Source: Dehalobacterium formicoaceticum
Lineage (GTDB): Bacteria > Bacillota > Dehalobacteriia > Dehalobacteriales > Dehalobacteriaceae
Length of the DNA stretch: 64,000 nt
Assembly: GCF_002224645.1 (NCBI RefSeq)
Contig: NZ_CP022121.1
Location: forward strand, 2,672,501 to 2,736,500
Direction: 5' to 3'
Shown here: one piece after another, positions 1 through 64,000 of the stretch
Layout of the letters: the number at the start of each line of letters is the position of its first letter
Position numbering within the stretch: the stretch's first letter is position 1
Notes under the pieces: generated by a model
The model's database searches: none
The model's input: the letters and a program-made list of their open reading frames with translations, nothing else
What the model was told of the DNA's origin: nothing
Made by a program: the position numbers and the translations under genes

Positions 1-435
1 TTATTAGAGCAAGGGGTACAGCTCTCATGTATCAAGGAGCATCTTTATGAGCAAAAATCCCTGAAAAATTATCATTTACTGGCGGAGGCTATTGGTAATA
101 TAAGCTTTGCTGCAGACGGTAAAATTGCCTGGACCTATCTGGATCAGGCTGTCATGAAAAGGCTGCAAGCCAAAGCAGAAGATTGTGAAGGTATTGTCAG
201 TTATCCCATTTCCCTGGCAAATGTAAAAATCGGGTTATTTTTTCGCGAGTTAACAAACGGGGAAGTCAAAGTGGGATTGAGATGTCGTACCGGTTTTGAT
301 GTGAACAAGATTGCCCGTTCTTTTGGCGGCGGAGGACACCAATTAGCAGCCGGCTGTACTGTAGAAGGTCCTCTTCAGTCCGCCATTTTGCGTGTAATTA
401 CTGTGACAAATGAGATGATGGAGGCAAGATCATAG
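1..435 (+). CDS. nrnA: Oligoribonuclease/pAp phosphatase NrnA (DHH family), C-terminal part
   Basis: The reading frame is open from the first base of the window, so only the last ~144 codons are present. The DHHA1 domain is visible, with the glycine-rich GGGGHQLAAG motif near the end that contacts the substrate in this family. Family knowledge: NrnA degrades nanoRNA to mononucleotides and hydrolyses pAp to AMP in the cytoplasm. The stop codon directly abuts the truB start. Its place just before truB-ribF-rpsO is the usual one at the end of the nusA-infB-rbfA operon. Confidence 0.9.
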   Translation, partial: LLEQGVQLSCIKEHLYEQKSLKNYHLLAEAIGNISFAADGKIAWTYLDQAVMKRLQAKAEDCEGIVSYPISLANVKIGLFFRELTNGEVKVGLRCRTGFDVNKIARSFGGGGHQLAAGCTVEGPLQSAILRVITVTNEMMEARS

Positions 436-1338
436 GTGGACGGTTTTATTAATGTATTGAAACCGCCGGGCATGACTTCTCACGATGTGGTTGGTTTTGT
501 ACGTAAAAAAATTCAGCAAAAGAAGGCAGGACATACCGGGACCCTGGATCCGGGAGTTGCCGGTGTACTTCCTGTTTGTGTGGGCAAGGCAACCCGTTTG
601 TCGGAATATATCACAGATCAAACAAAAGGTTACCGGGGTGAAATCACCTTTGGCCGTGCCACCGACAGTCAGGATGCTTATGGCAGCGTTTTATGGGAAA
701 AAGAATGTACCCATCTTCAATATGAAGACTTTTTGACCGTCCTTCCATCTTTTATCGGGCAAATTCAACAGCTGCCGCCGATGACATCTGCCGTTCGGGT
801 AGAAGGGCAGCGGCTTTATGATTTGGCCCGTAAAGGGATTGAGGTGGAGAGGAAGCAGAAGAGTGTGATCATCCATTCCATTGATATCATCCATAAAGAT
901 TGGTCTTTGCCCCATCCAAAAGTAATTTTTGATGTTTCCTGTTCCAAAGGGACCTATATTCGTACCCTTTGCCATGACATTGGTATGAAGTTGGGTGTCG
1001 GCGCTTGTTTATCATTTCTGATCAGAACTAAAACAGCCGGATTTCAGATTCAAAATGCTTATACCCTGGAGGAAATATCATCTTTAGCGGCAGCCCGGGA
1101 TGAAAGTTTCCTCTTGCCTATGGAAGCTGGCATTTCTTTTATTTCGGCCCTTGCCGTGGGACGAGAACAGGAAAAAGAGCTCCTGCACGGGAAATCTATT
1201 CTCTTGCCAAAGGATCATTATCAAATGGACCGAATCTATCAGGCACAAGGACCTGATCATAAGTTGATTGCCTTAGGCAGGATCATCATGGACGGGGCAG
1301 ATGCTTTTATTTTTAAGCCCTTAAAGGTTTTGGGATAA
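436..1338 (+). CDS. truB: tRNA pseudouridine(55) synthase TruB
   Basis: TruB makes pseudouridine 55 in the T-loop of tRNAs. The 300-residue product has the usual length. The catalytic motif HTGTLDPGVAGVLPV places the nucleophilic Asp at about residue 38, and a C-terminal PUA-like region follows. The start is GTG, directly after the nrnA stop, so the two are probably translationally coupled. Nothing looks broken. Confidence 0.95.
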   Translation: MDGFINVLKPPGMTSHDVVGFVRKKIQQKKAGHTGTLDPGVAGVLPVCVGKATRLSEYITDQTKGYRGEITFGRATDSQDAYGSVLWEKECTHLQYEDFLTVLPSFIGQIQQLPPMTSAVRVEGQRLYDLARKGIEVERKQKSVIIHSIDIIHKDWSLPHPKVIFDVSCSKGTYIRTLCHDIGMKLGVGACLSFLIRTKTAGFQIQNAYTLEEISSLAAARDESFLLPMEAGISFISALAVGREQEKELLHGKSILLPKDHYQMDRIYQAQGPDHKLIALGRIIMDGADAFIFKPLKVLG

Positions 1339-1466
1339 ACAAGACAGGCATCAGACAGAGTAAAAGCTCCACCGGACGCCAAAAACTCTGATTATGCCCA
1401 CCGATGCTTGAAAATCGAAATACTTTAATAATACTGAATAAGTTTGACATAAGGGAGAGATTCTGA

Positions 1467-2429
1467 GTGAAAGTCATAAATAATTTAGCGGATTTTCCCA
1501 GAGAATCAAATTTTGTTGCCGTCGCCATGGGAAACTTTGATGGTGTCCACCGGGGTCATCAAAAATTAATTCAACAGATGGTCGCAAAAGCACATCAGGA
1601 AAACGGACTAGCAGTAGTTTTTACTTTTCACCCCCATCCATTGCTGGTTCTGAAAAAGAAAAACAATTTATTATTTTTGAACACTCAGGAAGAGAAGGAA
1701 TGGCTTATCCGCAGTCTGGGTACGGATATTTATTTTCCTTTCCCTTTTGATCAAAAAATTGCCGAGATGATGCCGGAGAATTTTGTCAAAGATATCCTCA
1801 TGGATGGCTTGGGAGCGAAAGCAATTTTTATCGGCTACAATTTTACTTTCGGACGCAAGGCAATGGGCGATCCTGAGTTATTAAAATCCCTATGCCCCTC
1901 TTATGGCTGTGAGGTAAACGTTGTCCCGGAAATAAAGATTGATGATATCCATGTCAGCAGTTCAAAGATCAGAAATTTTCTAAAAAAAGGAAACATTATT
2001 GAAGCCAATCGTTTTTTGGGATATCCATATAGCTTATCAGGTATGGTGGTGCCTGGGCAGCAATTAGGTCGAAAACTGGGATTTCCTACAGCTAATCTCA
2101 ATATTATGCCCGGACTTCTGACTCCTGAAAAAGGGGTATATGCGGTCAAGGTTCAAGTCGGGGATCAGCTTTTTGATGGGGTGGCCAATGTAGGCAACCG
2201 GCCCACCATTGGAGATAATTTGCCGGAAAATGTTGAAGTGCATCTGCTCAATAAAAATTTGGATTTGTATGATCAAGAAATTCGTGTGTTTTTTATGGAA
2301 AAATTACGTGGGGAAAAAAAGTTTTCTGATCTTTCGGAACTCACCTTTCAGGTTCAGGCTGATATATCTGCTGCAGAAGAATATCTGCGTAATAGAAAGG
2401 ATTGGAAAATAACTTGCCATCATAAATAA
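1467..2429 (+). CDS. ribF: Bifunctional riboflavin kinase / FAD synthetase
   Basis: The protein phosphorylates riboflavin to FMN and adenylylates FMN to FAD. The N-terminal nucleotidyltransferase domain has the HRGH signature at residues 28-31. The C-terminal riboflavin-kinase domain starts near residue 185 and contains GRKLGFPTANL. Length (320 aa) is normal for RibF. GTG start preceded by a GGGAGAG-type RBS. The 128-bp gap after truB holds no clear gene or regulatory element. The last bases of the gene contain the rpsO promoter. Confidence 0.95.
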   Translation: MKVINNLADFPRESNFVAVAMGNFDGVHRGHQKLIQQMVAKAHQENGLAVVFTFHPHPLLVLKKKNNLLFLNTQEEKEWLIRSLGTDIYFPFPFDQKIAEMMPENFVKDILMDGLGAKAIFIGYNFTFGRKAMGDPELLKSLCPSYGCEVNVVPEIKIDDIHVSSSKIRNFLKKGNIIEANRFLGYPYSLSGMVVPGQQLGRKLGFPTANLNIMPGLLTPEKGVYAVKVQVGDQLFDGVANVGNRPTIGDNLPENVEVHLLNKNLDLYDQEIRVFFMEKLRGEKKFSDLSELTFQVQADISAAEEYLRNRKDWKITCHHK

Positions 2430-2442
2430 AATAAAGTATAAT
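2414..2442 (+). promoter_or_regulatory. Sigma-A promoter for rpsO
   Basis: A -35 box TTGCCA (2414-2419) and a -10 box TATAAT (2437-2442) are 17 bp apart, inside the end of ribF. This would give rpsO its own transcript with a leader of about 90 nt. Confidence 0.7.
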
Positions 2443-2448
2443 CTGTTT

Positions 2449-2521
2449 GTGTCGTTTTAATAACCGTAATCTAGGATTAGCGATTACTCCGACGCTCTTC
2501 TTGGATACGGTGATAAATAAT
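2449..2521 (+). promoter_or_regulatory. Structured rpsO leader, possible S15 autoregulatory RNA
   Basis: Between the promoter and the RBS lie nested complementary segments: an outer ACCGTA/TACGGT pair and an inner GTAATC/GATTAC pair. S15 binds its own mRNA leader in several bacteria. That this leader does so is inference from position and pairing only. Confidence 0.4.
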
Positions 2522-2538
2522 AAAGGAGGTGAAGCAGC

Positions 2539-2808
2539 ATGACCATGACTACAGAGAAGAAAAAGGAAATTATTGAAAAATTTCGGGCTCACGAAACAGA
2601 TACCGGTTCCACCGAAGTACAAATTGCTATTTTAACGGAACGAATCAATCATCTGACAGAGCATTTGAAGATTCATAAAAAGGATCATCATTCTCGCAGA
2701 GGGTTATTAAAAATGGTTGGTCAGCGCAGAGGATTTTTAAACTATTTGAAAAAGAATAGTTTTGACAAATATCGTCAAATTCTTGAAGACCTTAACTTAC
2801 GCAGGTAA
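2539..2808 (+). CDS. rpsO: 30S ribosomal protein S15
   Basis: S15 is a primary binder of the 16S rRNA central domain. The 89-residue product has the typical length and the conserved core with [29 protein letters not shown] and the RR-x-FLNYL end. The RBS AAAGGAGGTGA is 7-8 nt before ATG. It is followed by an intrinsic terminator and then by pnp, the classic order. Confidence 0.98.
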
Positions 2809-2824
2809 ATAAAGTGCAAGCTTG

Positions 2825-2856
2825 GCAAGAGCGGGTTAACCGCTCTTTGCTTTTTT
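2825..2856 (+). terminator. Intrinsic terminator after rpsO
   Basis: A GC-rich stem pairs GCAAGAGCGG with CCGCTCTTTGC (one bulge) around a short GTTAA-type loop, and is followed by a run of six T. Confidence 0.85.
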
Positions 2857-3005
2857 ATTTACAATTTTGTTTTTTTGCTTATAGGATTGGCATAAGAAGG
2901 AAATAATAGAATCAATGTCGAAGAATAGAATAATTGCTCGCTCCGGACAAAACAGTATCAAATGAACGAAAATTACAAAAAAACAGGAGGTTCAATAAGG
3001 CTTTT

Positions 3006-5150
3006 ATGTTAAATAAGAATTTAAGAAAAAGTATTGAAATTGGTGGCAGGACCTTAACCCTGGAGACCGGTCGCATGGCAAAACAGGCCAGCGGCGCCGT
3101 TTTTACCGTTTACGGGGATACCATGGTTTTAGCTGCGGCGACGGGTGCTTCTGAACCGAGAGAAGGGATTGACTTTTTCCCCCTCACAGTTGATTATGAA
3201 GAAAGGCTTTATGCCGTCGGAAAGATTCCCGGTGGATTTATTAAACGGGAAGGGAGACCCAGCGAGAAGGCCATTTTAACATCACGCATCATTGATCGTC
3301 CGATCCGCCCATTGTTTCCCAAGGGATATCGCAATGACGTGCAGGTAGTCACCACGGTTTTATCTGTGGATCAGGATAATCCTCCGGATATGACTGCCTT
3401 AAATGGTGCCTCTGCAGCACTCCATGTTTCTCACATTCCTTTTTTGGGTCCCATTGGCGCTGTCATTGTGGGGCGCATTGACGGAAAATTAATTATTAAC
3501 CCCACTGTGGATGAAGCAGCCAAAAGTGATATGCATATTGCCGTAGCCGGTACCAGAGATGCTGTTAATATGGTGGAAGCCAGTGCCCTTGAGGTTCCGG
3601 AAGAAGAAATCCTGGCGGCAATCATGTTTGGCCATGAAGAAATTAAAAGAATCGTCGACTTTATTGAGGAATTCCGGCGCGAAGCTCTTGCCTTGGGATT
3701 AGCAAAGGAAAAGGTTGAGTTTGTTCCGCCCATGCCTTCGGAAGAACTGGAACAAAGTGTTCGTTCCGTGGCGATCGATCAGTTTACGGAAGCAGTACAT
3801 AAATGCGCTGCGGAAAAAATGATCAAATCAGATCGTGAGCAATACTTAAAAGCGATTAAAAGTAACATCATTGCTCAATTCGAAGAGGAATATCCTGAAG
3901 ATCTCAAGATGATCGCCGGGTTGGCAGATAAGTTTGAAAAAGAAGTGGTGCGTCGTATCATTGCCCGAGAAAAAATCAGAATTGACGGCAGACAAATTAC
4001 GGAAGTGCGTCCCATTGAAGTGGAGGTTAGCGTGCTCAGCCGAACCCATGGTTCATCCTTGTTTACGAGAGGACAAACCCAGATCTTGAATGTCTGTACC
4101 CTTGGAGCTGTGGGTGACGAACAGATTCTTGACGGACTCGGGGTGGAGGAATCCAAGAGATACATGCATCATTATAACTTCCCTCCTTACAGCGTCGGGG
4201 AAGCACGGCCTATTCGGGGACCGGGACGCCGGGAAATCGGACATGGGGCTTTGGCGGAAAGGGCTTTAGAACCAGTGATACCTTCCGAAGATGAATTTCC
4301 TTATACGATTCGCTTAGTATCAGAAGCCATAGAATCCAACGGTTCCACCTCCATGGGGAGTGTTTGCGGCAGTACTCTTTCTCTAATGGATGCCGGAGTA
4401 CCGATCAAAGCACCTGTGGCCGGTGTTGCCATGGGCTTAATTAAAGATGAAGATCATATCACGGTTTTAACTGATATTCAGGGCATGGAAGATGCTTTAG
4501 GCGATATGGATTTTAAAGTGGCAGGAACTGCCGAAGGTGTTACCGCTATTCAGATGGATATCAAAATTACCGGTATTGACCAGGAGGTGCTTAGCCGGGC
4601 TCTGGCGCAAGCAAAAGACGGACGCATGCATATCTTAGGTAAAATGCTGGAGGTTATCAGTAAACCAAAGACTGAACTCTCGCCTTATGCACCACGGATC
4701 ATTAAGGCTCAAATTCATCCGGATAAAATCAGAGAAGTCATCGGGGCCGGAGGGAAAATCATTAAAAAAATCATTGAAGAAACAGGTGCAAAAATTGATA
4801 TTGAAGACGATGGCCGGATCTTTATCGCCAGTGTTGACGGCGTAAACGGCGATAAAGCCCTGGAGATTATTGAATCCATTACGAAGGATGTGGAAGTGGG
4901 CCGGATTTATGACGGCAAGGTCGTGAAAATAATGGACTTTGGGGCCTTCGTGGAAATCGTTCCCGGTGTTCTCGACTTGCCGGGAAAAGAAGGAATGGTT
5001 CATATCTCCCAGTTGTCAGACAAAAGGGTGGAAAAGGTTACTGATGTGGTGAAAGAAGGAGATCCCATCAGGGTTAAGGTGATTGGTATTGATAACCAGG
5101 GTCGGGTCAAACTTTCCAGGAAAGAAGTTATTAAAGAAGAAACAAAATAA
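3006..5150 (+). CDS. pnp: Polyribonucleotide nucleotidyltransferase (PNPase)
   Basis: PNPase is a trimeric 3'-5' phosphorolytic exoribonuclease. Two RNase PH domains come first, then a KH domain around [15 protein letters not shown] (~residue 575) and an S1 domain ending near [17 protein letters not shown]. The ATG at 3006 gives 714 aa and begins at the family's usual N-terminus. The frame stays open up to 2934, but those residues do not resemble the family. AGGAGG lies 15 nt upstream and a weaker AAGG lies 5 nt upstream. Confidence 0.95.
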
Positions 5151-5165
5151 ATTGTAATGCCAAAG

Positions 5166-5189
5166 AAAGCACCGAGGGTGCTTTTTTAC
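5166..5189 (+). terminator. Intrinsic terminator after pnp
   Basis: AAAGCACC pairs with GGTGCTTT around a GAG loop, and the T run continues past the stem. Confidence 0.85.
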
Positions 5190-5345
5190 TTTGCCTCCTC
5201 AATGAATTTTTCATCACCCCCACATCTTTCCTTAAAGAATCAACATATATTGTTCAAGGGATGAATATCTTAAAACAAAAATCCTTATCAGCACGGAATG
5301 TAATCTGACAATATCTTAGCAAGGATAAAAATGGGGGAGAAAGGA

Positions 5346-6059
5346 TTGAGAATTTATTACATTACGAGAAGGAACTTTGCACAAAAAATAATTTTGGGCT
5401 TGTTGATGATACTGGTATGCGCGTTCATCATCCACTATATTTATGGAAATTTAACGGTACCTACCACAGAAATATCGCCTATATATCAGGGTAACTCCGG
5501 TCAAAAAGTAATGAGCTTTGCCATCAATGTAGACTGGGGAGAAGAGTATCTTCCAGAAATGATAAAAATCATGGATCAGCAAAAGATTAAATGCACTTTT
5601 TTTTTGACAGGACGATGGACAGAGAAGTTCCCTGAAATGGCGCAGCTGATTGCCGATCATGGTCATGAAATTGGCAATCATGGGTATAAACATGATAGTC
5701 CAAATCAGATGTCTTTAGAAAATCTCCAGGGTGATATTCAAAAAAGTGCCCAGATTATTAGAAAAGCCACAGGAAAAGATACCATGCTTTATGCACCGCC
5801 CTCCGGAGAGCGGGAAGACCATGTGATTAAAGCAGCCCATGAATTAGGTTATCAGACAGTTTTATGGAGTATTGATACCATCGACTGGAAACGTCCTTCC
5901 TCTGATGTTATTGTTGCAAAAATTTTGGATAAAGCGCATAATGGAGCTATTGTACTGATGCATCCAACTGAACCGACGGTGCAAGCACTGTCTGAAGTGA
6001 TTCCCAATCTCATCAGCCAGGGGTATCGTTTAGTCACCGTATCTGATAATATTAAATAG
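5346..6059 (+). CDS. Polysaccharide deacetylase family protein (PdaB-like, spore-associated)
   Basis: One N-terminal membrane segment (about residues 11-30) is followed by a NodB-type carbohydrate esterase 4 domain. The HGYKH zinc motif is clear. The motif that normally reads TFDDG is NVDWG here, so the usual second Asp is a Trp. Related proteins act on cortex or cell-wall peptidoglycan during sporulation. I chose TTG at 5346 because GGGGGAG lies ~7 nt upstream; an ATG at 5331 in the same frame overlaps that RBS. It sits after pnp, where PdaB-type genes are common in Clostridia. Confidence 0.8.
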   Translation: MRIYYITRRNFAQKIILGLLMILVCAFIIHYIYGNLTVPTTEISPIYQGNSGQKVMSFAINVDWGEEYLPEMIKIMDQQKIKCTFFLTGRWTEKFPEMAQLIADHGHEIGNHGYKHDSPNQMSLENLQGDIQKSAQIIRKATGKDTMLYAPPSGEREDHVIKAAHELGYQTVLWSIDTIDWKRPSSDVIVAKILDKAHNGAIVLMHPTEPTVQALSEVIPNLISQGYRLVTVSDNIK

Positions 6060-6104
6060 AAGAGAGGAAAATAACGCTTCTCATCAGAAGAAGTGCTATT
6101 CAAA

Positions 6105-6265
6105 GATAAATAAAGAAAACTTGGCTTACGCCAAGCCGTAGGCTTAGGCGCGCCAGAATTTCTTGCATTGAGTTTTTTGCAATGCTTAGAAATTCCAGTC
6201 CTTTAGGGGAAGCCTTAGTTGCACTTATACTTTCAACCTTTAAAATTTATACTTTCTGAAAGTAG
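6105..6265 (-). repeat. Dispersed repeat, copy 1 (family with 16217-16345 and 28108-28200)
   Basis: Read on the minus strand it starts with the palindrome ACTTTCAGAAAGT, continues through TATAAATTTTAAAGGTTG and GTGCAACTAAGG, and ends with a CTTGGC-GTAA-GCCAAG hairpin followed by a T-rich tail. Compared with copy 3, it carries about 50 extra bases that form their own hairpin (GAATTTC/GAAATTC, GCATTG/CAATGC at ~6157-6196). The element fills the gap before the M16 peptidase gene. Confidence 0.75.
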
Positions 6266-6320
6266 ATCAAAGATTCACGGTATTGATTCAGATGAAGAGA
6301 AGTTATTGAGGGAGGCAAAT

Positions 6321-7559
6321 ATGCTGTATAAAGACAACCTGGCTAATGGCATCCGTGTGATCACAGAGGAAATTCCTTTCGTACATTCGGTATCCATCGG
6401 AATCTGGGTCGGAACAGGTTCCAGACATGAAGAGGGTGCGGATCATGGAATTTCCCATTTTTTAGAACACATGTTGTTTAAAGGTACAAAAAATAGGACG
6501 GCCAAACAAATTGCAGAAAGTTTAGAAATTGTGGGCGGGCAAATTAATGCCTTTACCTCCAAAGAATATACCTGCTATTATGCCAAGGTTTTAAATGACC
6601 ATTTTGATTTGGCGCTTGATGTGTTAGCCGATATGTTCCTAAATTCTCTTTTTACCCTTGAGGATTTAGAAAAGGAAAGAAATGTGATTTTGGAAGAAAT
6701 TAAGATGTATGAGGATACACCGGATGAGTTGGTGCATGATGTGTACACCAAAACAGTCTGGCAAGAAGATCCTTTGGGTCAGTCCATTATCGGCACCGTT
6801 AATTCCGTAGAAGAAATTTCCCGGGAACAGTTGGTTTCTTATTATCAAAATCACTACGTGCCCCAGAATGTCGTTATTGCTGTGGCCGGCAATATCAAAC
6901 GGGATTTGGTTTTAAAGGGTGCTGAAACCTTATTTTCTAAATTAAAGGGAAATAAGGTGCCCAAAATTATTACCATTCCTCAATCCTTTAATGAAAATGC
7001 TTTCGTCTATAAAGAGATTGAACAAATGCATTTGTGCTTGGGATTTCCCGGTATTCCCAGCTTGGATGATGATATCTATGCCCTGACTGTACTTAATAAT
7101 GTCCTGGGCGGCGGACTCAGTTCCCGCTTATTTCAAAAGGTGCGGGAAGAAAGAGGATTATCATACAGCATTTATTCCTTTCACTCCGGTTTTTCCAATT
7201 CAGGATTGTTTGGCATTTATGCCGGAACCAGTGCTCAAAATGCACCGGAAGTAGTGGAGATCATCTTAGAACAGATTGACGATATCAAAAACCGGGGGAT
7301 CACGAAAGAAGAATTGGCCAACACCAAGGAGCATATCAAGGGTACGATGCTTTTAAGTTTGGAAAATGTGGGTAATCGCATGAACCGTCTTGGAAAATCG
7401 GAAATTTGTTACGACCGGATTATCACTCCGGAAGAGGTGGTAAACAGCGTATTACAAGTTACCAATGAAGACGTAGCTCAGATTGCTCATAAACTATTTG
7501 TTAAAGAAAAACTGGTGATTGCTGCAGTGGGAGCAGAAAAGCCTCAGCTTAATCTATAA
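6321..7559 (+). CDS. M16 family zinc peptidase (processing-protease-like)
   Basis: The inverted zinc motif HFLEH lies at residues 46-50, with the distal Glu in the ERNVILEEIKMYED helix. The C-terminal half has the family's non-catalytic domain (GGGLSSRLFQKVREERGLSYS). Length 412 aa is typical of YmxG-type enzymes. ATG at 6321 follows GAGGGAGGC. The frame is open up to 6219, but that stretch lies in the repeat and does not look like protein. The gene precedes dut and a ymxH-type gene, matching the ymxG-ymxH neighbourhood of Bacillus. The physiological substrate is unknown. Confidence 0.9.
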   Translation: MLYKDNLANGIRVITEEIPFVHSVSIGIWVGTGSRHEEGADHGISHFLEHMLFKGTKNRTAKQIAESLEIVGGQINAFTSKEYTCYYAKVLNDHFDLALDVLADMFLNSLFTLEDLEKERNVILEEIKMYEDTPDELVHDVYTKTVWQEDPLGQSIIGTVNSVEEISREQLVSYYQNHYVPQNVVIAVAGNIKRDLVLKGAETLFSKLKGNKVPKIITIPQSFNENAFVYKEIEQMHLCLGFPGIPSLDDDIYALTVLNNVLGGGLSSRLFQKVREERGLSYSIYSFHSGFSNSGLFGIYAGTSAQNAPEVVEIILEQIDDIKNRGITKEELANTKEHIKGTMLLSLENVGNRMNRLGKSEICYDRIITPEEVVNSVLQVTNEDVAQIAHKLFVKEKLVIAAVGAEKPQLNL

Positions 7560-7598
7560 CAATTGACCCAGCCGGGCCATTAGCAAGGTGGAAATTCC

Positions 7599-8045
7599 AT
7601 GACTGTAAAGATTAATATTTCATATTGTGATCATTATCAGGGACTTCCCAAACCTGTGTATCAGACGACCGCTTCTTCCGGCCTGGACCTGTTGGCTGCA
7701 GTAAGGGAAGACCTTATTATCGAACCCGGGGCCTATCAATTGGTTCCTGCCGGGATCAAGATTGAACTTCCTTGTGATTTTGAAGCACAGGTTCGACCGC
7801 GCAGCGGCTTGGCATTAAATCACGGTATTACCGTATTAAATTCACCGGGCACCATTGATGCAGATTATCGGGGAGAAATCCAGGTGCTATTAATTAATTT
7901 TGGCCGGGAGCGGTTTGTCATTTCCCGGGGTATGCGCATTGCCCAATTAGTAATCGGAAAAGTAACACGGGTAGAGCTTCTCGAGAAAGCAGTTTTGGAT
8001 GAAACCATAAGAAATGAGGGTGGTTTTGGGCATACAGGACTGTAA
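7599..8045 (+). CDS. dut: dUTP diphosphatase
   Basis: The enzyme hydrolyses dUTP to dUMP and pyrophosphate. Trimeric dUTPase motifs are present: SSGLDL, RPRSGLALNHGI, GTIDADYRGEI and the C-terminal glycine-rich motif NEGGFGHTG. 148 aa is normal. The start has an AAGGTGG-type RBS. Confidence 0.95.
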   Translation: MTVKINISYCDHYQGLPKPVYQTTASSGLDLLAAVREDLIIEPGAYQLVPAGIKIELPCDFEAQVRPRSGLALNHGITVLNSPGTIDADYRGEIQVLLINFGRERFVISRGMRIAQLVIGKVTRVELLEKAVLDETIRNEGGFGHTGL

Positions 8046-8130
8046 TGTCTAAAAGCAAATAAAAAAAACAGGCATAACCGACATAAATAAAGCATATAAT
8101 TTTATAACAATCGAAGAAAAGGTGATCGTT

Positions 8131-8388
8131 ATGAGATTAAGTGAATTAGTCGGAAAAAAAATTGTCAATGTTTATGATGGAGAAATCTTAGGTACCATCG
8201 GAGATTCAGACTTAGTGATTGACCCCTTTTCCGGAGGCATAGAATCCATCATCCTGCCCAATAAAAGTCATCTCTTAAATTTATGGTTTCAGAAACAGCA
8301 GCTTATCATTCCCTGGGAGTCCGTAAAAAAAGTCGGTTCAGAAGTAGTTGTTGTTGATCTTGATGAATCTCATGGGAGGATGTGGTAA
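8131..8388 (+). CDS. YlmC/YmxH family PRC-barrel protein
   Basis: An 85-residue PRC-barrel protein (MRLSELVGKKIVNVYDGE, later IIPWESVKKVG). Members of this family are found in spore formers, often beside an M16 peptidase and the dipicolinate genes, as here; their molecular role is not established. ATG at 8131 is placed 7 nt after AAAGGTGA. A GTG at 8122 overlaps that RBS and is unlikely. Confidence 0.85.
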   Translation: MRLSELVGKKIVNVYDGEILGTIGDSDLVIDPFSGGIESIILPNKSHLLNLWFQKQQLIIPWESVKKVGSEVVVVDLDESHGRMW

Positions 8389-8421
8389 GGGAATTTAATC
8401 CCCATGTCAGATTGCATCGCG

Positions 8422-8472
8422 AGCCAAGGTTTGTTTGTACATGCCTGTGCATTCATACCTTGGCTATTTATT
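8422..8472 (+). terminator. Probable terminator after the ymxH-type gene
   Basis: AGCCAAGGT (8422-8430) and ACCTTGGCT (8457-8465) are perfect inverted repeats around a 26-nt loop and are followed by a T-rich stretch. A second, weaker inverted region ending in nine T lies at ~8476-8517. Confidence 0.6.
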
Positions 8473-8566
8473 TTACCTGAAGGGCTTCTTCGGTCTGAAG
8501 GCAGGATTTTTTTTTGTAAAATGGAATATAACTAGTGATAGAATCTTATAGGAGGTTGTGATAAAA

Positions 8567-9370
8567 ATGACGGAAAAATATCGGATCATACTAACGGGTG
8601 CCGGCGGCAAAATGGGCAAGGATATTTTAGCAGGAATTATGAAAGAACCTGATATTCAAGTGGTGGGCGCAGTTGATTTTAAGATGATCGGCAAAGATAT
8701 TGGATTTTATGCCGGGGAAGAAGCTATTAACGTTACGATTCAGGACAAGCTGGAACAAGTAATTATTGATACAAAACCACAAATTATGATTGATTTCACC
8801 AATCCCCAGGCTGTGATGAAAAACATTCGCACAGCCTTATCTCATAAAGTTGCATCTGTCGTAGGCACAACAGGCTTAACCTCGCATGATGTGGAAGAAT
8901 TAGCAGAACTGACAGAAAAACATCAGACCCCTGTTTTTATTGCCCCGAACTTTGCTCTGGGTGCGGTCTTGATGATGCGTTTTGCCCAAGAGGCCGGCAA
9001 ATATTTTCCTCACGTTGAAGTGATTGAAAAACATCATGATCAAAAAATGGACGCTCCTTCCGGTACCGCCTTGAAAACGATGGAGATGATTGCAGAAAGC
9101 AGAAAAGAGATGCATCAGGGCGCCAGTCACGAATTTGAAAAAATACCTGGCAGTCGTGGGGGTTATTATCAAGGGATGCGTGTCCATAGTGTGCGGCTGC
9201 CCGGACTCATCGCCCATCAGGAAGTCATCTTTGGCGGGCAAGGGCAAACACTGACCATTCGACATGATTCTCTAAGCAGAGATTCCTTTGTCCCCGGCGT
9301 GTTATTAGCGATAAGAAACATTTTAAATATGAAGGGAGTTGTATACGGTTTAGAGAAATTGCTTTGGTAA
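8567..9370 (+). CDS. dapB: 4-Hydroxy-tetrahydrodipicolinate reductase
   Basis: DapB reduces 4-hydroxy-tetrahydrodipicolinate with NAD(P)H in lysine and diaminopimelate synthesis. The N-terminal Rossmann motif GAGGKMG and the active-site segment EKHHDQKMDAPSGTA are intact. 267 aa is typical. ATG at 8567 lies 11 nt after AGGAGG; a GTG at 8558 is too close to it. Confidence 0.96.
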   Translation: MTEKYRIILTGAGGKMGKDILAGIMKEPDIQVVGAVDFKMIGKDIGFYAGEEAINVTIQDKLEQVIIDTKPQIMIDFTNPQAVMKNIRTALSHKVASVVGTTGLTSHDVEELAELTEKHQTPVFIAPNFALGAVLMMRFAQEAGKYFPHVEVIEKHHDQKMDAPSGTALKTMEMIAESRKEMHQGASHEFEKIPGSRGGYYQGMRVHSVRLPGLIAHQEVIFGGQGQTLTIRHDSLSRDSFVPGVLLAIRNILNMKGVVYGLEKLLW

Positions 9371-9390
9371 AAAACTACATATCTTTCAGG

Positions 9391-9419
9391 CACCTCTAAT
9401 ATTGACCAATCATATATTA
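9391..9419 (+). promoter_or_regulatory. Candidate sigma-K promoter for dpaAB
   Basis: CACC and CATATATTA are 16 bp apart, matching the late mother-cell sigma-K pattern (AC-containing -35, CATAnnnTA -10). In Bacillus the dipicolinate synthase genes are sigma-K dependent. The assignment rests on this match and on gene function. Confidence 0.5.
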
Positions 9420-9462
9420 TAACTAGCTAAGCTGGTAACCTTATCCGAGAGGAGGTAAGGAA

Positions 9463-10344
9463 ATGGATATCCCTGCAAAAAAATGTCTGGCTGTGTTGGG
9501 CGGAGATGAACGGGAAATTATCCTGATCAAGTTATTGTTGGAGCAAGGATATGAAATAAAAACATTTGGTTTACCAAAGAACCTTTTGCCTTCCCGCATA
9601 CATAATTGCACTACCTGCCGGGAGGCCGTTAACAATGCTGAAGGAGTAATTCTTCCCATGCCGGGGGTTAATGATCTGGGCATTCTCTACACCAAATTGC
9701 ACCAGGAGAAAATAACCATCTCTCGGGAGGATCTGGCTGGCATCAAAGAACATGTCCCTGTTTTGGTAGGCCGGGCATCTTGCTATTTAAAAGAATTAGC
9801 TGCATCCCTGGGCTTTTTTCTAATTGAGGTGGCGGAGTTAGATGAGATTGCCATTCCCAATGCTGTTCCCACAGCAGAAGGAGCCATTCAATTGGCGATG
9901 GAAAAAACGCCCATGACGATCCACGGTTCACGGGCTTTGGTTATCGGATATGGCAGAATTGGCGAGGCATTGGCGATACGCTTGAAATGTTTAGGGGCAA
10001 AGGTTACGGTTTGCGCGAGAAATAAAATTCAATTAGCTAAATGCCACAGTCTTGCTTATGATACAAAAACCTTAGCCGAATTATCCGATGATGTTCATCT
10101 CGAAGATCTAATCTTTAATACTGTTCCGGCCTTAATCATCAATGAACAGGTTTTGCAGCAGGTCAAAAAAGAAGTATGGATCATTGATCTGGCATCACAT
10201 CCCGGAGGCACGGATTTTGAGGCAGCAAAAAGATTAGGTATCTCAGCTGTTTTGGCTCCGGGATTGCCCGGCAAAGTTGCGCCCCTCACTGCAGGCAGGA
10301 TTTTAGCGGAGGCCTATCCAGGCATCCTTGCAACTCATCATTAA
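9463..10344 (+). CDS. dpaA: Dipicolinate synthase subunit A (SpoVFA)
   Basis: DpaA with DpaB oxidises dihydrodipicolinate to dipicolinic acid in the mother cell. The protein has an N-terminal domain (LAVLGGDEREI) and a C-terminal NAD(P)-binding Rossmann domain with VIGYGRIGEALA (~residue 165). Length 293 aa is normal. The RBS GAGAGGAGG lies 8 nt before the ATG. It lies upstream of dpaB and the aspartokinase gene. Confidence 0.93.
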   Translation: MDIPAKKCLAVLGGDEREIILIKLLLEQGYEIKTFGLPKNLLPSRIHNCTTCREAVNNAEGVILPMPGVNDLGILYTKLHQEKITISREDLAGIKEHVPVLVGRASCYLKELAASLGFFLIEVAELDEIAIPNAVPTAEGAIQLAMEKTPMTIHGSRALVIGYGRIGEALAIRLKCLGAKVTVCARNKIQLAKCHSLAYDTKTLAELSDDVHLEDLIFNTVPALIINEQVLQQVKKEVWIIDLASHPGGTDFEAAKRLGISAVLAPGLPGKVAPLTAGRILAEAYPGILATHH

Positions 10345-10380
10345 AAGGTTGGTCTTTGGTATTTTTCGGGAGGTGCTTTT

Positions 10381-10983
10381 ATGCGTTTGAAGGATAAAAA
10401 AATCGGCTTTGCCCTGACTGGTTCCCATTGTACCATTGAGAAAGTCATTAAGGAAATCGAAAGGTTGATTCATGAAGAAGGGGCAGAGGTTTATCCAATT
10501 ATATCCCATGCGGTGGATAGTATGGATACTCGTTTTGGCACCGCAGCCCACTGGAAAGAAGCTTTGGAAAAAACTACCCAAAACAAAGTTATTACAACCA
10601 TTGTTGGAGCGGAACCCATCGGTCCAAAAAATTTGCTGGATGTTTTGGTAATTGCTCCATGCACAGGGAACACCATGGCAAAGCTGGCCCATGGCATCAC
10701 CGATAGTACGGTCTTAATGGCAGCAAAAGCGACATTAAGAAACCAGAATCCTGTGGTTGTGGCAATCTCAACCAACGACGGTCTGGGCTTTGCTGCCTGT
10801 AATTTAGGGATATTACTAAATTCGAAGAACATCTATTTTGTACCTTTCGGTCAAGACAATCCTGCCGGAAAATCTAATTCTTTAGTTGCACATATGAGCA
10901 AAATCGCCGATACCGTGGTGGGCAGTTTGCAGGGAAAACAAATACAGCCTGTCTTAGTTCAATATGAAGAAGCCTGTTGTTAA
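10381..10983 (+). CDS. dpaB: Dipicolinate synthase subunit B (SpoVFB)
   Basis: A 200-residue flavoprotein-fold subunit (start KKIGFALTGSHCTIEK; APCTGNTMAKLAHGITDS motif typical of the flavoprotein family). It works with DpaA in dipicolinate synthesis for spores. The RBS GGGAGG lies 8 nt before the ATG. It is followed by a strong terminator, which separates the dpa pair from the aspartokinase gene. Confidence 0.93.
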   Translation: MRLKDKKIGFALTGSHCTIEKVIKEIERLIHEEGAEVYPIISHAVDSMDTRFGTAAHWKEALEKTTQNKVITTIVGAEPIGPKNLLDVLVIAPCTGNTMAKLAHGITDSTVLMAAKATLRNQNPVVVAISTNDGLGFAACNLGILLNSKNIYFVPFGQDNPAGKSNSLVAHMSKIADTVVGSLQGKQIQPVLVQYEEACC

Positions 10984-10991
10984 TGGGCCGG

Positions 10992-11019
10992 AAACTTGGC
11001 GTCAGCCAAGTTTGTTTTC
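10992..11019 (+). terminator. Intrinsic terminator after dpaB
   Basis: Perfect 9-bp stem AAACTTGGC/GCCAAGTTT with a GTCA loop, followed by GTTTTC. Confidence 0.85.
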
Positions 11020-11153
11020 TATTCATCTATCGATAAGCATCTAATGGTAAAAACCCGGACTAAAGTCAAAAACTCTGTTTCTGGACATAATAATCAAAGA
11101 CCTTGGATATTGAGGCTTGAAGTATCGTGAAAATGGAAGACAGAGGTGAAAAG

Positions 11154-12365
11154 ATGAGGGTTCTGGTACAAAAATTTGGCGGAACTTCCCTCTCTACCGA
11201 AGAACAAAGAAAACTTGTCATCAAAAAAATCAGCGCGGCAATCGGAGATGGGAATCAAGTTGTCGCAGTTGTTTCTGCGATGGGAAGAAGGGGTGCGGCA
11301 TATGCTACGGATACCCTGAAAGATCTGGTTCCTGACGCCAAGATCCTTTCCAAAAAAGATTTAGACCTATTAATGTCCTGCGGTGAGATTATTTCCAGCG
11401 TTGTTTTGGTCAGTGAATTGGCTGCCGCAGGTATTCAGGCTGCTTGTTTAACTGGTGGTCAGGCGGGTATTATCACCGATGATAGCTATAACGATGCCCG
11501 CATTGTCCGGGTAAACCCGGTTGAGATTTATCGGGAACTGGAAAAAAATCAGGTTGTGATCGTAGCAGGTTTCCAAGGGATGACAGAAGAAGGTCAGATC
11601 ACAACCCTGGGCCGGGGGGGAAGCGATACCACTGCTGCGGCCCTGGGAGCGGCCCTGAAAGCCCATCGTATTGATATCTATACCGATGTGGATGGTGTTA
11701 AAACTGCCGATCCCAAAATTGTCAATAATGCAAAAACTCTGGAAAGGATTACCTATAACGAAATCTGCCAATTGGCTCATGAAGGAGCGAAGGTGATTCA
11801 TCCCCGGGCCGTTGAAATTGCCATGCAAGCCAATGTTCCTTTAAGGGTGCTCAGCACTTTTCTGGATGGGAACGGCACTATGGTGGCAAATGGCGCCGCC
11901 GGTGATACCGTCACAGACAGCATCAATGATAACACGATTACGGGAATTACCCAAAAAACGAATGTATCTCAGTTAATTATTCATAACCCGGCGAAGGATC
12001 AACATGTTTCCCAGCAGGTTTTTAAAGTGCTGGCAGCAAATGAAATCAGCGTAGATTTTATTACGATCAATGAAACAGAAACCATATTTACTGTCAGGGA
12101 TGATGTCTCTGCCCGGGCAATCTCGCTGATTCAGGATCTGGGTCTGGAAATCAGCACTCATCTCAACTGTGCCAAAGTGGCCGCAGTCGGGGCTGGGATG
12201 ACAGGAATTCCAGGTGTCATGTCGAAAATTGTGGAAGCATTGACAGAGAAAAATATCAGAATACTGCAATCCGCCGACTCATATACCAGCATTTGGTGCT
12301 TGGTACCCCAATCGGATATGGAAGAAGCCGTTCGTGCCTTACATGAGAAGTTTAATTTAGGATGA
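11154..12365 (+). CDS. dapG: Aspartate kinase (DapG-type)
   Basis: Aspartokinase phosphorylates aspartate, the first step to lysine, diaminopimelate and threonine. The kinase domain starts with VQKFGGTS and contains GRGGSDTTAAALGAAL. Two C-terminal ACT domains begin near residue 260. 403 aa matches the single-subunit DapG isoform. ATG at 11154 follows AGAGGTGA; a GTG at 11127 lacks an RBS. In Bacillus asd precedes this gene; here it does not. Confidence 0.92.
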   Translation: MRVLVQKFGGTSLSTEEQRKLVIKKISAAIGDGNQVVAVVSAMGRRGAAYATDTLKDLVPDAKILSKKDLDLLMSCGEIISSVVLVSELAAAGIQAACLTGGQAGIITDDSYNDARIVRVNPVEIYRELEKNQVVIVAGFQGMTEEGQITTLGRGGSDTTAAALGAALKAHRIDIYTDVDGVKTADPKIVNNAKTLERITYNEICQLAHEGAKVIHPRAVEIAMQANVPLRVLSTFLDGNGTMVANGAAGDTVTDSINDNTITGITQKTNVSQLIIHNPAKDQHVSQQVFKVLAANEISVDFITINETETIFTVRDDVSARAISLIQDLGLEISTHLNCAKVAAVGAGMTGIPGVMSKIVEALTEKNIRILQSADSYTSIWCLVPQSDMEEAVRALHEKFNLG

Positions 12366-12374
12366 GGTGAAAAT

Positions 12375-13256
12375 ATGAATTTTGGTTCAGTGATCACCGC
12401 CATGGTCACCCCTTTTGACCAAAATGGCAGCGTGCATTTTGATCAGGCTCAGAAATTTGCCCAATATTTATTGGAAAATGGATCTGATTCCCTGGTTATT
12501 TCTGGAACAACCGGTGAATCCCCCACCCTGAACTTTGAGGAAAAGCTAACCTTATTTTCCCGTGTGAAAGAAGGGATCGCCGGGAAAGGTGCCATCATTG
12601 CAGGAACGGGTTGTAATGATACCAAAGAAACCATTCAATTATCGGAGGCGGCAGCCAAAGTAGGCGTGGACGGTTTGCTTCTGGTGGTCCCTTATTATAA
12701 CAAACCCACCCAGGAAGGCCTCTATCAACACTTTAAGGCGGTCGCAGAGAGTGTCAGCATCCCAATTATGCTTTATAATATTCCCACCAGAACCGGGTGC
12801 AATTTGCTGCCCAGGACTGTACAAAGATTGGCAGAAATAGAGAACATCGTTGCTATTAAGGAAGCGGCGGGAAATATGGATCAGGTTTCAGAGCTCAGAA
12901 AATTGACGGGGGAAGATTTTGCGATTTATTCCGGAGATGATTCTGCCACATTACCCATGCTTTCCCTGGGTGGTGCAGGGGTTGTCAGTGTGGCGGCTCA
13001 GTTAGCAGGGAAGCAAATCAAACAAATGATCGAATTATTTAAGTCCGGTCACTCTCAGAAAGCTCTGGAGATCCACCTGCAACTTTTTGATTTGTTCAAA
13101 GGGATATTTGTTACCACCAATCCTGTACCTATCAAAACGGCATTAAATATGTTAGGATGGAATGTAGGCGGCTTTCGGCTTCCTTTGACGGAAGCAACAG
13201 CAGAAGAACAAGGTTTTATTAAACAGCTGTTAAAACAATACAAATTACTAAAATAA
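12375..13256 (+). CDS. dapA: 4-Hydroxy-tetrahydrodipicolinate synthase
   Basis: DapA condenses pyruvate with aspartate semialdehyde. The TIM-barrel protein has GTTGESPTL near residue 44, the tyrosine in YNIPTRTG and the Schiff-base lysine in [10 protein letters not shown] (~residue 161). 293 aa is normal. It starts 9 bp after the aspartokinase stop with a GAGGTGA RBS, so the two are co-transcribed. Confidence 0.96.
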
Positions 13257-13425
13257 TTTATGGATTCTTCTAGCAAGAATGGCAATAATATATTATGTTT
13301 ATGTTATAATATAATTTGGTGCACGGAATTTTTATGGATTATGATTTTTATCCCAAGGTTTAACTATTCATTTCAATCCTATAACAGGAAAAAGTGATAA
13401 ACAATCTTTGGATAACAATATAAGA

Positions 13426-13465
13426 GCAGCAGTTGATCTTGCAGGTCTTCTGCTGCCAAAATTTT
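13426..13465 (+). terminator. Terminator-like hairpin in the RNase J leader
   Basis: GCAGCAG (13426-13432) pairs with CTGCTGC (13450-13456), with an inner GATC/GGTC pair, and a run of six T follows. It stands only ~15 nt before the rnj RBS and is therefore a candidate attenuator rather than an operon end. Confidence 0.5.
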
Positions 13466-13485
13466 TTAATAAAGGAGGTGGACAA

Positions 13486-15147
13486 ATGGTAGATAAAAAT
13501 GCAAAGATATCCTTGATACCGTTAGGCGGTCTCGGTGAAGTCGGGAAAAATATGACAGTGATCAAGTACGAAGAAAACATGATTGTAATTGATGCTGGTT
13601 TGATGTTTCCAGAAGATGAAATGCTAGGTGTGGATATGGTCATTCCGGATTACACCTATCTGTTGGAAAATAAAGAACAAGTAAAAGCAATTATCCTGAC
13701 CCACGGGCATGAAGATCACATTGGCGCACTACCATATGTTTTAAAAGATTTGGATGTACCGGTTTATGGAACAAAATTAACCTTAGGTCTACTTGAAGGG
13801 AAGTTAAAAGAACATCACGTTACCGCAACTTTGAATGTGGTGAAACCAAGAGATATATTAAAAATCGAACCTTTTAAGGTTGAATTTATCAAGGTAAGCC
13901 ACAGCATTGCCGATGCAGTGGCGGTGGCTGTGCATACGCCCTTAGGCATCATTCTTCATACCGGAGACTTTAAGATTGATATGACGCCGATTGACGGAGA
14001 GCCTGTAGATTTTCATAAATTTGCTGCTTTAGGGGAACGGGGCGTACTGCTGATGATGTCGGACAGCACCAACGTGGAACGCTTGGGTTACACCCAATCA
14101 GAACGATCTGTGGGAGAGACCTTTGATGAAACCTTCAGACAGGCAAAAGGCAGAATTATTCTCGCTTCTTTTGCCTCCAACGTTCATCGGGTTCAACAAG
14201 CCATCTGGGCTGCAGCCAAATATAATCGCAAAGTGGCCGTAATCGGGCGCAGCATGGTAAATGTGGTCAACGTTGCCTCTGAACTGGGTTATTTGAAAAT
14301 ACCCAAAAATACTCTGATTGAAATTGATGAAGTTGATCAGGTACCAGGTAACCGGGTCGTGATTTTGACAACGGGAAGTCAAGGTGAGCCGATGTCAGGT
14401 TTGACAAGAATGGCTATGGGGGATCATCGGCAGATTCATATTGTGCCGGGGGATACCATTATTATTTCAGCAGTGCCTATTCCCGGCAATGAAAAATCTG
14501 TTGCCCGTTCCATCGACCATCTGTTTAAACTGGGTGCTGATGTGATTTATGAATCGATAGCCGGCATTCACGTATCCGGGCATGCCAGCCAGGAGGAGCT
14601 TAAGCTCATGATTAATATCGTGAAACCAAAGTTCTTTGTGCCTGTCCATGGTGAATACCGCATGCTTTATAAACATGCCAAATTAGCCGAACAAATGGGC
14701 ATTCCGGCGGAAAATATTTTCATCGGTGAAAATGGACAAGTCATTGATTTTACCAAGAAAAAAGGACAACTGGCCGGTAAAGTTCAAGCAGGCAGAGTTT
14801 TAGTAGATGGACTTGGTGTGGGTGATGTAGGCAATGTGGTGCTAAAAGACCGTAAACAATTATCTCAAGACGGGATTGTGATTATTACCCTTACCGTGGA
14901 CAAGGCGTCCGGCACAGTTGCCGCCGGACCTGATCTTGTATCCCGAGGTTTTGTTTATGTAAAAGAATCAGAAAAACTGATGGAGGATGCCCGAAGAAAA
15001 ATCTTATCCGTTATAGAAAAGTATGATCAGGAAAAAATTAAGGATTGGTCCAATCTAAAATCTTCCATCCGGGATACCCTGGGCAAATATTTATACGAAA
15101 AAACAAAAAGAAAACCGATGATTATTCCCATTATCAGTGAAATGTAA
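13486..15147 (+). CDS. rnjA: Ribonuclease J
   Basis: RNase J is a metallo-beta-lactamase/beta-CASP enzyme with endonuclease and 5'-3' exonuclease activity in RNA decay. The HGHEDH metal motif is at residues 73-78; the beta-CASP and C-terminal domains follow. 553 aa fits the family. ATG at 13486 follows AAAGGAGGTGG. The 26 codons that could extend it upstream overlap a hairpin and do not look coding. Confidence 0.95.
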   Translation: MVDKNAKISLIPLGGLGEVGKNMTVIKYEENMIVIDAGLMFPEDEMLGVDMVIPDYTYLLENKEQVKAIILTHGHEDHIGALPYVLKDLDVPVYGTKLTLGLLEGKLKEHHVTATLNVVKPRDILKIEPFKVEFIKVSHSIADAVAVAVHTPLGIILHTGDFKIDMTPIDGEPVDFHKFAALGERGVLLMMSDSTNVERLGYTQSERSVGETFDETFRQAKGRIILASFASNVHRVQQAIWAAAKYNRKVAVIGRSMVNVVNVASELGYLKIPKNTLIEIDEVDQVPGNRVVILTTGSQGEPMSGLTRMAMGDHRQIHIVPGDTIIISAVPIPGNEKSVARSIDHLFKLGADVIYESIAGIHVSGHASQEELKLMINIVKPKFFVPVHGEYRMLYKHAKLAEQMGIPAENIFIGENGQVIDFTKKKGQLAGKVQAGRVLVDGLGVGDVGNVVLKDRKQLSQDGIVIITLTVDKASGTVAAGPDLVSRGFVYVKESEKLMEDARRKILSVIEKYDQEKIKDWSNLKSSIRDTLGKYLYEKTKRKPMIIPIISEM

Positions 15148-15163
15148 TAAAATTTTAATTAAG

Positions 15164-15196
15164 AATACGCAGTGGAGACACTGTGTATTTTTTTTC
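15164..15196 (+). terminator. Intrinsic terminator after rnjA
   Basis: AATACGCAGTG pairs with CACTGTGTATT (one G-T pair), loop GAGA, followed by a T tract. Confidence 0.9.
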
Positions 15197-15246
15197 TTCA
15201 TTCTTCTCATACTAGATCTAAAGCATGAGAAGGAGTGAAGTAAAAA

Positions 15247-15960
15247 ATGGAAGAACCTACGATTGAACCTCAAGAAAATGACCAATCTCCAGAAAAAGCA
15301 GATTTGATTACGGAGCTGGGACAAACTCAATTACCGGTATCAAAAAGTAATATTCATGTAATTACTATTGTGGGTCAGGTGGAAGGTCATTTGGTCATGC
15401 CTCCGCAAAATAAGACGACAAAATATGAACATATTATTCCTCAACTGGTTGCGGTGGAACAAAACCCGGATATTGAAGGTCTCATGATCATATTAAATAC
15501 GGTAGGTGGTGACGTTGAAGCAGGTTTGGCCATTGCGGAAATGATCAGTAGTTTATCTAAGCCTACTGTTTCTTTAGTTTTAGGCGGGGGACACAGCATC
15601 GGTGTTCCCATTGCCGTAGCGGCAGACTATTCCTTCATTGCCCATTCCGCAACGATGACCATTCACCCGATTCGTTTAACAGGATTAGTGATTGGTGTGC
15701 AGCAAAGCTTTGACTATTTGGATAAGATGCAGGATCGTGTGATTAATTTTATCACAGCAAATTCCCGGATGGATGAAAGTAATTTTAGAAAACTCATGAC
15801 GACAACAGGTGAATTGGCTCGGGATGTGGGCACAATTGTCGTGGGTAAAGAAGCGGTCAAGCTGGGTCTGATCGATGAAGTAGGTGGTGTCGGAGAAGCA
15901 ATTAGGAAAATGAACTCTTTGATTGAAGAAAACACTACAAAAAATGTCGAGGTGCATTAA
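15247..15960 (+). CDS. tepA: ClpP-class serine protease, TepA family
   Basis: A ClpP-fold protein with catalytic Ser in GGGHSIG (residue ~117) and His in MTIHPIR (~140). The acidic N-terminal ~30 residues are low in complexity and there is no signal peptide. TepA-type proteins are linked to protein export and to degradation of spore proteins in Bacillus. It lies between RNase J and FtsK/SpoIIIE, its usual place. Confidence 0.88.
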
Positions 15961-15961
15961 A

Positions 15962-16162
15962 TTGTTATGGACCATTATGCCGGAAGAAATGATTTTAGAA
16001 GGTTATGATCAGAAACGGGAATACCAGGTAAAAAAATTCATGGGGCGAGATTTCATTGTCGAGTCTGGTGAAAACAATCAGGATGTGATTGTCCAGTTGC
16101 TCAGTACAGATCCTAATGATTTTCTAAAACAATCTTTTGGGCCTGGAAATGGATTCCATTAA
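15962..16162 (+). CDS. YlzJ-like small protein
   Basis: A 66-residue protein starting MLWTIMPEEMILEG, which matches the YlzJ-like family (start of the type M-I-L-Y-T-x-M-P). I chose TTG at 15962 because GAGGTG ends 7 nt before it. The frame is open further upstream inside tepA, but those residues do not fit. Function unknown. It sits in the same place (between tepA and ftsK) in many spore formers. Confidence 0.75.
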   Translation: MLWTIMPEEMILEGYDQKREYQVKKFMGRDFIVESGENNQDVIVQLLSTDPNDFLKQSFGPGNGFH

Positions 16163-16216
16163 TCTAGGTCAACATTTTCAGATCAATGAAAGAATATCCG
16201 TCCGAATGAGGAGCAT

Positions 16217-16345
16217 CTTTCAGAAAGTACAAAAGAAAACTTTCTTAATGCAGGCTGACCTGTATAAGAAAGTTTTCTTTATACTTTCAAAGGATATAAA
16301 TTTTAAAGGTTGAGTGCAATTAGGTAATCCCAAGTTACCAGCAGG
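16217..16345 (+). repeat. Dispersed repeat, copy 2, interrupted by a long hairpin
   Basis: The left half CTTTCAGAAAGTA (16217-16229) and the right half TATAAATTTTAAAGGTTG...GTGCAATTAGG match copies 1 and 3. Between them is an extra segment with a perfect 16-bp inverted repeat (16232-16247 with 16265-16280). That hairpin may serve as a terminator for tepA-ylzJ. The element lies in the 432-bp gap 16163-16594. Confidence 0.65.
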
Positions 16346-16516
16346 GTGTAATGGATGCATTTCATTAATATATTAGTGAAATGATAGAAAAGATAAGAGA
16401 CGCATGTTATAATTATATGGTATAATTATTTAGATCTAAAACAATCGGAGCATGCTTTAATCCTTAATTATTAACATGCTTAGAAGCTTTACTATTTATG
16501 GCTATTACATTTTTTT

Positions 16517-16546
16517 GAAAGCGCAACTGAATGTTGCGCTTTCTTC
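16517..16546 (+). terminator. Terminator-like hairpin upstream of ftsK
   Basis: A perfect 11-bp stem GAAAGCGCAAC/GTTGCGCTTTC with loop TGAAT. Two TATAAT boxes lie at about 16409 and 16421, so a short untranslated transcript of ~100 nt could end here. No coding sequence is visible in this part of the gap. Confidence 0.6.
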
Positions 16547-16594
16547 AAGAGTTTAATAAATAATTTTTTCATGATAAGATTCTGAGGTGAAACG

Positions 16595-18898
16595 ATGGCT
16601 AAACCTAAACAAAAATCAAAAGCAGATGCTGCACTGCTGAAAGAAGGAGCCAGACATGAGATTTTGGGGATTTCATTAATCGCTCTGGGTATTTTGCTTT
16701 TAATCAGTTTTTATTTAGTTCCGATTAATAATATTGGGGATCCTAAACAAATGGGGACCATTGGAATTTTTGCCGTCAAGGTGCTCGCTGGAATATTTGG
16801 TATGGGCAGATATTTAGTTGCCGTACTGATGATAGTTTTTGGGATTTTGTTATTTAAAAAGCAGCCTTACAGTTTTATTAAGCAAAAATTATGGGGCATG
16901 ATACTGCTTTTCTTATGTTTTATTACTTTGTTACACCTTTATATTGATGCGGATAATTTTAAATCATTTGTTGCCACCGGAATTAGGGGGGAAGGCGGCG
17001 GTTTCATCGGGGCCGTTCTTTGTTATCTCATGCAAAAGGGCTTTGGTGTGATTGGCACCCAAATCATCTTAAGCGCCTTAACCGTAGTGAGCATTATTCT
17101 TATTACTGAGATTTCAATCTTTTCTGTTTTGCAGCGCCTCATGAAGACGCTAGGCAATATTTTACATAAATTTCAACTTGCTGTGACCAATTTTATCTAT
17201 GAAGATGAGGACGAAAAGAAACAAAAGAAAGAAAGGAAAGAAAACCCTAGAAAATCACTTTTTAAAAAAAAGGCCATAAAAGAAAATGAAGAACTGCCGA
17301 TTATTATTGATCATGAATTCAACTCCCCGGAACCTGTGAAACCCTGGGAAGAAAATGATCAGAATATTATTTCCGTGCCGAAGCCTTTAGAGTTTATGCC
17401 TCAAGTAGCTAATCATAAAAATACCAAGGAGCAGGAAGACCAGCCTGCCCTGCCCATGAATCATAAAATAGAAGATGATTCTTATCGTTTGCCTTCCCTG
17501 GACATATTACAAAGTGCGGTTAAAATAAAAAGCCCCAGAATGAACAAGGAAATTACAGACAGCATTCGTATTTTGGAAGACACTTTAGACAGCTTCGGGG
17601 TCAAGGTAAAAGTGACCCAGGTAAGCTGTGGTCCTGCTATCACAAGGTTTGAAATGCAGCCTTGTCCCGGGGTAAAAGTCAGTAAAATTGTTAATTTAGC
17701 GGATGATATTGCATTAAATCTAGCAGCCCCGTCCGTAAGAATTGAAGCACCGATTCCGGGCAAATCCGTAATCGGGATTGAGGTTCCCAAAAAAGAAATA
17801 TCCACGGTTTCATTCCGTGAAGTATTGGAAACACCCCAGTTTTTACAAGCCTCTTCTAAATTAACAGTTGCTCTGGGCAAAGACATCAGCGGTAATGGGG
17901 TTGTGGCTGATTTGTCCTCCATGCCCCACCTGCTCATTGCAGGATCCACTGGTTCGGGCAAAAGTGTTTGTATGAACTCTCTGATTTGCAGTATTTTATA
18001 TAAAGCCAAGCCTTCTGAGGTTAAATTTTTAATGATTGACCCCAAAATGGTGGAATTAGCAAATTATAATGGGCTGCCCCATTTAATAACACCAGTGGTT
18101 ATTGATCCAAAAAAAGCAGCCGGGGCCTTAAAATGGATTGTACACGAAATGGAAAACAGATATAATGTTTTTGCCTCAACAGGCGTTAAGGATCTACACC
18201 GTTTTAATGAATTAAAAAAGGGTACCGGAGAAGAATTGCCGCAAATGCTGGTCTTGATCGATGAATTAGCGGATCTGATGATGGTGGCCCCCAATGATGT
18301 GGAAGATGCCATTTGCAGATTGGCACAAATGGCGCGGGCAGCCGGCATTCATCTTGTGATCGCAACCCAAAGACCTTCCGTTGATGTCATCACCGGTTTG
18401 ATTAAGGCCAATATTCCATCCCGTATTGCCTTTGCTGTTTCTTCTCAAATTGATTCCCGAACCATTCTGGATATGGCAGGTGCCGAAAAGTTGCTAGGCC
18501 GGGGAGATATGCTTTTTTATCCGGTGGGGGCCGCAAAACCCATCCGAGTGCAGGGTGTTTATGTATCTGAAGAAGAAATCAGCTCCATCGTGTCCCATTG
18601 CGCCCATCAAGCAAAACCGGAATATTTGGACGGGATTTTTCAACATGAGCTGACAAAAGAGGAAGAACGTGGGGAGACAGATGAACTTTTTGAAGATGCA
18701 GCAAAATTAATCCTTACCACCGGCCAGGCTTCCGTATCCCTGATTCAACGCCGTCTGCGTGTTGGTTATTCCAGAGCAGCCAGATTAATGGATATGCTGG
18801 AGAATAAAGGCATTGTGGGCGGTTATGAAGGATCAAAACCAAGAAATATTCTTATCACCTTGGAACAATTTGAACGATTGCAGGAAAATGAGTTCTAA
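16595..18898 (+). CDS. ftsK: DNA translocase FtsK/SpoIIIE
   Basis: A 767-residue motor that pumps DNA across the division or sporulation septum. Four or five N-terminal membrane segments lie within residues ~20-190, then a charged linker. The RecA-like motor has Walker [10 protein letters not shown] (~residue 450) and Walker [12 protein letters not shown]. The C-terminal gamma winged helix contains [19 protein letters not shown]. The RBS TGAGGTGA lies 6-7 nt before the ATG. Whether it serves vegetative division, sporulation or both cannot be told from sequence. Confidence 0.95.
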
Positions 18899-18995
18899 AG
18901 GATTCCCGGGCCCTATCTTGTAACAAAAATTGATCTTTGATATACTGTTTCTGTCGGAATCATCCCGTTTAAAACCTAGAAATGAGGTGATCTTC

Positions 18996-19787
18996 ATGGA
19001 TGACATTGGAGAAAAACTACGTGTGACGCGGGAAGCTAAGCACATATCCCTCCGTGAAGCTGAAGATAATACAAAAATCAGAATGAAGTATTTGATCGCC
19101 CTGGAAGCAAATGATTTTGATGCCCTCCCAGGCAGGGCTTATCTCATTGGCTTCCTCAGAACATACGCCCGTTTTTTAGGATTGAATGATGAAGAATTAG
19201 TGCACATTTTAAAAACTAATTTACCAACAGAAGTTCATCGTGAAGAAGGAAAAGGAAGAGTAGGGCAGAAGAAGATTAAGATTCGTGTGAAGAAACCCAG
19301 ATTATTATTTCTAATCGGTGTCCTGCTGGGAATTTTTCTTTTAGGCGGGATCGTTTCGGCCTTTTTGGGGGATCAGAATTCAGACCTTCCCAAGGACGGA
19401 ATTTCAGGAAGTGAGTCATCCGATGGTCAGGAACCTCAGAAGATACCGAACGGTCAAAACTCGTTGGATAAAAACCCTGAAACCTCTGCCCTTGTGGGGA
19501 CAACTGAAAATAATACCGGAATAAATCCCGAAACAGAGATTAACGGAGTTTCCGTCACTGTGATCGTTAGAGAAGACAGCTGCTGGATTGGGGTGACCAT
19601 TGACGGTAAAAAGGATTACCAAGGTACTTTAACAGCAGGTGATAACCGCACTTTTGCCGGGCAGGAAAAGATTGTTATTAAATACGGAAATGCCGGCGTG
19701 GTTGAGACCATTACCAATGGGGATCGAATCTATCCGGTGGGAGCTAAAAACCAGGTTCTGACCAAAGAATATCCGGAAAGAAATTGA
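18996..19787 (+). CDS. RodZ-like protein (HTH-TM-DUF4115)
   Basis: The N-terminus is a Cro/C1-type helix-turn-helix (residues ~4-70, MDDIGEKLRVTREAKHISL...), followed by a basic stretch, one membrane segment (~105-123), a low-complexity linker and a C-terminal DUF4115 domain. This layout is that of RodZ, which links MreB to the membrane and cell shape. ATG at 18996 follows TGAGGTGA; the upstream extension to 18930 is poor. It lies between ftsK and rimO, as in many Firmicutes. Confidence 0.85.
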   Translation: MDDIGEKLRVTREAKHISLREAEDNTKIRMKYLIALEANDFDALPGRAYLIGFLRTYARFLGLNDEELVHILKTNLPTEVHREEGKGRVGQKKIKIRVKKPRLLFLIGVLLGIFLLGGIVSAFLGDQNSDLPKDGISGSESSDGQEPQKIPNGQNSLDKNPETSALVGTTENNTGINPETEINGVSVTVIVREDSCWIGVTIDGKKDYQGTLTAGDNRTFAGQEKIVIKYGNAGVVETITNGDRIYPVGAKNQVLTKEYPERN

Positions 19788-19818
19788 TACATAACTATAT
19801 GGGAAAAGGGGTTTAAGA

Positions 19819-21141
19819 TTGGATTTTTATGTTGCTTTAACCAGCTTGGGTTGTTCTAAAAACCTTGTGGATAGTGAAATCATGTTGGGAATTTTGCGTA
19901 ATGATAGATTTATTATTACCAAAGAATTTTCCCAAGCGCAAATTATTGTAGTGAATACCTGTGGTTTTATTCTTCCTGCCAAAAAAGAATCCATTGAAAC
20001 GATTCTGGAAATGGCATCCTATAAAAAGAAGGGACGATGTCAGCTGCTCATCGTTACCGGTTGTTTAGCCGAAAAATACCGAGAAGAACTGCTGAAAGAA
20101 ATTCCTGAAATTGATGGGATTTTAGGCACTTCTGAATTTTCTCAAATCGGGGATTTAATCCAAGAGAAACTAGCGGGGATGATCCCGAAACACTCCGGTA
20201 AAATCCAGGCTCTGAACCCGGATCGTTACTTGACAACACCTCAGCACATGGCCTATGTAAAAATCGCTGAGGGCTGTGATAATCATTGCACCTATTGTTT
20301 GATTCCTCAATTACGCGGCGCTTATCGAAGCAGGCCGATAGAAGAAATCCTCTCTGAAGTGCGTCTTCTCATTGCTAAAGGGGTCAAAGAAATTAACCTT
20401 ATTGCCCAAGATTCAACTTATTATGGGTTAGATCTATATGGAAAAGAAAAACTTCCTGAACTATTGGATACCATCGCTCAAGAGAAAATTCAGTGGATCA
20501 GGGTTCTTTACTGTTATCCGGAACGAATTACTGATGAACTGCTTCAGGTCATGGCCAAACATGATAATATTTGTCATTATCTGGACATCCCTCTTCAACA
20601 TGCCGACCAGAATATTCTTAGAAGAATGGGCCGCAAAGGGTCAAGAGATTCCTTGGAAAAGCTTATTACTCATATTCGGACGATGATGCCGGATGTGGCT
20701 CTCAGGACAACTTTCATGGTTGGTTTCCCCGGAGAAACAGAGGAACAATTTCAAGTTTTATTGGATTTTATTGAAAAATGCAGGTTTGATTGGTTGGGAG
20801 CATTTACTTATTCCCAGGAGGAGGATACCCCTGCCTCTTTATTTAAGGATCAGGTTCCTGAGGAAGTAAAAGAAGAACGATACCATCGTTTAATGTCCTT
20901 GCAAAGCAAGATTTCCCAGCAAAATCAAAGTAAATGGGTTGGAAAAACAATTTCTGTCATCATTGAAGGAAAATTGTCGGATAACCCCGAATATTACAAA
21001 GGAAGGTCCCGTTATCAGGCGCCTGACGTTGACGGAGTTGTTTTAATAAAAGGAGATACGCTGCCTGAGGGTGAAATCAAACAAGTTCTAGTGACCGGTT
21101 CTGACATTTATGATTTAATAGGAGAGATAATCGAATCATGA
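19819..21141 (+). CDS. rimO: Ribosomal protein S12 methylthiotransferase RimO
   Basis: A radical-SAM methylthiotransferase that modifies an Asp of ribosomal protein S12. The N-terminal UPF0004 domain has three Cys (SLGCSKN, NTCGF, TGCLAE). The radical-SAM motif is CDNHCTYC (~residue 153), and a C-terminal TRAM domain follows. 440 aa. TTG start with AAAAGGGG upstream. It overlaps pgsA by 4 bp. Confidence 0.95.
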   Translation: MDFYVALTSLGCSKNLVDSEIMLGILRNDRFIITKEFSQAQIIVVNTCGFILPAKKESIETILEMASYKKKGRCQLLIVTGCLAEKYREELLKEIPEIDGILGTSEFSQIGDLIQEKLAGMIPKHSGKIQALNPDRYLTTPQHMAYVKIAEGCDNHCTYCLIPQLRGAYRSRPIEEILSEVRLLIAKGVKEINLIAQDSTYYGLDLYGKEKLPELLDTIAQEKIQWIRVLYCYPERITDELLQVMAKHDNICHYLDIPLQHADQNILRRMGRKGSRDSLEKLITHIRTMMPDVALRTTFMVGFPGETEEQFQVLLDFIEKCRFDWLGAFTYSQEEDTPASLFKDQVPEEVKEERYHRLMSLQSKISQQNQSKWVGKTISVIIEGKLSDNPEYYKGRSRYQAPDVDGVVLIKGDTLPEGEIKQVLVTGSDIYDLIGEIIES

Positions 21142-21680
21142 ATCTGGCAAACAAACTTACTTTAGCGCGCATATTTTTAATCCCTGTTTTTATGATTATT
21201 CTGCTTACCAGGATTCCAAAATACGGAGATATTTTGGCAGCAGTCATTTTTATCATTGCTGCCAGTACCGACGGTTTGGACGGGTATATTGCCCGCTCCC
21301 GTAAACAGGTAACGAATTTAGGGAAACTGATGGATCCTTTAGCGGATAAACTATTGATTTCCGCCGCTCTTATTTCTCTGGTGGAGTTGGACATGATTAA
21401 GGCTTGGGTGGCCATTGTTATTATCGGACGGGAATTTGCCGTCACCGGGTTAAGAGCAATTGCTGCCAGTGAAGGTGTGATCATTGCTGCGTCTAAATTG
21501 GGAAAATTTAAAACAGTTTCTCAAATTGTGGCAATTTCAGTGATTCTTTTACATGATTTATACTGGCCTGTTTTTCCCAATCCCATCGGTTCATATTTAT
21601 TGTATATTGCTGTTGGTTTTACCATTGCCTCCGGCGTGGATTATTTCTTGAAAGCTAGAAAATTACTGAAAGAAAACTAA
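21138..21680 (+). CDS. pgsA: CDP-diacylglycerol-glycerol-3-phosphate 3-phosphatidyltransferase
   Basis: The integral membrane enzyme makes phosphatidylglycerol phosphate. The CDP-alcohol phosphotransferase signature, with the DGLDGYIARSRKQVTNLGKLMDPLADK region, is complete at ~residues 37-62. Several membrane helices; 180 aa is typical. It is coupled to rimO by a 4-bp ATGA overlap. Confidence 0.95.
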   Translation: MNLANKLTLARIFLIPVFMIILLTRIPKYGDILAAVIFIIAASTDGLDGYIARSRKQVTNLGKLMDPLADKLLISAALISLVELDMIKAWVAIVIIGREFAVTGLRAIAASEGVIIAASKLGKFKTVSQIVAISVILLHDLYWPVFPNPIGSYLLYIAVGFTIASGVDYFLKARKLLKEN

Positions 21681-21770
21681 GCCAATTTCTCGTTATTTCC
21701 AAACATTTCATAAGGTTTCTATAGTGATCACATGTTATACTTTTCTTATCAGATAAGGAGAGTGATATCT

Positions 21771-22280
21771 GTGAAACATCATATCAAGAGTCTGGGATTG
21801 ACTTTCGTCATTGCCAGCCTTTTTTTCGCCCTTTTGATGGGCGGCCGATTTCTTTATCAAAACCAATATATGGCAGATCGTTTTCAGGCAAAATTGGGAG
21901 ATATTCCGGGCGTAACAGAGGTCCGAATTGAGGATCGAAAGATTATCCTTACTATGAACAAAGTTAGCAATATCAAAGCATCTTTCCAGGAAGCTGCTAA
22001 TATTGTCGGGAAACGTGATTATGAAATTATCATAAAAGACCGTCCTTCAAAAGAACTGGAATCTCTTGTCTTAGAATGTGAAATACCTCTTCAGGAAGGT
22101 CTGATGCGGGGCAACTTTACAGAAATGACCCGGGTAATTCAGGAAATTTGCCGGAATCGGGGCATAGATGCCAGAATCTTTCTTGATCAAGAGAGAATCT
22201 ATTTGTCTATCTCTTCAGAAAACCATTATCTTTATCGGATCATCGAGCGGCCGGATTTCAGCCCTTCTATGTATAGCTAA
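21771..22280 (+). CDS. Hypothetical single-pass membrane protein next to an FtsH-like protease
   Basis: I do not recognise a family. The 169-residue product has a basic start, one membrane segment (about residues 9-28) and a ~140-residue soluble region that would face outwards if the N-terminus is cytoplasmic. The GTG at 21771 is preceded by AAGGAG; the frame opens earlier at 21732 without an RBS. It lies 54 bp before the FtsH-like gene and is probably co-transcribed with it, so it may be a partner or adaptor. That role is inference. Confidence 0.7.
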   Translation: MKHHIKSLGLTFVIASLFFALLMGGRFLYQNQYMADRFQAKLGDIPGVTEVRIEDRKIILTMNKVSNIKASFQEAANIVGKRDYEIIIKDRPSKELESLVLECEIPLQEGLMRGNFTEMTRVIQEICRNRGIDARIFLDQERIYLSISSENHYLYRIIERPDFSPSMYS

Positions 22281-22334
22281 AGAATGCCGCTGGACTCATG
22301 AATATTATCAAAAGTACAAAAGAAGGGGGGCTGA

Positions 22335-23828
22335 ATGATGAAAAAAGAAATTGTGATCGGGATGCTTCTTGCTCTGGCAGCTTTTTTAGGTTTTTCCGGT
22401 TATGATGTGGTTCCGGTTCTGATCTTGGCTGTTATGGGCGTGGTGCTATATATTTTACTTGAGAAGAAAGGATTATTAAAGAATTCTTTTATGGGAACAG
22501 CTGTCCATCATCCCGGGATACGGTTTGATGATATTGGCGGACAAGCACCGGCTAAACTTGAGATTCAGGAAGCTTTAGACTTTATGAAACATTACGATAA
22601 ATATCAAGTCATGGGCATTCGACCCTTAAAAGGAATTTTGCTCACCGGTCCTCCGGGAACAGGCAAGACCCTTTTAGCAAAGGCCGCGGCCACCTACACG
22701 GATTCGGTATTCATAGCGGCATCCGGATCAGAATTCATTGAGATGTATGCCGGCGTGGGCGCGCAGCGGATACGCAGCATTTTTCAATCAGCAAGAAATC
22801 AAGCTCAAAAGCTGAAAAAGAGAAGTGCCGTTATTTTCATCGATGAGATTGAGGTTTTGGGGGGGAAAAGGGGCAGTCATTCCAGTCACTTAGAATATGA
22901 CCAGACATTAAACCAGCTGCTAGTGGAAATGGATGGTATCAATACCGATCCCGAATTGCAAATTCTGCTCATGGGTGCGACAAACCGGGCGGACTTGATT
23001 GATGATGCCTTACTGAGACCGGGGCGTTTTGACCGTATTGTTAATGTGGATTTGCCCGATGTTGAGGGCAGATTACAAATCTTAAAGATCCATACCAACA
23101 ACAAGCCTTTATGTCAGGATGTTGATCTGTCGGTAATTGCCAAAGAAACTTTTGGCTTTTCGGGGGCTCAACTAGAAAGCCTCTGCAACGAGGGCGCGAT
23201 CTATGCCCTGCGAGAGGAAGAAAAATTCATCTGCCAGAAACATCTCAAGGAAGCCATTGATAAAGTGATGATGGGTGAAAGGGCGGAAAAAACACCTACG
23301 AAAGAAGAAAAAAAACGCATCGCTTACCATGAATCAGGGCATGCATTGGTGAGTGAAACCTTACGTCAAAATTCTGTGGCCTATGTTACCATTACCTCCC
23401 GTGGAAAAGCTCTGGGTTATATGCGGCAGGCACCTGCCTCCGATATTTATTTGTACACCAAGGAATACTTAGAGCATCAAATTAAAATTGCCTTAGCAGG
23501 TGCTGTTGCAGAAGAAATATTTTTGGGAAGCAAAAGCTCCGGATCTTTAAACGATTTTAAGCAGGCGATTACCCTTGCAAAGCAAATCATTGAGTGTGGC
23601 TTTTCCCGTCTGGGTATTGTGGATCATGAATTGATTTCAAAGGACTTAATCCACGAAGAAATCGGTTTTATTCTCGATGCTCAAGAGAAAATGACTCGGG
23701 CCATGATCCGTAAAGGGGAGTATATTTTACACCGAATGGTGGATATCCTCGATGACCAGGAACACATTGCCGGAGAAGCACTGAGAGAAATGCTTCAAAA
23801 TCCATCACTTAATGTTTCAAACATTTAG
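22335..23828 (+). CDS. FtsH-like AAA+ zinc metalloprotease lacking the extracytoplasmic domain
   Basis: Two membrane segments lie back to back (~residues 5-21 and 24-42); ordinary FtsH has ~75 extracytoplasmic residues between them. The AAA module is complete: Walker A GPPGTGKT (105-112), Walker B IFIDE (167-171), second region of homology ending in RPGRFDR (~228-234). The peptidase site HESGH (332-336) and the third ligand Asp in LNDF (~407) are intact. So it should be an active ATP-dependent protease. At 497 aa it is shorter than housekeeping FtsH (~600+), and is probably a paralogue. Confidence 0.85.
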   Translation: MMKKEIVIGMLLALAAFLGFSGYDVVPVLILAVMGVVLYILLEKKGLLKNSFMGTAVHHPGIRFDDIGGQAPAKLEIQEALDFMKHYDKYQVMGIRPLKGILLTGPPGTGKTLLAKAAATYTDSVFIAASGSEFIEMYAGVGAQRIRSIFQSARNQAQKLKKRSAVIFIDEIEVLGGKRGSHSSHLEYDQTLNQLLVEMDGINTDPELQILLMGATNRADLIDDALLRPGRFDRIVNVDLPDVEGRLQILKIHTNNKPLCQDVDLSVIAKETFGFSGAQLESLCNEGAIYALREEEKFICQKHLKEAIDKVMMGERAEKTPTKEEKKRIAYHESGHALVSETLRQNSVAYVTITSRGKALGYMRQAPASDIYLYTKEYLEHQIKIALAGAVAEEIFLGSKSSGSLNDFKQAITLAKQIIECGFSRLGIVDHELISKDLIHEEIGFILDAQEKMTRAMIRKGEYILHRMVDILDDQEHIAGEALREMLQNPSLNVSNI

Positions 23829-23847
23829 TCTTGGGTGTTTTATCAAA

Positions 23848-23881
23848 GCTCGGATCGGTCACGGTCTGAGTTTTGATTTTT
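23848..23881 (+). terminator. Intrinsic terminator after the FtsH-like gene
   Basis: CTCGGATCG pairs with CGGTCTGAG (two wobble pairs) around GTCA, followed by TTTTGATTTTT. Confidence 0.8.
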
Positions 23882-23967
23882 AATTAGAAAATGTTTAATC
23901 AAATAAAAGGATTTTATCTTGTTCAGAACGAAATCTGAATAGTGCATTGATTGAGGTGGTGATTAGG

Positions 23968-24444
23968 ATGATGAATAATCAATTATTGCAATTATTGATT
24001 GAAAGATTAAAAGCAAAAGGAAAAACAATTGCCGTGGCTGAATCGTGCACCGGCGGATTGTTTAGCGGTGCGTTAACTGAAATTCCAGGAAGTTCAGATT
24101 GTTTCGGTTTAGGTGTAATTACATACAGTAATTTGGCTAAACATGAACAACTTGGCATTCCCTGGGAAATCTTAAATCAATTTGGTGCGGTAAGTTATCA
24201 GACCGCTTTTTTTATGGCTCAATCAGTAAAAAGGTTGGCTCAATCTGATTTAGGAATTTCCTTTACCGGTATTGCCGGTCCTTCAGGTGGAACTGAAACC
24301 AAACCCGTGGGTCTGGTTTATATGGCTTTGGCTCTGGAAGATTCTTGTGTTGTGCGGAAATTTTATTTTACCGGCCCGCGGCACGAGATCAGGATGGCAA
24401 CGGTGCAAGAGGGGATCAATTTAGTACTTCATTATTTTAAATAG
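23968..24444 (+). CDS. CinA C-terminal domain protein (PncC-type nicotinamide-nucleotide amidase)
   Basis: Only the CinA C-terminal domain is present: AESCTGGLFSGALTEIPGSSDCF near the N-terminus, with the Ser of the amidase site, and SFTGIAGPSGGTETKPVG later. Such stand-alone proteins deamidate nicotinamide mononucleotide. The N-terminal molybdopterin-binding-like half of full CinA is absent. ATG at 23968 follows GAGGTGG. It lies just before recA, as cinA does in many Firmicutes. Confidence 0.88.
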   Translation: MMNNQLLQLLIERLKAKGKTIAVAESCTGGLFSGALTEIPGSSDCFGLGVITYSNLAKHEQLGIPWEILNQFGAVSYQTAFFMAQSVKRLAQSDLGISFTGIAGPSGGTETKPVGLVYMALALEDSCVVRKFYFTGPRHEIRMATVQEGINLVLHYFK

Positions 24445-24495
24445 TCGGGGCTGTGAAATTTATTTAAAAACAGGAAATAATTTTCAAATTGACAG

Positions 24496-24544
24496 TTGAC
24501 AAACTCCAGATAAACCTAGTACAATAAATACGAACATTTGTTTG
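24496..24544 (+). promoter_or_regulatory. recA promoter with LexA (SOS) box
   Basis: TTGACA (24496-24501) and TACAAT (24520-24525) are 18 bp apart. Six bases downstream, CGAACATTTGTTTG (24531-24544) differs by one base from the Gram-positive SOS box CGAACnnnnGTTCG. This places recA under the LexA encoded at 48699-49313. Confidence 0.85.
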
Positions 24545-24561
24545 AAGAGGGGGAAATAAAG

Positions 24562-25608
24562 ATGTCCGATAAATTACGTGCTTTAGATCAGGCACTAAGT
24601 CAAATTGAAAGGCAATTTGGTAAAGGATCCATTATGCGTTTAGGAGGGGAAGCTGCAAAAGCGGGAATCGATGTAATTCCTACGGGGTCCCTGGCCCTTG
24701 ATCTGGCCTTAGGAATAGGTGGAGTCCCCAGAGGCAGAATTGTGGAAATTTACGGACCTGAATCCTCAGGAAAGACAACGGTGGCTCTGCATATCATAGC
24801 CGAGGCTCAAAAAATGGGAGGGACAGCTGCCTTTATCGATGCGGAACACGCCCTTGATCCCCTTTATACCCAAAATCTCGGCGTAGATTTAGAAAATTTG
24901 CTGGTATCTCAACCGGATACCGGAGAGCAGGCTTTGGAAATCACAGAAGCCTTGGTCCGCAGCGGCGCCGTCGATATCGTAGTCATCGATTCTGTAGCTG
25001 CTTTGGTGCCAAGAGCTGAGATCGAAGGCGAAATGGGTGATGCCCATGTCGGTTTACAAGCCAGATTAATGTCCCAGGCATTGAGAAAGCTTACAGCTGT
25101 TATTGGCAAGACCCGTACGACAACGATTTTTATCAACCAAATCAGAGAAAAAGTAGGAGTCATGTACGGTAACCCGGAAACAACACCGGGGGGGCGGGCG
25201 TTAAAATTCTATTCATCTGTTCGCATGGAGGTCAGAAGAACGGAAACGTTAAAACAGGGATCAGATATGATCGGCAACCGAACCAAGGTAAAAATTGTTA
25301 AGAATAAAGTAGCGCCTCCCTTTAAACAAGCTGAATTTGATATTATGTACGGCTTAGGAATTTCCAAAGAAGGAAATCTTTTAGACATCGGTGCGGAGTT
25401 GAATATTATTAATAAAAGTGGTTCCTGGTATTCTTACGGGGATGAAAGAATCGGCCAGGGAAGAGAAAACGCCAAAGAATATCTTAAAACTCATCCGGAA
25501 ATGGCTCAAGAGGTTGAGCGGAGAATTCGGGAAAATGCCCAAGGAATCCCATTAATCAGCGTTGGCGCTTCCGGCAGTGAAATGAATGATGATGAAGAAG
25601 ATCAATAA
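24562..25608 (+). CDS. recA: Recombinase RecA
   Basis: RecA forms the nucleoprotein filament for homologous recombination and triggers LexA self-cleavage. Walker A GPESSGKT (~residues 65-72) and the family signature around [14 protein letters not shown] are intact. 348 aa is typical. ATG at 24562 follows GAGGGGG; the in-frame ATG at 24538 overlaps the SOS box region and is unlikely. Confidence 0.98.
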
Positions 25609-26113
25609 TAATAAAACAAAGAACTCCTGCAGCCTGATGGCACGGGCTTTAAAATTATTAACAATTCGCCCCAGGTCAATTGAAGAACTAAGAACCCTGC
25701 TTTTAGAAAGAGAATATCCTCTGGAAGAGATAAATCAAGCAATTTCCCAACTGATTCAACTAAAATATTTAGATGATATCAGTTTTATCGAAAGCTGGTG
25801 TTACTATCGTCAACATATTACACCGAAAGGCCGTTGGCTGGTAAGAAAGGAATTGGCTGCCAAAGGTGTCTCCCCTTTTGATTTGGAAGAACATTTTGAT
25901 GCCTTTTATTCTGAAGAGGATGAAAAGAAATGTTTGCTGCACTTGATTGAGAAGAAATCCATTAAAGGAATATTGGAACAAAGTAAAAATATTGAGAAGG
26001 AACACCAAAAGGTGGTTGCGCAGCTGGTAAGAAAGGGGTTTAAACTGCATCATATTTTGGAGATGCTTGACAGGTTTCAGGCTATTAATCTTGACATTTA
26101 TCCAGAAAAATAA
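25586..26113 (+). CDS. recX: Regulatory protein RecX
   Basis: RecX binds and modulates RecA filaments. The ~175-residue helical protein shows three RecX-type triple-helix repeats ([26 protein letters not shown]..., [22 protein letters not shown]..., VAQLVRKGF). It overlaps the end of recA by 23 bp, so it is probably translated by coupling. The exact start is uncertain: several ATGs in a row at 25586-25594, and another at 25637. Confidence 0.88.
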
Positions 26114-26489
26114 TAAAATGTCTCTATTAGAACAAGGATTAGAATATAAGACCTGGAACGGGTTTAATATATCTTAAAACTGAGGCATAAAACATGAGGA
26201 AGAGCAAATCATGATACATATTTGTTAATATGTTTGCTTTATGGTGCGCTGATGTAAACAGAATTTTCCTTTGCTGGTTTGAGATCCATAGCACTCGTTT
26301 ATCTCGTTTGTATTCTAAAACCGAGTTTATACTCGGTTTTTTTATCGTCAGGATTCATTTATTTTAATGATATCTAAGCACCAAGAGAAATAATACACTG
26401 GGGCGTAAGAAATCTATTGAACCTGGAAATTTCCTTGTCAATATTACGATTATGAAATAAAAAAATACGCTGGGAGGTGAAAGGACAAT
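26114..26489 (+). other. Intergenic region recX-rny, structured but without a gene
   Basis: No coding sequence is seen. It contains an inverted region around ACATATT/AATATGT (~26217-26252), a GAGAT/ATCTC pair (~26281-26305) and a clear terminator at 26317. This could be the 3' end of the recA-recX transcript or a small RNA. The 145 bases after the terminator hold a weak TTGTCA -35-like box but no convincing -10. Confidence 0.4.
26317..26344 (+). terminator. Intrinsic terminator between recX and rny
   Basis: AAAACCGAGT pairs with ACTCGGTTTT around TTAT, and the T run continues to seven. Confidence 0.9.
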
Positions 26490-28028
26490 TTGTGGCTATA
26501 CTATGTAATTTATATTTTGGCAGGCATTGCCGTTGGCTTTTTGATAGGATACTTAGTGCGGAAAAAGCTTGCTGAGGCGAAAATTAATTCCGCTGAAGAA
26601 GCAGCCAAAAAGATCCTTGAAGACGGCTATAAAGACGCTGAGGCGAAAAAAAGGGAAGTTCTCTTAGAAGCAAAAGAAGAAATTCACCGTATGAGATCTG
26701 ATGCTGAGAGAGAAAATAAAGATCGGCGCAATGAGTTAACACGTTTGGAAAGAAGATTGGTTCAAAAAGAAGAAAATTTGGATCGCAAAACTGATGCCAT
26801 CGAACGAAAAGAAGATTCTCTGGTTAAAAAAGAGCAAGAAGCAGAGGACAAATTAAATGCTATTTCTGAATTACACGAAAAAAAGGTGGAAGAATTTGAG
26901 CGATTATCAGGTATGACATCAGAACAAGCCAAAGAACTTCTTTTATCCAATATTGAGGAAGAAATTAAGTATGAATCTGCTATTTTGATTAAAGATCTTG
27001 AAAAGCAAGCGAAAGAAGACGGAGAAAAAAAAGCGCGCGAAATCATTACGTTGGCGATTCAAAGAGTCGCGGCAGATCATGTGGCAGAAACAACGGTATC
27101 AGTTGTTGCTCTGCCTAACGATGAAATGAAAGGTCGGATCATCGGACGGGAAGGGCGAAACATTCGTACACTAGAAACATTAACCGGGATTGACCTGATC
27201 ATTGATGATACGCCTGAAGCTGTGATTCTTTCCGGGTTTGATCCAGTCAGAAGAGAGGTTGCCCGAGTTGCTTTAGAAAAACTGATTCTGGATGGCCGCA
27301 TTCATCCTGCTCGCATTGAAGAAATGGTGGAAAAAGCCCAAAAGGAAGTGGATCAGCGAATCCGGGAAGAAGGGGAGCAAGCAACCTTTGAAACAGGGGT
27401 TCATGGCTTGCATCCGGAACTCATTCGCTTAATAGGCAGACTCAAATATCGCACCAGTTACGGACAGAATATTTTGAAGCATTCCATTGAAGTATCCCAT
27501 CTGGCAGGAATTATGGCTGCTGAGTTAGGCGCCGATGAACAAATGGCAAAAAGGGCAGGCTTGCTTCATGATTTGGGGAAAGCTGTCGATCATGAAGTGG
27601 AAGGACCCCATGTCACCATTGGTGCAGATTTGGCGAAAAAGTACCGGGAATCACCGGAAATCGTTCATGCCATTGCCGCTCACCATGGAGATATCGAAAC
27701 AAAAACCATTGAAGCAGCTTTAGTTCAGGCAGCAGATGCGATTTCAGCAGCAAGACCAGGCGCCCGAAGAGAAACCCTGGAATCTTATATCAAAAGATTA
27801 GAAAAATTAGAAGAAATTGCGGATTCATATGAAGGAGTAGAAAAAGCTTTTGCCATTCAGGCAGGACGTGAAATCCGTATTATGGTTAAACCTGATAAGG
27901 TAGATGACATTTCCTCACCTCGCTTAGCCCGAGATATTGTCAAGAGAATCGAATCAGAATTAGAGTATCCGGGACAAATTAAAGTTGTTGTAATTCGGGA
28001 AACGAGATCAGTGGATTATGCAAAATAA
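26490..28028 (+). CDS. rny: Ribonuclease Y
   Basis: RNase Y is the membrane-anchored endoribonuclease that starts mRNA decay in many Firmicutes. There is one N-terminal membrane helix (residues ~3-22), a long charged coiled coil (~25-190), a KH domain ([15 protein letters not shown], ~212) and an HD domain with [10 protein letters not shown] (~360). 512 aa. TTG start with GGGAGGTGAAAGG upstream. It is followed by ymdB, the usual neighbour. Confidence 0.95.
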
Positions 28029-28080
28029 GGTTTAAATTGTAGCAGACTTAATTGTTAAATATATATGAAATTTTCTGTGG

Positions 28081-28107
28081 GGGAACTTTCAGGTTCCCTT
28101 ATTTTTT
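28081..28107 (+). terminator. Intrinsic terminator after rny
   Basis: GGGAAC (28081-28086) and GTTCCC (28093-28098) form the stem around TTTCAG, followed by TTATTTTTT. Confidence 0.8.
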
Positions 28108-28200
28108 ACTTTCAGGAAGTAAAAAATTTAAAGTTGAAAGTATAAGTGCAACTAAGGTTTCCGTAAAGCCTTCGGCTTGGCGGAAACCAAGTTTTATTTA
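28108..28200 (+). repeat. Dispersed repeat, copy 3
   Basis: It begins ACTTTCAGGAAGT and continues with AAATTTAAAGTTGAAAGTA and GTGCAACTAAGG, then a hairpin with GGTTTCCG/CGGAAACC arms and an inner AAGCC/GGCTT (28156-28188), then a T-rich tail. It matches copy 1 read on the opposite strand. The rest of the gap to 28348 shows no gene. Confidence 0.75.
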
Positions 28201-28348
28201 TTACTTCCAGTGCGGAATCCAACAATTCCGGCCACCTGTGACTAAATATTAACATGATATAACATTATTTTTCTTACCGCCCTAAAGCAGGAGTTTATCA
28301 ATATGTTGGAGAATCAGAATATGACCTACGAAAAAGGTGGTGCTACTT

Positions 28349-28867
28349 GTGTCCGTATCATATAAGCATGGGGAAGGTGTCTCTGAATGTGTAGGCCTCC
28401 TCATCTCAATTTTATTACGTTATCCGGAAGTGGGCTCAATTCATTTTGATCCACAAACTCATGAAATACGTTTAACCTTTATTATTTCAGGGGATAGAAA
28501 AATACTGCAGATTGCTGAGAAAAGGCAAGCCATTTTGGAGGCTTTGCAAACGTATCATCAATTAGAAATAATTAAACCTCAGCTTTGTGCCGTTGAAGAA
28601 AAGCAACATGATCATTATTCGATGATTGATGTAAAAAGAGATGTGGATACCTTAACTAAGGACGAAATTTCCCTGTTAATGGAATTAATTCAAATCCATT
28701 TTCCTTATGCTCTCATTGTGGATATTAGTGAAGAAATGTGGGCAGAAGATATCCAAATACAGGATGAAATGATCGGCCATATGTTGGAAGGAATTAAAAA
28801 CGGGATCGTAGATAACAAATTAGTTGCTTACAGAGAAGAAGGAAAAGTATTGGTTTTTAATCGTTAG
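28349..28867 (+). CDS. Conserved hypothetical protein between rny and ymdB
   Basis: I cannot name the family. The ~172-residue product is soluble with no signal peptide or membrane segment. An acidic helical C-terminal half (TKDEISLLMELIQIHFPYALIVDISEEMWAEDIQIQDEMI) follows an alpha/beta N-terminal half with SVSYKHGEG and IRLTFIISG. The position between rny and ymdB suggests a conserved Clostridia gene. GTG at 28349 is ~9 nt after AAAGGTGG; a GTG at 28337 overlaps it. Confidence 0.7.
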   Translation: MSVSYKHGEGVSECVGLLISILLRYPEVGSIHFDPQTHEIRLTFIISGDRKILQIAEKRQAILEALQTYHQLEIIKPQLCAVEEKQHDHYSMIDVKRDVDTLTKDEISLLMELIQIHFPYALIVDISEEMWAEDIQIQDEMIGHMLEGIKNGIVDNKLVAYREEGKVLVFNR

Positions 28868-28889
28868 TCCCGCTAGGAGGAAAAGAGTA

Positions 28890-29672
28890 TTGAGAATATT
28901 GTTTGTTGGAGATGTTGTAGGTAAACCGGGCCGGGAAATTTTGCGGCAACAATTAAATGAGATTCAAGATCAATATCACATTGATTTTACCATTGCCAAT
29001 GGTGAAAATGCAGCCAATGGTACGGGGATTAACAAAAGAATATTCGAAGAAATCAGTAATTATGGTGTGGACGTGGTGACCATGGGTAATCATGTCTGGG
29101 ACAAAAAAGAAATTTTGGATTTTATCGATCATGAAGAACGCATCATTCGTCCTGCTAATTATCCCCCCGGTACCCCAGGAAAAGGCTGGAACATCTTCTC
29201 TGTCAATCAGGTTAAAATTGTTGTCATTAACTTAGCCGGACGAGTTTTTTTGCCTGCTTTAGACTGCCCTTTCCAGGCAATGGAACGCATCTTAGCAGAG
29301 ATCAAAGATCTGACTCCTAATGTGATTGTAGATTTTCACGGCGAAGCAACTTCAGAAAAACAAGCAATGGGCTGGTACTTAGATGGACGGGTCAGTGCTG
29401 TTTTAGGTACCCATACCCATATCCAGACGGCAGACGCCCGCATTTTACACCGGGGTACGGCTTATATGACAGACGTGGGTATGACAGGACCCAGAGATTC
29501 TGTTTTAGGTACGGATAAAGATCTTGTGATCAAAAAATTTATTACCTCGATGCCGGTAAAATTTGAAATTGCCCATGGGGATATTCAGTTGAATGCAACT
29601 GTATTGGAATTAAATAAGCAGGGCAAAGCTATTTCAATAATACCGGTACAAACCATGCTGGAAGCACTTTAA
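28890..29672 (+). CDS. ymdB: YmdB family metallophosphoesterase (TIGR00282)
   Basis: A cyclic-nucleotide phosphodiesterase family. Metal-binding motifs are visible: FVGDVVGKPGR at the start, IANGENAANG, MGNHVWDKKE, VDFHGEATSEKQA and GTHTHIQTAD. 260 aa is typical. TTG at 28890 follows TAGGAGG at 28875-28880; the frame opens earlier but those residues overlap the previous gene. In Bacillus ymdB affects the motility/biofilm decision. Confidence 0.92.
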   Translation: MRILFVGDVVGKPGREILRQQLNEIQDQYHIDFTIANGENAANGTGINKRIFEEISNYGVDVVTMGNHVWDKKEILDFIDHEERIIRPANYPPGTPGKGWNIFSVNQVKIVVINLAGRVFLPALDCPFQAMERILAEIKDLTPNVIVDFHGEATSEKQAMGWYLDGRVSAVLGTHTHIQTADARILHRGTAYMTDVGMTGPRDSVLGTDKDLVIKKFITSMPVKFEIAHGDIQLNATVLELNKQGKAISIIPVQTMLEAL

Positions 29673-29702
29673 ATGCCTGAAGCTTTAAAAAAATTTTTTT
29701 TC

Positions 29703-29731
29703 AGAGGATTTTTCCTTAATTTAGCGAATAT
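29703..29731 (+). promoter_or_regulatory. Sigma-H promoter for spoVS
   Basis: AGAGGATTT (29703-29711) fits the sigma-H -35 RnAGGAwWW, and AGCGAATAT (29723-29731) fits the -10 RnnGAATww, with an 11-bp spacer. In Bacillus spoVS is a sigma-H gene, which supports the match. Confidence 0.75.
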
Positions 29732-29783
29732 ACATATTTAAAGAAAGAGCAATAGTAATGGATGACGCTAAGGGGGTAAAATC

Positions 29784-30044
29784 ATGGAAGTGTTAAAAGT
29801 ATCGGCGAAGTCAAGTCCAAATTCTGTCGCTGGAGCACTTGCAGGAGTTTTAAGAGAACAAGGGACAGCTGAAATCCAGGCAATTGGTGCAGGTGCCTTG
29901 AATCAAGCTGTGAAAGCTGTGGCGATTGCACGAGGCTTTGTTGCTCCCAGTGGAGTTGATTTAATTTGTATCCCAGCTTTTACCGATATTATGATTGATG
30001 GTGAACAACGTACTGCGATAAAATTAATTGTGGAACCCAGATAA
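29784..30044 (+). CDS. spoVS: Stage V sporulation protein S
   Basis: An 86-residue Alba-like protein, very well conserved: MEVLKVSAKSSPNSVAGALAG... and VDLICIPAFTDIMIDGEQRTA. In Bacillus it affects stage V and septation. It has its own sigma-H promoter and a terminator, so it is likely a single-gene unit. Confidence 0.97.
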   Translation: MEVLKVSAKSSPNSVAGALAGVLREQGTAEIQAIGAGALNQAVKAVAIARGFVAPSGVDLICIPAFTDIMIDGEQRTAIKLIVEPR

Positions 30045-30055
30045 AGATCAATGAA

Positions 30056-30086
30056 GACCTGCTTAATAATTAAGTAGGTCCTTTTT
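30056..30086 (+). terminator. Intrinsic terminator after spoVS
   Basis: GACCTGCTTAAT pairs with AATTAAGTAGGTC with one wobble pair, followed by CTTTTTC. Confidence 0.85.
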
Positions 30087-30117
30087 CATCCGAAAACTAT
30101 TTCAAGGAGGTAGAATT

Positions 30118-31059
30118 TTGATTGTTGTGGACGGTCATTGTGACAGCATCCTGAAAACTAACGAAATTTGTGATTTATTTGATTTAGGCAGTGCAGCCCA
30201 TTTGGATTTTAAAAGAGCATTAGCAAACGTCAATTTACAAATTTTTGCTGCCTATATTGACTCATCTTATAAACCCTTTCAGTCCTTGCAACAGGGATTA
30301 ATTTTAATTGAAAAATTTCATCAGGCAGTGGAGCAGAATCAAGAGCAGGTCAAGCTGGTTTGTTCTCAGGAGGATCTTGCCACTATTAATCAAAAAGATA
30401 TCCTCCATGCCCTCCTTGCTGTGGAAGGAGGGGAGATCCTTTGCGGCAGGCTCCCCTTACTGCATCTCATTTTTCGCTTAGGGGTGCGCAGTATTGGGCT
30501 CACCTGGAATCAAAGAAATGAAATCGCCGATGGCTGCGGGGAATCAGTCACCAAAGGAGGGTTGACATCCTTCGGCACCCTGGTGGTTCAGGAAATGAAT
30601 AAGCTGGGCATGGTAATCGATTTAGCTCATATTGCCCCGGCAGGTTTTTGGGATGTCTTGGAGCACACCCACCATCCCGTGATGGTTTCCCATGGAAATT
30701 GCCATGGGCTATATCCCCATCGGCGTAATCTTAATGACGATCAGATCAAAGCCCTGGCCCAAAATGATGGCGTAATGGGGATTACTTTTGTTCCGGATTT
30801 TTTAGGGGCCGGAGATATTAGTATTGAGCATGTTATCGAACACATTGATTATGCCGTATCTTTAGCCGGTCCTGATCATGTAGGATTGGGCTCAGATTTT
30901 GACGGTACGGAAACCATGCCCCGGGGATTGGAGGATGTGACCAAAATTTCCTGCATTGGTGAAGAATTATTAAAGAAAGGATATCCTTTGAAGGATGTTG
31001 AAAAAATAATGGGAGGAAATTTTATCAGACTTTTTAAAACTGTTCTTCCTCAATCATAA
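30118..31059 (+). CDS. Membrane dipeptidase family (M19) peptidase
   Basis: A zinc dipeptidase of the renal dipeptidase family, 313 aa, with no signal peptide. Metal-ligand motifs are DGHCDS (residues 5-10), the Glu of AVEGGE (~104), VIDLAHIA (~163), VSHGNC (~188), and the Asp of LGSDFDG (~261). TTG start 6-7 nt after AAGGAGGTAG. It lies 18 bp before the PHP gene. The dipeptide substrate is not known. Confidence 0.92.
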   Translation: MIVVDGHCDSILKTNEICDLFDLGSAAHLDFKRALANVNLQIFAAYIDSSYKPFQSLQQGLILIEKFHQAVEQNQEQVKLVCSQEDLATINQKDILHALLAVEGGEILCGRLPLLHLIFRLGVRSIGLTWNQRNEIADGCGESVTKGGLTSFGTLVVQEMNKLGMVIDLAHIAPAGFWDVLEHTHHPVMVSHGNCHGLYPHRRNLNDDQIKALAQNDGVMGITFVPDFLGAGDISIEHVIEHIDYAVSLAGPDHVGLGSDFDGTETMPRGLEDVTKISCIGEELLKKGYPLKDVEKIMGGNFIRLFKTVLPQS

Positions 31060-31078
31060 AACCGTTAAAGGAGAAAGC

Positions 31079-31921
31079 ATGCCAGGATTCGATATGCATA
31101 TTCATACAAAAGCTTCAGATGGAACGTTTGACATTCAAGAAATTATTCGATTAGCCCAAGAGGTAAATTTGGACGGCATTGCCATCACTGATCATGATAC
31201 TGTAGAAGGCTTAGATAGGGCTGTGGAAGTGGGACAGAAGTTAAATTTCCCCATTATCCCCGGCATTGAACTCAGTACAGATTATCAAAATACAGAAATT
31301 CATATTTTAGGTTATTTCATAGATTTTCACTTACCTTGGTTCCGGAAGAAAATGAATCAATTGCAAAAGGCTCGTATTGACAGAATTATCAAAATGGTTG
31401 ATAAACTAACTGAATTGGGTTATGATATAACCGGTTCAGAAGTATTTGCCCTGGCTGGGGCAGGTTCTGTGGGGAGACCTCATCTTGCTTATCTCTTATA
31501 TAAAAAAGGCCAGGTCGCTTCGGTTCAAGAAGCTTTTCAGAAGTTGATCGGCAGAGGATGTCCTGCCCATATACCCAGATTTAAATTGGAACCGACAGAA
31601 GCTGTACAAATGATCAAAAAAGCCGGCGGAATACCGGTTTTAGCCCATCCTGGATTATCAAAAGCCGACCATCTGATCCAATCTCTTTGTCATGCAGGTT
31701 TGTTGGGCATTGAGGTTTATCACCCGGATCATAAATTGTCCGATGAATCAAGATACCTTAAACTGGCTCAAAGATATGGCTTGATCATCACCGGTGGTTC
31801 AGACTTTCACGGAATTCCAGACGGAAAGCGTTCCATTTTGGGCAGCAAATATGTGGGGTCAGCCATCTGGGATGAATTATTGCTCCTTAAAGAAGAACAA
31901 AATTCTGCTCCATCCCTTTGA
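31079..31921 (+). CDS. PHP domain phosphoesterase (TrpH/YciV-like)
   Basis: The PHP motifs are HIHTKASDGTF, ITDHDTVEG, PGIELS and, late, AHPGLS and GSDFHG. Relatives hydrolyse 3',5'-nucleoside bisphosphates or trim RNA 5' ends (RNase AM). 280 aa is the family length. The RBS AAAGGAGAAAGC precedes the ATG. It is probably co-transcribed with the dipeptidase. Confidence 0.88.
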   Translation: MPGFDMHIHTKASDGTFDIQEIIRLAQEVNLDGIAITDHDTVEGLDRAVEVGQKLNFPIIPGIELSTDYQNTEIHILGYFIDFHLPWFRKKMNQLQKARIDRIIKMVDKLTELGYDITGSEVFALAGAGSVGRPHLAYLLYKKGQVASVQEAFQKLIGRGCPAHIPRFKLEPTEAVQMIKKAGGIPVLAHPGLSKADHLIQSLCHAGLLGIEVYHPDHKLSDESRYLKLAQRYGLIITGGSDFHGIPDGKRSILGSKYVGSAIWDELLLLKEEQNSAPSL

Positions 31922-32028
31922 AACGATAATTTTTGAAATAATTTATTAAGCATTTTAAAGCCTCAAATGACTAAAGATTCTCTTCTTGGAATATAATAGA
32001 TAAAAATATGCGTCTTGGGGGAGAATAC

Positions 32029-32310
32029 ATGTCCACAGATAATCTGATGATGAAAAAACGCATTGAAGAATTGGAGGAAAGAATCGAACATCTTCGAGTG
32101 AGCCGCAGGGTCTTAATGAATTTAGTAGAAAAATTAGAGAAAGAGCGCAGCAATGTCTTAACAAAACTGGAAAAAGAAAATCGAAAATTGCAGAGAAGCA
32201 ATGCCCTCTATGCTCAAAATATACTGTCAAAAAACCGCAGAATTATGGAATTAGAAGCTAATATGGAACCATCCGAACCATCGAAAGATTCATTTCCATC
32301 ATCTATTTAG
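32029..32310 (+). CDS. Small coiled-coil protein, function unknown
   Basis: A 93-residue highly charged protein that is almost entirely predicted coiled coil (MKKRIEELEERIEHLRVSRRVLMNLVEKLEKERS...). The serine- and proline-rich tail is short. ATG at 32029 follows TGGGGGAG. No enzyme or binding motif is visible. It is followed by a good terminator and so is probably the end of the dipeptidase-PHP unit. Confidence 0.7.
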   Translation: MSTDNLMMKKRIEELEERIEHLRVSRRVLMNLVEKLEKERSNVLTKLEKENRKLQRSNALYAQNILSKNRRIMELEANMEPSEPSKDSFPSSI

Positions 32311-32344
32311 AATATTATGAAGAGATATGCAGTTAAATGTATAT

Positions 32345-32371
32345 CCTCAGCTGGAAGGCTGAGGTTTTTTC
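32345..32371 (+). terminator. Intrinsic terminator before cobS
   Basis: CCTCAGC (32345-32351) and GCTGAGG (32358-32364) form the stem, followed by TTTTTTC. Confidence 0.85.
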
Positions 32372-32403
32372 GTTTTTATTTTCCGATCCGGGGAGAGGTT
32401 TCA

Positions 32404-33168
32404 ATGATAAAAGAAATATTAATCGTATTTACCTTTTTAACAAGAATTCCATTAAAAATTAATTTTATCTATGGAGAGGAAGATATGGGGAAAACCTCCC
32501 GCTATTTTCCTATCGTTGGTTTGGTGATCGGACTGGCTGTTGCCGCAGTGTTGTATGCCTTTAGTTTTATCGATTATCAGTTAGCAGCAATTTTAGGTTT
32601 GCTGACTGGGGTACTTTTAACCGGAGGCTTGCATTTAGACGGATTCATAGATACGGCAGATGGGATCTTTTCTGCCCGTACCAGGGAACGAATCCTGGAA
32701 ATTATGAAGGACAGTCATGTAGGTGCCCATGGTGTTACTGCAGTCATCGTTTTTTTACTCTTGAAGTTCGTGCTATATGGGGTCATCGGGCAAAACCATC
32801 TGAATATTTTTTGGATCATTCCCATGGCTTTTATTTTTTCCCGCTGGATGATGGTGTTTTCTCTCTTATATTTCCCTGGTGCCCGCAAAGAAGGTTTAGG
32901 TCATATTTTTATGACCTATCAAAGAAAATGGGATTTCCCCTTGGCCTCGATCCTGACATTATTACCCATCATCATTTTTCAAAAATGGCTGACATTGATT
33001 CCTTTTGTGCTGGCATTTTTTATCATGTGGTACTTTTGCAAATCGATTGCCAAGATCTTGGGCGGTTTAACCGGAGATGTATGCGGCGCAGTGGCTGAAC
33101 TATCGGAGGTTGTTTTTATTCTGGCTTACCTGATCACAGAATATTTTTTTATGACCATGGGATCTTAA
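32404..33168 (+). CDS. cobS: Adenosylcobinamide-GDP ribazoletransferase (cobalamin synthase)
   Basis: CobS joins alpha-ribazole to adenosylcobinamide-GDP, the last step of the nucleotide-loop pathway. The membrane protein has six or more helices, and the conserved GLHLDGFIDTADGIFS and MKDSHVGAHGV motifs. 254 aa. ATG at 32404 follows GGGGAGAGG; the upstream extension lies in the terminator. No other cobalamin gene is near, so it is a stand-alone salvage or late-pathway gene. Confidence 0.93.
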   Translation: MIKEILIVFTFLTRIPLKINFIYGEEDMGKTSRYFPIVGLVIGLAVAAVLYAFSFIDYQLAAILGLLTGVLLTGGLHLDGFIDTADGIFSARTRERILEIMKDSHVGAHGVTAVIVFLLLKFVLYGVIGQNHLNIFWIIPMAFIFSRWMMVFSLLYFPGARKEGLGHIFMTYQRKWDFPLASILTLLPIIIFQKWLTLIPFVLAFFIMWYFCKSIAKILGGLTGDVCGAVAELSEVVFILAYLITEYFFMTMGS

Positions 33169-33222
33169 AACATTTTTCCTTCTCTTTTGGAGATACTAAA
33201 AAAAAGAGAGGAAGTGTTAATA

Positions 33223-33447
33223 ATGTATGATGATTTTCCTGCACGTGTTCCATGGAACTGGCAGCCGCATTTAAATGAATTATGTGCCGAGGAAAACATA
33301 GACTTTAACCAATTAATTGAAGCATTTGCCGGGAATAAAAGTGATCAAGAAATTGCCGTCGACCTAAATACGTCAGAAAAAACCGTGCAGCATTTGAGGA
33401 ATCATTTTGAACAGTATGGCATCGGTTCTGTCATAGGGCAGGATTAA
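33223..33447 (+). CDS. Small helix-turn-helix protein, function unknown
   Basis: A 74-residue protein with a probable C-terminal helix-turn-helix (NKSDQEIAVDLNTSEKTVQHLRNHFEQYG, like sigma-70 region 4/LuxR-type HTH) and an N-terminal aromatic patch (ARVPWNWQPHL). ATG at 33223 follows AGAGAGGAAG. The target is unknown. It lies before an unusually long perfect hairpin and guaB. Confidence 0.65.
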   Translation: MYDDFPARVPWNWQPHLNELCAEENIDFNQLIEAFAGNKSDQEIAVDLNTSEKTVQHLRNHFEQYGIGSVIGQD

Positions 33448-33456
33448 AAATTTCTT

Positions 33457-33494
33457 ATTCTGTCAGGTGAAATTTCATTTTCACCTGACAGAAT
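33457..33494 (+). other. Perfect 16-bp inverted repeat downstream of the HTH gene
   Basis: ATTCTGTCAGGTGAAA and its exact complement flank a 6-base loop (TTTCAT). No T run follows on the plus strand, so it is a poor intrinsic terminator. It could be an operator, an RNA stability element or a terminator acting on minus-strand transcripts. Confidence 0.6.
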
Positions 33495-33534
33495 AATTGT
33501 GATACAATATTTTAAGTAGTTATGGCAACCTTAA

Positions 33535-35049
<1,515 letters not shown>

Positions 35050-35358
35050 GATGAGCTTCTACATTATGAATCCTTGGAAAATTTAGTTCCGGCATCTAAT
35101 GGAATAAAAATTTCACATTGTGCTAAGTACTCTGTTTATAAAAACAATTGCGACATTAAAGAATATTCACATTAAATAAAATTTTTTTTAAAAAAAGAAG
35201 GGAAAGCTTTAAAAATAACGAAAGTTCTATTGGTAACAAACTATAGATCCAAAAGCTCTTAAAGCATTAGGCTTTTGCGAGCAGGCATGTCAAATCATTA
35301 ATAGATACACCATAGACAGCTAGAGGAAAAAGATGGAAATATTCTGAGGAGGATTATT
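35050..35358 (+). other. AT-rich gap between guaB and codY
   Basis: No gene is visible in 309 bp. The stretch is very AT-rich (an A/T run around 35175-35200), with an imperfect inverted AAAAGC/GCTTTT pair at ~35252-35278 that lacks a T run. No CodY-box-like sequence was recognised. Confidence 0.4.
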
Positions 35359-36150
35359 TTGAAAACGTTATTGGAGAGGACACGAGAAATAAATAAATTA
35401 ATTCAAACTGCGGCAGGTTATCCTATTAGTTTTGCTGAAATGGCGCAGGTATTATCTCGTAATACAGAATCAAATACTTATATATTGGGGAAAAAGGGCA
35501 ATGTGTTGGGCTATGATTTTTTGGACGGCTTTGATTGTTCTACCATGGAAGAAGTTGTTAAAGAAGATGCCCAATTTCCTGACGATTATAATGAGCATTT
35601 ATTGAAAACAATGGAGACAAAGGCGAATATTGATCGCAAAGGTTTATGTGCATTCATTCCGGAAAGGGAATGTCCCATAGAAAACAAATTCACCACTGTG
35701 GTACCTATTGTCGGGGGTGGTGAACGAGTTGGTACTCTGATGCTTTCTAAAGAAGGAGAATTTGACAGCAGTGATTTGATTTTGGCGGAATACGGAGCCA
35801 CTGTTATTGGCATGGAAATTCTCCGGGCAAAAACAGAAAAAATCGAAGAAATAGCCCGGCAAAAAGCAGCCGTGAGCATTGCTTTTGATACATTATCTTA
35901 CTCAGAATTGGAAGCTGTAGATCATATCTTTAACGAGTTAGGGGATAGCCAAGGTCTTCTTGTTGCCAGTAAAATCGCAGATAAGGTTGGGATTACCAGA
36001 TCCGTGATTGTGAACGCTCTAAGAAAGCTGGAAAGCGCTGGTGTTGTAGAGGTGCGATCATTGGGCATGAAAGGAACTTATATCAGAGTGCTGAATGATT
36101 ATCTTCTGGAAGAATTAAAAAGAATCCAAGCTACTCATGGTAGAATATAA
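35359..36150 (+). CDS. codY: GTP-sensing transcriptional pleiotropic repressor CodY
   Basis: CodY senses GTP and branched-chain amino acids through its N-terminal GAF domain and binds DNA through a C-terminal winged helix (SKIADKVGITRSVIVNALRKLESAGVVEVRSLGMKGTYI). 263 aa is typical. TTG start 6 nt after GAGGAGGA. It is usually found after clpQY; here it stands alone between guaB and an LCP gene. Confidence 0.96.
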   Translation: MKTLLERTREINKLIQTAAGYPISFAEMAQVLSRNTESNTYILGKKGNVLGYDFLDGFDCSTMEEVVKEDAQFPDDYNEHLLKTMETKANIDRKGLCAFIPERECPIENKFTTVVPIVGGGERVGTLMLSKEGEFDSSDLILAEYGATVIGMEILRAKTEKIEEIARQKAAVSIAFDTLSYSELEAVDHIFNELGDSQGLLVASKIADKVGITRSVIVNALRKLESAGVVEVRSLGMKGTYIRVLNDYLLEELKRIQATHGRI

Positions 36151-36172
36151 CAGCCGAAAGGCTGTTTTCTTT
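36151..36172 (+). terminator. Intrinsic terminator after codY
   Basis: CAGCC-GAAA-GGCTG followed by TTTTCTTT, directly after the stop codon. Confidence 0.85.
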
Positions 36173-36258
36173 GAATATAGGTATGATTAACCATTGAATT
36201 AAGCGGCAAAATAGAGTAAATTATTAGTAGATTTCTATTATGAGAGCAGGTGAATTTT

Positions 36259-37560
36259 TTGTCATCAAAATTTCGTAATCTGATGACCGTATTATTAGTT
36301 TTGTTCCTGGTTGGTTCCGCCGGTGCCATTTATTTGATCAGCACAGAGGGGAACCTTGAGCATTCCCAGATGGAACCGGGACAGGAGGATTGGATCAGAG
36401 GTAAAGACCGCATTAATATCTTGCTATTGGGCACTGATGAAGAATTTATGAACAAATCCCGCACTGATACGATCATTCTTGCCAGTTTGGATATGCAACA
36501 GCACCAAATCAGCTTACTGTCTATCCCCCGGGATACCCGAGTAAAAATTCCAGTATATGGAGATAATAGAATTAATACGGCAAATGTTTTTGGAGGTGTG
36601 GAATTAGTAAAAGAAAGTATTTCCCAGTTGATTAAGGTGCCTATTGATTATTATGTCTTGACAAATTTTAATGGATTTGTTGATATTGTTAATACCTTAG
36701 GGGGAGTAGAGCTTGATGTAGAACAAAACATGAAGTATCGTGTTTATGATGGCATGATTGATTTAGAAAAAGGGGTTCAGCGCTTGGATGGAGAAAAAGC
36801 TTTACAGTATGTGCGCTACAGACATGACAAGCTAGGCGACATTACACGCACACAAAGGCAGCAAAAGTTTTTGTCTGCTTTAGCCGCGGAAATGATGCAA
36901 AGTAAAAATATTGTGAAGCTGCCCGTGCTGATTCCCCAGATGAACGAAGCTATAGAAACTGATTTAACCATTGCCCAGATGATTGGCTTAGGTAAGGATT
37001 TCAGCGAATTTGCCTCCGGATCAATTGTTTCCCAAACCTTGCCAGGCAATTTTATGGACATTAACGGCGGAAGTTATTGGTATGTGGATGAATCCAAAGC
37101 GCAGCAGGTGGTATTAGAGGTTTTTGCAGGAAATTCCGGATCAGTAATTGATACCACATCACCTGTCCGCATCGCTGAAAAAGATAATTCGGCAGAGCAG
37201 AATACAGCTAAAGTACATCCGGTGGAAAAGCAATCAAACACCAAAAAAGCTGAAGACAAAAAAGAAGCCGGCAATAAAAAAGTAATGGATCGAATCAAAG
37301 AGAACAATAAGAAAGAGGAAGAGAAAAAGACAGTTCCGGTAAACCAGGAAGTCGTGATCGAAATCAATGAAGAAGAAAAATTGCCGGAGAAGATTCCTCC
37401 CAAAGGAAAAATTGAGGTTCTGCCCCCGGTTCCTGTGGAAGAGAATAAGAAGAGCGAGATTTTGGGCGAAGAGGTTGCTCCGGAAGCAGAGATTTTGGAC
37501 ACAGGAATTAATGATCAAAAGGCAGCTGATCCTTCGTTAGAAGTGACGCCGGAAATGTGA
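36259..37560 (+). CDS. LytR-CpsA-Psr (LCP) family protein with a long charged tail
   Basis: LCP proteins transfer undecaprenyl-linked polymers to peptidoglycan. One N-terminal membrane segment (~residues 8-28) precedes the LCP domain, with GTDE, SRTDTI, SIPRDTRV and LQYVRYRHD, including the conserved Arg and Asp residues. From about residue 310 the protein changes to a ~120-residue Lys/Glu/Pro-rich tail, which is absent from many homologues. TTG at 36259 is 7 nt after AGGTGA; GTG at 36250 lies inside that RBS. Confidence 0.88.
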   Translation: MSSKFRNLMTVLLVLFLVGSAGAIYLISTEGNLEHSQMEPGQEDWIRGKDRINILLLGTDEEFMNKSRTDTIILASLDMQQHQISLLSIPRDTRVKIPVYGDNRINTANVFGGVELVKESISQLIKVPIDYYVLTNFNGFVDIVNTLGGVELDVEQNMKYRVYDGMIDLEKGVQRLDGEKALQYVRYRHDKLGDITRTQRQQKFLSALAAEMMQSKNIVKLPVLIPQMNEAIETDLTIAQMIGLGKDFSEFASGSIVSQTLPGNFMDINGGSYWYVDESKAQQVVLEVFAGNSGSVIDTTSPVRIAEKDNSAEQNTAKVHPVEKQSNTKKAEDKKEAGNKKVMDRIKENNKKEEEKKTVPVNQEVVIEINEEEKLPEKIPPKGKIEVLPPVPVEENKKSEILGEEVAPEAEILDTGINDQKAADPSLEVTPEM

Positions 37561-37584
37561 ATTTTCCTGCCCAATGAAACAGGT

Positions 37585-37699
37585 AAGTGAACTCGTTCAG
37601 CTAAAGCTGAACATCGGGGCTTCAGATGGGGAATCTACCCACCTGAAGTGAAAATAGGAGCTCCCACTTATAGAAGTGGAAGTCTTGGAAATTGATAAA
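37585..37699 (+). repeat. Three-hairpin element A, TnpB/IS605 right-end-like (omega-RNA-like)
   Basis: Three stem-loops follow one another: GTTCAGC-TAAA-GCTGAAC (37595-37612), CTTCAG...CTGAAG (37620-37648) and CTCCCACTT-ATAG-AAGTGGaAG (37661-37682). It is nearly identical to the inverted copy at 46155-46270 (a few changes and one missing C). Such hairpin series form the right end and guide-RNA scaffold of TnpB-type IS605 elements. No tnpA or tnpB is nearby, so it looks like a solo remnant or a non-autonomous element. Confidence 0.7.
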
Positions 37700-37847
37700 A
37701 GGAATATGCAGTCCGTTCTTATCATTAATCGATATTTAACATTTTTTTAATGATTAGAAGGAAAAGATTACTTGTTGGCGAAGTATATGCTTAAGTTTTA
37801 AGCATTAGAAAATAATTTAAAATAAAATTAAAAGTGGAGGTAGGCCT

Positions 37848-38258
37848 ATGCTTTTTAGACAATGCGCCGGTGGCTTAGTCTTTTTTAACGACAAAGTTTT
37901 ATTGCTGCAAAACGAAAAAAATGAATGGGTATTTCCCAAAGGTGTCATCAGAAATTTAGGAAGCGCCAATGAGGTCGCTTTGCAGCGGGTTAAAGAAGAA
38001 GCAGGAATTGAAGCTGAAATTGTCAGTCCCATTGGGGAAACGAATTATGAGTTTTATTCCTGTACGAGACAAGAGCCTGTTTGTAATCAAATTACCTGGT
38101 TTTTAATGAAAAGCGATTCCGGAAAATACCAGATTAATAAAGAACTGAATTTTAAAAATGGCGGGTTTTTCAACATCATTGATGCCTTAAGCAAGGTCAC
38201 CTACAGTCAAGATAAAGCTTTGCTGAATATTGCTTATAAACAACATAAGGAGTTATAA
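37848..38258 (+). CDS. Nudix-fold protein with a degenerate Nudix box
   Basis: The 136-residue protein has a Nudix start (RQCAGGLVFFNDKVLLLQNEKNEWVFPKG). The Nudix box GVIRNLGSANEVALQRVKEEAGI keeps the two acidic residues of xEE and the following G. It has Gln-Arg where the family has Arg-Glu and Gly where the first Glu is expected. Metal binding may still be possible through EE. The substrate is unknown. The RBS AGTGGAGG precedes ATG. Confidence 0.8.
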   Translation: MLFRQCAGGLVFFNDKVLLLQNEKNEWVFPKGVIRNLGSANEVALQRVKEEAGIEAEIVSPIGETNYEFYSCTRQEPVCNQITWFLMKSDSGKYQINKELNFKNGGFFNIIDALSKVTYSQDKALLNIAYKQHKEL

Positions 38259-38295
38259 AACAGCACAGCGTTCTGGGCTCATTTTCATGGGAAAA

Positions 38296-38322
38296 TAGGG
38301 AGTGATAACTCCTTATTTTTTT
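38296..38322 (+). terminator. Intrinsic terminator after the Nudix gene
   Basis: TAGGGAGT pairs with ACTCCTTA around GATA, followed by a run of seven T. Confidence 0.8.
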
Positions 38323-38355
38323 GTACTTTGTCCCTAAAGTAAGTGAGAATACTTT

Positions 38356-38384
38356 TTGTCACAAGGAGAACAATGTGATATAAT
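38356..38384 (+). promoter_or_regulatory. Sigma-A promoter for miaB
   Basis: TTGTCA (38356-38361) and TATAAT (38379-38384), spacer 17 bp, 31 bp before the start codon. Confidence 0.8.
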
Positions 38385-38415
38385 ATTTAAAGATTTGCAT
38401 TAAAGGAAGTGCTAA

Positions 38416-39738
38416 ATGAGACCAAAATACCATGTGACCACTTTTGGCTGTCAAATGAATGAACATGACAGCGAGATAATGGGCGGCATGCTGGAATCCT
38501 TAGGATACGAAGCAGAAGATGATCTTAATCAAAGTGACATCATTATTGTTAATACATGCTGTGTGCGGGAAAGTGCCGAGAATAAGATTCGCGGCTATAT
38601 CGGTAATCTCAAAAGATTAAAGCAAATCAATCCCCGGCTGATCATCGGCATCGGGGGCTGCATGGTTCAACAACCTGGGGCGGGAGAAAAGCTTTTGAAG
38701 AAGGCTGGGCATGTTGATATTGTTTTTGGTACCCATAACATTCACCGGTTGCCCCAATTAATCACTGAGGTGCGTCATGGCGGACATGTTTTGGAGATAG
38801 ACAATGAGGAACAGGACATCCAGGACGATTTGCCAGTTAAGAGACAAGGCCATATTAAGGCTCAAATTTCTATTATGCAAGGATGCAACAATTTTTGCAC
38901 CTATTGTATCGTGCCATACGTACGGGGCAGGGAAAGAAGCCGACATCCGGAAAACATCAAAAAAGAATTTATTGCTTTGGGGAATGAAGGATTCAAGGAA
39001 GTCATGCTCCTGGGTCAAAATGTAAATTCTTACGGATTGGATTTTTCCACCTCCTATGACTTTGCAGATTTATTAAAGGAGCTGGATGCAACAAAAAAGA
39101 TTAAGAGAATTCGCTATATGACTTCCCATCCCAGGGATTTTAACCAAAAACTGATCGATACTATTGCTGGGTGTAGCAGTGTTTGTGAACATTTTCATTT
39201 GCCCATTCAGTCAGGCAGTAACCATATCCTGCAATTAATGAACCGAGGATATACCAGGGAAACTTATCTTTCTTTGGTGCGGGCTATTAAAGATCAATTT
39301 CCTGATTGCAGTATTACCACCGATCTGATCATCGGTTTCCCCGGGGAAACCGATGAGGATTTCCAGGATACTCTGGCATTATTACACGAAGCTGAATTTG
39401 ATGTGGCGTATACCTTCTTATATTCCACTCGTTCGGGAACGCCTGCCGCCAAAATGCCCGGTCAGATTCCTCAGGAAATCAAAAGGGAACGCTTACAGCA
39501 ATTAATGGATGTACAAAATAGTATCAGTTTACGGATTAATCAAAGCCTGGTGGGAAAAATAGAAGAGGTTCTTGTGGAAGGAAAAAGTAAAACCAGTGAC
39601 CGGACTCTAACCGGCCGGACCAGAACAAATAAAATTGTCAATTTCCCCGGAGAAATCAATCTTGCGGGAGAGCTTATCAGGATCAAAATAACAGCTGCAA
39701 AGACCTGGCATCTCGAGGGGGAAAAAATAGAATCATAA
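38416..39738 (+). CDS. miaB: tRNA-2-methylthio-N6-dimethylallyladenosine synthase
   Basis: A radical-SAM methylthiotransferase that adds a methylthio group to i6A37 of tRNA. N-terminal Cys lie in TFGCQMN, NTCCVRE and GGCMVQ; the radical-SAM motif is CNNFCTYC (~residue 156); a TRAM domain ends the protein. 440 aa. Together with MiaA (44824-45792) it forms the ms2i6A pathway. Confidence 0.96.
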   Translation: MRPKYHVTTFGCQMNEHDSEIMGGMLESLGYEAEDDLNQSDIIIVNTCCVRESAENKIRGYIGNLKRLKQINPRLIIGIGGCMVQQPGAGEKLLKKAGHVDIVFGTHNIHRLPQLITEVRHGGHVLEIDNEEQDIQDDLPVKRQGHIKAQISIMQGCNNFCTYCIVPYVRGRERSRHPENIKKEFIALGNEGFKEVMLLGQNVNSYGLDFSTSYDFADLLKELDATKKIKRIRYMTSHPRDFNQKLIDTIAGCSSVCEHFHLPIQSGSNHILQLMNRGYTRETYLSLVRAIKDQFPDCSITTDLIIGFPGETDEDFQDTLALLHEAEFDVAYTFLYSTRSGTPAAKMPGQIPQEIKRERLQQLMDVQNSISLRINQSLVGKIEEVLVEGKSKTSDRTLTGRTRTNKIVNFPGEINLAGELIRIKITAAKTWHLEGEKIES

Positions 39739-39759
39739 AAATCATAAAGGAGGAAAATA

Positions 39760-40134
39760 ATGGAGGTATTAAATAAGGCTCAAGAATTAGCAAATGCTTT
39801 GGAAAACAGCGAGGAGCTTCTCCAAATGCGCGAAGCAGAAAAACGGATGAATGAGGATCAAACCGCCATGAGTCTGATGCATGAATTCCGCAATAAGCAA
39901 ATGGAGGTCTATAACGTTCAGGTAGCAGGACAAGAGCCCTCAAAAGAGTTAGAACAGGAAATGGAAAATCTCCGCGCAAAATTACAGGAAAACCCTTTAA
40001 TTTTGGATTATATCACGGCCCAGGAAAAGTTAGGCCGGGTTCTGGAGTATATCAATCGTGCCATCTCTCAGGTATTACAGGGAGAAAGCAGTTGTGATGA
40101 AAGCAGCTGTTCCAGCTGCGCCGGATGTAATTAA
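39760..40134 (+). CDS. YlbF/YmcA family protein (RicF-like) with Cys-rich tail
   Basis: A 124-residue helical protein of the YlbF/YmcA family. Its C-terminus has Cys112, 117, 120 and 123 (C-x4-C-x2-C-x2-C), which fits an iron-sulfur or zinc site. In Bacillus the RicA-RicF-RicT complex carries [4Fe-4S] clusters and stimulates RNase Y. It lies between miaB and mutS, where Bacillus has ymcA. The RBS AAGGAGG precedes the ATG. Confidence 0.85.
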   Translation: MEVLNKAQELANALENSEELLQMREAEKRMNEDQTAMSLMHEFRNKQMEVYNVQVAGQEPSKELEQEMENLRAKLQENPLILDYITAQEKLGRVLEYINRAISQVLQGESSCDESSCSSCAGCN

Positions 40135-40147
40135 ATTTTAATCTTTT

Positions 40148-40181
40148 AAGCCCTTGATGCTTTTGCAAGGGCTTTTCATTT
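40148..40181 (+). terminator. Intrinsic terminator before mutS
   Basis: AAGCCCTTG (40148-40156) pairs with CAAGGGCTT (40166-40174), followed by TTCATTTT. Confidence 0.8.
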
Positions 40182-40288
40182 TGGCAGAAAGCAACTTTTC
40201 TTGATATCTTGCTGTAATTCCCTTGGTGAAATGATATAATTTAAATGTAGCATTTGAAAAAGACATTGCAACAGGAAGGAGCTTCTTT

Positions 40289-42915
40289 GTGTCCAACCCT
40301 ACCCCAATGATGAAACAATATGAATCGATAAAAAACAACCATAAAGATGCCCTGCTTTTTTATCGTTTGGGTGATTTCTATGAAATGTTTGCCGAAGATG
40401 CAATGATTGCTTCCCGCGAATTAGAAATTGCTTTGACCGCCAGGGATGGGGGAAACGGTACAAAAATCCCTATGTGTGGTGTACCTTTCCATGCCGTAGA
40501 CGGATATTTGGCCAAGCTGATTGCTAAAGGATACAAAATTGCGATTTGTGAACAAGTTGAGGATCCTAAAACCGCTAAAGGTATTGTTAAGCGGGAAGTG
40601 GTCCGAATTATTACTCCGGGCACAGTTTTAGAAACAAATATGCTTCAGGAAACAAATGCCAATTATCTCTTGGCCATTACCACCCGGGATGGAATTTTTG
40701 GCATCGCCTATACTGATATATCCACAGGAGAATTCATGACCACAGAAATATCCGAAGAACCAGGAGCAGAGAAGCTGTTTGATGAAGTCAGCAGAATTCA
40801 ACCGGTGGAAATCATTTTACCCACAACCCTCTATCATGATAAGTCATTCCGCAAACAACTCACAAGGACTTCCCAGCCCACCTTGACCAAATTTTCTGAG
40901 GATCAAGACTTATATTCGGATACGATGGATCAAATTCAAAAACATTTTAAGGGCCGCTCTTTGGAATCTTTAGGGTTATCATCTTTATCAGAAGCTGCTA
41001 TAGCGGTGGGGATGATATTAATATTTTTATCCGGCACCCAAAAAGAGATTTAGCTTATCTTGAGGATCTTCAGGTTTATTCCGTTTCTTCTTTTATGATG
41101 ATTGACCAAAGCACCAGAAGAAACTTGGAGCTTACTGCTACCATGCGTGATCGTCAAAGAAAAGGATCTTTGCTTTGGGTTTTGGATCGGACCAATACAG
41201 CCCTGGGAGCCAGGTTGATTAAACAGTGGATCGAAAAACCTTTGCTCAATAAACAGGACATTATTAATCGCCTAAAAGCTGTCGAAGAATTGATGAACAA
41301 TGTATTTGCCCGGGAAGACCTGCGTCAATTATTAAAAAAAATATATGACTTAGAGCGACTAATGAGCAGAATTGCCTTTGGTAATGCCAACCCACGAGAT
41401 TTAATCGCTTTAAAAAATTCTCTGGGGGTTCTGCCTGAGATTGATCAGGTAATCAAGACTTTGCAGCATCATCAGTTTTCACAATTGGCAGAAAGGCTGG
41501 ATCCCATACAGGATATTTATCAGCTTATTGAAAAAGCCATTCAGGATGAACCGCCCGTCTCGATACGTGACGGAGGCATTATTAAAGAGGGATATCAGGA
41601 GGAAGTGGATGAGCTCCGCGCCATCACCCTGCACGGAAAACAATGGATTGCTCAATTGGAAGGGGAAGAAAAAACGCGCACAGGGATTAAATCCTTAAAA
41701 ATCGGATTTAACAAAGTTTTTGGCTATTATTTGGAGGTAACCAAGGCCAATTTATCCCTGGTCCCTGATCATTATATGCGCAAACAAACCCTGTCCAATG
41801 CCGAAAGATACATCACAGAGGAATTGAAAGAATGGGAAAATAAAATTTTGGGCGCGGGAGAGAAGCTGGCCCTGAGGGAATTCAGTCTGTTTAATGAAAT
41901 CAGAGAAAAAATTGCCTTAGCTGCCAAAAGAATTCAGCAAACGGCGCTGGTGGTTGCTCAATTGGATGTACTCTTATCCTTTGCCCAGGTTTCCTTGGAT
42001 CATGGCTATGTGAAACCTGAAATTACTGAGGATGGGACTCTCCGGATCATAGATGGCCGTCATCCCGTGGTGGAGAGAATTACCGGCAGTGGATACATTC
42101 CCAACGATACCTACTTGGATAATTACAAGGACCAAATATGTTTGCTCACAGGCCCAAATATGGCCGGAAAATCAACTTATATGAGGCAGGTGGCCTTATG
42201 TGTCCTGATGAGTCAGATCGGCTGTTTTGTGCCTGCTGCCAGTGCAAAAATTGGTTTAGTAGATCGAATTTTTACCAGAGTGGGGGCAGCAGATGATTTG
42301 GCAGGAGGCCAGAGTACCTTTATGGTGGAGATGAATGAAACCGCCAATATCCTGCGTCATGCTACGAAGGATAGCCTGATTATCCTAGATGAAATCGGGC
42401 GGGGTACCAGTACCTACGATGGCCTTAGTATTGCCTGGGCTGTAGTAGAATATATTTTAAAGCCCCAAATTGGCGCTAAGACCCTCTTTGCCACCCATTA
42501 CCATGAATTAACAGAGCTGGCGGAAAAATATCCGGCAGTGAAAAATTATTCGGTGGCGGTAAAAGAAAAAGATGGGGAAATTATTTTCTTAAGAAAGATC
42601 ATTCCGGGAGGGACGGATAAAAGCTATGGGATTCAAGTGGCAAAATTAGCCGGATTACCGGATGAGGTGCTCACAAGAGCCAAAGAAATTTTGCTGGATC
42701 TGGAGGAAACAGATATTTCCTTGGATGAAAAAGGTGAAAACAAAAGCACCATACATGAAAAAAATCATGCCTTGCAAATGAGTTTTTTTGTTCCTGAACC
42801 ACCTAAACATCCGGTGATTGCTGAAATAGAATCACTGAATCTGAACAATCTGACTCCTTTGGATGCGCTCCTAAAAATTAATCAGTGGCAGCGCAAACTA
42901 GCCAATCAGGATTAA
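40289..42915 (+). pseudogene. mutS: DNA mismatch repair protein MutS, interrupted by a one-base frameshift
   Basis: MutS recognises mismatches. The first frame (GTG 40289 to stop 41053) covers the mismatch-binding and connector domains (MMKQYESIKNNHKDALLFYRLGDFYEMF). Protein similarity leaves that frame at TQK and continues one frame over with RDLAYLEDLQVYS, at the A5 run 41040-41044; one added A would restore it. The second part (ATG 41095 to 42915) has the core, clamp and ATPase with TGPNMAGKST and the DEIGRGTSTYDGLS motif. All other domains are intact, so the loss is recent, a sequencing error or recoding. Confidence 0.85.
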
Positions 42916-42979
42916 GATCATCCTCATCAGGGAACTTTGGTGCTTGTTAGGAATGTTTAATCATAAAAAGGAGTAAGAT

Positions 42980-44791
42980 ATGAGGAAAATTAATATTCTG
43001 GATCCATTGACAGCCAATCAGATTGCAGCCGGGGAAGTTGTGGAACGACCTGTCTCTGTGGTCAAGGAATTAATCGAAAACTCTATCGATGCCGGGAGTA
43101 CACGCATTAAAGTATACTTGGAAGAGGGAGGAACAAAGCGGATTCAAATTACGGATAATGGGTGGGGCATTGAAGCCCAGGATTTACCTACGGCAGTTCA
43201 GCGCCATGCCACCAGTAAAATTATATCTTTCGATGATTTGAATTCTTTAAGCACCTTGGGTTTTCGCGGGGAAGCTTTGCCTTCCATAGCTGCTGTTTCC
43301 AAAATGACTTTATCATCGCGCACCGAAGAAAGCCCTGTGGGCTTTTCTTTACAAGTGGAAGGGGATCAAATATCTGATCTCAGGGAAATTGGGTCCCCCG
43401 TCGGGACCGAAATCATTGTCGATAATTTATTTTATAATACTCCGGCGCGGAAAAAGTTTCTCAAGTCACCCTCCAATGAACTGGGAATGGTTTCCGAGAT
43501 GGTGGGCAGAATTGCCATCTCCAGACCAGACATTGCTTTTGAATTAGTCCATGAGAGAAGAACCTTATTGAAGACGCCGGGTAATCATAATTTGTCCCAG
43601 GTTATTTTTTCTGTTTATGGAAATGAGATTACGCGTAGTTTAACCAAAGTGGAATATAAACATGGTCCTCTGATCAGGGGCTATATCTCCAATGTCCAAA
43701 CGACCCGCTCAACACGCCAGTATTATAATTTTTATCTGAACGGACGTTTCATCAAAAGCAAGGACCTTTCCGAAGCTCTGGAGGAAGCTTATCATACCAG
43801 AATCCCGCAAAAAAGATACCCTATCGCCATTTTGTTTTTTGAAATGGCACCGGAGCTTTTTGATGCCAATGTGCATCCGGCAAAATTGGAGGTTAAGTTT
43901 AAAGATTTCCAGCCCATTAAAGAAGCTTTAATCCATGCCATCCACAATGCTTTGAATGATCCGACAGTATCAATTCCACAGATTAAGACAAATGTAAAGC
44001 AAGATAATAAACCGGCGGAGCAGCAAGAAATTTTCCAAAAATATAGTTTTGATCCGGAAAAAATGAAACAGCCACCAGGAGGAGTTGTTCTGGAACAAAC
44101 CGGCTCTTATCATGATCAGGCAGGAAATGAGCAGCATAAAGCATCTTTTTCTGATCAAGAAGAACCCCATATTTCAGTGCTTCAAGCAGAGTCTCAGGAA
44201 ATTAAGCCGTTTTTTTCCTCATTGAAAATATTGGGGCAAATCGAAGGTACATATATTATTGCTTCCGGGGATGAAGGTCTCTACATTATTGATCAGCATG
44301 CCGCCCATGAAAGAATTCGTTTTGAAAAGATCAAAAAACTGTTTGCAGAACAACCTTCTGCATCTAACATGCTTGCGGTGCCCATCACCATTGAGCTTAC
44401 ACCCCGCCAAACGATCTGGCTGATCAATCATATTATTCAATTAGGGGATTTGGGATTTGTGCTGGAACACTTTGGAGACCGCACTTTTTTATTAAGAGGG
44501 GTACCGGTATGGCACATTGAAGGGAATTCCCAGGAATTATTATTAGATATTTTGGAAAAACTAGGTAGTGATTCTCCGGTTCGGCTTAAAGAAATCATCA
44601 ATGAAGAAAAATTATTTTCCCTGGCTTGTAAAAGCGCTGTGAAAGGGAATAGTTTTATCACGTCAGCAGATATTACTTTTTTATTAGAACAGTTGGATCG
44701 CACTGACAATCCTTTTACCTGCCCCCATGGAAGGCCGACGCTGATACTTTTAACCCATGAGGAGATCAAAAGGAGATTCCTGCGTACTTAA
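42980..44791 (+). CDS. mutL: DNA mismatch repair protein MutL
   Basis: The N-terminal GHKL ATPase has motifs ENSIDAG, DNGWGI and GFRGEALPSI. The C-terminal dimerisation/endonuclease part has the family segment QHAAHERIRFEK and ACKSAVKGN near the end. 603 aa. An AAGGAG RBS precedes ATG. It is intact although mutS upstream is frameshifted. Confidence 0.95.
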   Translation: MRKINILDPLTANQIAAGEVVERPVSVVKELIENSIDAGSTRIKVYLEEGGTKRIQITDNGWGIEAQDLPTAVQRHATSKIISFDDLNSLSTLGFRGEALPSIAAVSKMTLSSRTEESPVGFSLQVEGDQISDLREIGSPVGTEIIVDNLFYNTPARKKFLKSPSNELGMVSEMVGRIAISRPDIAFELVHERRTLLKTPGNHNLSQVIFSVYGNEITRSLTKVEYKHGPLIRGYISNVQTTRSTRQYYNFYLNGRFIKSKDLSEALEEAYHTRIPQKRYPIAILFFEMAPELFDANVHPAKLEVKFKDFQPIKEALIHAIHNALNDPTVSIPQIKTNVKQDNKPAEQQEIFQKYSFDPEKMKQPPGGVVLEQTGSYHDQAGNEQHKASFSDQEEPHISVLQAESQEIKPFFSSLKILGQIEGTYIIASGDEGLYIIDQHAAHERIRFEKIKKLFAEQPSASNMLAVPITIELTPRQTIWLINHIIQLGDLGFVLEHFGDRTFLLRGVPVWHIEGNSQELLLDILEKLGSDSPVRLKEIINEEKLFSLACKSAVKGNSFITSADITFLLEQLDRTDNPFTCPHGRPTLILLTHEEIKRRFLRT

Positions 44792-44823
44792 ATTTGGCCG
44801 GCCGCTGAAAAGGAGAAAGTAAT

Positions 44824-45792
44824 ATGGGAGCAGAAGAAAAATTGATTGTTGTCGTGGGTCCGACGGCGGTGGGAAAATCGGCCATTTCTGTTGAGCTTGC
44901 TGACCTGCTGGACGGTGAAATTATTTCTGCCGATTCCATGCAGGTTTATCGGGAAATGAATATTGGTACAGCAAAAATTCAAGCCGAAGAGATGGTTTCT
45001 ACCGGTGGAAAAAGGATCCTTCATCATCTCATTGATATCAGGAATCCGGACGAGAATTTTACAGTAGCTGATTTTCAGCAATTGGCAAGAAATCAAATTC
45101 GTGATATTAATACCAGAGGTAAAATACCTATACTGGTTGGCGGTACCGGATTATATGTGAACGCAGTGATTGACCCTTATAATTTTATCCCGGAGGATTA
45201 CGACCCTCAGCTTCGAAATCAATTGATGCAAGATGCTGAAAAACGGGGTAACCAATATTTATATAATCAATTAGTACAGATAGATCCGGAAACTGCTGAG
45301 AAATTTCATCCTAATGATCTGCGCCGCATTGTCCGCGCCTTAGAAACATTTTATCAAACGGGGCGTAGGATCTCTCACGTACAACAAGATCGTCAACAGG
45401 AAAGGCCTTATGATATAGAGATGATTGGCTTATTTTGCGAAAGAGGGATTCTTTATGACAGAATCAACCAAAGAGTGGATCAGATGATAGAAAATGGACT
45501 AATTGAGGAGGTGACAACACTTATAAAAAAAGGCTATTCTCCCCGTCTGAAATCCATGCAAGGATTAGGATACCGACAAATAGCAGCTTATCTCACGGGA
45601 ATTGTGACAAAAGAAGAGGGAATTCGTCTGTTGAAAAGAGACACCAGACATTTTGCCAAAAGACAGTTTACTTGGTTTAAGAGGGATCCAAGAATCAAAT
45701 GGTTTGATGTCATGAATTTTTCCACAAAAACCCTTTGTGGTGAAAAAATTTATGAAATATTGGGAGGGACTACAGGAGCTCCTGTAGAATAA
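44824..45792 (+). CDS. miaA: tRNA dimethylallyltransferase
   Basis: MiaA adds a dimethylallyl group to A37 of tRNAs, the substrate of MiaB. The P-loop GPTAVGKS is at residues 14-21, with [15 protein letters not shown] and the [10 protein letters not shown] motif. 322 aa. An AAAGGAGAAAG RBS precedes ATG. Confidence 0.96.
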
Positions 45793-45820
45793 TATAATAC
45801 CAAATGTTGGAGGGATTTTT

Positions 45821-46057
45821 ATGACGAAGAGTAATTTCAATTTACAGGACTTTTTCTTAAATCAGGTGCGTAAAGATAATACCGGTGTCACCATTTTTTT
45901 GGTAAATGGCTTTCAAATAAAAGGCTTTGTCCGAGGATTTGATAGTTTTACTGTGGTTATGGATGTTGATGGGAAACAACAGATGGTTTATAAACACGCC
46001 ATTTCCACAATTATGCCTAACCGACCGGTGAACCTGATGATGGAGAAACCGGAATAA
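45821..46057 (+). CDS. hfq: RNA chaperone Hfq
   Basis: The 78-residue protein has the Sm1 motif ([25 protein letters not shown]) and the Sm2 motif with YKHAIST. It forms a hexamer that helps small RNAs pair with mRNA. It follows miaA as in many bacteria. The RBS GGAGGGA precedes ATG. Confidence 0.97.
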
Positions 46058-46120
46058 TTGAATGCAGGCACGGAATAAGTAGGTTTAAGGACCTTGAAAA
46101 AACAGGAGAGATGACCCATT

Positions 46121-46146
46121 AAGGCACAATACGTTGTGCCTTTTGT
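46121..46146 (+). terminator. Intrinsic terminator after hfq
   Basis: AAGGCACAA-TACG-TTGTGCCTT, then TTGTC. Confidence 0.8.
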
Positions 46147-46154
46147 CTGCTTGA

Positions 46155-46270
46155 TTTATCAAATTCCAAGACTCCCACTTCTATAAGTGGGAGCTCCTAT
46201 TTTCACTTCAGGTGGGGTAGATTCCCCGTCTGAAGCCCCGATGTTCAGCTTTAGCTGAACGAGTTCACTT
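46155..46270 (-). repeat. Three-hairpin element B, inverted copy of 37585-37699
   Basis: On the minus strand it has the same three stem-loops as element A; here the third (46172-46193) and the first (46243-46260) are perfect. The copies lie 8.5 kb apart in opposite orientation. The element ends 13 bp before the first in-frame ATG of the spoVK frame (46283) and occupies the place of its leader or promoter. No transposase is nearby. Confidence 0.7.
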
Positions 46271-46372
46271 TAGGATCGAAAAATGATGTCAAAATTTCCT
46301 ATCGCTAAGCACAATCATGATTTTGCGAAATACAATAATACTATGACCTCTTCTTTTCACGAGGTGAAAAAT

Positions 46373-47344
46373 TTGGAAATTAAGATGTGTTTAAAACCGG
46401 GAGGGAAAAGAATATTTGAAACTCTTTCATCTCATTCGGAAAATAATAAGAGAGATGAAACACTCATAAATGAGGAAAAAGAAGAAGCATCCTCCTTCAA
46501 TAATCCAAAGGTTCAAGAGTTATTTAAAGAATTGGAATCCCTTGTGGGACTGCAAGAAGTAAAGAAAAAAATTTACGAAGTGCAAGCTTTTATCGAAATC
46601 CAAAAAAGGCGCTCCAAAGAAAACTTAATGGCGGAATCGACAATGCTCCATTCCATTTATAAGGGAAATCCAGGTACAGGGAAAACTACCGTGGCGCGCA
46701 TAGTTGGCAAACTTTTTAAAGAAATCGGTGTTCTACAAAAAGGACACTTAGTCGAAGTGGAAAGAGCCGATTTAGTCGGCGAATACATTGGCCACACAGC
46801 CCAGAAAACCAGAGAACTGCTCAAAAAAGCCGGCGGCGGAGTTCTTTTTATAGATGAAGCTTATTCTCTGGCCCGGGGCGGAGAGAAAGATTTTGGGAAA
46901 GAGGCCATTGATGTGCTGGTAAAAGCCATGGAAGACAAGAAGGACCAAATGATATTAATTTTGGCGGGTTATAATCGTGAGATGGACTGGTTTTTAAAAA
47001 CCAATCCCGGTTTAAGATCCCGGTTTCCCTTGCAGATTGAATTCCCCGATTATAAAATAGAAGAGTTAGTGGAAATTGCCAATCTGATGGTGCAAGCTAG
47101 ACAATATCAATTAACTTCTGAATCCAAGATGACTTTGGAACGAATTTTACGTACCCACTTAATGACAGGACACGAGTATGACGGTAATGCTCGCTATGTT
47201 AGAAATATCGTCGAATCTGCCATGCGTCAGCAGGCGGTTCGTTTAATCGGGCTGCCCAAAAACTCCCGGGAAGATTTAATGACCATTGAAACATTGGATA
47301 TTTTGAAAGCGACGAGAAAACATAACAAAAATACTGAACTATAG
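46373..47344 (+). CDS. spoVK: Stage V sporulation protein K (CbbX-type AAA+ ATPase)
   Basis: A CbbX/SpoVK-type AAA+ protein required late in sporulation in Bacillus. Walker A GNPGTGKT is at ~98-105 and Walker B VLFIDEA at ~157-163; the sensor region has NPGLRSRFP. From the TTG at 46373 it is 323 aa, very close to the length of Bacillus SpoVK, and GAGGTGA lies 5 nt upstream. An ATG at 46283 in the same frame would add 30 unlikely residues next to element B. It lies between hfq and ynbB, as in Bacillus. Confidence 0.88.
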   Translation: MEIKMCLKPGGKRIFETLSSHSENNKRDETLINEEKEEASSFNNPKVQELFKELESLVGLQEVKKKIYEVQAFIEIQKRRSKENLMAESTMLHSIYKGNPGTGKTTVARIVGKLFKEIGVLQKGHLVEVERADLVGEYIGHTAQKTRELLKKAGGGVLFIDEAYSLARGGEKDFGKEAIDVLVKAMEDKKDQMILILAGYNREMDWFLKTNPGLRSRFPLQIEFPDYKIEELVEIANLMVQARQYQLTSESKMTLERILRTHLMTGHEYDGNARYVRNIVESAMRQQAVRLIGLPKNSREDLMTIETLDILKATRKHNKNTEL

Positions 47345-47359
47345 TTTTGGGAGGAAAGC

Positions 47360-48595
47360 ATGGAACTGGACACACGCATCGTTTTAGCAGAAACTGCGGC
47401 TGAGAAAACGCAACAAGAGATCAATGAAAATGTCAGCTATAATTTGCATAAGGTTTTAACTGCCTTTCGTAATCATAAAATTTCTGAACTTCATCTGCAA
47501 TCATCGACAGGATATGGATACAATGATGTGGGCAGAGATGGGCTGGAGGCAGTATATCGGGAAATCTTTTGCGGCGAAGAGGCATTGGTACGCCATCAGG
47601 TGGTTTCCGGAACCCATGCCATTACCTTAGCTTATTTCGGAAATCTTTTCCCCGGAGATGAACTTTTATCAGTAGGAACACCTTATGATACCCTGCTCAA
47701 AGTGATTGGCTCTGAAAAAAAAGAAATGGGCACCTTGAGAGAATTGGGCATCGCGTACAGGGAAGTACCTTTAGCTGAAGATGGGAGCATTGATCTTACC
47801 ACTGTGCTGGATGCCATTTCTCCCAAAACGAAGATGGTATCCCTGCAACGTTCCAAGGGATACCAGTGGCGGCCTTCTCTCACTATTGATGAAATCGCTG
47901 TAGTGACGAAAGGGATAAAATCAAGATGGCCCCATGTAATTGTTTTTGTTGATAATTGTTATGGAGAATTTGTTGAGAAAAAAGAACCCCTGGAGGTGGG
48001 TGCTGATCTCATTGCCGGCTCTTTAATCAAAAATCCGGGCGGGGGTATTGCACCTTGCGGAGGATATATCGTAGGGAAAAAGGAGTTAGTGGAACGCGCA
48101 GCAATGAGATTAACAGCTCCCGGTATTGGCGGAGAAATCGGTCCCAGTTTGGGTAATAACCGGCTCTTCTATCAAGGTCTTTTTCATGCTCCTCACGTAG
48201 TGGGAGAAGCTCTATGGGGAGCGGTCTTTACTGCCTCCTTATGTGCCGGATTGGGATTGGAAGTGATGCCTCAGGAAGATGGCATACGCACAGATATTAT
48301 CCAAGCCATCAAGATGGGAAACAGGGAAAGGGTCCTGGCCTTTTGCCAAGGTATCCAACGCTATTCACCAATTGATTCCCATGTCACGCCTGTTGCCTGG
48401 GATATGCCTGGATATGAAGATCAGGTCATTATGGCCGCCGGTGCCTTTGTCCAGGGCTCCTCCATTGAACTGAGTGCTGATGGACCGATGCGGGAACCTT
48501 ATATTGTTTATATGCAGGGAGGAACCAGCCGCCAGCATGTGAAACTGGCAGTAACAGAAACAATTAGGGAAATGATCATGAACGGATTACTTTAA
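47360..48595 (+). CDS. ynbB: PLP-dependent YnbB family protein (methionine gamma-lyase-like)
   Basis: A 411-residue fold-type I PLP enzyme of the family once annotated as aluminium resistance protein. It has SGTHAITLAYFGNLFPGDELLSVGTPYDT near residue 75, an Asp in FVDNCYGEFVE and the lysine segment AGSLIKNPGGGIAP. The reaction is not proven. It follows spoVK and precedes lexA, close to the Bacillus order spoVK-(ynbA)-ynbB. GGGAGG RBS before ATG. Confidence 0.88.
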   Translation: MELDTRIVLAETAAEKTQQEINENVSYNLHKVLTAFRNHKISELHLQSSTGYGYNDVGRDGLEAVYREIFCGEEALVRHQVVSGTHAITLAYFGNLFPGDELLSVGTPYDTLLKVIGSEKKEMGTLRELGIAYREVPLAEDGSIDLTTVLDAISPKTKMVSLQRSKGYQWRPSLTIDEIAVVTKGIKSRWPHVIVFVDNCYGEFVEKKEPLEVGADLIAGSLIKNPGGGIAPCGGYIVGKKELVERAAMRLTAPGIGGEIGPSLGNNRLFYQGLFHAPHVVGEALWGAVFTASLCAGLGLEVMPQEDGIRTDIIQAIKMGNRERVLAFCQGIQRYSPIDSHVTPVAWDMPGYEDQVIMAAGAFVQGSSIELSADGPMREPYIVYMQGGTSRQHVKLAVTETIREMIMNGLL

Positions 48596-48603
48596 AAAGT
48601 ATA

Positions 48604-48656
48604 AAAAAATGGCTGAACTACCTATCCCAAGGAAGCAGCCATTTTTCTATTTTTAG
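48604..48656 (+). terminator. Intrinsic terminator between ynbB and lexA (convergent)
   Basis: AAAAATGGCTG (48605-48615) and CAGCCATTTTT (48636-48646), with T-rich sequence after and A-rich before, so it could act in both directions. Confidence 0.8.
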
Positions 48657-48698
48657 GCATATGCTTTCAAGATCGTTCCTGAGCATACCCCGGCTTAC

Positions 48699-49313
48699 TT
48701 ACATTGCCCGATACAATCCAATCACACGACCGAGAATTTTTACATCATTCACAATAATAGGAGGCAAGAAACGATTCTCAGGCTGCAATCGGATGTGATC
48801 TTTTTCCTTAAAAAATCTTTTAATTGTGGCTTCATCATCAATTAAAGCTGCCACAATATCTCCATTGCCGGCGATGTCTGTTTTTTCAACAATGACATAA
48901 TCTCCGTCCAGAATCCCTGCTTCAATCATACTCTCTCCCGAAACATGCAGCATAAACAATTCATTTTTTGCATTGATAAAATCAAGGGGAACGGGGAAGT
49001 GCTCTTCCACATTTTCAACCGCCAGGATAGGGAGTCCGGCAGTAATTTTACCAATAATCGGGATATTGACCATCTCTCTTTGCATCTGAATATAACTGCC
49101 GTCTGTAATTTCAATTGCTCTGGGCTTAGTGGGATCTCGTCTGATATATCCTTTTTGCTCCAGGACCGTTAGATGGCCATGTACGGTGGAACTGGAGCTC
49201 AAACCAACAACATGCCCAATTTCCCTTACGGTGGGAGGATACCCTTTTGTTTTGATTTCTTGTTTTATGTAATCTAAAATTTCGATTTGTCTTTTTGATA
49301 AATCTTCGTACAT
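48699..49313 (-). CDS. lexA: LexA repressor
   Basis: LexA represses SOS genes until RecA-stimulated self-cleavage. The N-terminal winged helix has [21 protein letters not shown]. The cleavage site is Ala92-Gly93 (KITAGLP), and the Ser-Lys dyad is Ser128 (SGESM) and Lys165 (ATIKRFF). 204 aa. The ATG at 49313 follows GGGGGTG; upstream in-frame residues to 49373 do not fit. It is transcribed divergently from yneA across the LexA boxes. Confidence 0.97.
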
Positions 49314-49363
49314 GTATAGCACCCCCAAAAATAAAATATTTTTGTGTTGAATTACTTTGTTAA

Positions 49364-49463
49364 ATTGTAACATAAAACCTAAATAAATTCAAACATTTGT
49401 TCGAATTTTTATTGACAACGTACCTCTGTTCGATTATAATAAGAAAAAAGGAACATTGGTTCG
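49364..49463. promoter_or_regulatory. Divergent lexA/yneA promoters with three LexA boxes
   Basis: yneA promoter: TTGACA (49412-49417), TATAAT (49435-49440), spacer 17. lexA promoter on the minus strand: TTGAAT (complement of 49387-49392) and TACAAT (complement of 49364-49369), spacer 17. LexA boxes: CAAACATTTGTTCG (49390-49403, on the lexA -35), CGTACCTCTGTTCG (49419-49432, in the yneA spacer) and GGAACATTGGTTCG (49450-49463, just before the yneA RBS). Confidence 0.85.
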
Positions 49464-49475
49464 GAGGCGATGCAT

Positions 49476-49787
49476 ATGAAAAGAAAATATATTAAGGTCA
49501 AAGTAAATTTAAGCAAATTTAAAACATTCTGCTTGTTTTTTGCAGCCCTTATGGTATGTATTAGTCTCGGTTTCAGAGCTTTAGCAGCCAATTTTACAGA
49601 GGAAAAAAACAATTCGGCATATTTGGAAATCATCGTTAAAAACGGTGACACCTTATGGGATCTAACTGAGCAACATTATCAGGGCCAAGAAGACCTTAGG
49701 AAGATAATCTATCAAATTAAAGAAATCAATCATTTAGAACAAACAGAAATTATACCCGGACAGATCATCATGATACCCCAGTCATAA
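49476..49787 (+). CDS. yneA: YneA-like SOS cell-division suppressor (TM + LysM)
   Basis: A 103-residue protein with a basic N-terminus, one membrane segment (~residues 14-36) and a LysM domain (VKNGDTLWDLTEQHYQG...IIPGQIIMIPQ). This layout and the divergent position from lexA match YneA, the SOS-induced division inhibitor of Bacillus. Two LexA boxes flank its promoter. ATG at 49476 is 9 nt after GGAGG. Confidence 0.88.
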   Translation: MKRKYIKVKVNLSKFKTFCLFFAALMVCISLGFRALAANFTEEKNNSAYLEIIVKNGDTLWDLTEQHYQGQEDLRKIIYQIKEINHLEQTEIIPGQIIMIPQS

Positions 49788-49847
49788 GAAAACATGCCGC
49801 CGTAAAACATCGTAAAACATTAGAAAACCTGAAGTATAAAAACATTC

Positions 49848-49876
49848 TTGCTGTAAATAATAAATTTATGTATAAT
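49848..49876 (+). promoter_or_regulatory. Sigma-A promoter of the guanidine riboswitch operon
   Basis: TTGCTG (49848-49853) and TATAAT (49871-49876), spacer 17 bp, directly upstream of the riboswitch. Confidence 0.75.
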
Positions 49877-49902
49877 AAATAAGTAACTTAATAAAAAATG
49901 TT

Positions 49903-50022
49903 TTCTAGGGTTCCGCAACGTTTTGTTGGTCTGGTCCGAGAGAAAACTCACAGCTTAACTGTGTCACGGAAGGATAAAAGCCTGGGAGAAACTGTATAAC
50001 AGTTGTCTTCTGGGTTTTTTTT
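49903..50022 (+). promoter_or_regulatory. Guanidine-I (ykkC) riboswitch with terminator platform
   Basis: The conserved ykkC blocks are present in order: CTAGGGTTCCG (49905-), GGTCTGGTCCGAGAGAAAAC (~49928-), ACGG-AGGATAAAAG and CCTGGGAGA. The 3' part (49979-50022) forms a long hairpin around AACTGT-ATA-ACAGTT and ends in eight T. This is the usual off-state terminator. Guanidinium binding should allow read-through into the two SMR genes. Confidence 0.93.
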
Positions 50023-50055
50023 AAAATTTAAATGGAATAAGAACGGAGGTTTTGT

Positions 50056-50397
50056 ATGAATGCAAACTGGATACAAGTATTTGCTGCCGCTTTTTTTGAA
50101 GTTCTATGGGTGATTGGTTTCAAACACGCAGATGATTTTTGGACTTGGACGGTCACCGCAATTGCCCTCTTTCTTAGTTTCTATTTATTGATTAAGGTCG
50201 GACGGAAACTTCCTGTAGGCACTGCCTATTCTGTTTTTGTAGGCCTAGGCACAGCAGGAACTGTTATATCTGAGATTTTATTCTTTGGAGAACCATTTAA
50301 ATTAGCTAAAATACTTTTGATTTTACTTTTATTAATAGGTGTAATCGGCTTGAAATTGATAACTGAAGAAAATGAACAGGAAGGAGCTGAGTGTTAA
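50056..50397 (+). CDS. SMR family transporter, guanidinium exporter subunit 1
   Basis: A 113-residue four-helix SMR protein with the membrane Glu in [16 protein letters not shown] and the [13 protein letters not shown] segment in the third helix. The guanidine-I riboswitch upstream and the paired second subunit indicate a heterodimeric Gdx/YkkCD-type guanidinium/H+ exporter. The RBS ACGGAGG precedes ATG. Confidence 0.9.
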
Positions 50398-50711
50398 TGG
50401 CATGGGCTTCTTTGATATTAGCAGGGATATTCGAAATGCTTGGTGTGACTTCGATATATAAATTTAATAAGGTTCGTAACTGGCAATCCCTGATTCTTTT
50501 ATTAGTCACATTTGGAGCAAGTTTATTATTTCTTTCTTTTGCAATAAAAATATTACCCATGGGAACTGCTTATGCAATTTGGACCGGAATTGGCGCATCT
50601 GGCGGAGCATTAATTGGAATGATCTTCTATGGTGACTCAAAGGATTGGAGGAGGCTTGTATTAATTGCAATGGTGATAGGAGCAGCAATAGGATTAAAGC
50701 TCGTCTCATAG
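50397..50711 (+). CDS. SMR family transporter, guanidinium exporter subunit 2
   Basis: A 104-residue four-helix SMR protein, with Glu in AGIFEMLGVTSIYKFN and PMGTAYAIWTGIGASGG in helix 3. ATG at 50397 overlaps the previous stop by one base and follows AAGGAGC. It is the second half of a paired SMR exporter under the same riboswitch. Paired SMR subunits usually insert in opposite orientation. Confidence 0.9.
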   Translation: MAWASLILAGIFEMLGVTSIYKFNKVRNWQSLILLLVTFGASLLFLSFAIKILPMGTAYAIWTGIGASGGALIGMIFYGDSKDWRRLVLIAMVIGAAIGLKLVS

Positions 50712-50835
50712 GGGGAGATGGACGTTATACTGTTAACTTCCTATAATAATAATTATGTAAACTAGGATATTGTTTTAACCCGGGAGAGGGTCCTCCAGCC
50801 TAAACCCGAGGTCAAAAAAATCAATCGTGGTGTGT

Positions 50836-51327
50836 TTATAATAAGCCCCTATCTCTAATAATCCATTTGATATTTTTTTGAATGCATAAATCCTCAATAT
50901 TTTTCCGAAGTTTTATATTATCTCTATAAAATCGCGGGTAAATTCTTACTTTCATTTGATCATCTATAGAGATAATTATTACCTGGTTAGGAATTAATGC
51001 ATCTAAAATTCCTGCAAATTCAAAACCGTAAATACCAGGTTTATAAATCTGCCGATCAAATTTTATTTCTCTAATTGTATTCCAAGGAATTTTTTTATTA
51101 TTTATTTCAATTGCATCATCGGTTAACATAATCCTTTTTGAACCAGTAATAACATGCAAAACACGTATTAATAATATAATAAAAAAAATAAAAGCTAAAA
51201 ATCCAGCTAATCCATCATCTATACCACCGGATATTATAATGATGATTGCAAATAAAACTGCGAACTTAACTATTGATTTGGTGTTTGCAGACCAAAAAAC
51301 CTTTAAATATTCATCCACATTGCCCAT
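50836..51327 (-). CDS. Hypothetical membrane protein with PH-like domain
   Basis: I do not recognise a named family. The 163-residue protein has two hydrophobic segments (~residues 19-36 and 41-60) and a soluble C-terminal part with ITGSKRIMLTDDAIEINNKKIPWNTIREIKF. That resembles the bacterial PH-like domain found in YcxB/PhoPQ-type membrane proteins. Its role is unknown. The gene is AT-rich compared with its neighbours and may have been acquired. Confidence 0.6.
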   Translation of the reverse strand: MGNVDEYLKVFWSANTKSIVKFAVLFAIIIIISGGIDDGLAGFLAFIFFIILLIRVLHVITGSKRIMLTDDAIEINNKKIPWNTIREIKFDRQIYKPGIYGFEFAGILDALIPNQVIIISIDDQMKVRIYPRFYRDNIKLRKNIEDLCIQKNIKWIIRDRGLL

Positions 51328-51420
51328 TATTATTTTCTCCTACTATCATAAAAAGCATTACGAGGTCTTCTTTTTCACCAATATGCTGCAATAGTTATTT
51401 CCTTTTTTACCTACCCTTCT

Positions 51421-52071
51421 CTAAAAAATTAATTCATATTGCATAATTAAAAAAGATGAAACCATAATCGCTGCCTCATTAATGGCTTCTGTATCCAGAT
51501 AATGATTAGCACTTAAATCAAATAGGATATTAGCAGAACCCTTGATTTCATCATCACCCAGCCACAACTTAATCGTTAAGGGGAATCTGGGAAAAAGGTG
51601 CATTTTAGCACAAACGTCGGCTCCTTCCTCCAGGGAAGCATCCAGTATCAGACATGCCGCCTTTATTTGCTCTACCGGTTCCTGTAAGAGATTTTTTACA
51701 AGAGGATCAATACATTTACTCAAAATAGCCGAGTAATTGACGTTTCCATGTTCTAACTCGCGGTATGTGATTAATTTATTTTTAATGGGAGCAGCATCAG
51801 CTCGGGAAAGATAGTGGAGAATAAGCCATCTCCAATTCCAGGTAGGCATATGCTTTGAACCGCTAAAAACAATATTACCCTCCGGATATTTTATATCAAA
51901 GACTTGACCAAGGCTTTTTAACCGTATCATAGATTGATTTGGATCAAAGATTGCTCCACTATTTCCCGTCATCTTCAGCGGATCTTCCGCCGCAAAGCAC
52001 TTTATGGCATATTCGAACGCTGGTTTATAATTATAAGTGTCTTTATCCTCGGCTATCATATAAGGAAACAT
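51421..52071 (-). CDS. DUF3786 family protein
   Basis: A ~216-residue soluble protein. The C-terminal half has FPLTIKLWLGDDEIKGSANILFDLSANHYLDTE, which fits DUF3786; this family has no proven function. ATG at 52071 follows AGGGGGAGGG, a strong RBS. A start at 52122 would overlap the HTH gene by 26 bp. It is the last gene of a five-gene same-strand run with HTH, DUF4125, DUF4037 and TPR genes. Confidence 0.7.
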   Translation of the reverse strand: MFPYMIAEDKDTYNYKPAFEYAIKCFAAEDPLKMTGNSGAIFDPNQSMIRLKSLGQVFDIKYPEGNIVFSGSKHMPTWNWRWLILHYLSRADAAPIKNKLITYRELEHGNVNYSAILSKCIDPLVKNLLQEPVEQIKAACLILDASLEEGADVCAKMHLFPRFPLTIKLWLGDDEIKGSANILFDLSANHYLDTEAINEAAIMVSSFLIMQYELIF

Positions 52072-52096
52072 TATTTCCCTCCCCCTAACAAATATA

Positions 52097-52309
52097 TTAC
52101 CAGGGAATTTTATCATCGTCATCTCCTCTTAATATGGGGAGAATCATACTATAGAGAGGTTCTTCTACATCTTTTAGCTGAAGGTCATCCACACGTAAAA
52201 TTTCGGACCCGTTAATTTTTAACCGCTGGGCTAACTCTGCTGCCGTATAGCCCCGGTTTTTCCTTAATTCTTTCACGGTTTTTTTCCTGATTCCAAATCC
52301 AAATATCAA
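52097..52309 (-). CDS. Small helix-turn-helix protein
   Basis: A ~70-residue protein with an XRE-like HTH (KTVKELRKNRGYTAAELAQRLKING) and an acidic C-terminal end (GDDDDKIPW). TTG at 52309 is 7 nt after TGGAGG; an ATG at 52327 has no RBS. Its stop is 26 bp before the DUF3786 start. It could regulate the surrounding cluster; this is inference. Confidence 0.65.
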   Translation of the reverse strand: MIFGFGIRKKTVKELRKNRGYTAAELAQRLKINGSEILRVDDLQLKDVEEPLYSMILPILRGDDDDKIPW

Positions 52310-52364
52310 ATTGTGATCCTCCATCATTATTAAACAGGATTAGAAAGGAGCCTTCGAAAGCACC

Positions 52365-53018
52365 TTATTTTTTCATCGCCGAAAGCTTCACATTTTCATT
52401 TGCTTCTTCCAGGGAGCTAAACCCATACCGTTTAACGGTATTTTCCAGAAGACGTTTGCTGCCGTTGATCCCCTCTGCTTTTTCCTTAAGAATATGTTGA
52501 TAATACAGGTTCAGCGTTTTTTGGGAATAGGTTCCCAACTCCCCTCTCAGATAAGTTTCAATGGAAGTGGCATAGGGTGTGTCTTCACTGGTATAAACAG
52601 GGCGTCCTCTTTGGCAAAGATATGGATAGATTGTCATTAATTCTTCTTCCCAAAATAAATGGATCGTAACAATATCATCAATTAACCGGATCATTTCCTG
52701 GTTTAAAGGCGGCAGTTGATCCTGAAATTGGGCAAATTCCAGGGGAGCTGTAGATTGCATCATTCGAGCATATTTTTCCGTTACCAGGTTTCGGCCATCT
52801 TGAAAAGCTATTTTCAAATCCTCCAGATAACTTGCCAAAGCCTCCTCCGGCCAAGTCACCCACTGACTAGAACGCATGATTTCAAAGGTTTTAGGATCAT
52901 CCTGACAGGACGCCCGCCCTCCCTGATTGGAAACATTTTGAAACATAGTCCATTCCATTGCTACAATTTGCTTTATTAATTCTTTGTTTTGCTTTATTAA
53001 TTCTTTGTTCATGTTCAT
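52365..53018 (-). CDS. DUF4125 family protein
   Basis: The 217-residue protein is soluble and mostly helical. Family-type segments are EWTMFQNVSNQGGRASCQDDPKTFEIMRSSQ and EKYARMMQSTAPLEF. No function is known. A 21-bp tandem duplication at the start repeats the heptapeptide NKELIKQ. The RBS GGGAGG lies 5 nt before ATG. It is 39 bp after the DUF4037 stop, so the two are co-transcribed. There is no HEPN-type R-x4-6-H motif. Confidence 0.8.
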   Translation of the reverse strand: MNMNKELIKQNKELIKQIVAMEWTMFQNVSNQGGRASCQDDPKTFEIMRSSQWVTWPEEALASYLEDLKIAFQDGRNLVTEKYARMMQSTAPLEFAQFQDQLPPLNQEMIRLIDDIVTIHLFWEEELMTIYPYLCQRGRPVYTSEDTPYATSIETYLRGELGTYSQKTLNLYYQHILKEKAEGINGSKRLLENTVKRYGFSSLEEANENVKLSAMKK

Positions 53019-53057
53019 TTAAACCTCCCTTTCCTCACTCTTGAGGTAGCATTACCG

Positions 53058-54005
53058 TTATTCGACCCAAACGTTCATCGCCTGAATCCTGGGGTCCATG
53101 ATATGCCTTTGCACCAAAGGCCCATGATCCAGCAAAAAGTCACTGTCCGAGTCCGTTAACCCCTGGAGTTTTAATTCTTCAATGATTTGCCGACAAATCT
53201 CTTCAATAAACATGGCTTTCTTTTCGTAGACTTCCTGTCCCGTTGATACCTGGTGGGTTCTGACCAAATCAAAATAAAGCTGATACATTTCCTCCCCTAA
53301 AATTGGCAATCTTTTTAAAGCTTTGTGCATCCATTTATAAAAGGGCTTGTACTCTTTATTCAGGAGAAAGACCATGGAAATTCCCCCATTGATAAATTCT
53401 GTTTCGCAGCATTGAGCAGCAACCAGTTCCCCGCGTTTTACTGTGCGCATCAGGTTATATTGACCGGATTGAGCCACGGTCATGCAACGGGCCGCAATTT
53501 TTTTGAGCCGGATGTCCTCCGGATAAAAAGCTTTCAATTGTTGGCGGAAAGAGCTGAATTCACCGGAAGGATCCGTAAAGACCCGGCCATTGGTGGCCGT
53601 AGCCAAATAAGTCTCCGGAATCAGACGCCATTCCAACAAGTCCGCAGGAACATGGTCAAATCCGATAAATTGCTTATAAAATTGACCGATTTCAAATACT
53701 CCGGTACGTCCTTCTCCCCACACACTGACATTACGGCAAGGAACTCCGGCAAACTCTCCGGGCAGCTGTTCATATTCTTTCTGAAGTGCTACACCGATAG
53801 CCTGATAAGTTTCTTGATTTAACCAAAGACAAAAAGATGGGCCCCAATCATGATCTCGAGAGATTTCATCATCAAAGGAAAAACATTCTGAACCGGATCC
53901 GACCAGACCGGCTGCGATTTGTTCTTGATATTGAGGGAATTTTTCTTTGATCATGGGAATTCCGAATTCATTAAAATAGCGTTCTGATAAATCCAGACCC
54001 TGCAT
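53058..54005 (-). CDS. DUF4037 protein with nucleotidyltransferase fold
   Basis: The N-terminal half has the Pol-beta-type motif: VGSGSE (hG-S) and, 12 residues on, DHDWG, i.e. the D-x-D metal ligands at about residues 51 and 53 (counting from 54005). So it is probably an active nucleotidyltransferase of unknown substrate. ATG at 54005 (MQGLDLSERYF) follows GAGG by 8 nt and fits the family start. An ATG at 54044 overlaps the TPR stop by 4 bp and is the alternative. Confidence 0.8.
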   Translation of the reverse strand: MQGLDLSERYFNEFGIPMIKEKFPQYQEQIAAGLVGSGSECFSFDDEISRDHDWGPSFCLWLNQETYQAIGVALQKEYEQLPGEFAGVPCRNVSVWGEGRTGVFEIGQFYKQFIGFDHVPADLLEWRLIPETYLATATNGRVFTDPSGEFSSFRQQLKAFYPEDIRLKKIAARCMTVAQSGQYNLMRTVKRGELVAAQCCETEFINGGISMVFLLNKEYKPFYKWMHKALKRLPILGEEMYQLYFDLVRTHQVSTGQEVYEKKAMFIEEICRQIIEELKLQGLTDSDSDFLLDHGPLVQRHIMDPRIQAMNVWVE

Positions 54006-54040
54006 GTTTCTTGCCTCACTTTCTTCCCTTTGATATGGAA

Positions 54041-54988
54041 TCATGCTTTTACCTGGTGTCCCAGTTTTTGTTTCAATCGAGCGACGGTGTACATACTTTG
54101 CTCATATTCAGGATGATTTTTACCGTATATTTTACCACAGGTGTGAGCAACTTCACTATGGTACTGGATTGCTTTTTGATCCTGATCCAGCTTTTCATAG
54201 AGCAATCCCAGGTTTGAAGCTGTGGAAAGATATTTTTGGTGCTCAGGACCAAAAATTCCGGATAAAATATCCAGAGCTTCAAGAAACAGCGGTTCTGCTT
54301 CTGGATATTGACCGATCACCAGATAATGAGAGCCCAGGTTATTTAAACCGGAGGCGTAATATGGATGATTTTTACCCACTGTTTCATCATAGATTTCTAA
54401 AGCCTCCTTTAAAAGAGCAGTTGTTTCATCATTTTTTCCCAGGGCCCGATAAGCACTGGCTAAATTATTCAGACTGGTGGCATAGGTAATTCTATTTTTC
54501 TCCAGCTTGCGAATGATCTCCAATGCTTCTTCATGAAGTTCCACTGCTTTTTCAAATACTTCCATGTCTTGATAGAGTAGTCCCAGATTGTTTAAACCGG
54601 TGGCATAGAGAAAATGCTCTTTGCCCACCGTATTTTCATAAATCTTTAATGCCCTAAAGAACATTTCTTCAGCCTTGGGATAAATTTTCATGAGACGGTA
54701 CAAACCGGCAAAATTATTGATAGCTGTGGCATAATCAGGATGATCTTCTCCTAAAATTTCTGATATAATTTTTGTGGCTTCCAGAAATGCAGTTTCTGAT
54801 TTTTCAAATTCATGCATTTCCCGATAATAGCCTCCCAGGTCATTAAGTGCGGAGGCATAGTCCATTTGTCCCCCATTTTTCATTTTTAATAGTTCCACAA
54901 CCTCTTTCAGCAGAGGTTCCACCTCTCTTAAGCGCCCTTCTCGATAAAGTTGATCAATTTGAGCATTTAAAGAATTAATATCTGCCAT
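54041..54988 (-). CDS. Kinesin-light-chain-type TPR protein
   Basis: A 315-residue protein made almost entirely of 42-residue tetratricopeptide repeats. The N-N-L-G-x-x-Y core occurs at least six times (LNDLGGYY, INNFAGLY, LNNLGLLY, LNNLASAY, LNNLGSHY, ASNLGLLY). It is a protein-protein interaction scaffold. It is the first gene of the DUF4037-DUF4125 operon and overlaps the alternative DUF4037 start by 4 bp. Confidence 0.85.
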   Translation of the reverse strand: MADINSLNAQIDQLYREGRLREVEPLLKEVVELLKMKNGGQMDYASALNDLGGYYREMHEFEKSETAFLEATKIISEILGEDHPDYATAINNFAGLYRLMKIYPKAEEMFFRALKIYENTVGKEHFLYATGLNNLGLLYQDMEVFEKAVELHEEALEIIRKLEKNRITYATSLNNLASAYRALGKNDETTALLKEALEIYDETVGKNHPYYASGLNNLGSHYLVIGQYPEAEPLFLEALDILSGIFGPEHQKYLSTASNLGLLYEKLDQDQKAIQYHSEVAHTCGKIYGKNHPEYEQSMYTVARLKQKLGHQVKA

Positions 54989-55070
54989 CTAAGACACCCC
55001 ACATTCCAATATGAATTATTCTAAGATCATCATTCCATGGTCATCTATATTAATCCGGATGAGGTAAAAT

Positions 55071-55088
55071 GATCAAAAGATTTTGATC
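55071..55088. promoter_or_regulatory. Perfect palindrome upstream of the TPR-DUF4037 operon
   Basis: GATCAAAA-GA-TTTTGATC is an exact 8-bp inverted repeat, 83 bp upstream of the TPR start codon. A TACAAT-like -10 for the minus strand lies at 55090-55095. It is an operator candidate; the binding protein is unknown. Confidence 0.45.
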
Positions 55089-55202
55089 CATTGTATAAAT
55101 ACTACCATCTATTCCCTCTTTATTCAACGTGTTTCTGTTTTGGGTCATCTATATCCCAATAATATCAGCTCCTGAATAATGATTCTACCCCTCAGATAGG
55201 GC

Positions 55203-55232
55203 AAAAAAAGAACGCATCAAATGCATTCTTTT
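55203..55232 (-). terminator. Intrinsic terminator after the TsaD-like gene
   Basis: On the minus strand GAATGCAT-TTG-ATGCGTTC is followed by seven T. Confidence 0.9.
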
Positions 55233-55239
55233 GTTATCG

Positions 55240-56190
55240 TTAATTTTGATATTTTTTTAAACCCAGGCAGGCTGTACCCACGGCATTATCCGTCGAATAT
55301 TTGGGATCTGCAAAATAGAGCATAGCCCCCACAGCGGGATGTTCCAGCCGGTAGATTAATCTTTGACGCAGGTAAGCGTTGGCAGCCACGCCGCCGACCA
55401 TGAGAATTTCTTTTAATCCTGTGCCCTGAATTACTTGGCGTAAAACCTTTTCTAAGGTAGTTGCGATACAATGCTCCACAGATCTGGCCACAGCCTCTGG
55501 AGGAAAGCCTTGATCTAATAACTTGCGGGCTCCGGTTTCGGGACCTGAAAAGGAAAATTCAGTTCCCTTCACACCGGTTGTTAAATAAGGGATTTCACCC
55601 CGATATGTATGCGCCAATTTTTCCAAATGAGCACCGGCAGGAAAAGGCAGACCCAAAGAGACCCCTATACGATCCACAAATTGTCCGGCATGCAAATCCG
55701 TGGTGGCGCCCAGAATTTCAATGGAAAAATGATCTTGCCCTTTTATAACCTTTAATACCTCTGAAGTACCTCCTGAAAGATGGACAGCAATAAATTCATT
55801 GGAGCAGGGACCATCGGCGGACCAAATACCGGCCATAAGATGCCCTTCCTGATGACTGGTCATATAAAAGGGAATTTTTTTGATCTGAGCAATCATTTGG
55901 CCAAATCCATGGCACACTGTAAAAACCGGCATATAAGATTTTTCTATCGGCCGGGGCTTGGTGCTGACGCAAACGCTTTGCAGCTGGTCCATATCAAATG
56001 CCTGGGCCAGCTCATTAAATAAAAGCGGCAGATTCTGCACATGCTGAAAAACAGCTTCCGATTGCATGAGGCCTCTGTCTCCCGGTTTTATCCTTAATAC
56101 TTTGCGCAGATCCTTGATTAATTGGCCTTGATCATTCATTACGGCAATAGAGGTAGTATAGCAGCTGGTATCTATCCCTAAATGCATCAT
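55240..56190 (-). CDS. TsaD/Kae1 paralogue (O-sialoglycoprotein endopeptidase-like)
   Basis: An ASKHA-fold protein related to TsaD. It keeps the metal motif SHQEGH (~residues 112-117), a VHLSGGTSEV nucleotide loop and GGVAANAYLR. It is 316 aa, shorter than TsaD (~340), and diverges in between. The true TsaD makes threonylcarbamoyladenosine in tRNA; a second TsaD-like gene beside nusB is found in some Clostridia, with unknown role. It overlaps nusB by 4 bp (ATGA). Confidence 0.85.
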   Translation of the reverse strand: MMHLGIDTSCYTTSIAVMNDQGQLIKDLRKVLRIKPGDRGLMQSEAVFQHVQNLPLLFNELAQAFDMDQLQSVCVSTKPRPIEKSYMPVFTVCHGFGQMIAQIKKIPFYMTSHQEGHLMAGIWSADGPCSNEFIAVHLSGGTSEVLKVIKGQDHFSIEILGATTDLHAGQFVDRIGVSLGLPFPAGAHLEKLAHTYRGEIPYLTTGVKGTEFSFSGPETGARKLLDQGFPPEAVARSVEHCIATTLEKVLRQVIQGTGLKEILMVGGVAANAYLRQRLIYRLEHPAVGAMLYFADPKYSTDNAVGTACLGLKKYQN

Positions 56191-56603
56191 AACCTGCCCT
56201 TAAGAAAATCGGATTCTTTTTGGATTTTGTCTAAAATGCCGTTGACAAACTTACCTGATTCTTCACTACCGAACTTCTTGGCCAGGTCAATCGCCTCATT
56301 GATCGTTACACTATGGGGGATGTCCTCAAGATACTTCATCTCATATAAAGCCATACGCAGTAGATTTTTATCTACCTTCGCCATGCGTCCAATATCCCAT
56401 TCCTCAGCATATTGATTAATACAGGTATCCAGCTCTTCCAGGCAGTTCCTCGTTCCATCCACCAATTTCAGGACAAAGCTTTCATCTTGAGGGGATATTT
56501 CCGCTCCCAGTAAAGTTAATTTTGCCATTTCCAATGAATTTTGCCCTACATCCATTTGAAAAAGCATTTGTAAAGCTTTTTCTCTTGCTAACCGCCTGCT
56601 CAC
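56187..56603 (-). CDS. nusB: Transcription antitermination factor NusB
   Basis: A 138-residue helical protein with the family start SRRLAREKALQMLFQMD and the KFVNGILDKI end. NusB with S10 (NusE) binds boxA in rRNA operons. It overlaps the TsaD-like gene by 4 bp and follows the DUF2273 gene by 19 bp. Confidence 0.96.
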   Translation of the reverse strand: MSRRLAREKALQMLFQMDVGQNSLEMAKLTLLGAEISPQDESFVLKLVDGTRNCLEELDTCINQYAEEWDIGRMAKVDKNLLRMALYEMKYLEDIPHSVTINEAIDLAKKFGSEESGKFVNGILDKIQKESDFLKGRL

Positions 56604-56622
56604 TAAAGTGCCTCCTTAAGGA

Positions 56623-56844
56623 TTAATGATCATTAAATATTCGATCTAAGAAATCACGAAATCCTACATTGTCATCTATGCGGCGACCGATAAAATAACC
56701 AATAACGACACAGAAAGCAATGAAAACCGCTTCAAAAAAACCTAAAACGACAACCATCAAGCCAAAAAACAGCCCTAAGATAACGCCTATGGTTTTCCCC
56801 CGATGATGTTTCCATAAATCAAGAAAAAGATTTCCCCATTCCAC
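56623..56844 (-). CDS. DUF2273 small membrane protein
   Basis: A 73-residue protein with two membrane helices (~residues 17-31 and 34-50) joined by a short turn and a charged end. DUF2273 proteins accompany Asp23 and AmaP in the Firmicute envelope-stress module. RBS GGGGGAAAC-type; 12 bp after amaP. Confidence 0.85.
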   Translation of the reverse strand: MEWGNLFLDLWKHHRGKTIGVILGLFFGLMVVVLGFFEAVFIAFCVVIGYFIGRRIDDNVGFRDFLDRIFNDH

Positions 56845-56856
56845 GAAGTTTCCCCC

Positions 56857-57402
56857 TTAGTCTACTCTGCTTTTACTTTCTTGAGACACATGGGTAATCA
56901 ATACTTTTATCTCTGCCACGGAGAGGCCTGCAACCTGGTCCAAATACTCTTTCACCAGCGTCTGCAGCTCCTCAGCAGACTGGGGGATAATCGTTCCTGG
57001 TTGCATACTTACTTTCAAAAACAAGGCGATTCCGTCCCCGGTATGCTTAATAAGCGGCTTAACTTCCTTGACGCCTTTAATTTGGAAAGCAGCTTTTTTG
57101 ACCAATGCTTCCACGGCAGGCATGGTAATGCTAATTTCTCCCGTTTCATTACTTGTAATTTTTACATTGAAAACAGGATCCCTTAAAAAAGCACTGACCA
57201 ATAAATATAAAGCCCCGATTAAAACCAATGCTGCAGTAACCCCGATGATCCAGCGGGTATTAAAAGCATTAAAAACTTCATTCAAATATTGCAAAGGGGT
57301 TGTCCATCCCAAAGTCATAAGGAGGGTGATTAAGCTGATGATCCCAATGATTAAGTAAAAAATCAACGTCAAAATCTTGTTCAATAATTTCAATGTTCTC
57401 AC
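56857..57402 (-). CDS. amaP: Alkaline shock response membrane anchor protein AmaP
   Basis: Two membrane helices (~residues 8-28 and 52-70) are followed by a soluble Asp23-like domain (ISITMPAVEALVKKAAFQIKGVKEV). In Staphylococcus AmaP anchors Asp23 at the membrane. 181 aa is typical. It lies between the Asp23/Gls24 and DUF2273 genes, as expected. Confidence 0.88.
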   Translation of the reverse strand: MRTLKLLNKILTLIFYLIIGIISLITLLMTLGWTTPLQYLNEVFNAFNTRWIIGVTAALVLIGALYLLVSAFLRDPVFNVKITSNETGEISITMPAVEALVKKAAFQIKGVKEVKPLIKHTGDGIALFLKVSMQPGTIIPQSAEELQTLVKEYLDQVAGLSVAEIKVLITHVSQESKSRVD

Positions 57403-57464
57403 CTCTGCAACGCCGAATATTTTAACAGAAATACGGAACCCCAGACAGGGTTCCGGAAAACCTG

Positions 57465-57860
57465 TTATTTCACTCTAGTATCTTCTTCTTTGACTTCCAT
57501 GGAGGGGAAAGAAACACCTTGGACATGAACATTCACTTCGACTACTTTTAAGCCGGTCATGGTCTCAATGGCCTTTTTCACGTTTTCCTGAATCTTTAAT
57601 GCCACATCCGGAATGCGTACATTGTATAAAACAATGACAAAAATATCAATTGCGGCTTCTTTTTCTCCCACTTCTACTTTGACACCCTTGGCAAGATTCT
57701 TTCGGCCCAGCATCTCTACAATACCACCGGCAATACCCCCGCTCATTCCGGCAACACCTTCCACCTCAGTCGCAGCTAATCCGGCGATAACGGCGACAAC
57801 ATCATCTGCAATACGAATGGTACCATCTGATCCTGTATATTGCTCTACCTCATGTTCCAT
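57465..57860 (-). CDS. Asp23/Gls24 family envelope stress response protein
   Basis: 131-residue Asp23/Gls24 protein (GTIRIADDVVAVIAGLAATEVEGVAGMSGG, then VEVNVHVQGV). It is a cytoplasmic protein attached to the membrane through AmaP. It has its own promoter at 57918-57946 and a GATGGAGGTG RBS. It heads the asp23-amaP-DUF2273-nusB-tsaD-like transcript. Confidence 0.92.
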   Translation of the reverse strand: MEHEVEQYTGSDGTIRIADDVVAVIAGLAATEVEGVAGMSGGIAGGIVEMLGRKNLAKGVKVEVGEKEAAIDIFVIVLYNVRIPDVALKIQENVKKAIETMTGLKVVEVNVHVQGVSFPSMEVKEEDTRVK

Positions 57861-57917
57861 ATATCAAGACACCTCCATCCTTGTTCATACTTGTCCTGTC
57901 AAATCTTTTTGCACTTC

Positions 57918-57946
57918 ATTATACCAAGGTAGGAGAAAAATAACAA
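57918..57946 (-). promoter_or_regulatory. Sigma-A promoter of the Asp23 operon
   Basis: On the minus strand TTGTTA (complement of 57941-57946) and TATAAT (complement of 57918-57923), spacer 17 bp. Confidence 0.75.
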
Positions 57947-57967
57947 TAATTTGAGAAATCCTTTATC

Positions 57968-58537
57968 TTATTCTTTGGTGGTAATTGAAATTTGTTCATA
58001 AGGATGCCCTGTGGTGTTAGCAACTAAATCAGCAACGCGGGTACTTTCTTCTTGGGCTAACTTCGTTCCTTTTAATATTACCATAACCGATTCTGCTTGA
58101 ATTAATACTACCGCTTCCTCAAAATTCTTGGCCTTAATTAAGTTTTCCAATTTCAATTCGTTCTCCATATTGCGCGTCAGCGTCAGCATTTGCTCTTGAG
58201 CATTCTGGCGCATTTCACTTTGAGAATTGGGATTATCAACGATTTCCCGCATAATTTCGACCTGCTGGCTGCGCATTTTTTCACGTTCAATACGATAATT
58301 GACAAAAAAATCATCATAGCCGGCAGTATTTTCCGGATTTGAATCAGCCGTTATTAGTTCTTTCCGATCAGGGTCCAAAGCAAAATCGGGTTGAATTTCG
58401 ATTTTCCCCGTAGTTTCATCAACCTTATCTTCCTCCACCAGTTGATGTAAATCCAAGGCCTGGTAACCGAACCAAAGAAAACAGATGAAAAGAATTCCTA
58501 TGAACAAATTCTTTTTTTTAATCATAATCATCTTCAT
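57968..58537 (-). CDS. spoIIIAH: Stage III sporulation protein AH
   Basis: SpoIIIAH crosses the mother-cell membrane and pairs with forespore SpoIIQ in the intermembrane channel. One N-terminal membrane helix (~residues 10-26), then the periplasm-facing part ending in the YscJ-like ring-forming domain (LIKAKNFEEAVVLIQAESVMVILKG). 189 aa. ATG at 58537 follows TGGAGG. Confidence 0.95.
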   Translation of the reverse strand: MKMIMIKKKNLFIGILFICFLWFGYQALDLHQLVEEDKVDETTGKIEIQPDFALDPDRKELITADSNPENTAGYDDFFVNYRIEREKMRSQQVEIMREIVDNPNSQSEMRQNAQEQMLTLTRNMENELKLENLIKAKNFEEAVVLIQAESVMVILKGTKLAQEESTRVADLVANTTGHPYEQISITTKE

Positions 58538-58541
58538 AAGC

Positions 58542-59156
58542 TTATCCTCCATTTCTCGAACTAATAGTAATGCGGTGGGCTGGAATCTGAAGTAAGGTCT
58601 GAACTGCCTTAAATACCTTTTCTTTCACCACCGGATTCTCAACGCCTTTGGCGACAACTAAAACACCCTGAATCTTAGGCATACTTTCTTTAACTAACAC
58701 CGGTTCATTATTACCCTGGACCATGACCATCTGCCCGCTTTCCGTTTGCTCGTTGGTTGTGCGTACACCTCCAGCCTGATCCTTTTCTTCAATTACTTTT
58801 TCAGTCGTGCTCACATTGACGGCATATTCCCGGGTGGATCCTTCTGCATAAACGATGGATACAACAGCCGTCTCAATCCCTTCCATTTTGGAGATAACAT
58901 CTTCTAGTCTTTTTTCTAATGACTGATCCTCAGGAATCAATTCTACTTCTCCTTGATCATTGATTTTGCTCTCGCCGGAATCAGGTGAAGTAATATTCGT
59001 TGTGGTTGGCTTGGGACTGCTCATAATATTGGCAAAGTTGATGATGGCAATACCTAAAATGGCAATAACGAATAGTTTGATCATAAATGGCCATTGATCC
59101 TTGGTAATCTTAAGGATATGAAATAGGGACTCTTTCCCCTCTTGATTTTTACTCAT
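58542..59156 (-). CDS. spoIIIAG: Stage III sporulation protein AG
   Basis: The membrane protein forms the large ring of the SpoIIIA-SpoIIQ channel. One membrane segment (~residues 25-42) precedes the ring-building region (KRLEDVISKMEGIETAVVSIVYAEGS... VVAKGVENPVVKEKVFKAVQTLLQIPAHRI). ATG at 59156 follows AAAGGAGGG. It overlaps the restored end of spoIIIAF by 8 bp. Confidence 0.95.
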   Translation of the reverse strand: MSKNQEGKESLFHILKITKDQWPFMIKLFVIAILGIAIINFANIMSSPKPTTTNITSPDSGESKINDQGEVELIPEDQSLEKRLEDVISKMEGIETAVVSIVYAEGSTREYAVNVSTTEKVIEEKDQAGGVRTTNEQTESGQMVMVQGNNEPVLVKESMPKIQGVLVVAKGVENPVVKEKVFKAVQTLLQIPAHRITISSRNGG

Positions 59157-59822
59157 GATCTTCCCTCCTTTCATCTTCCGACATCATCTGTATCTGGATT
59201 TGCTCATCTTTCAAACTAAAATAGTTTTTTATTGTTTCCCGAATCGCTCCTTCCAGATTCTGATCCTGATTCTGATCTTGGGTTATGACCTGATCATGAT
59301 TTTCTTCTTGAGATATGCTGACTTTAATTTCTTCCACTTGCTGGATACCCCCCTTTCCTCCCCTGGAGGAACGCCTTTTTCTTTCAGTCCAATAATTAAA
59401 TTCACATGCTTAATCTCACCTTGAGGATCATTATTATTCTCCCCGGCGACCTTTACTGTCGCTTCCACCCAGGATACTCCTTTGATTAACTTCACCACTG
59501 TTTCCATTTGTTTTGCGGTATTATCCTGATACATCACCATGGCTTTTTCTTTCATTTCCTGAGATATTTCCTGGCTTTGACCTAAAATCGTATCCAGACT
59601 CCTGTTCCCCTCTATTGGATCTTGCCAGGCAAAAACTTCGGCAGACTTATTCTGATCCCATAAACTAATTAAAGGATTTAAAATCGTGACCAGAATAAAT
59701 AAACCTAAGACAGACTTGACAAATTTTTTGATTTCTCCGCTTGGCAAGAGCATTTCCAAAAAACCGGCAATCAGCACAATCACAGTGACATTGCGTACCA
59801 TACTGCTAATGGTATCCAGCAT
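59149..59822 (-). pseudogene. spoIIIAF: Stage III sporulation protein AF, interrupted by a one-base frameshift
   Basis: The first frame (ATG 59822 to stop 59283) has two membrane helices and the SpoIIIAF body, then loses similarity after GEERG. A second frame (59337 to 59149) holds the expected C-terminus (EGAIRETIKNYFSLKDEQIQIQMM). The switch lies at a run of six C on the plus strand (59348-59353); one more base would join the frames into ~224 aa, the normal size. The other spoIIIA genes are intact. Confidence 0.85.
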
Positions 59823-59831
59823 TGATTTCAC

Positions 59832-61004
59832 CTACCTTAACATCATACTAATATTAGCGGTACCAATAGTAATGGCAATGACAAAAAAGAACATTAATCC
59901 GACTGCCGCAACGGCAGCAAAAATAAGCAATAGAGAATTGGCCAGGGAATGAAGTGCTTCTGATAATTGGTTCTCACCAAAAGGTTGAAGTACCGCAGCC
60001 ACAACTCGGTAAATCAGGCTAATCGCAATGATTTTAATGCCGGGAATAATGCATAAGAGAAAAATGCCGATCACACCCACAATCCCAATGCCATTTTTTA
60101 AGATTAGGGAGGTACCGATGACAGTATCCATGGCATCGGCCAGCGACCTCCCCACCACCGGAATAAAAGCGCCGGTGGCAAATTTTGCCGCTTTTAGAGT
60201 TAATCCATTTGCTACGGAACCGGCTAACCCCTGCATACCCAGAAAACCCACAAAAACGGTCATTACAATACCAAAAAGGCCCATTGACACATCCTTAAAC
60301 AAACCGGCCAGGCGGGTGACCTTAAAATGCGGAGAAATTTGACTGACAATATTTAAAACCGCCATAAAGTAGATGAGAGGGAAAACCACCGTTTTAATCA
60401 TGAAGGTGGAAAAGCTCAGCATCATAACCATGGTCGGCTGAATAAGAAGAACCGAGGTCATATTTCCCATGGCAGCCAGCAGGGAAAACAAAACAGGCAT
60501 AATACCATATAAAAAGCTGGTCATGGCATCGATGGATTCTTTTCCGGCATTGACGGCCAAAGAAAAAGAGTTTAAAGCTATGGAAATGAGCACGAGATAG
60601 ATCACACTATGCCCCAGGATGGCAATGTTTCCTTGGGTAAAAGCGCCCTGGAGATTGGCTAAAACTGCACTGGCCACGGCCAGGATTAACAGTTGAGTCA
60701 TGAGCTCACCGTTGGCCACCACTTCTTTAAAGAGATAACCTAATAGACTCAGAATAATATCCTTGATATTCCAGGAGAATTCACCTGATTTGATGTCCTC
60801 ATAGATTTTTTTAAGACTTAATTCCGGAATATGTTCCTTTATTTGCTGGTCCACCTGATTGACATATTCTTCAATTTCAGAAAGAATAAATTGTTCCTCT
60901 TCATAAACGGGGGCAATATCCTCTGCAGCCTGAAGGTGCGGAGGTATACACCCGAGAAGAAATAATGATAATATAAGGGTTGCGTACCATTTTTTCACAA
61001 TCAT
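59832..61004 (-). CDS. spoIIIAE: Stage III sporulation protein AE
   Basis: The largest membrane protein of the SpoIIIA channel: a signal sequence (residues ~7-28, containing LLGC), an acidic external part and about eight membrane helices, with GIVMTVFVGFLGMQGL and LIYRVVAAVLQPFGE. ATG at 61004 follows AGGAG by 5 nt. Whether the signal is cut as a lipoprotein at the LLGC Cys is uncertain. The order AE-AF-AG-AH is the usual one. Confidence 0.95.
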   Translation of the reverse strand: MIVKKWYATLILSLFLLGCIPPHLQAAEDIAPVYEEEQFILSEIEEYVNQVDQQIKEHIPELSLKKIYEDIKSGEFSWNIKDIILSLLGYLFKEVVANGELMTQLLILAVASAVLANLQGAFTQGNIAILGHSVIYLVLISIALNSFSLAVNAGKESIDAMTSFLYGIMPVLFSLLAAMGNMTSVLLIQPTMVMMLSFSTFMIKTVVFPLIYFMAVLNIVSQISPHFKVTRLAGLFKDVSMGLFGIVMTVFVGFLGMQGLAGSVANGLTLKAAKFATGAFIPVVGRSLADAMDTVIGTSLILKNGIGIVGVIGIFLLCIIPGIKIIAISLIYRVVAAVLQPFGENQLSEALHSLANSLLLIFAAVAAVGLMFFFVIAITIGTANISMMLR

Positions 61005-61046
61005 GCACACTCCTATCAGACTGTCTCTGTCTTGATATGTCTTTTA

Positions 61047-61439
61047 TCAGGGGAGCAGTCGTACAACAGATTCCAAAATCGCTCCGATAATAGGAACTGC
61101 TAAAACCATGACCAGTATTTTGGCAGAAAACTCTACTTTTGTTGCGATGGCCCCTTGTCCAGCGTCGCGGCATACCTGGGCGCCAAATTCTGCAATATAG
61201 GAAATACCGATGATCTTAAAAATGGTAGTTAAATAAAAGGTGTTGATACTGGCTCTGGTTGCTAATTCCTCAAAGGCAGAAACAACGTAGGATATTTTAG
61301 GCAGAATTTGAATAAAAATCACTGCCCCGACAAAAACGCTGATCACCATTCCCAAGGCAGGAATTTTGCTCTCCTTGATAAAGACAACGAGGATAGTTGT
61401 GACCAAAGCTAACCCGATAATGGCAAATAAGTCTTCCAT
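61047..61439 (-). CDS. spoIIIAD: Stage III sporulation protein AD
   Basis: A 130-residue membrane protein with four helices and the family segments FKIIGISYIAEFGAQVCRDAGQGAIATKVEF and VPIIGAILE. It is part of the mother-cell export apparatus, related to type III secretion components. An AGGGAGGAG RBS precedes ATG. Confidence 0.96.
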   Translation of the reverse strand: MEDLFAIIGLALVTTILVVFIKESKIPALGMVISVFVGAVIFIQILPKISYVVSAFEELATRASINTFYLTTIFKIIGISYIAEFGAQVCRDAGQGAIATKVEFSAKILVMVLAVPIIGAILESVVRLLP

Positions 61440-61458
61440 AAAAACTCCTCCCTTACAG

Positions 61459-61662
61459 CTAGTAAAGATTGAAGACCGTTTTCACTTGCTGAAAAAGGTT
61501 GAGAATCACAGGAATGATCTTGATCAGTCCAATGGTTAAGCCGACCACCAGCACCAGATAGGCAAATTCATCTCTTCCCGCTTGTTTCAAAAAGGATTGA
61601 ATAATTGTCACGCCAATGGCCAAACCTGCCAACAGCAAAATGACCCCTGTATCTCCCATCAT
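61459..61662 (-). CDS. spoIIIAC: Stage III sporulation protein AC
   Basis: A 67-residue two-helix membrane protein (VILLLAGLAIGVTIIQSFLKQAGRDEFAYLVLVVGLTIGL). This is the common SpoIIIAC size. The AAAGGAAG RBS is near the start. Confidence 0.95.
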   Translation of the reverse strand: MMGDTGVILLLAGLAIGVTIIQSFLKQAGRDEFAYLVLVVGLTIGLIKIIPVILNLFQQVKTVFNLY

Positions 61663-61731
61663 TGTTATCTTCCTTTCTCAAAATAATTTATCAAATTATT
61701 TATACCATATTAAGGAGATCTGCTATCAAAG

Positions 61732-62250
61732 CTAAATAAATATCAGTGTAATCACCAATCCACAGGACCACCCTAAGGTTTGCCAAACCTTTTGAAATTG
61801 ACTCCTTTCCGTTTCCACCTCTTTTTCCCGATGCAATAAATAGTTTTTGATACGGGTCAGTCTTTTTAATTGGTCTTCACGGTCGGAAGAGCCTAAACCT
61901 TGACCGAACTGTTCTAAATAACTCAATTCTTCCGTGGTCAGTAAAGAATAAGGAGTTAATTTTTTTAGTGATTCGGACCAAATCTCTCCTACGGTCTGGC
62001 CCTGACCATCCTTTAATCTTTGAGCAACCTCTTGAAAAAATTTGGCCGGCGTCCCTTTGGTTTGGCTTTCTGCAGCTTTTAAGGCTTGAGGCAGGGGCGT
62101 CAGAGTATACATGATTTCCGTTTCCAGGGTTTGGAGACCAAACTGGATCTGTCTTATTTCTTCCACATGTTTGGTGATGTTTTTACCCAAGAGGGTACCG
62201 ATCAGGCCGCAGGTGATGATCACCATCCCCGCTCCGATTAATTTGATCAT
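61732..62250 (-). CDS. spoIIIAB: Stage III sporulation protein AB
   Basis: A 172-residue protein with a membrane helix at each end and a cytoplasmic helical middle (LQTLETEIMYTLTPLPQALKAAE), related to the type II secretion F-domain. ATG at 62250 overlaps the spoIIIAA stop by 4 bp and follows GGGAGG; the longer frame to 62283 lies inside spoIIIAA. Confidence 0.94.
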   Translation of the reverse strand: MIKLIGAGMVIITCGLIGTLLGKNITKHVEEIRQIQFGLQTLETEIMYTLTPLPQALKAAESQTKGTPAKFFQEVAQRLKDGQGQTVGEIWSESLKKLTPYSLLTTEELSYLEQFGQGLGSSDREDQLKRLTRIKNYLLHREKEVETERSQFQKVWQTLGWSCGLVITLIFI

Positions 62251-63263
62251 GATTTCATCCTCCCTTCCAATAAGGGCTTCCATTCCCGATCATAGATCTG
62301 TTCAATGGTACCGGGACCGTTTCTGCGACTTAAAACTACATAACGTTCAAAGACCTTATCCCTGATAAATTCTCTGATCACAGGCCGGTTTAGAAGATCT
62401 TCCCTACCCATACCATGAACGGTAGTTAAGATTTTAATGCCGGCATGGATCACTTCTTCCAGGGCTTTGCCATCCTCAATACGTCCTACCTCATCTGTGG
62501 CGATCACCTGTGGAGCCATAGAACGCACCAGCATCATCATCCCCTCTGCCTTGGGACAGCCGTCTAATACATCCGTCCGATGTCCGATAGGCATTTGGGG
62601 GATTCCGTCCAGGCATCCGGCAATTTCTGAACGTTCATCCACTAAACCCACGTCGATGGACTTAAAGCCGGGAAATCCATCTGAAAGCAGAGTGATGATA
62701 TCCCGCACTAAGGTGGTTTTCCCTGCCTGGGGGGGAGAGATGATTAAGGTATGGCAGAGAGTATTCCTCTGCACCAAATGACCGATGATTTTGGCAGCAG
62801 AACCGGCAACAAAACGTGCGACACGAATGTTGACCCCGGAGATTTGTTTTAAGGTACGGATCTTTCCTCCTTCCAGCACTGCCCGTCCGACAAAACCCAC
62901 CCGGTGACCGCCGGGAAGGGTAAGAAAGCCTTTCTGCAATTCTTCTTCCAAGGCATAGAGGGAGGAATTAGATAATAAGGAAACGGTTTTATCCAAGGTT
63001 CCCTTGCCCAGGGTAAGACTTGTCTCCCATTTCTCCGTTAAATCCCCTTGAGATGTAAGATACTGATCTCTGCATCTTTGTTTCAGCAACACCGGCGCAT
63101 GTATGCGCAGTCTGATTTCCTCCAGGGTTTGGATTTCCGGAGCGAGCAGCTGGTTTAATAAAATGCGCAGATCAGGAGCAAGAAAAGGAAATATTTCCTT
63201 TTTTATCTTTTCTTCGATTAGGTTTTCTTGTTTAATTGCAGGTATTTCATAGATCATAGACAC
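62247..63263 (-). CDS. spoIIIAA: Stage III sporulation protein AA (ATPase)
   Basis: The ATPase of the SpoIIIA complex, related to secretion ATPases. Walker A is PPQAGKTT (~residues 180-187, counting from 63263); the Walker B/Glu region is VIATDEVGR. 338 aa from GTG 63263, which follows AAGGAGGGG by the normal distance; an ATG at 63257 is possible. The first gene of the spoIIIA operon. Confidence 0.94.
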   Translation of the reverse strand: MSMIYEIPAIKQENLIEEKIKKEIFPFLAPDLRILLNQLLAPEIQTLEEIRLRIHAPVLLKQRCRDQYLTSQGDLTEKWETSLTLGKGTLDKTVSLLSNSSLYALEEELQKGFLTLPGGHRVGFVGRAVLEGGKIRTLKQISGVNIRVARFVAGSAAKIIGHLVQRNTLCHTLIISPPQAGKTTLVRDIITLLSDGFPGFKSIDVGLVDERSEIAGCLDGIPQMPIGHRTDVLDGCPKAEGMMMLVRSMAPQVIATDEVGRIEDGKALEEVIHAGIKILTTVHGMGREDLLNRPVIREFIRDKVFERYVVLSRRNGPGTIEQIYDREWKPLLEGRMKS

Positions 63264-63315
63264 CTTTGTCCCCTCCTTATACCTATTCATATTAAGAGGA
63301 CAAGCAAATTAGAAC

Positions 63316-63341
63316 AAAAAAAAGAAGGCTTGCGCCTTCTT
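63316..63341 (-). terminator. Intrinsic terminator between the zinc-ribbon gene and spoIIIAA
   Basis: On the minus strand AAGAAGGC-GCAA-GCCTTCTT is followed by a long T run. It separates the spoIIIA operon from the gene before it. The stem begins at the upstream stop codon. Confidence 0.9.
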
Positions 63342-63825
63342 AAATATCTTCTGTATGGGATTCTTTTTCCTCATCATCATCATCGAAATCAAATTCATCC
63401 AGCTCGTGGTCCCCACAGCATGTGCAGGGATCATCATAACTGCCGTCATTTATATATACTACTTCATCGCAGTGGGGGCAAGTGACTTCGATCAGGTCAT
63501 CATCCTCTAAAATGTCTGCATCAAAACAAACAATATCGTTGCAGTTGGGACATTTTACTTCTACATAATCTGTGTCGTCTTCGTCATCATCTTCGTCATC
63601 TTCATCATAGAAATCATCTTCCAAATCAGTTAAATCATCATCAATACCTTCCAGGTAATCTTCCATTTCGGACTGCTGCATTTCCAGATCAGTAATGGAT
63701 AGCGCCATTTCTTCCAAAACATTGATGATTTGTTTAATTACTTTCCCTTCCTTAGTTTCTTCAGAAATCCCCAATCCTTCTGCCAAACCTTGTAAGTATG
63801 CAATTTGTTGTTTTAGATCCTTCAT
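63340..63825 (-). CDS. CD1247 N-terminal domain protein with zinc ribbon
   Basis: A 161-residue very acidic protein. An N-terminal helical domain (LKQQIAYLQGLAEGLGI) fits the CD1247-type domain of Clostridia. An acidic linker follows, then Cys pairs CPNC, CPHC and CTCC that could bind zinc. ATG at 63825 follows AGGAGG. It lies between efp and spoIIIAA. Function unknown. Confidence 0.8.
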   Translation of the reverse strand: MKDLKQQIAYLQGLAEGLGISEETKEGKVIKQIINVLEEMALSITDLEMQQSEMEDYLEGIDDDLTDLEDDFYDEDDEDDDEDDTDYVEVKCPNCNDIVCFDADILEDDDLIEVTCPHCDEVVYINDGSYDDPCTCCGDHELDEFDFDDDDEEKESHTEDI

Positions 63826-63905
63826 TTTAAAACCTCCTATCATTTTAACTTATAATTGAAAGAACTCTATCTTTCTAGTATGCCTTAATGTAAGATGTTT
63901 TAATC

Positions 63906-64000
63906 TTAAGCTCGTCCAATATAATCCCCTGTTTTCGTATTAATGGTTATCAGATCCCCGACATTAATAAAGAAAGGAACCCGCACCACAGCTCCGGTTT
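63906..64000 (-). CDS. efp: Elongation factor P, C-terminal end
   Basis: The frame enters from the right edge and ends in [26 protein letters not shown], the conserved C-terminus of EF-P (OB domain III). EF-P relieves ribosome stalling at proline runs. Only 31 codons are in the window. Confidence 0.9.

Follow-up and report, generated by a model that had tools for sequence, protein, structure and literature searches.

Palindrome-associated transposable elements (PATEs) have been described in Haloquadratum walsbyi (PMC3119063), and one PATE-like case is reported from Halanaerobium (PMC7290912). As published, PATEs need not have an active autonomous parent (PMC3119063). The IS200/IS605 family is described as carrying hairpins at both ends (PMC7290912), and ISDra2 and IS608 are reported to insert 3' of TTGAT and 3' of TTAC, respectively, with no duplication (PMC8612924). 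In Borrelia, free-standing IS605 stem-loops are reported at the 3' ends of lipoprotein genes (PMC2775950). Our results suggest that two copies, A and B, of a repeat of Dehalobacterium formicoaceticum are probably complete, non-autonomous mobile elements of the IS200/IS605 type (single-strand, Y1-transposase) and of the PATE kind. A search of open PMC papers found related families only and no earlier report of this repeat of about 110 bp.

Both copies lie in the window, the whole 64,000-nucleotide stretch of D. formicoaceticum DNA that was analyzed (Table 1). A preliminary description had noted three stem-loops at 37585-37699, and these are present, with coordinates right to within a base or two (37586-37699). 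It had also reported a near-identical copy on the other strand; this is copy B (46155-46269, minus relative to the orientation in which copy A had been read), which is 97 to 98% alike. The two copies are inverted with respect to each other, with adjoining arms of 62 and 56 nt that are 97% and 98% complementary. Copy A is flanked by a LytR-CpsA-Psr gene, which ends at 37560, and by a NUDIX gene, which starts at 37848; copy B lies between an IPP-transferase (miaA-like) gene and an AAA-ATPase gene, 14 bp upstream of the ATG of the latter. Elsewhere in the window, an Rfam search identified a Guanidine-I riboswitch (49894-49990, 85.3 bits) that precedes two small multidrug resistance genes (50056 and 50391), a normal arrangement for a guanidine exporter.

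Table 1. Features of copies A and B, in positions of the window (the slash marks the point of insertion)
Feature	Position	Strand	Remark
Copy A, element body, 108 bp	37587-37694	-	Ends from the alignment of 36 own copies and from Desulfosporosinus empty sites
Copy A, true left end	37694	-	Read on the minus strand
Copy A, putative pre-existing target ATAAA (TTTAT on the minus strand)	37695-37699	-	In 5 of 29 comparisons, the empty site keeps ATNAA
Copy A, target's A on the far side of the insertion (A/ATNAA)	37586	.	Empty sites read left flank-A-ATNAA-right flank
Copy A, hairpin 1, right-end hairpin on the minus strand	37595-37612	-	GTTCAGC-TTTA-GCTGAAC
Copy A, hairpin 2, middle	37619-37649	-	Compensatory changes between species
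Copy A, hairpin 3, left-end hairpin on the minus strand	37661-37682	-	CTTCCACTT-CTAT-AAGTGGGAG
Copy A, element-end TGA	37588-37590	+	Serves an upstream gene as its stop codon in 14 of the 37 own copies
Copy B, element body, 109 bp, true left-to-right orientation	46160-46268	+	
Copy B, target TTTAT, at the left end	46155-46159	+	

The repeat is a dispersed, gene-less unit that is present in the D. formicoaceticum genome as at least 36 full-length copies and many fragments. A search of the whole 3.77-Mb genome gave at least 40 scored matches, two of them inside the window, and when 41 BLAST matches were extended, both ends were present in 36 and not in the other five. With up to three mismatches allowed, pattern searches matched the right-side motif 43 times and the left-side motif 61 times, compared with 1 and 6 matches for the reversed control; many of the additional matches are short fragments of the 5' end, copies with a deleted core or a head-to-head palindrome. 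One pair of head-to-head left ends forms a perfect 36-bp palindrome with the loop TAAA (L226, 661-696; genome positions 1873461-1873496) and another an imperfect 36-bp palindrome with the same loop (L163); such pairs resemble a REP. Alignment of the 36 copies revealed sharp ends on both sides, flanks without conservation and no target duplication, with a 3' border of A (33/36), T (35/36), N (A28, C4, T3 and G1), A (36/36) and A (34/36). The copies are up to 97% identical, lie beside unrelated genes and occur in both orientations relative to their neighbors.

Outside this genome, Desulfosporosinus carries the repeat in abundance, and other Bacillota have it sporadically. An exact 27-mer from one element end occurs in at least 120 stretches of GTDB genomes, mostly Desulfosporosinus, the matches listed also including Acididesulfobacillus, Desulfotruncus, Tepidibacillus, Halothermothrix and one Dethiobacter MAG. 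Scanning 198 relatives of the Desulfosporosinus genome G045 with a three-mismatch pattern detected the repeat in 38, with counts of up to 232 and no control matches. Among 60 relatives of D. formicoaceticum, G045 was the one genome with the repeat, and neither the plasmid and phage records searched nor a single pattern scan of viral contigs gave a match. An exact element end also occurs on a contig binned as Candidatus Hydrogenedentes (L209), which may be a binning error or a transfer. Many Desulfosporosinus copies have an extra hairpin-rich segment of at least two types within hairpin 2 (L210, 5041-5221; L108; L113; L199), reminiscent of the SMR elements nested in PATEs. In four cases of the first type no left end was scored, and the sequence there still reads as element.

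The three stem-loops fold on either strand. Folded as single-stranded DNA, copy A has a z score of -3.4 on the plus strand and -5.9 on the minus strand, and none of 200 shuffles folded as well on either. On the strand opposite to that of the preliminary description, one hairpin lies about a dozen bases in from the TTNAT end and another lies eight bases short of the opposite end; inverted terminal repeats are absent. A consensus of 21 diverse copies has 29 pairs, 7 of them changed on both sides; because hairpin 1 is almost invariant, the covariation term is weak. A compensatory variant of hairpin 1 (CAAC..GTTG) occurs in G062. Changes within stems were of the A.C type in 30 cases and of the G.T type in 62, up to 36 of the latter at a single pair, which the reference copy itself has as G.T; with that pair set aside, the two types are about equally frequent on the plus strand. 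This near equality gives no sign of selection on a plus-strand RNA and would fit a structure that acts as DNA.

A BLAST of joined flanks from 120 genome loci found no empty site; a comparison between sister strains was needed. We compared the Desulfosporosinus genomes G045 and G077 (strain FKB), whose similarity is about 90% and which are collinear over the stretches retrieved. Four stretches held 79 end-like sites, and both flanks were found in the other strain for 49. The end was missing there at 30 of these, one of which was not an element copy, leaving 29 comparisons. In a scan of possible joins, A/ATNAA was among the best in 5 of the 29 (numbers 2, 6, 17, 18 and 20, with edit distances of 10, 7, 8, 5 and 2 of 44), and no other single junction came up repeatedly like this. 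In numbers 6, 18 and 20, the variable base N (G, C and C) was identical in the empty site, indicating that the pentamer belongs to the target. For the other 24, the other strain was rearranged, scarred or too divergent; element remnants (scars) were present at the site in numbers 7, 12 and 30, and number 24, fitted by eye over 15 nt, was not counted because the scan preferred another join. These comparisons place the element directly 5' of an apparently pre-existing ATNAA, with no duplication; on the other strand, insertion would be 3' of TTNAT (TTNAT/T). In principle, an empty site could also have arisen by excision instead of dating from before the insertion. AGTGAA, which is kept at several orthologous sites, was dropped as a candidate target as the precise sites showed ATNAA; the sites keeping AGTGA look like scars or mutated sites.

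Since the target is at the 3' end in the orientation first used for copy A (ATNAA being TTNAT), the TCTTGGAA side corresponds to the left end when the opposite strand is read. Copy A had been described as a solo right end. Our results instead identify a whole element with both ends, and hence not a solo end, oriented the opposite way, with the target placed by the empty sites at the 37699 side. The data establish a unit of about 110 bp that is sharply bounded on both sides, has hairpins close to its termini, is present in dozens of copies and is inserted between A and ATNAA. An occupied/empty comparison of this kind can fix both the orientation and the target of a gene-less repeat.

Movement of such a unit would depend on a Y1 transposase that acts in trans, binds the two outer hairpins, releases the element as single-stranded DNA and inserts it 3' of TTNAT. 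We infer that the mobilizing enzyme is a Y1, with the REP-associated Y1 transposases as resident candidates. The absence of tnpA and tnpB from the window, as first reported, holds: six Y1 matches and one 70-amino-acid TnpB remnant lie elsewhere in the genome. The suggestion that the repeat spread without a transposase of its own is supported. All six matches are of RAYT-like size rather than of the short IS200 kind, and no Y1 genes other than those for RAYT-like enzymes were seen in this genome. Of the RAYT-like Y1 frames, two shorter ones are located 2.6 kb apart (2129408 and 2131999). Among 29 Desulfosporosinus genomes, the five without any Y1 match (three of them incomplete) have 0, 0, 0, 2 and 18 copies versus 1 to 232 in the 24 with a match (Mann-Whitney p = 0.006, phylogeny not corrected for), and the copy-rich genomes do not evidently share any one Y1 subfamily. 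Inspection of 46 Y1 loci, a TnpB locus and 20 further regions, mainly from Desulfosporosinus, revealed no Y1 or TnpB gene that has the ends of the element; a Y1/TnpB gene near an element in L354 is an incidental neighbor. A deleted IS605 with fused tnpA and tnpB remnants (L102, 1257-1881, reverse strand; G045:C6) lies directly against element pieces, its right end abutting an element end. This remnant, flanked by element pieces (L091/L102), was rejected as a parent, being an incidental neighbor whose own right end is different.

It is also possible, if rather unlikely, that the repeat is REP/BIME-like and spread by a RAYT, with the same chemistry on the REP branch. The one Y1 gene of D. formicoaceticum that was scanned scored 82.5 bits, above the NCBIfam REP_Tyr_transpos cut-off of 80, the others are not of the short IS200 kind, and palindromic left-end pairs exist. 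Both Y1 genes of strain FKB, in which there are 163 left-end sites, are closest to REP_Tyr_transpos and fall just under its cut-off. However, a unit of about 110 bp with three hairpins and no GTAG or CGTC tag is not what this reading predicts, and no intact repeat was found beside any RAYT examined; one left-end fragment lies 2 to 3 kb from a RAYT in L398. Moreover, a genome with five RAYT-size Y1 genes has no copies (G003), whereas one with 232 left-end sites has no RAYT-size Y1 among the matches listed (G075).

The preliminary description had favored an omega-RNA-like remnant of the right end of a TnpB element, that is, a guide-RNA scaffold with a guide after 37699. In another form of this view, the orientation would be reversed and the guide would come after GAGTTCAC. 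The hairpin-rich end does adjoin a TTNAT-type motif, which could be a TAM, and kinship with IS200/IS605-type ends is supported, given the hairpins near both ends, the lack of duplication and the fixed pentanucleotide. The TnpB part of the proposal, however, found no counterpart. No intact tnpB was found in the D. formicoaceticum genome or beside the copies examined; no intact TnpB gene was seen to be enclosed by, or directly to abut, any unit examined; and across 120 genome loci and 1.58 Mb of contigs, no TnpB-like frame comes closer to an element end than 2.7 kb. Rfam gave no credible match for the repeat, either at the gathering threshold or at E 10, and the balance of A.C and G.T changes likewise shows no sign of selection on a plus-strand RNA. 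The genes next to the copies are unrelated, and the genomes named here yielded no TnpB element that has these ends. We therefore regard a guide-RNA origin as very improbable, though a tnpB may act in trans in other genomes. The PATE-like reading corrects a tempting misreading of the repeat as an orphan guide RNA.

Equally improbable is the view that the repeat is not mobile and is a conserved RNA element, a terminator or mRNA stabilizer, at the 3' ends of many genes. Its enrichment at gene ends and its stable hairpins would be as expected, whereas the close identity of copies beside unrelated genes, their occurrence in both orientations and the clean empty sites in the sister strain would not. 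On the sequences compared, the empty sites appear largely to refute this view, and a secondary role of this kind is possible. A classical MITE of the DDE type was rejected since there are neither terminal inverted repeats nor target duplications.

The mobile-element reading also bears on the position of many copies at gene ends. When genes were called as longest open frames, the upstream gene ended at bases 3 to 5 of the AGTGA of the element in 13 of 37 D. formicoaceticum copies versus 10 of 293 control AATNAA sites outside coding interiors (p = 1.4e-10). A count free of gene calls, requiring a frame open for 80 or more codons, found 14 of the 37 ending at the element TGA, 2 in the second frame, 0 in the third and no long frame at 21. 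In copy A itself the TGA is not used, the upstream gene having stopped already. Nine other genomes or MAGs gave 20 of 135 copies versus 49 of 2,585 controls, five copies inside called genes being left out. Ten of the 14 proteins were scanned, and 7 of these match a family profile to no more than three positions from its end, close to their own C terminus (YoeB, PBP2, a sigma-54 activator, GreA, Der, agmatinase and GlgA; the PBP2 and sigma-54 activator matches are below the cut-offs of their families); one of the others was uninformative and two matched nothing. In one Desulfosporosinus pair, the protein is two residues shorter with the element (VGELVE versus VGELVESK in the orthologue). Together, the profile matches and this small shortening indicate near-natural gene ends, not random truncations. 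This is a clear case of a mobile-element end that acts as a stop codon, in genes such as der, greA and glgA that appear full length.

AATAAA often contains a TAA stop codon, and the element end reads AGTGA; a candidate explanation is that insertion at xAA-TAA would leave xAG-TGA, with the last residue the same and the stop new. Silent insertion of this type would explain why many copies lie exactly at gene ends. We tentatively raise the possibility that the AGTGA end and the A/ATNAA target are fitted to each other, making gene ends a safe harbor for a gene-less element that has spread across several Bacillota classes and supplies its hairpins as a ready-made 3' UTR. Gene-end copies may instead reflect only the survivorship of harmless insertions, with no adaptation of the end sequence. 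REP termini are reported often to provide a TAG stop codon to flanking genes (PMC8266576, PMC3733652), and so the stop-codon trick itself has a precedent.

In summary, our analysis adds a high-copy, widely spread PATE-like family in Bacillota that is apparently mobilized in trans by a Y1 enzyme. As reported for PATEs (PMC3119063), the element has near-terminal palindromes, no inverted terminal repeats and no duplication, and is too short for a gene; its terminal oligonucleotide is really the target; the empty site has extra bases; cores are deleted between repeats; and insertions are strain specific, nearly all IS200-type genes of the PATE strains being described as pseudogenes. It differs from PATEs in its occurrence in Bacillota, in that no parental IS605 was found and in an end that supplies stop codons. 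Insertion 3' of a short target without duplication and hairpins at both ends are shared with ISDra2 and IS608 (PMC8612924, PMC7290912), whereas the element has no tnpA or tnpB and its target, TTNAT, leaves the third base free. High-copy hairpin repeats near gene ends, the supply of stop codons and a Y1-type enzyme are also described for REPs (PMC8266576, PMC3733652), but these are reported as single palindromes of 20 to 40 bp with a GTAG or CGTC tag, and ours is a 110-bp unit with two distinct ends. The Borrelia stem-loops likewise are IS605 end sequences without a transposase, one of them overlapping the last codons of a gene, but they are described as single ends on plasmids with a known parent element and with selection at the RNA level (PMC2775950).

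Follow-up and report, generated by a model that had tools for sequence, protein, structure and literature searches.

A TPR–DUF4037–DUF4125 gene module linked to glycyl radical enzymes, probably a control or protection system in oxygen-avoiding bacteria

Three neighboring genes of Dehalobacterium formicoaceticum, lying on the minus strand of the 64,000-nt stretch of DNA analyzed here (the window; module at 54988-52365) and encoding a TPR protein, a DUF4037 nucleotidyltransferase and a DUF4125 protein, form, as far as gene order and sequence comparison can tell, one conserved unit. The new result is the link of this module to glycyl radical enzymes (GREs), which is well supported and had gone unseen in an earlier, sequence-only reading of the same DNA. 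In oxygen-avoiding bacteria, it probably controls or protects the GREs, as a system of a new kind. To the full reading, in which the module assists GREs by transferring a nucleotide to a protein, we assign a probability of roughly 0.5: a dedicated GRE accessory is likely, and, if it is one, control through nucleotidylation of a protein is something short of an even bet, the nucleotidyl-transfer chemistry being what we infer for it. GREs underlie the formation of trimethylamine from choline, the degradation of toluene and alkanes, pyruvate cleavage and indoleacetate decarboxylation, and the active enzymes are irreversibly cut by oxygen. Reversible quenching of the radical has been ascribed to PFL alone, and a special deactivase for PFL is disputed (PMC11194802). 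A widespread, three-part, GRE-linked module would offer concrete candidates for this missing shut-off layer, and its link places two families of "unknown function" in a pathway; no paper connecting a DUF4037/DUF4125 module to GREs was found in the open-access literature searched.

The genes and neighboring features in the window are as follows.
54041..54988, minus strand: TPR protein, first gene of the module (315 aa; kinesin-light-chain-type repeats; Pfam TPR_12, 4e-71)
53058..54044, minus strand: DUF4037 putative nucleotidyltransferase (328 aa; Pfam DUF4037, 2e-35; likely true start at 54005, MQGLDLSE)
52365..53018, minus strand: DUF4125 protein, predicted all-helical (217 aa; Pfam DUF4125, E=1e-79)
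52097..52327, minus strand: HTH-like protein, local run only (76 aa; no Pfam score above cut-off, the best being HTH_19 at 4e-4)
51421..52122, minus strand: DUF3786 protein, local run only (233 aa; Pfam DUF3786, 6e-43; likely start at 52071)
50836..51327, minus strand: 163-aa membrane protein of no assigned family (membrane helices at the N-terminus; no match in Pfam, NCBIfam or PADLOC), 93 bp past the DUF3786 gene
55240..56190: TsaD-like paralogue, between the gene run and nusB
49894-49990: Guanidine-I riboswitch

The same-strand run described in the sequence-only reading lies where that reading had put it, with every gene from TPR to the 163-aa protein on the minus strand. As to its tight spacing, the 163-aa gene stands apart by the 93 bp given above, and the proposed ATGA overlap of the TPR and DUF4037 genes hinges on the DUF4037 start chosen: an internal ATG at 54005 has a better Shine-Dalgarno sequence (GTGAGG) and agrees with the start of homologues (MKGLELS), which would leave a gap of ~36 bp in place of the overlap. 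Similarly, the ATG at 52071, preceded by a strong Shine-Dalgarno sequence (GGGGGAGGG), is the more likely start of the DUF3786 gene, with ~25 bp remaining to the HTH gene. The run had further been placed between a guanidine operon and nusB; the riboswitch marks the guanidine operon as real, but the TsaD-like paralogue intervenes before nusB. Finally, the cluster of four or five genes proposed there shrinks to a module of three. Across ~90 module loci, the HTH, DUF3786 and 163-aa genes have no homologues (0 in each case); membership of the HTH and DUF3786 genes is therefore not supported, and the 163-aa gene is probably unrelated to the module as well.

The order TPR-DUF4037-DUF4125 was seen again in 80 related loci, in most of which the TPR homologue lies 5′ of DUF4037 or is fused to it. 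A single ORF carries all three parts in 25 loci, TPR and DUF4037 are fused in 13, one locus combines a DUF4037–DUF4125 fusion with a separate TPR gene, and three separate genes are present in 19; fusions hence cover every adjacent combination. Since order and fusions are found in dozens of genomes, the arrangement exceeds chance. In the Bacillota sample, DUF4037 is adjacent to DUF4125 in seven of the eight genomes with DUF4125. Together with the fusions, this means that the two families co-occur strongly rather than rarely, and it supports the earlier view of an enzyme, a helical partner and a TPR scaffold as a functional unit.

The catalytic motif read from the DUF4037 sequence, GS...DHD, is present (G51-S52 and D64-H65-D66, with D158 also conserved) and conserved over 75 homologues (GS in 74/74, D64 in 75/75, D66 in 73/75, i.e. 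97%); the active site is intact and kanamycin-nucleotidyltransferase-like. The AlphaFold model of a natural DUF4037–DUF4125 fusion (pLDDT 93.6, pTM 0.73, the interface of the two parts being poorly fixed) points to a kanamycin/ANT(4′)-type fold for DUF4037, with a Pol-beta nucleotidyltransferase core and a KNTase_C-like helical domain; its best PDB matches in Foldseek were 6un8, 3c18 and 1kny (probability 1.00, E ~5e-3). DUF4125, called helical from its sequence, is confidently modeled as all-helical (pLDDT 95.8, pTM 0.90), and its model had no match among PDB folds (best E 3.1). Near-invariant among 105 homologues are E22, C38, Q39, R49, D67, E81-K82-Y83, Y156, E160 and N185. A sequence search of the PDB with the DUF4125 and DUF4037 profiles gave no meaningful match.

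DUF4125 is the part of the module most tightly linked to GREs. Combining three class- or phylum-level samples, a PFL-family GRE was present in 25 of 25 genomes with DUF4125 as compared to 267 of 634 without it. This held for Bacillota (8/8 vs 218/390, P=0.010), for the Dehalococcoidia-like class of genome G405 (12/12 vs 33/175, P=1.1e-8) and for Coriobacteriia (5/5 vs 16/69, hypergeometric P=0.0013), some samples including near relatives (genomes G702 and G712 are nearly identical). In a further set of DUF4125-positive genomes, partly overlapping the others, 50 of 50 had a GRE. DUF4125 is thus confined to GRE-bearing genomes in every sample tested. As GREs are common in gut anaerobes, part of this signal reflects lifestyle. 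PFOR_II served as the control for anaerobiosis; at E<1e-3 it was weak and matched 179 of 187 genomes, and only strong, hand-picked matches (E ~1e-15 or better) were therefore retained. Among strong-PFOR genomes of the G405 class, GREs were found in 11/11 with DUF4125 and in 33/86 others (P=8e-5), a control that removes the lifestyle effect only in part.

The module also lies beside a GRE or an activase more often than chance. Cluster detection placed a GRE or activase near 6 of 50 loci with 0.87 expected (P=1.9e-4), a more sensitive profile search added further such loci, and in ~20 loci a GRE or activase lies within ~10 kb; GRE and activase are the commonest specific enzyme families around the module. 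In Coriobacteriia, all five positives have a same-strand GRE within ~11 kb. Operon-like runs read Fur-GRE-TPR-DUF4037-DUF4125 (locus L132), GRE-activase-TPR/DUF4037-DUF4125 (L079 and L152) and GRE-MFS-TPR-DUF4037-DUF4125 (L150), and two microcompartment operons (L151, L153) end in TPR-DUF4037-DUF4125-MerR. The activase and DUF4125 genes overlap by 4 bp in L032 and are 22 bp apart in L041, and such immediate adjacency to a GRE or activase was seen again in several phyla. On the DUF4125 tree, the label "near GRE" takes 13 changes for 19 "near" rows, which argues that the association arose repeatedly. We rejected a pairing with one GRE class, as the neighboring GREs are diverse: the one in L096 is a true CutC, and others are PFL2-like or fall under every equivalog cut-off. 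In the limonene degrader Syntrophobacteraceae LiM6, which uses a GRE-dependent pathway, lrcL (DUF4125) and lrcM (DUF4037) are expressed as the first genes of an operon after the GRE chaperone gene bssE; they were reported merely as domains of unknown function, with no role or wider pattern offered (PMC12583861).

The co-occurrence with GREs might instead stem from a common lifestyle and from catabolic islands, the module serving general anaerobic or oxygen-stress physiology with no direct functional link to these enzymes. GREs occur mainly in anaerobes, the majority of modules are not beside a GRE (most in Lachnospiraceae, and the window's own), and solo DUF4125 genes are also found in ilv and arg neighborhoods (ilvD/ilvB, argG), as such a role would allow. 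We nevertheless consider it unlikely, if worth keeping in mind, given that the association holds in strong-PFOR genomes, that direct adjacency recurs across phyla and that GRE and activase top the specific families nearby. Rather unlikely, too, is a maturation or repair chaperone that helps the activase to open the GRE or restores the damaged enzyme, DUF4037 modifying or recycling a factor with no switch of activity. TPR proteins are often co-chaperones, and in L032 DUF4125 comes after a BssE-like AAA ATPase and the activase, just as lrcLM comes after bssE in the limonene degrader (PMC12583861). Such a chaperone, however, would not need an intact nucleotidyltransferase site, and TPR, DUF4037 and DUF4125 all lack a C-terminal glycyl radical domain, which also argues against a spare part of the YfiD type.

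Given its fold, the DUF4037 substrate could be a small molecule, and the enzyme an antibiotic or metabolite nucleotidyltransferase adenylylating a small hydroxyl compound. Its top fold matches, ANT(4′), kanamycin nucleotidyltransferase and LinB, share the two-domain fold and the GS...DxD site; yet identity to these resistance enzymes is ~12%, DUF4037 is constantly coupled or fused to TPR and DUF4125, and the module sits in GRE operons, its form being absent from the ordinary plasmids searched, which together make this reading very improbable. Least credible is the defense or toxin-antitoxin part of the sequence-only reading, which had suggested a stress, defense or toxin-antitoxin system. As in MNT-HEPN (MntA-HepT) pairs, a nucleotidyltransferase adjoins an all-helical partner, the distribution is patchy, and an Abi_2 gene is inserted in a Fusobacterium copy of the module. 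However, DUF4037 is not a minimal nucleotidyltransferase, the TPR part is extra, and all three parts can be fused in single ORFs. Moreover, DUF4125 matched no HEPN fold and has neither a conserved His among its 23 conserved positions (105 sequences) nor an Rx4-6H motif. PADLOC assigned the run to no system beyond generic TPR/HTH models, and DUF4125 was absent from phage records, its one plasmid match being a 2.1-Mb "plasmid" record.

If the module assists GREs through nucleotidyl transfer, its clients would include choline lyase and PFL-like, arylsuccinate-synthase-like and other GREs. DUF4125 may be the GRE-directed effector, because some GRE operons and some genomes with GREs carry it without the other two parts; TPR would bring in the client enzyme, and DUF4037 would put a nucleotide on a protein, most likely the GRE, the activase or DUF4125 itself. 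The transfer could turn off or shield the oxygen-sensitive radical enzyme when radical chemistry is unwanted. GlnD and GlnE, Pol-beta-type nucleotidyltransferases with a helical domain, offer a working analogy only for such control of metabolic enzymes by reversible nucleotidylation, the homology seen here being limited to the superfamily fold. Known GRE accessories (the YfiD spare part, BssE-type AAA ATPases, activating enzymes and the disputed PFL deactivase) are likewise encoded together with GREs or dedicated to them, and we know of none with a nucleotidyltransferase, TPR or DUF4125 part. A more specific and quite improbable version casts DUF4125 as a dedicated, broad GRE deactivase whose Cys38 and acidic residues would quench the radical and leave the enzyme undamaged, with nucleotidylation by DUF4037 switching DUF4125 and TPR recruiting different GREs; if true, it would provide a GRE shut-off switch reaching beyond PFL. 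The genome of the window's organism encodes five GREs, each adjoined by an activase, and the module would there act in trans on these five pairs, which are encoded elsewhere.

Six genes, all on the minus strand, make up the region:

54988-54041, minus strand: TPR protein (Pfam, high score)
54044-53058, minus strand: DUF4037 protein (Pfam, high score)
53018-52365, minus strand: DUF4125 protein (Pfam, high score)
minus strand: HTH-like gene, 76 aa (Pfam score below cut-off)
minus strand: DUF3786 protein (Pfam, high score)
minus strand: membrane protein, 163 aa

Apart from generic TPR and HTH assignments, PADLOC and NCBIfam models named none of the six. Judging by Shine-Dalgarno sequences and homologue starts, DUF4037 and DUF3786 more likely begin at 54005 and 52071, respectively. 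The run had been placed between a guanidine operon and nusB; a Guanidine-I riboswitch (49894-49990, 85 bits) indeed lies on one flank and nusB on the other, the latter flank also carrying a TsaD-like paralogue (55240-56190) that adjoins nusB and scores 140 bits, far below the TsaD equivalog cut-off of 296. Downstream of the riboswitch, two overlapping small-multidrug-resistance-type genes (50056-50711) probably encode a paired guanidinium exporter.

DUF4125 occurred in eight of 398 genomes of a Bacillota sample, seven of which had a strong DUF4037 match adjoining it, and the pairing noticed in the window thus recurs. A GTDB genome scan yielded 80 loci (Bacillota, Chloroflexota, Desulfovibrio and relatives, Coriobacteriia, others; a Fusobacterium record was found in addition). 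Gene calls being approximate in GC-rich loci, TPR, DUF4037 and DUF4125 share one ORF in 25 loci, TPR is fused to DUF4037 in 13, and DUF4037 to DUF4125 in one locus with a separate TPR gene and in four further loci where TPR was not seen (contig edge or divergence). Three separate genes were found in 19 loci, DUF4037 and DUF4125 with no TPR seen in two, and DUF4125 with no DUF4037 within the fetched stretch in 16. Because every adjacent combination occurs as a fusion, there is strong gene-fusion evidence that the three proteins form one functional complex, in line with the enzyme, partner and scaffold envisaged in the sequence-only reading. The HTH and DUF3786 genes, which had been counted as members, drop out, as neither they nor the 163-aa gene have homologues in other module loci. 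DUF4125 was absent from all 40 genomes related to the window's and is therefore patchily distributed.

DUF4037 had been credited with an intact GS...DHD motif, and across 75 sequences GS and D64 are invariant, with D66 conserved in 97% and D158 in 93%; the protein is therefore very likely an active enzyme. The model of a naturally occurring DUF4037-DUF4125 fusion reached a pLDDT of 93.6 and a pTM of 0.73 without fixing the interface between the two, and its best PDB matches were ANT(4'), kanamycin nucleotidyltransferase, a related structural-genomics entry and LinB. DUF4125 alone gave a confident model (pLDDT 95.8, pTM 0.90) that had no fold match at all in the PDB. Its near-invariant residues in 105 sequences include E22, F26, C38, Q39, R49, D67, N77, E81-K82-Y83, Y156, E160, S165 and N185. 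Cysteine is missing from the C38 column only in the paralogue pair of two nearly identical Coriobacteriia, where one member of each pair has a Cys two positions off.

The suspected defence or toxin-antitoxin role was not borne out: as an MNT-HEPN system the module fails on partner fold, motif and mobile context, and plasmid and phage collections gave no sign of DUF4125 spread. The sole DUF4125 match in the plasmid collection, NZ_CP084075.1, is a 2.1-Mb record labelled plasmid that is more likely a chromosome; in this Fusobacterium vincentii locus (L118:12096-15603), a gene of the abortive infection family Abi_2 sits between a TPR-DUF4037 fusion and DUF4125. DUF4037 alone has a few distant relatives on plasmids and one match in a phage record (MT835476.1, 84572-85501; 38% identical to the window's protein), a 114-kb 'Bacteriophage sp.' entry that comes from human faeces, lacks annotation and may be a bacterial contig.

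Among the specific enzymes encoded near the module, neighbour clustering showed glycyl radical enzymes (GREs) and their radical-SAM activating enzymes (activases) to be the commonest, and in a set of 50 DUF4125-positive genomes every one encodes a PFL-family GRE. GREs were present in 8/8 DUF4125-positive versus 218/390 negative genomes of the Bacillota sample (Fisher P=0.010), in 12/12 versus 33/175 of a Dehalococcoidia-like class (P=1.1e-8) and in 5/5 versus 16/69 Coriobacteriia, the class that includes Eggerthella sinensis (P=0.0013, hypergeometric count), in samples that contain related species and with GRE presence being lifestyle-linked. A lifestyle correlation is the main sceptical rival; with the Dehalococcoidia-like class limited to genomes whose PFOR match was strong, the figures were 11/11 versus 33/86 (P=8e-5). 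A GRE lay within the examined flanks of 6/50 loci, a count lowered by short MAG contigs, where the density of GREs would predict 0.87 (P=1.9e-4), and a profile search recovered further nearby GREs missed by clustering, e.g. at L079. In each of the five DUF4125-positive Coriobacteriia, a GRE is encoded on the same strand of the module's contig, at most about 11 kb away. On a DUF4125 tree, built quickly and with some long branches, 19 rows carry the 'near GRE' label, which requires 13 changes and thus recurs rather than marking one clade. The window's own genome encodes five GREs, each adjoined by an activase and none near the module; two of these pairs lie close together (1928000-1947500) beside corrinoid and methyltransferase-like genes (named by eye).

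Several loci form operon-like runs: Fur-GRE-TPR-DUF4037-DUF4125 (L132), GRE-activase-TPR/DUF4037-DUF4125 (L079/L152), GRE-MFS-TPR-DUF4037-DUF4125 (L150) and GRE-MFS-DUF4125-TPR-DUF4125 (L148/L149). In the last (L148:9664-11754, L149:6477-8567), two diverged DUF4125 paralogues, one without the conserved Cys, flank the TPR gene downstream of the GRE and MFS transporter genes. Microcompartment operons with GRE and activase end in TPR-DUF4037-DUF4125-MerR (L151, L153), and L096 contains a bona fide choline lyase CutC. In two loci an activase gene immediately precedes DUF4125, overlapping it by 4 bp in L032 and ending 22 bp before it in L041. Independent evidence comes from a limonene degrader, Syntrophobacteraceae LiM6, in which DUF4125 (LrcL) and DUF4037 (LrcM) are expressed; their genes are the first of an operon placed after bssE, which encodes a GRE chaperone (PMC12583861).

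The statistics above show the link to GREs; the module's target and the direction of control are inferred. Since DUF4125 stands solo in the GRE/activase operons L032 and L041, and mostly solo in GRE-bearing genomes of the Dehalococcoidia-like class, it is the part tied most tightly to GREs, and would be the GRE-directed part, with TPR as recruiter and DUF4037 as the nucleotidyltransferase controlling the system. Most likely, DUF4037 would nucleotidylate DUF4125, the GRE or the activase, and the oxygen-sensitive radical enzyme would thereby be stopped or protected. The nearest mechanistic rival is a role in chaperoning or repair. We found no described system with this make-up in the open-access literature searched. 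Elsewhere, a solo DUF4125 lies between apparent ilvD and ilvB/ilvN genes (L133:7393-11937), and other solo copies (L135-L137) adjoin argG and a radical-SAM gene, all named by eye.
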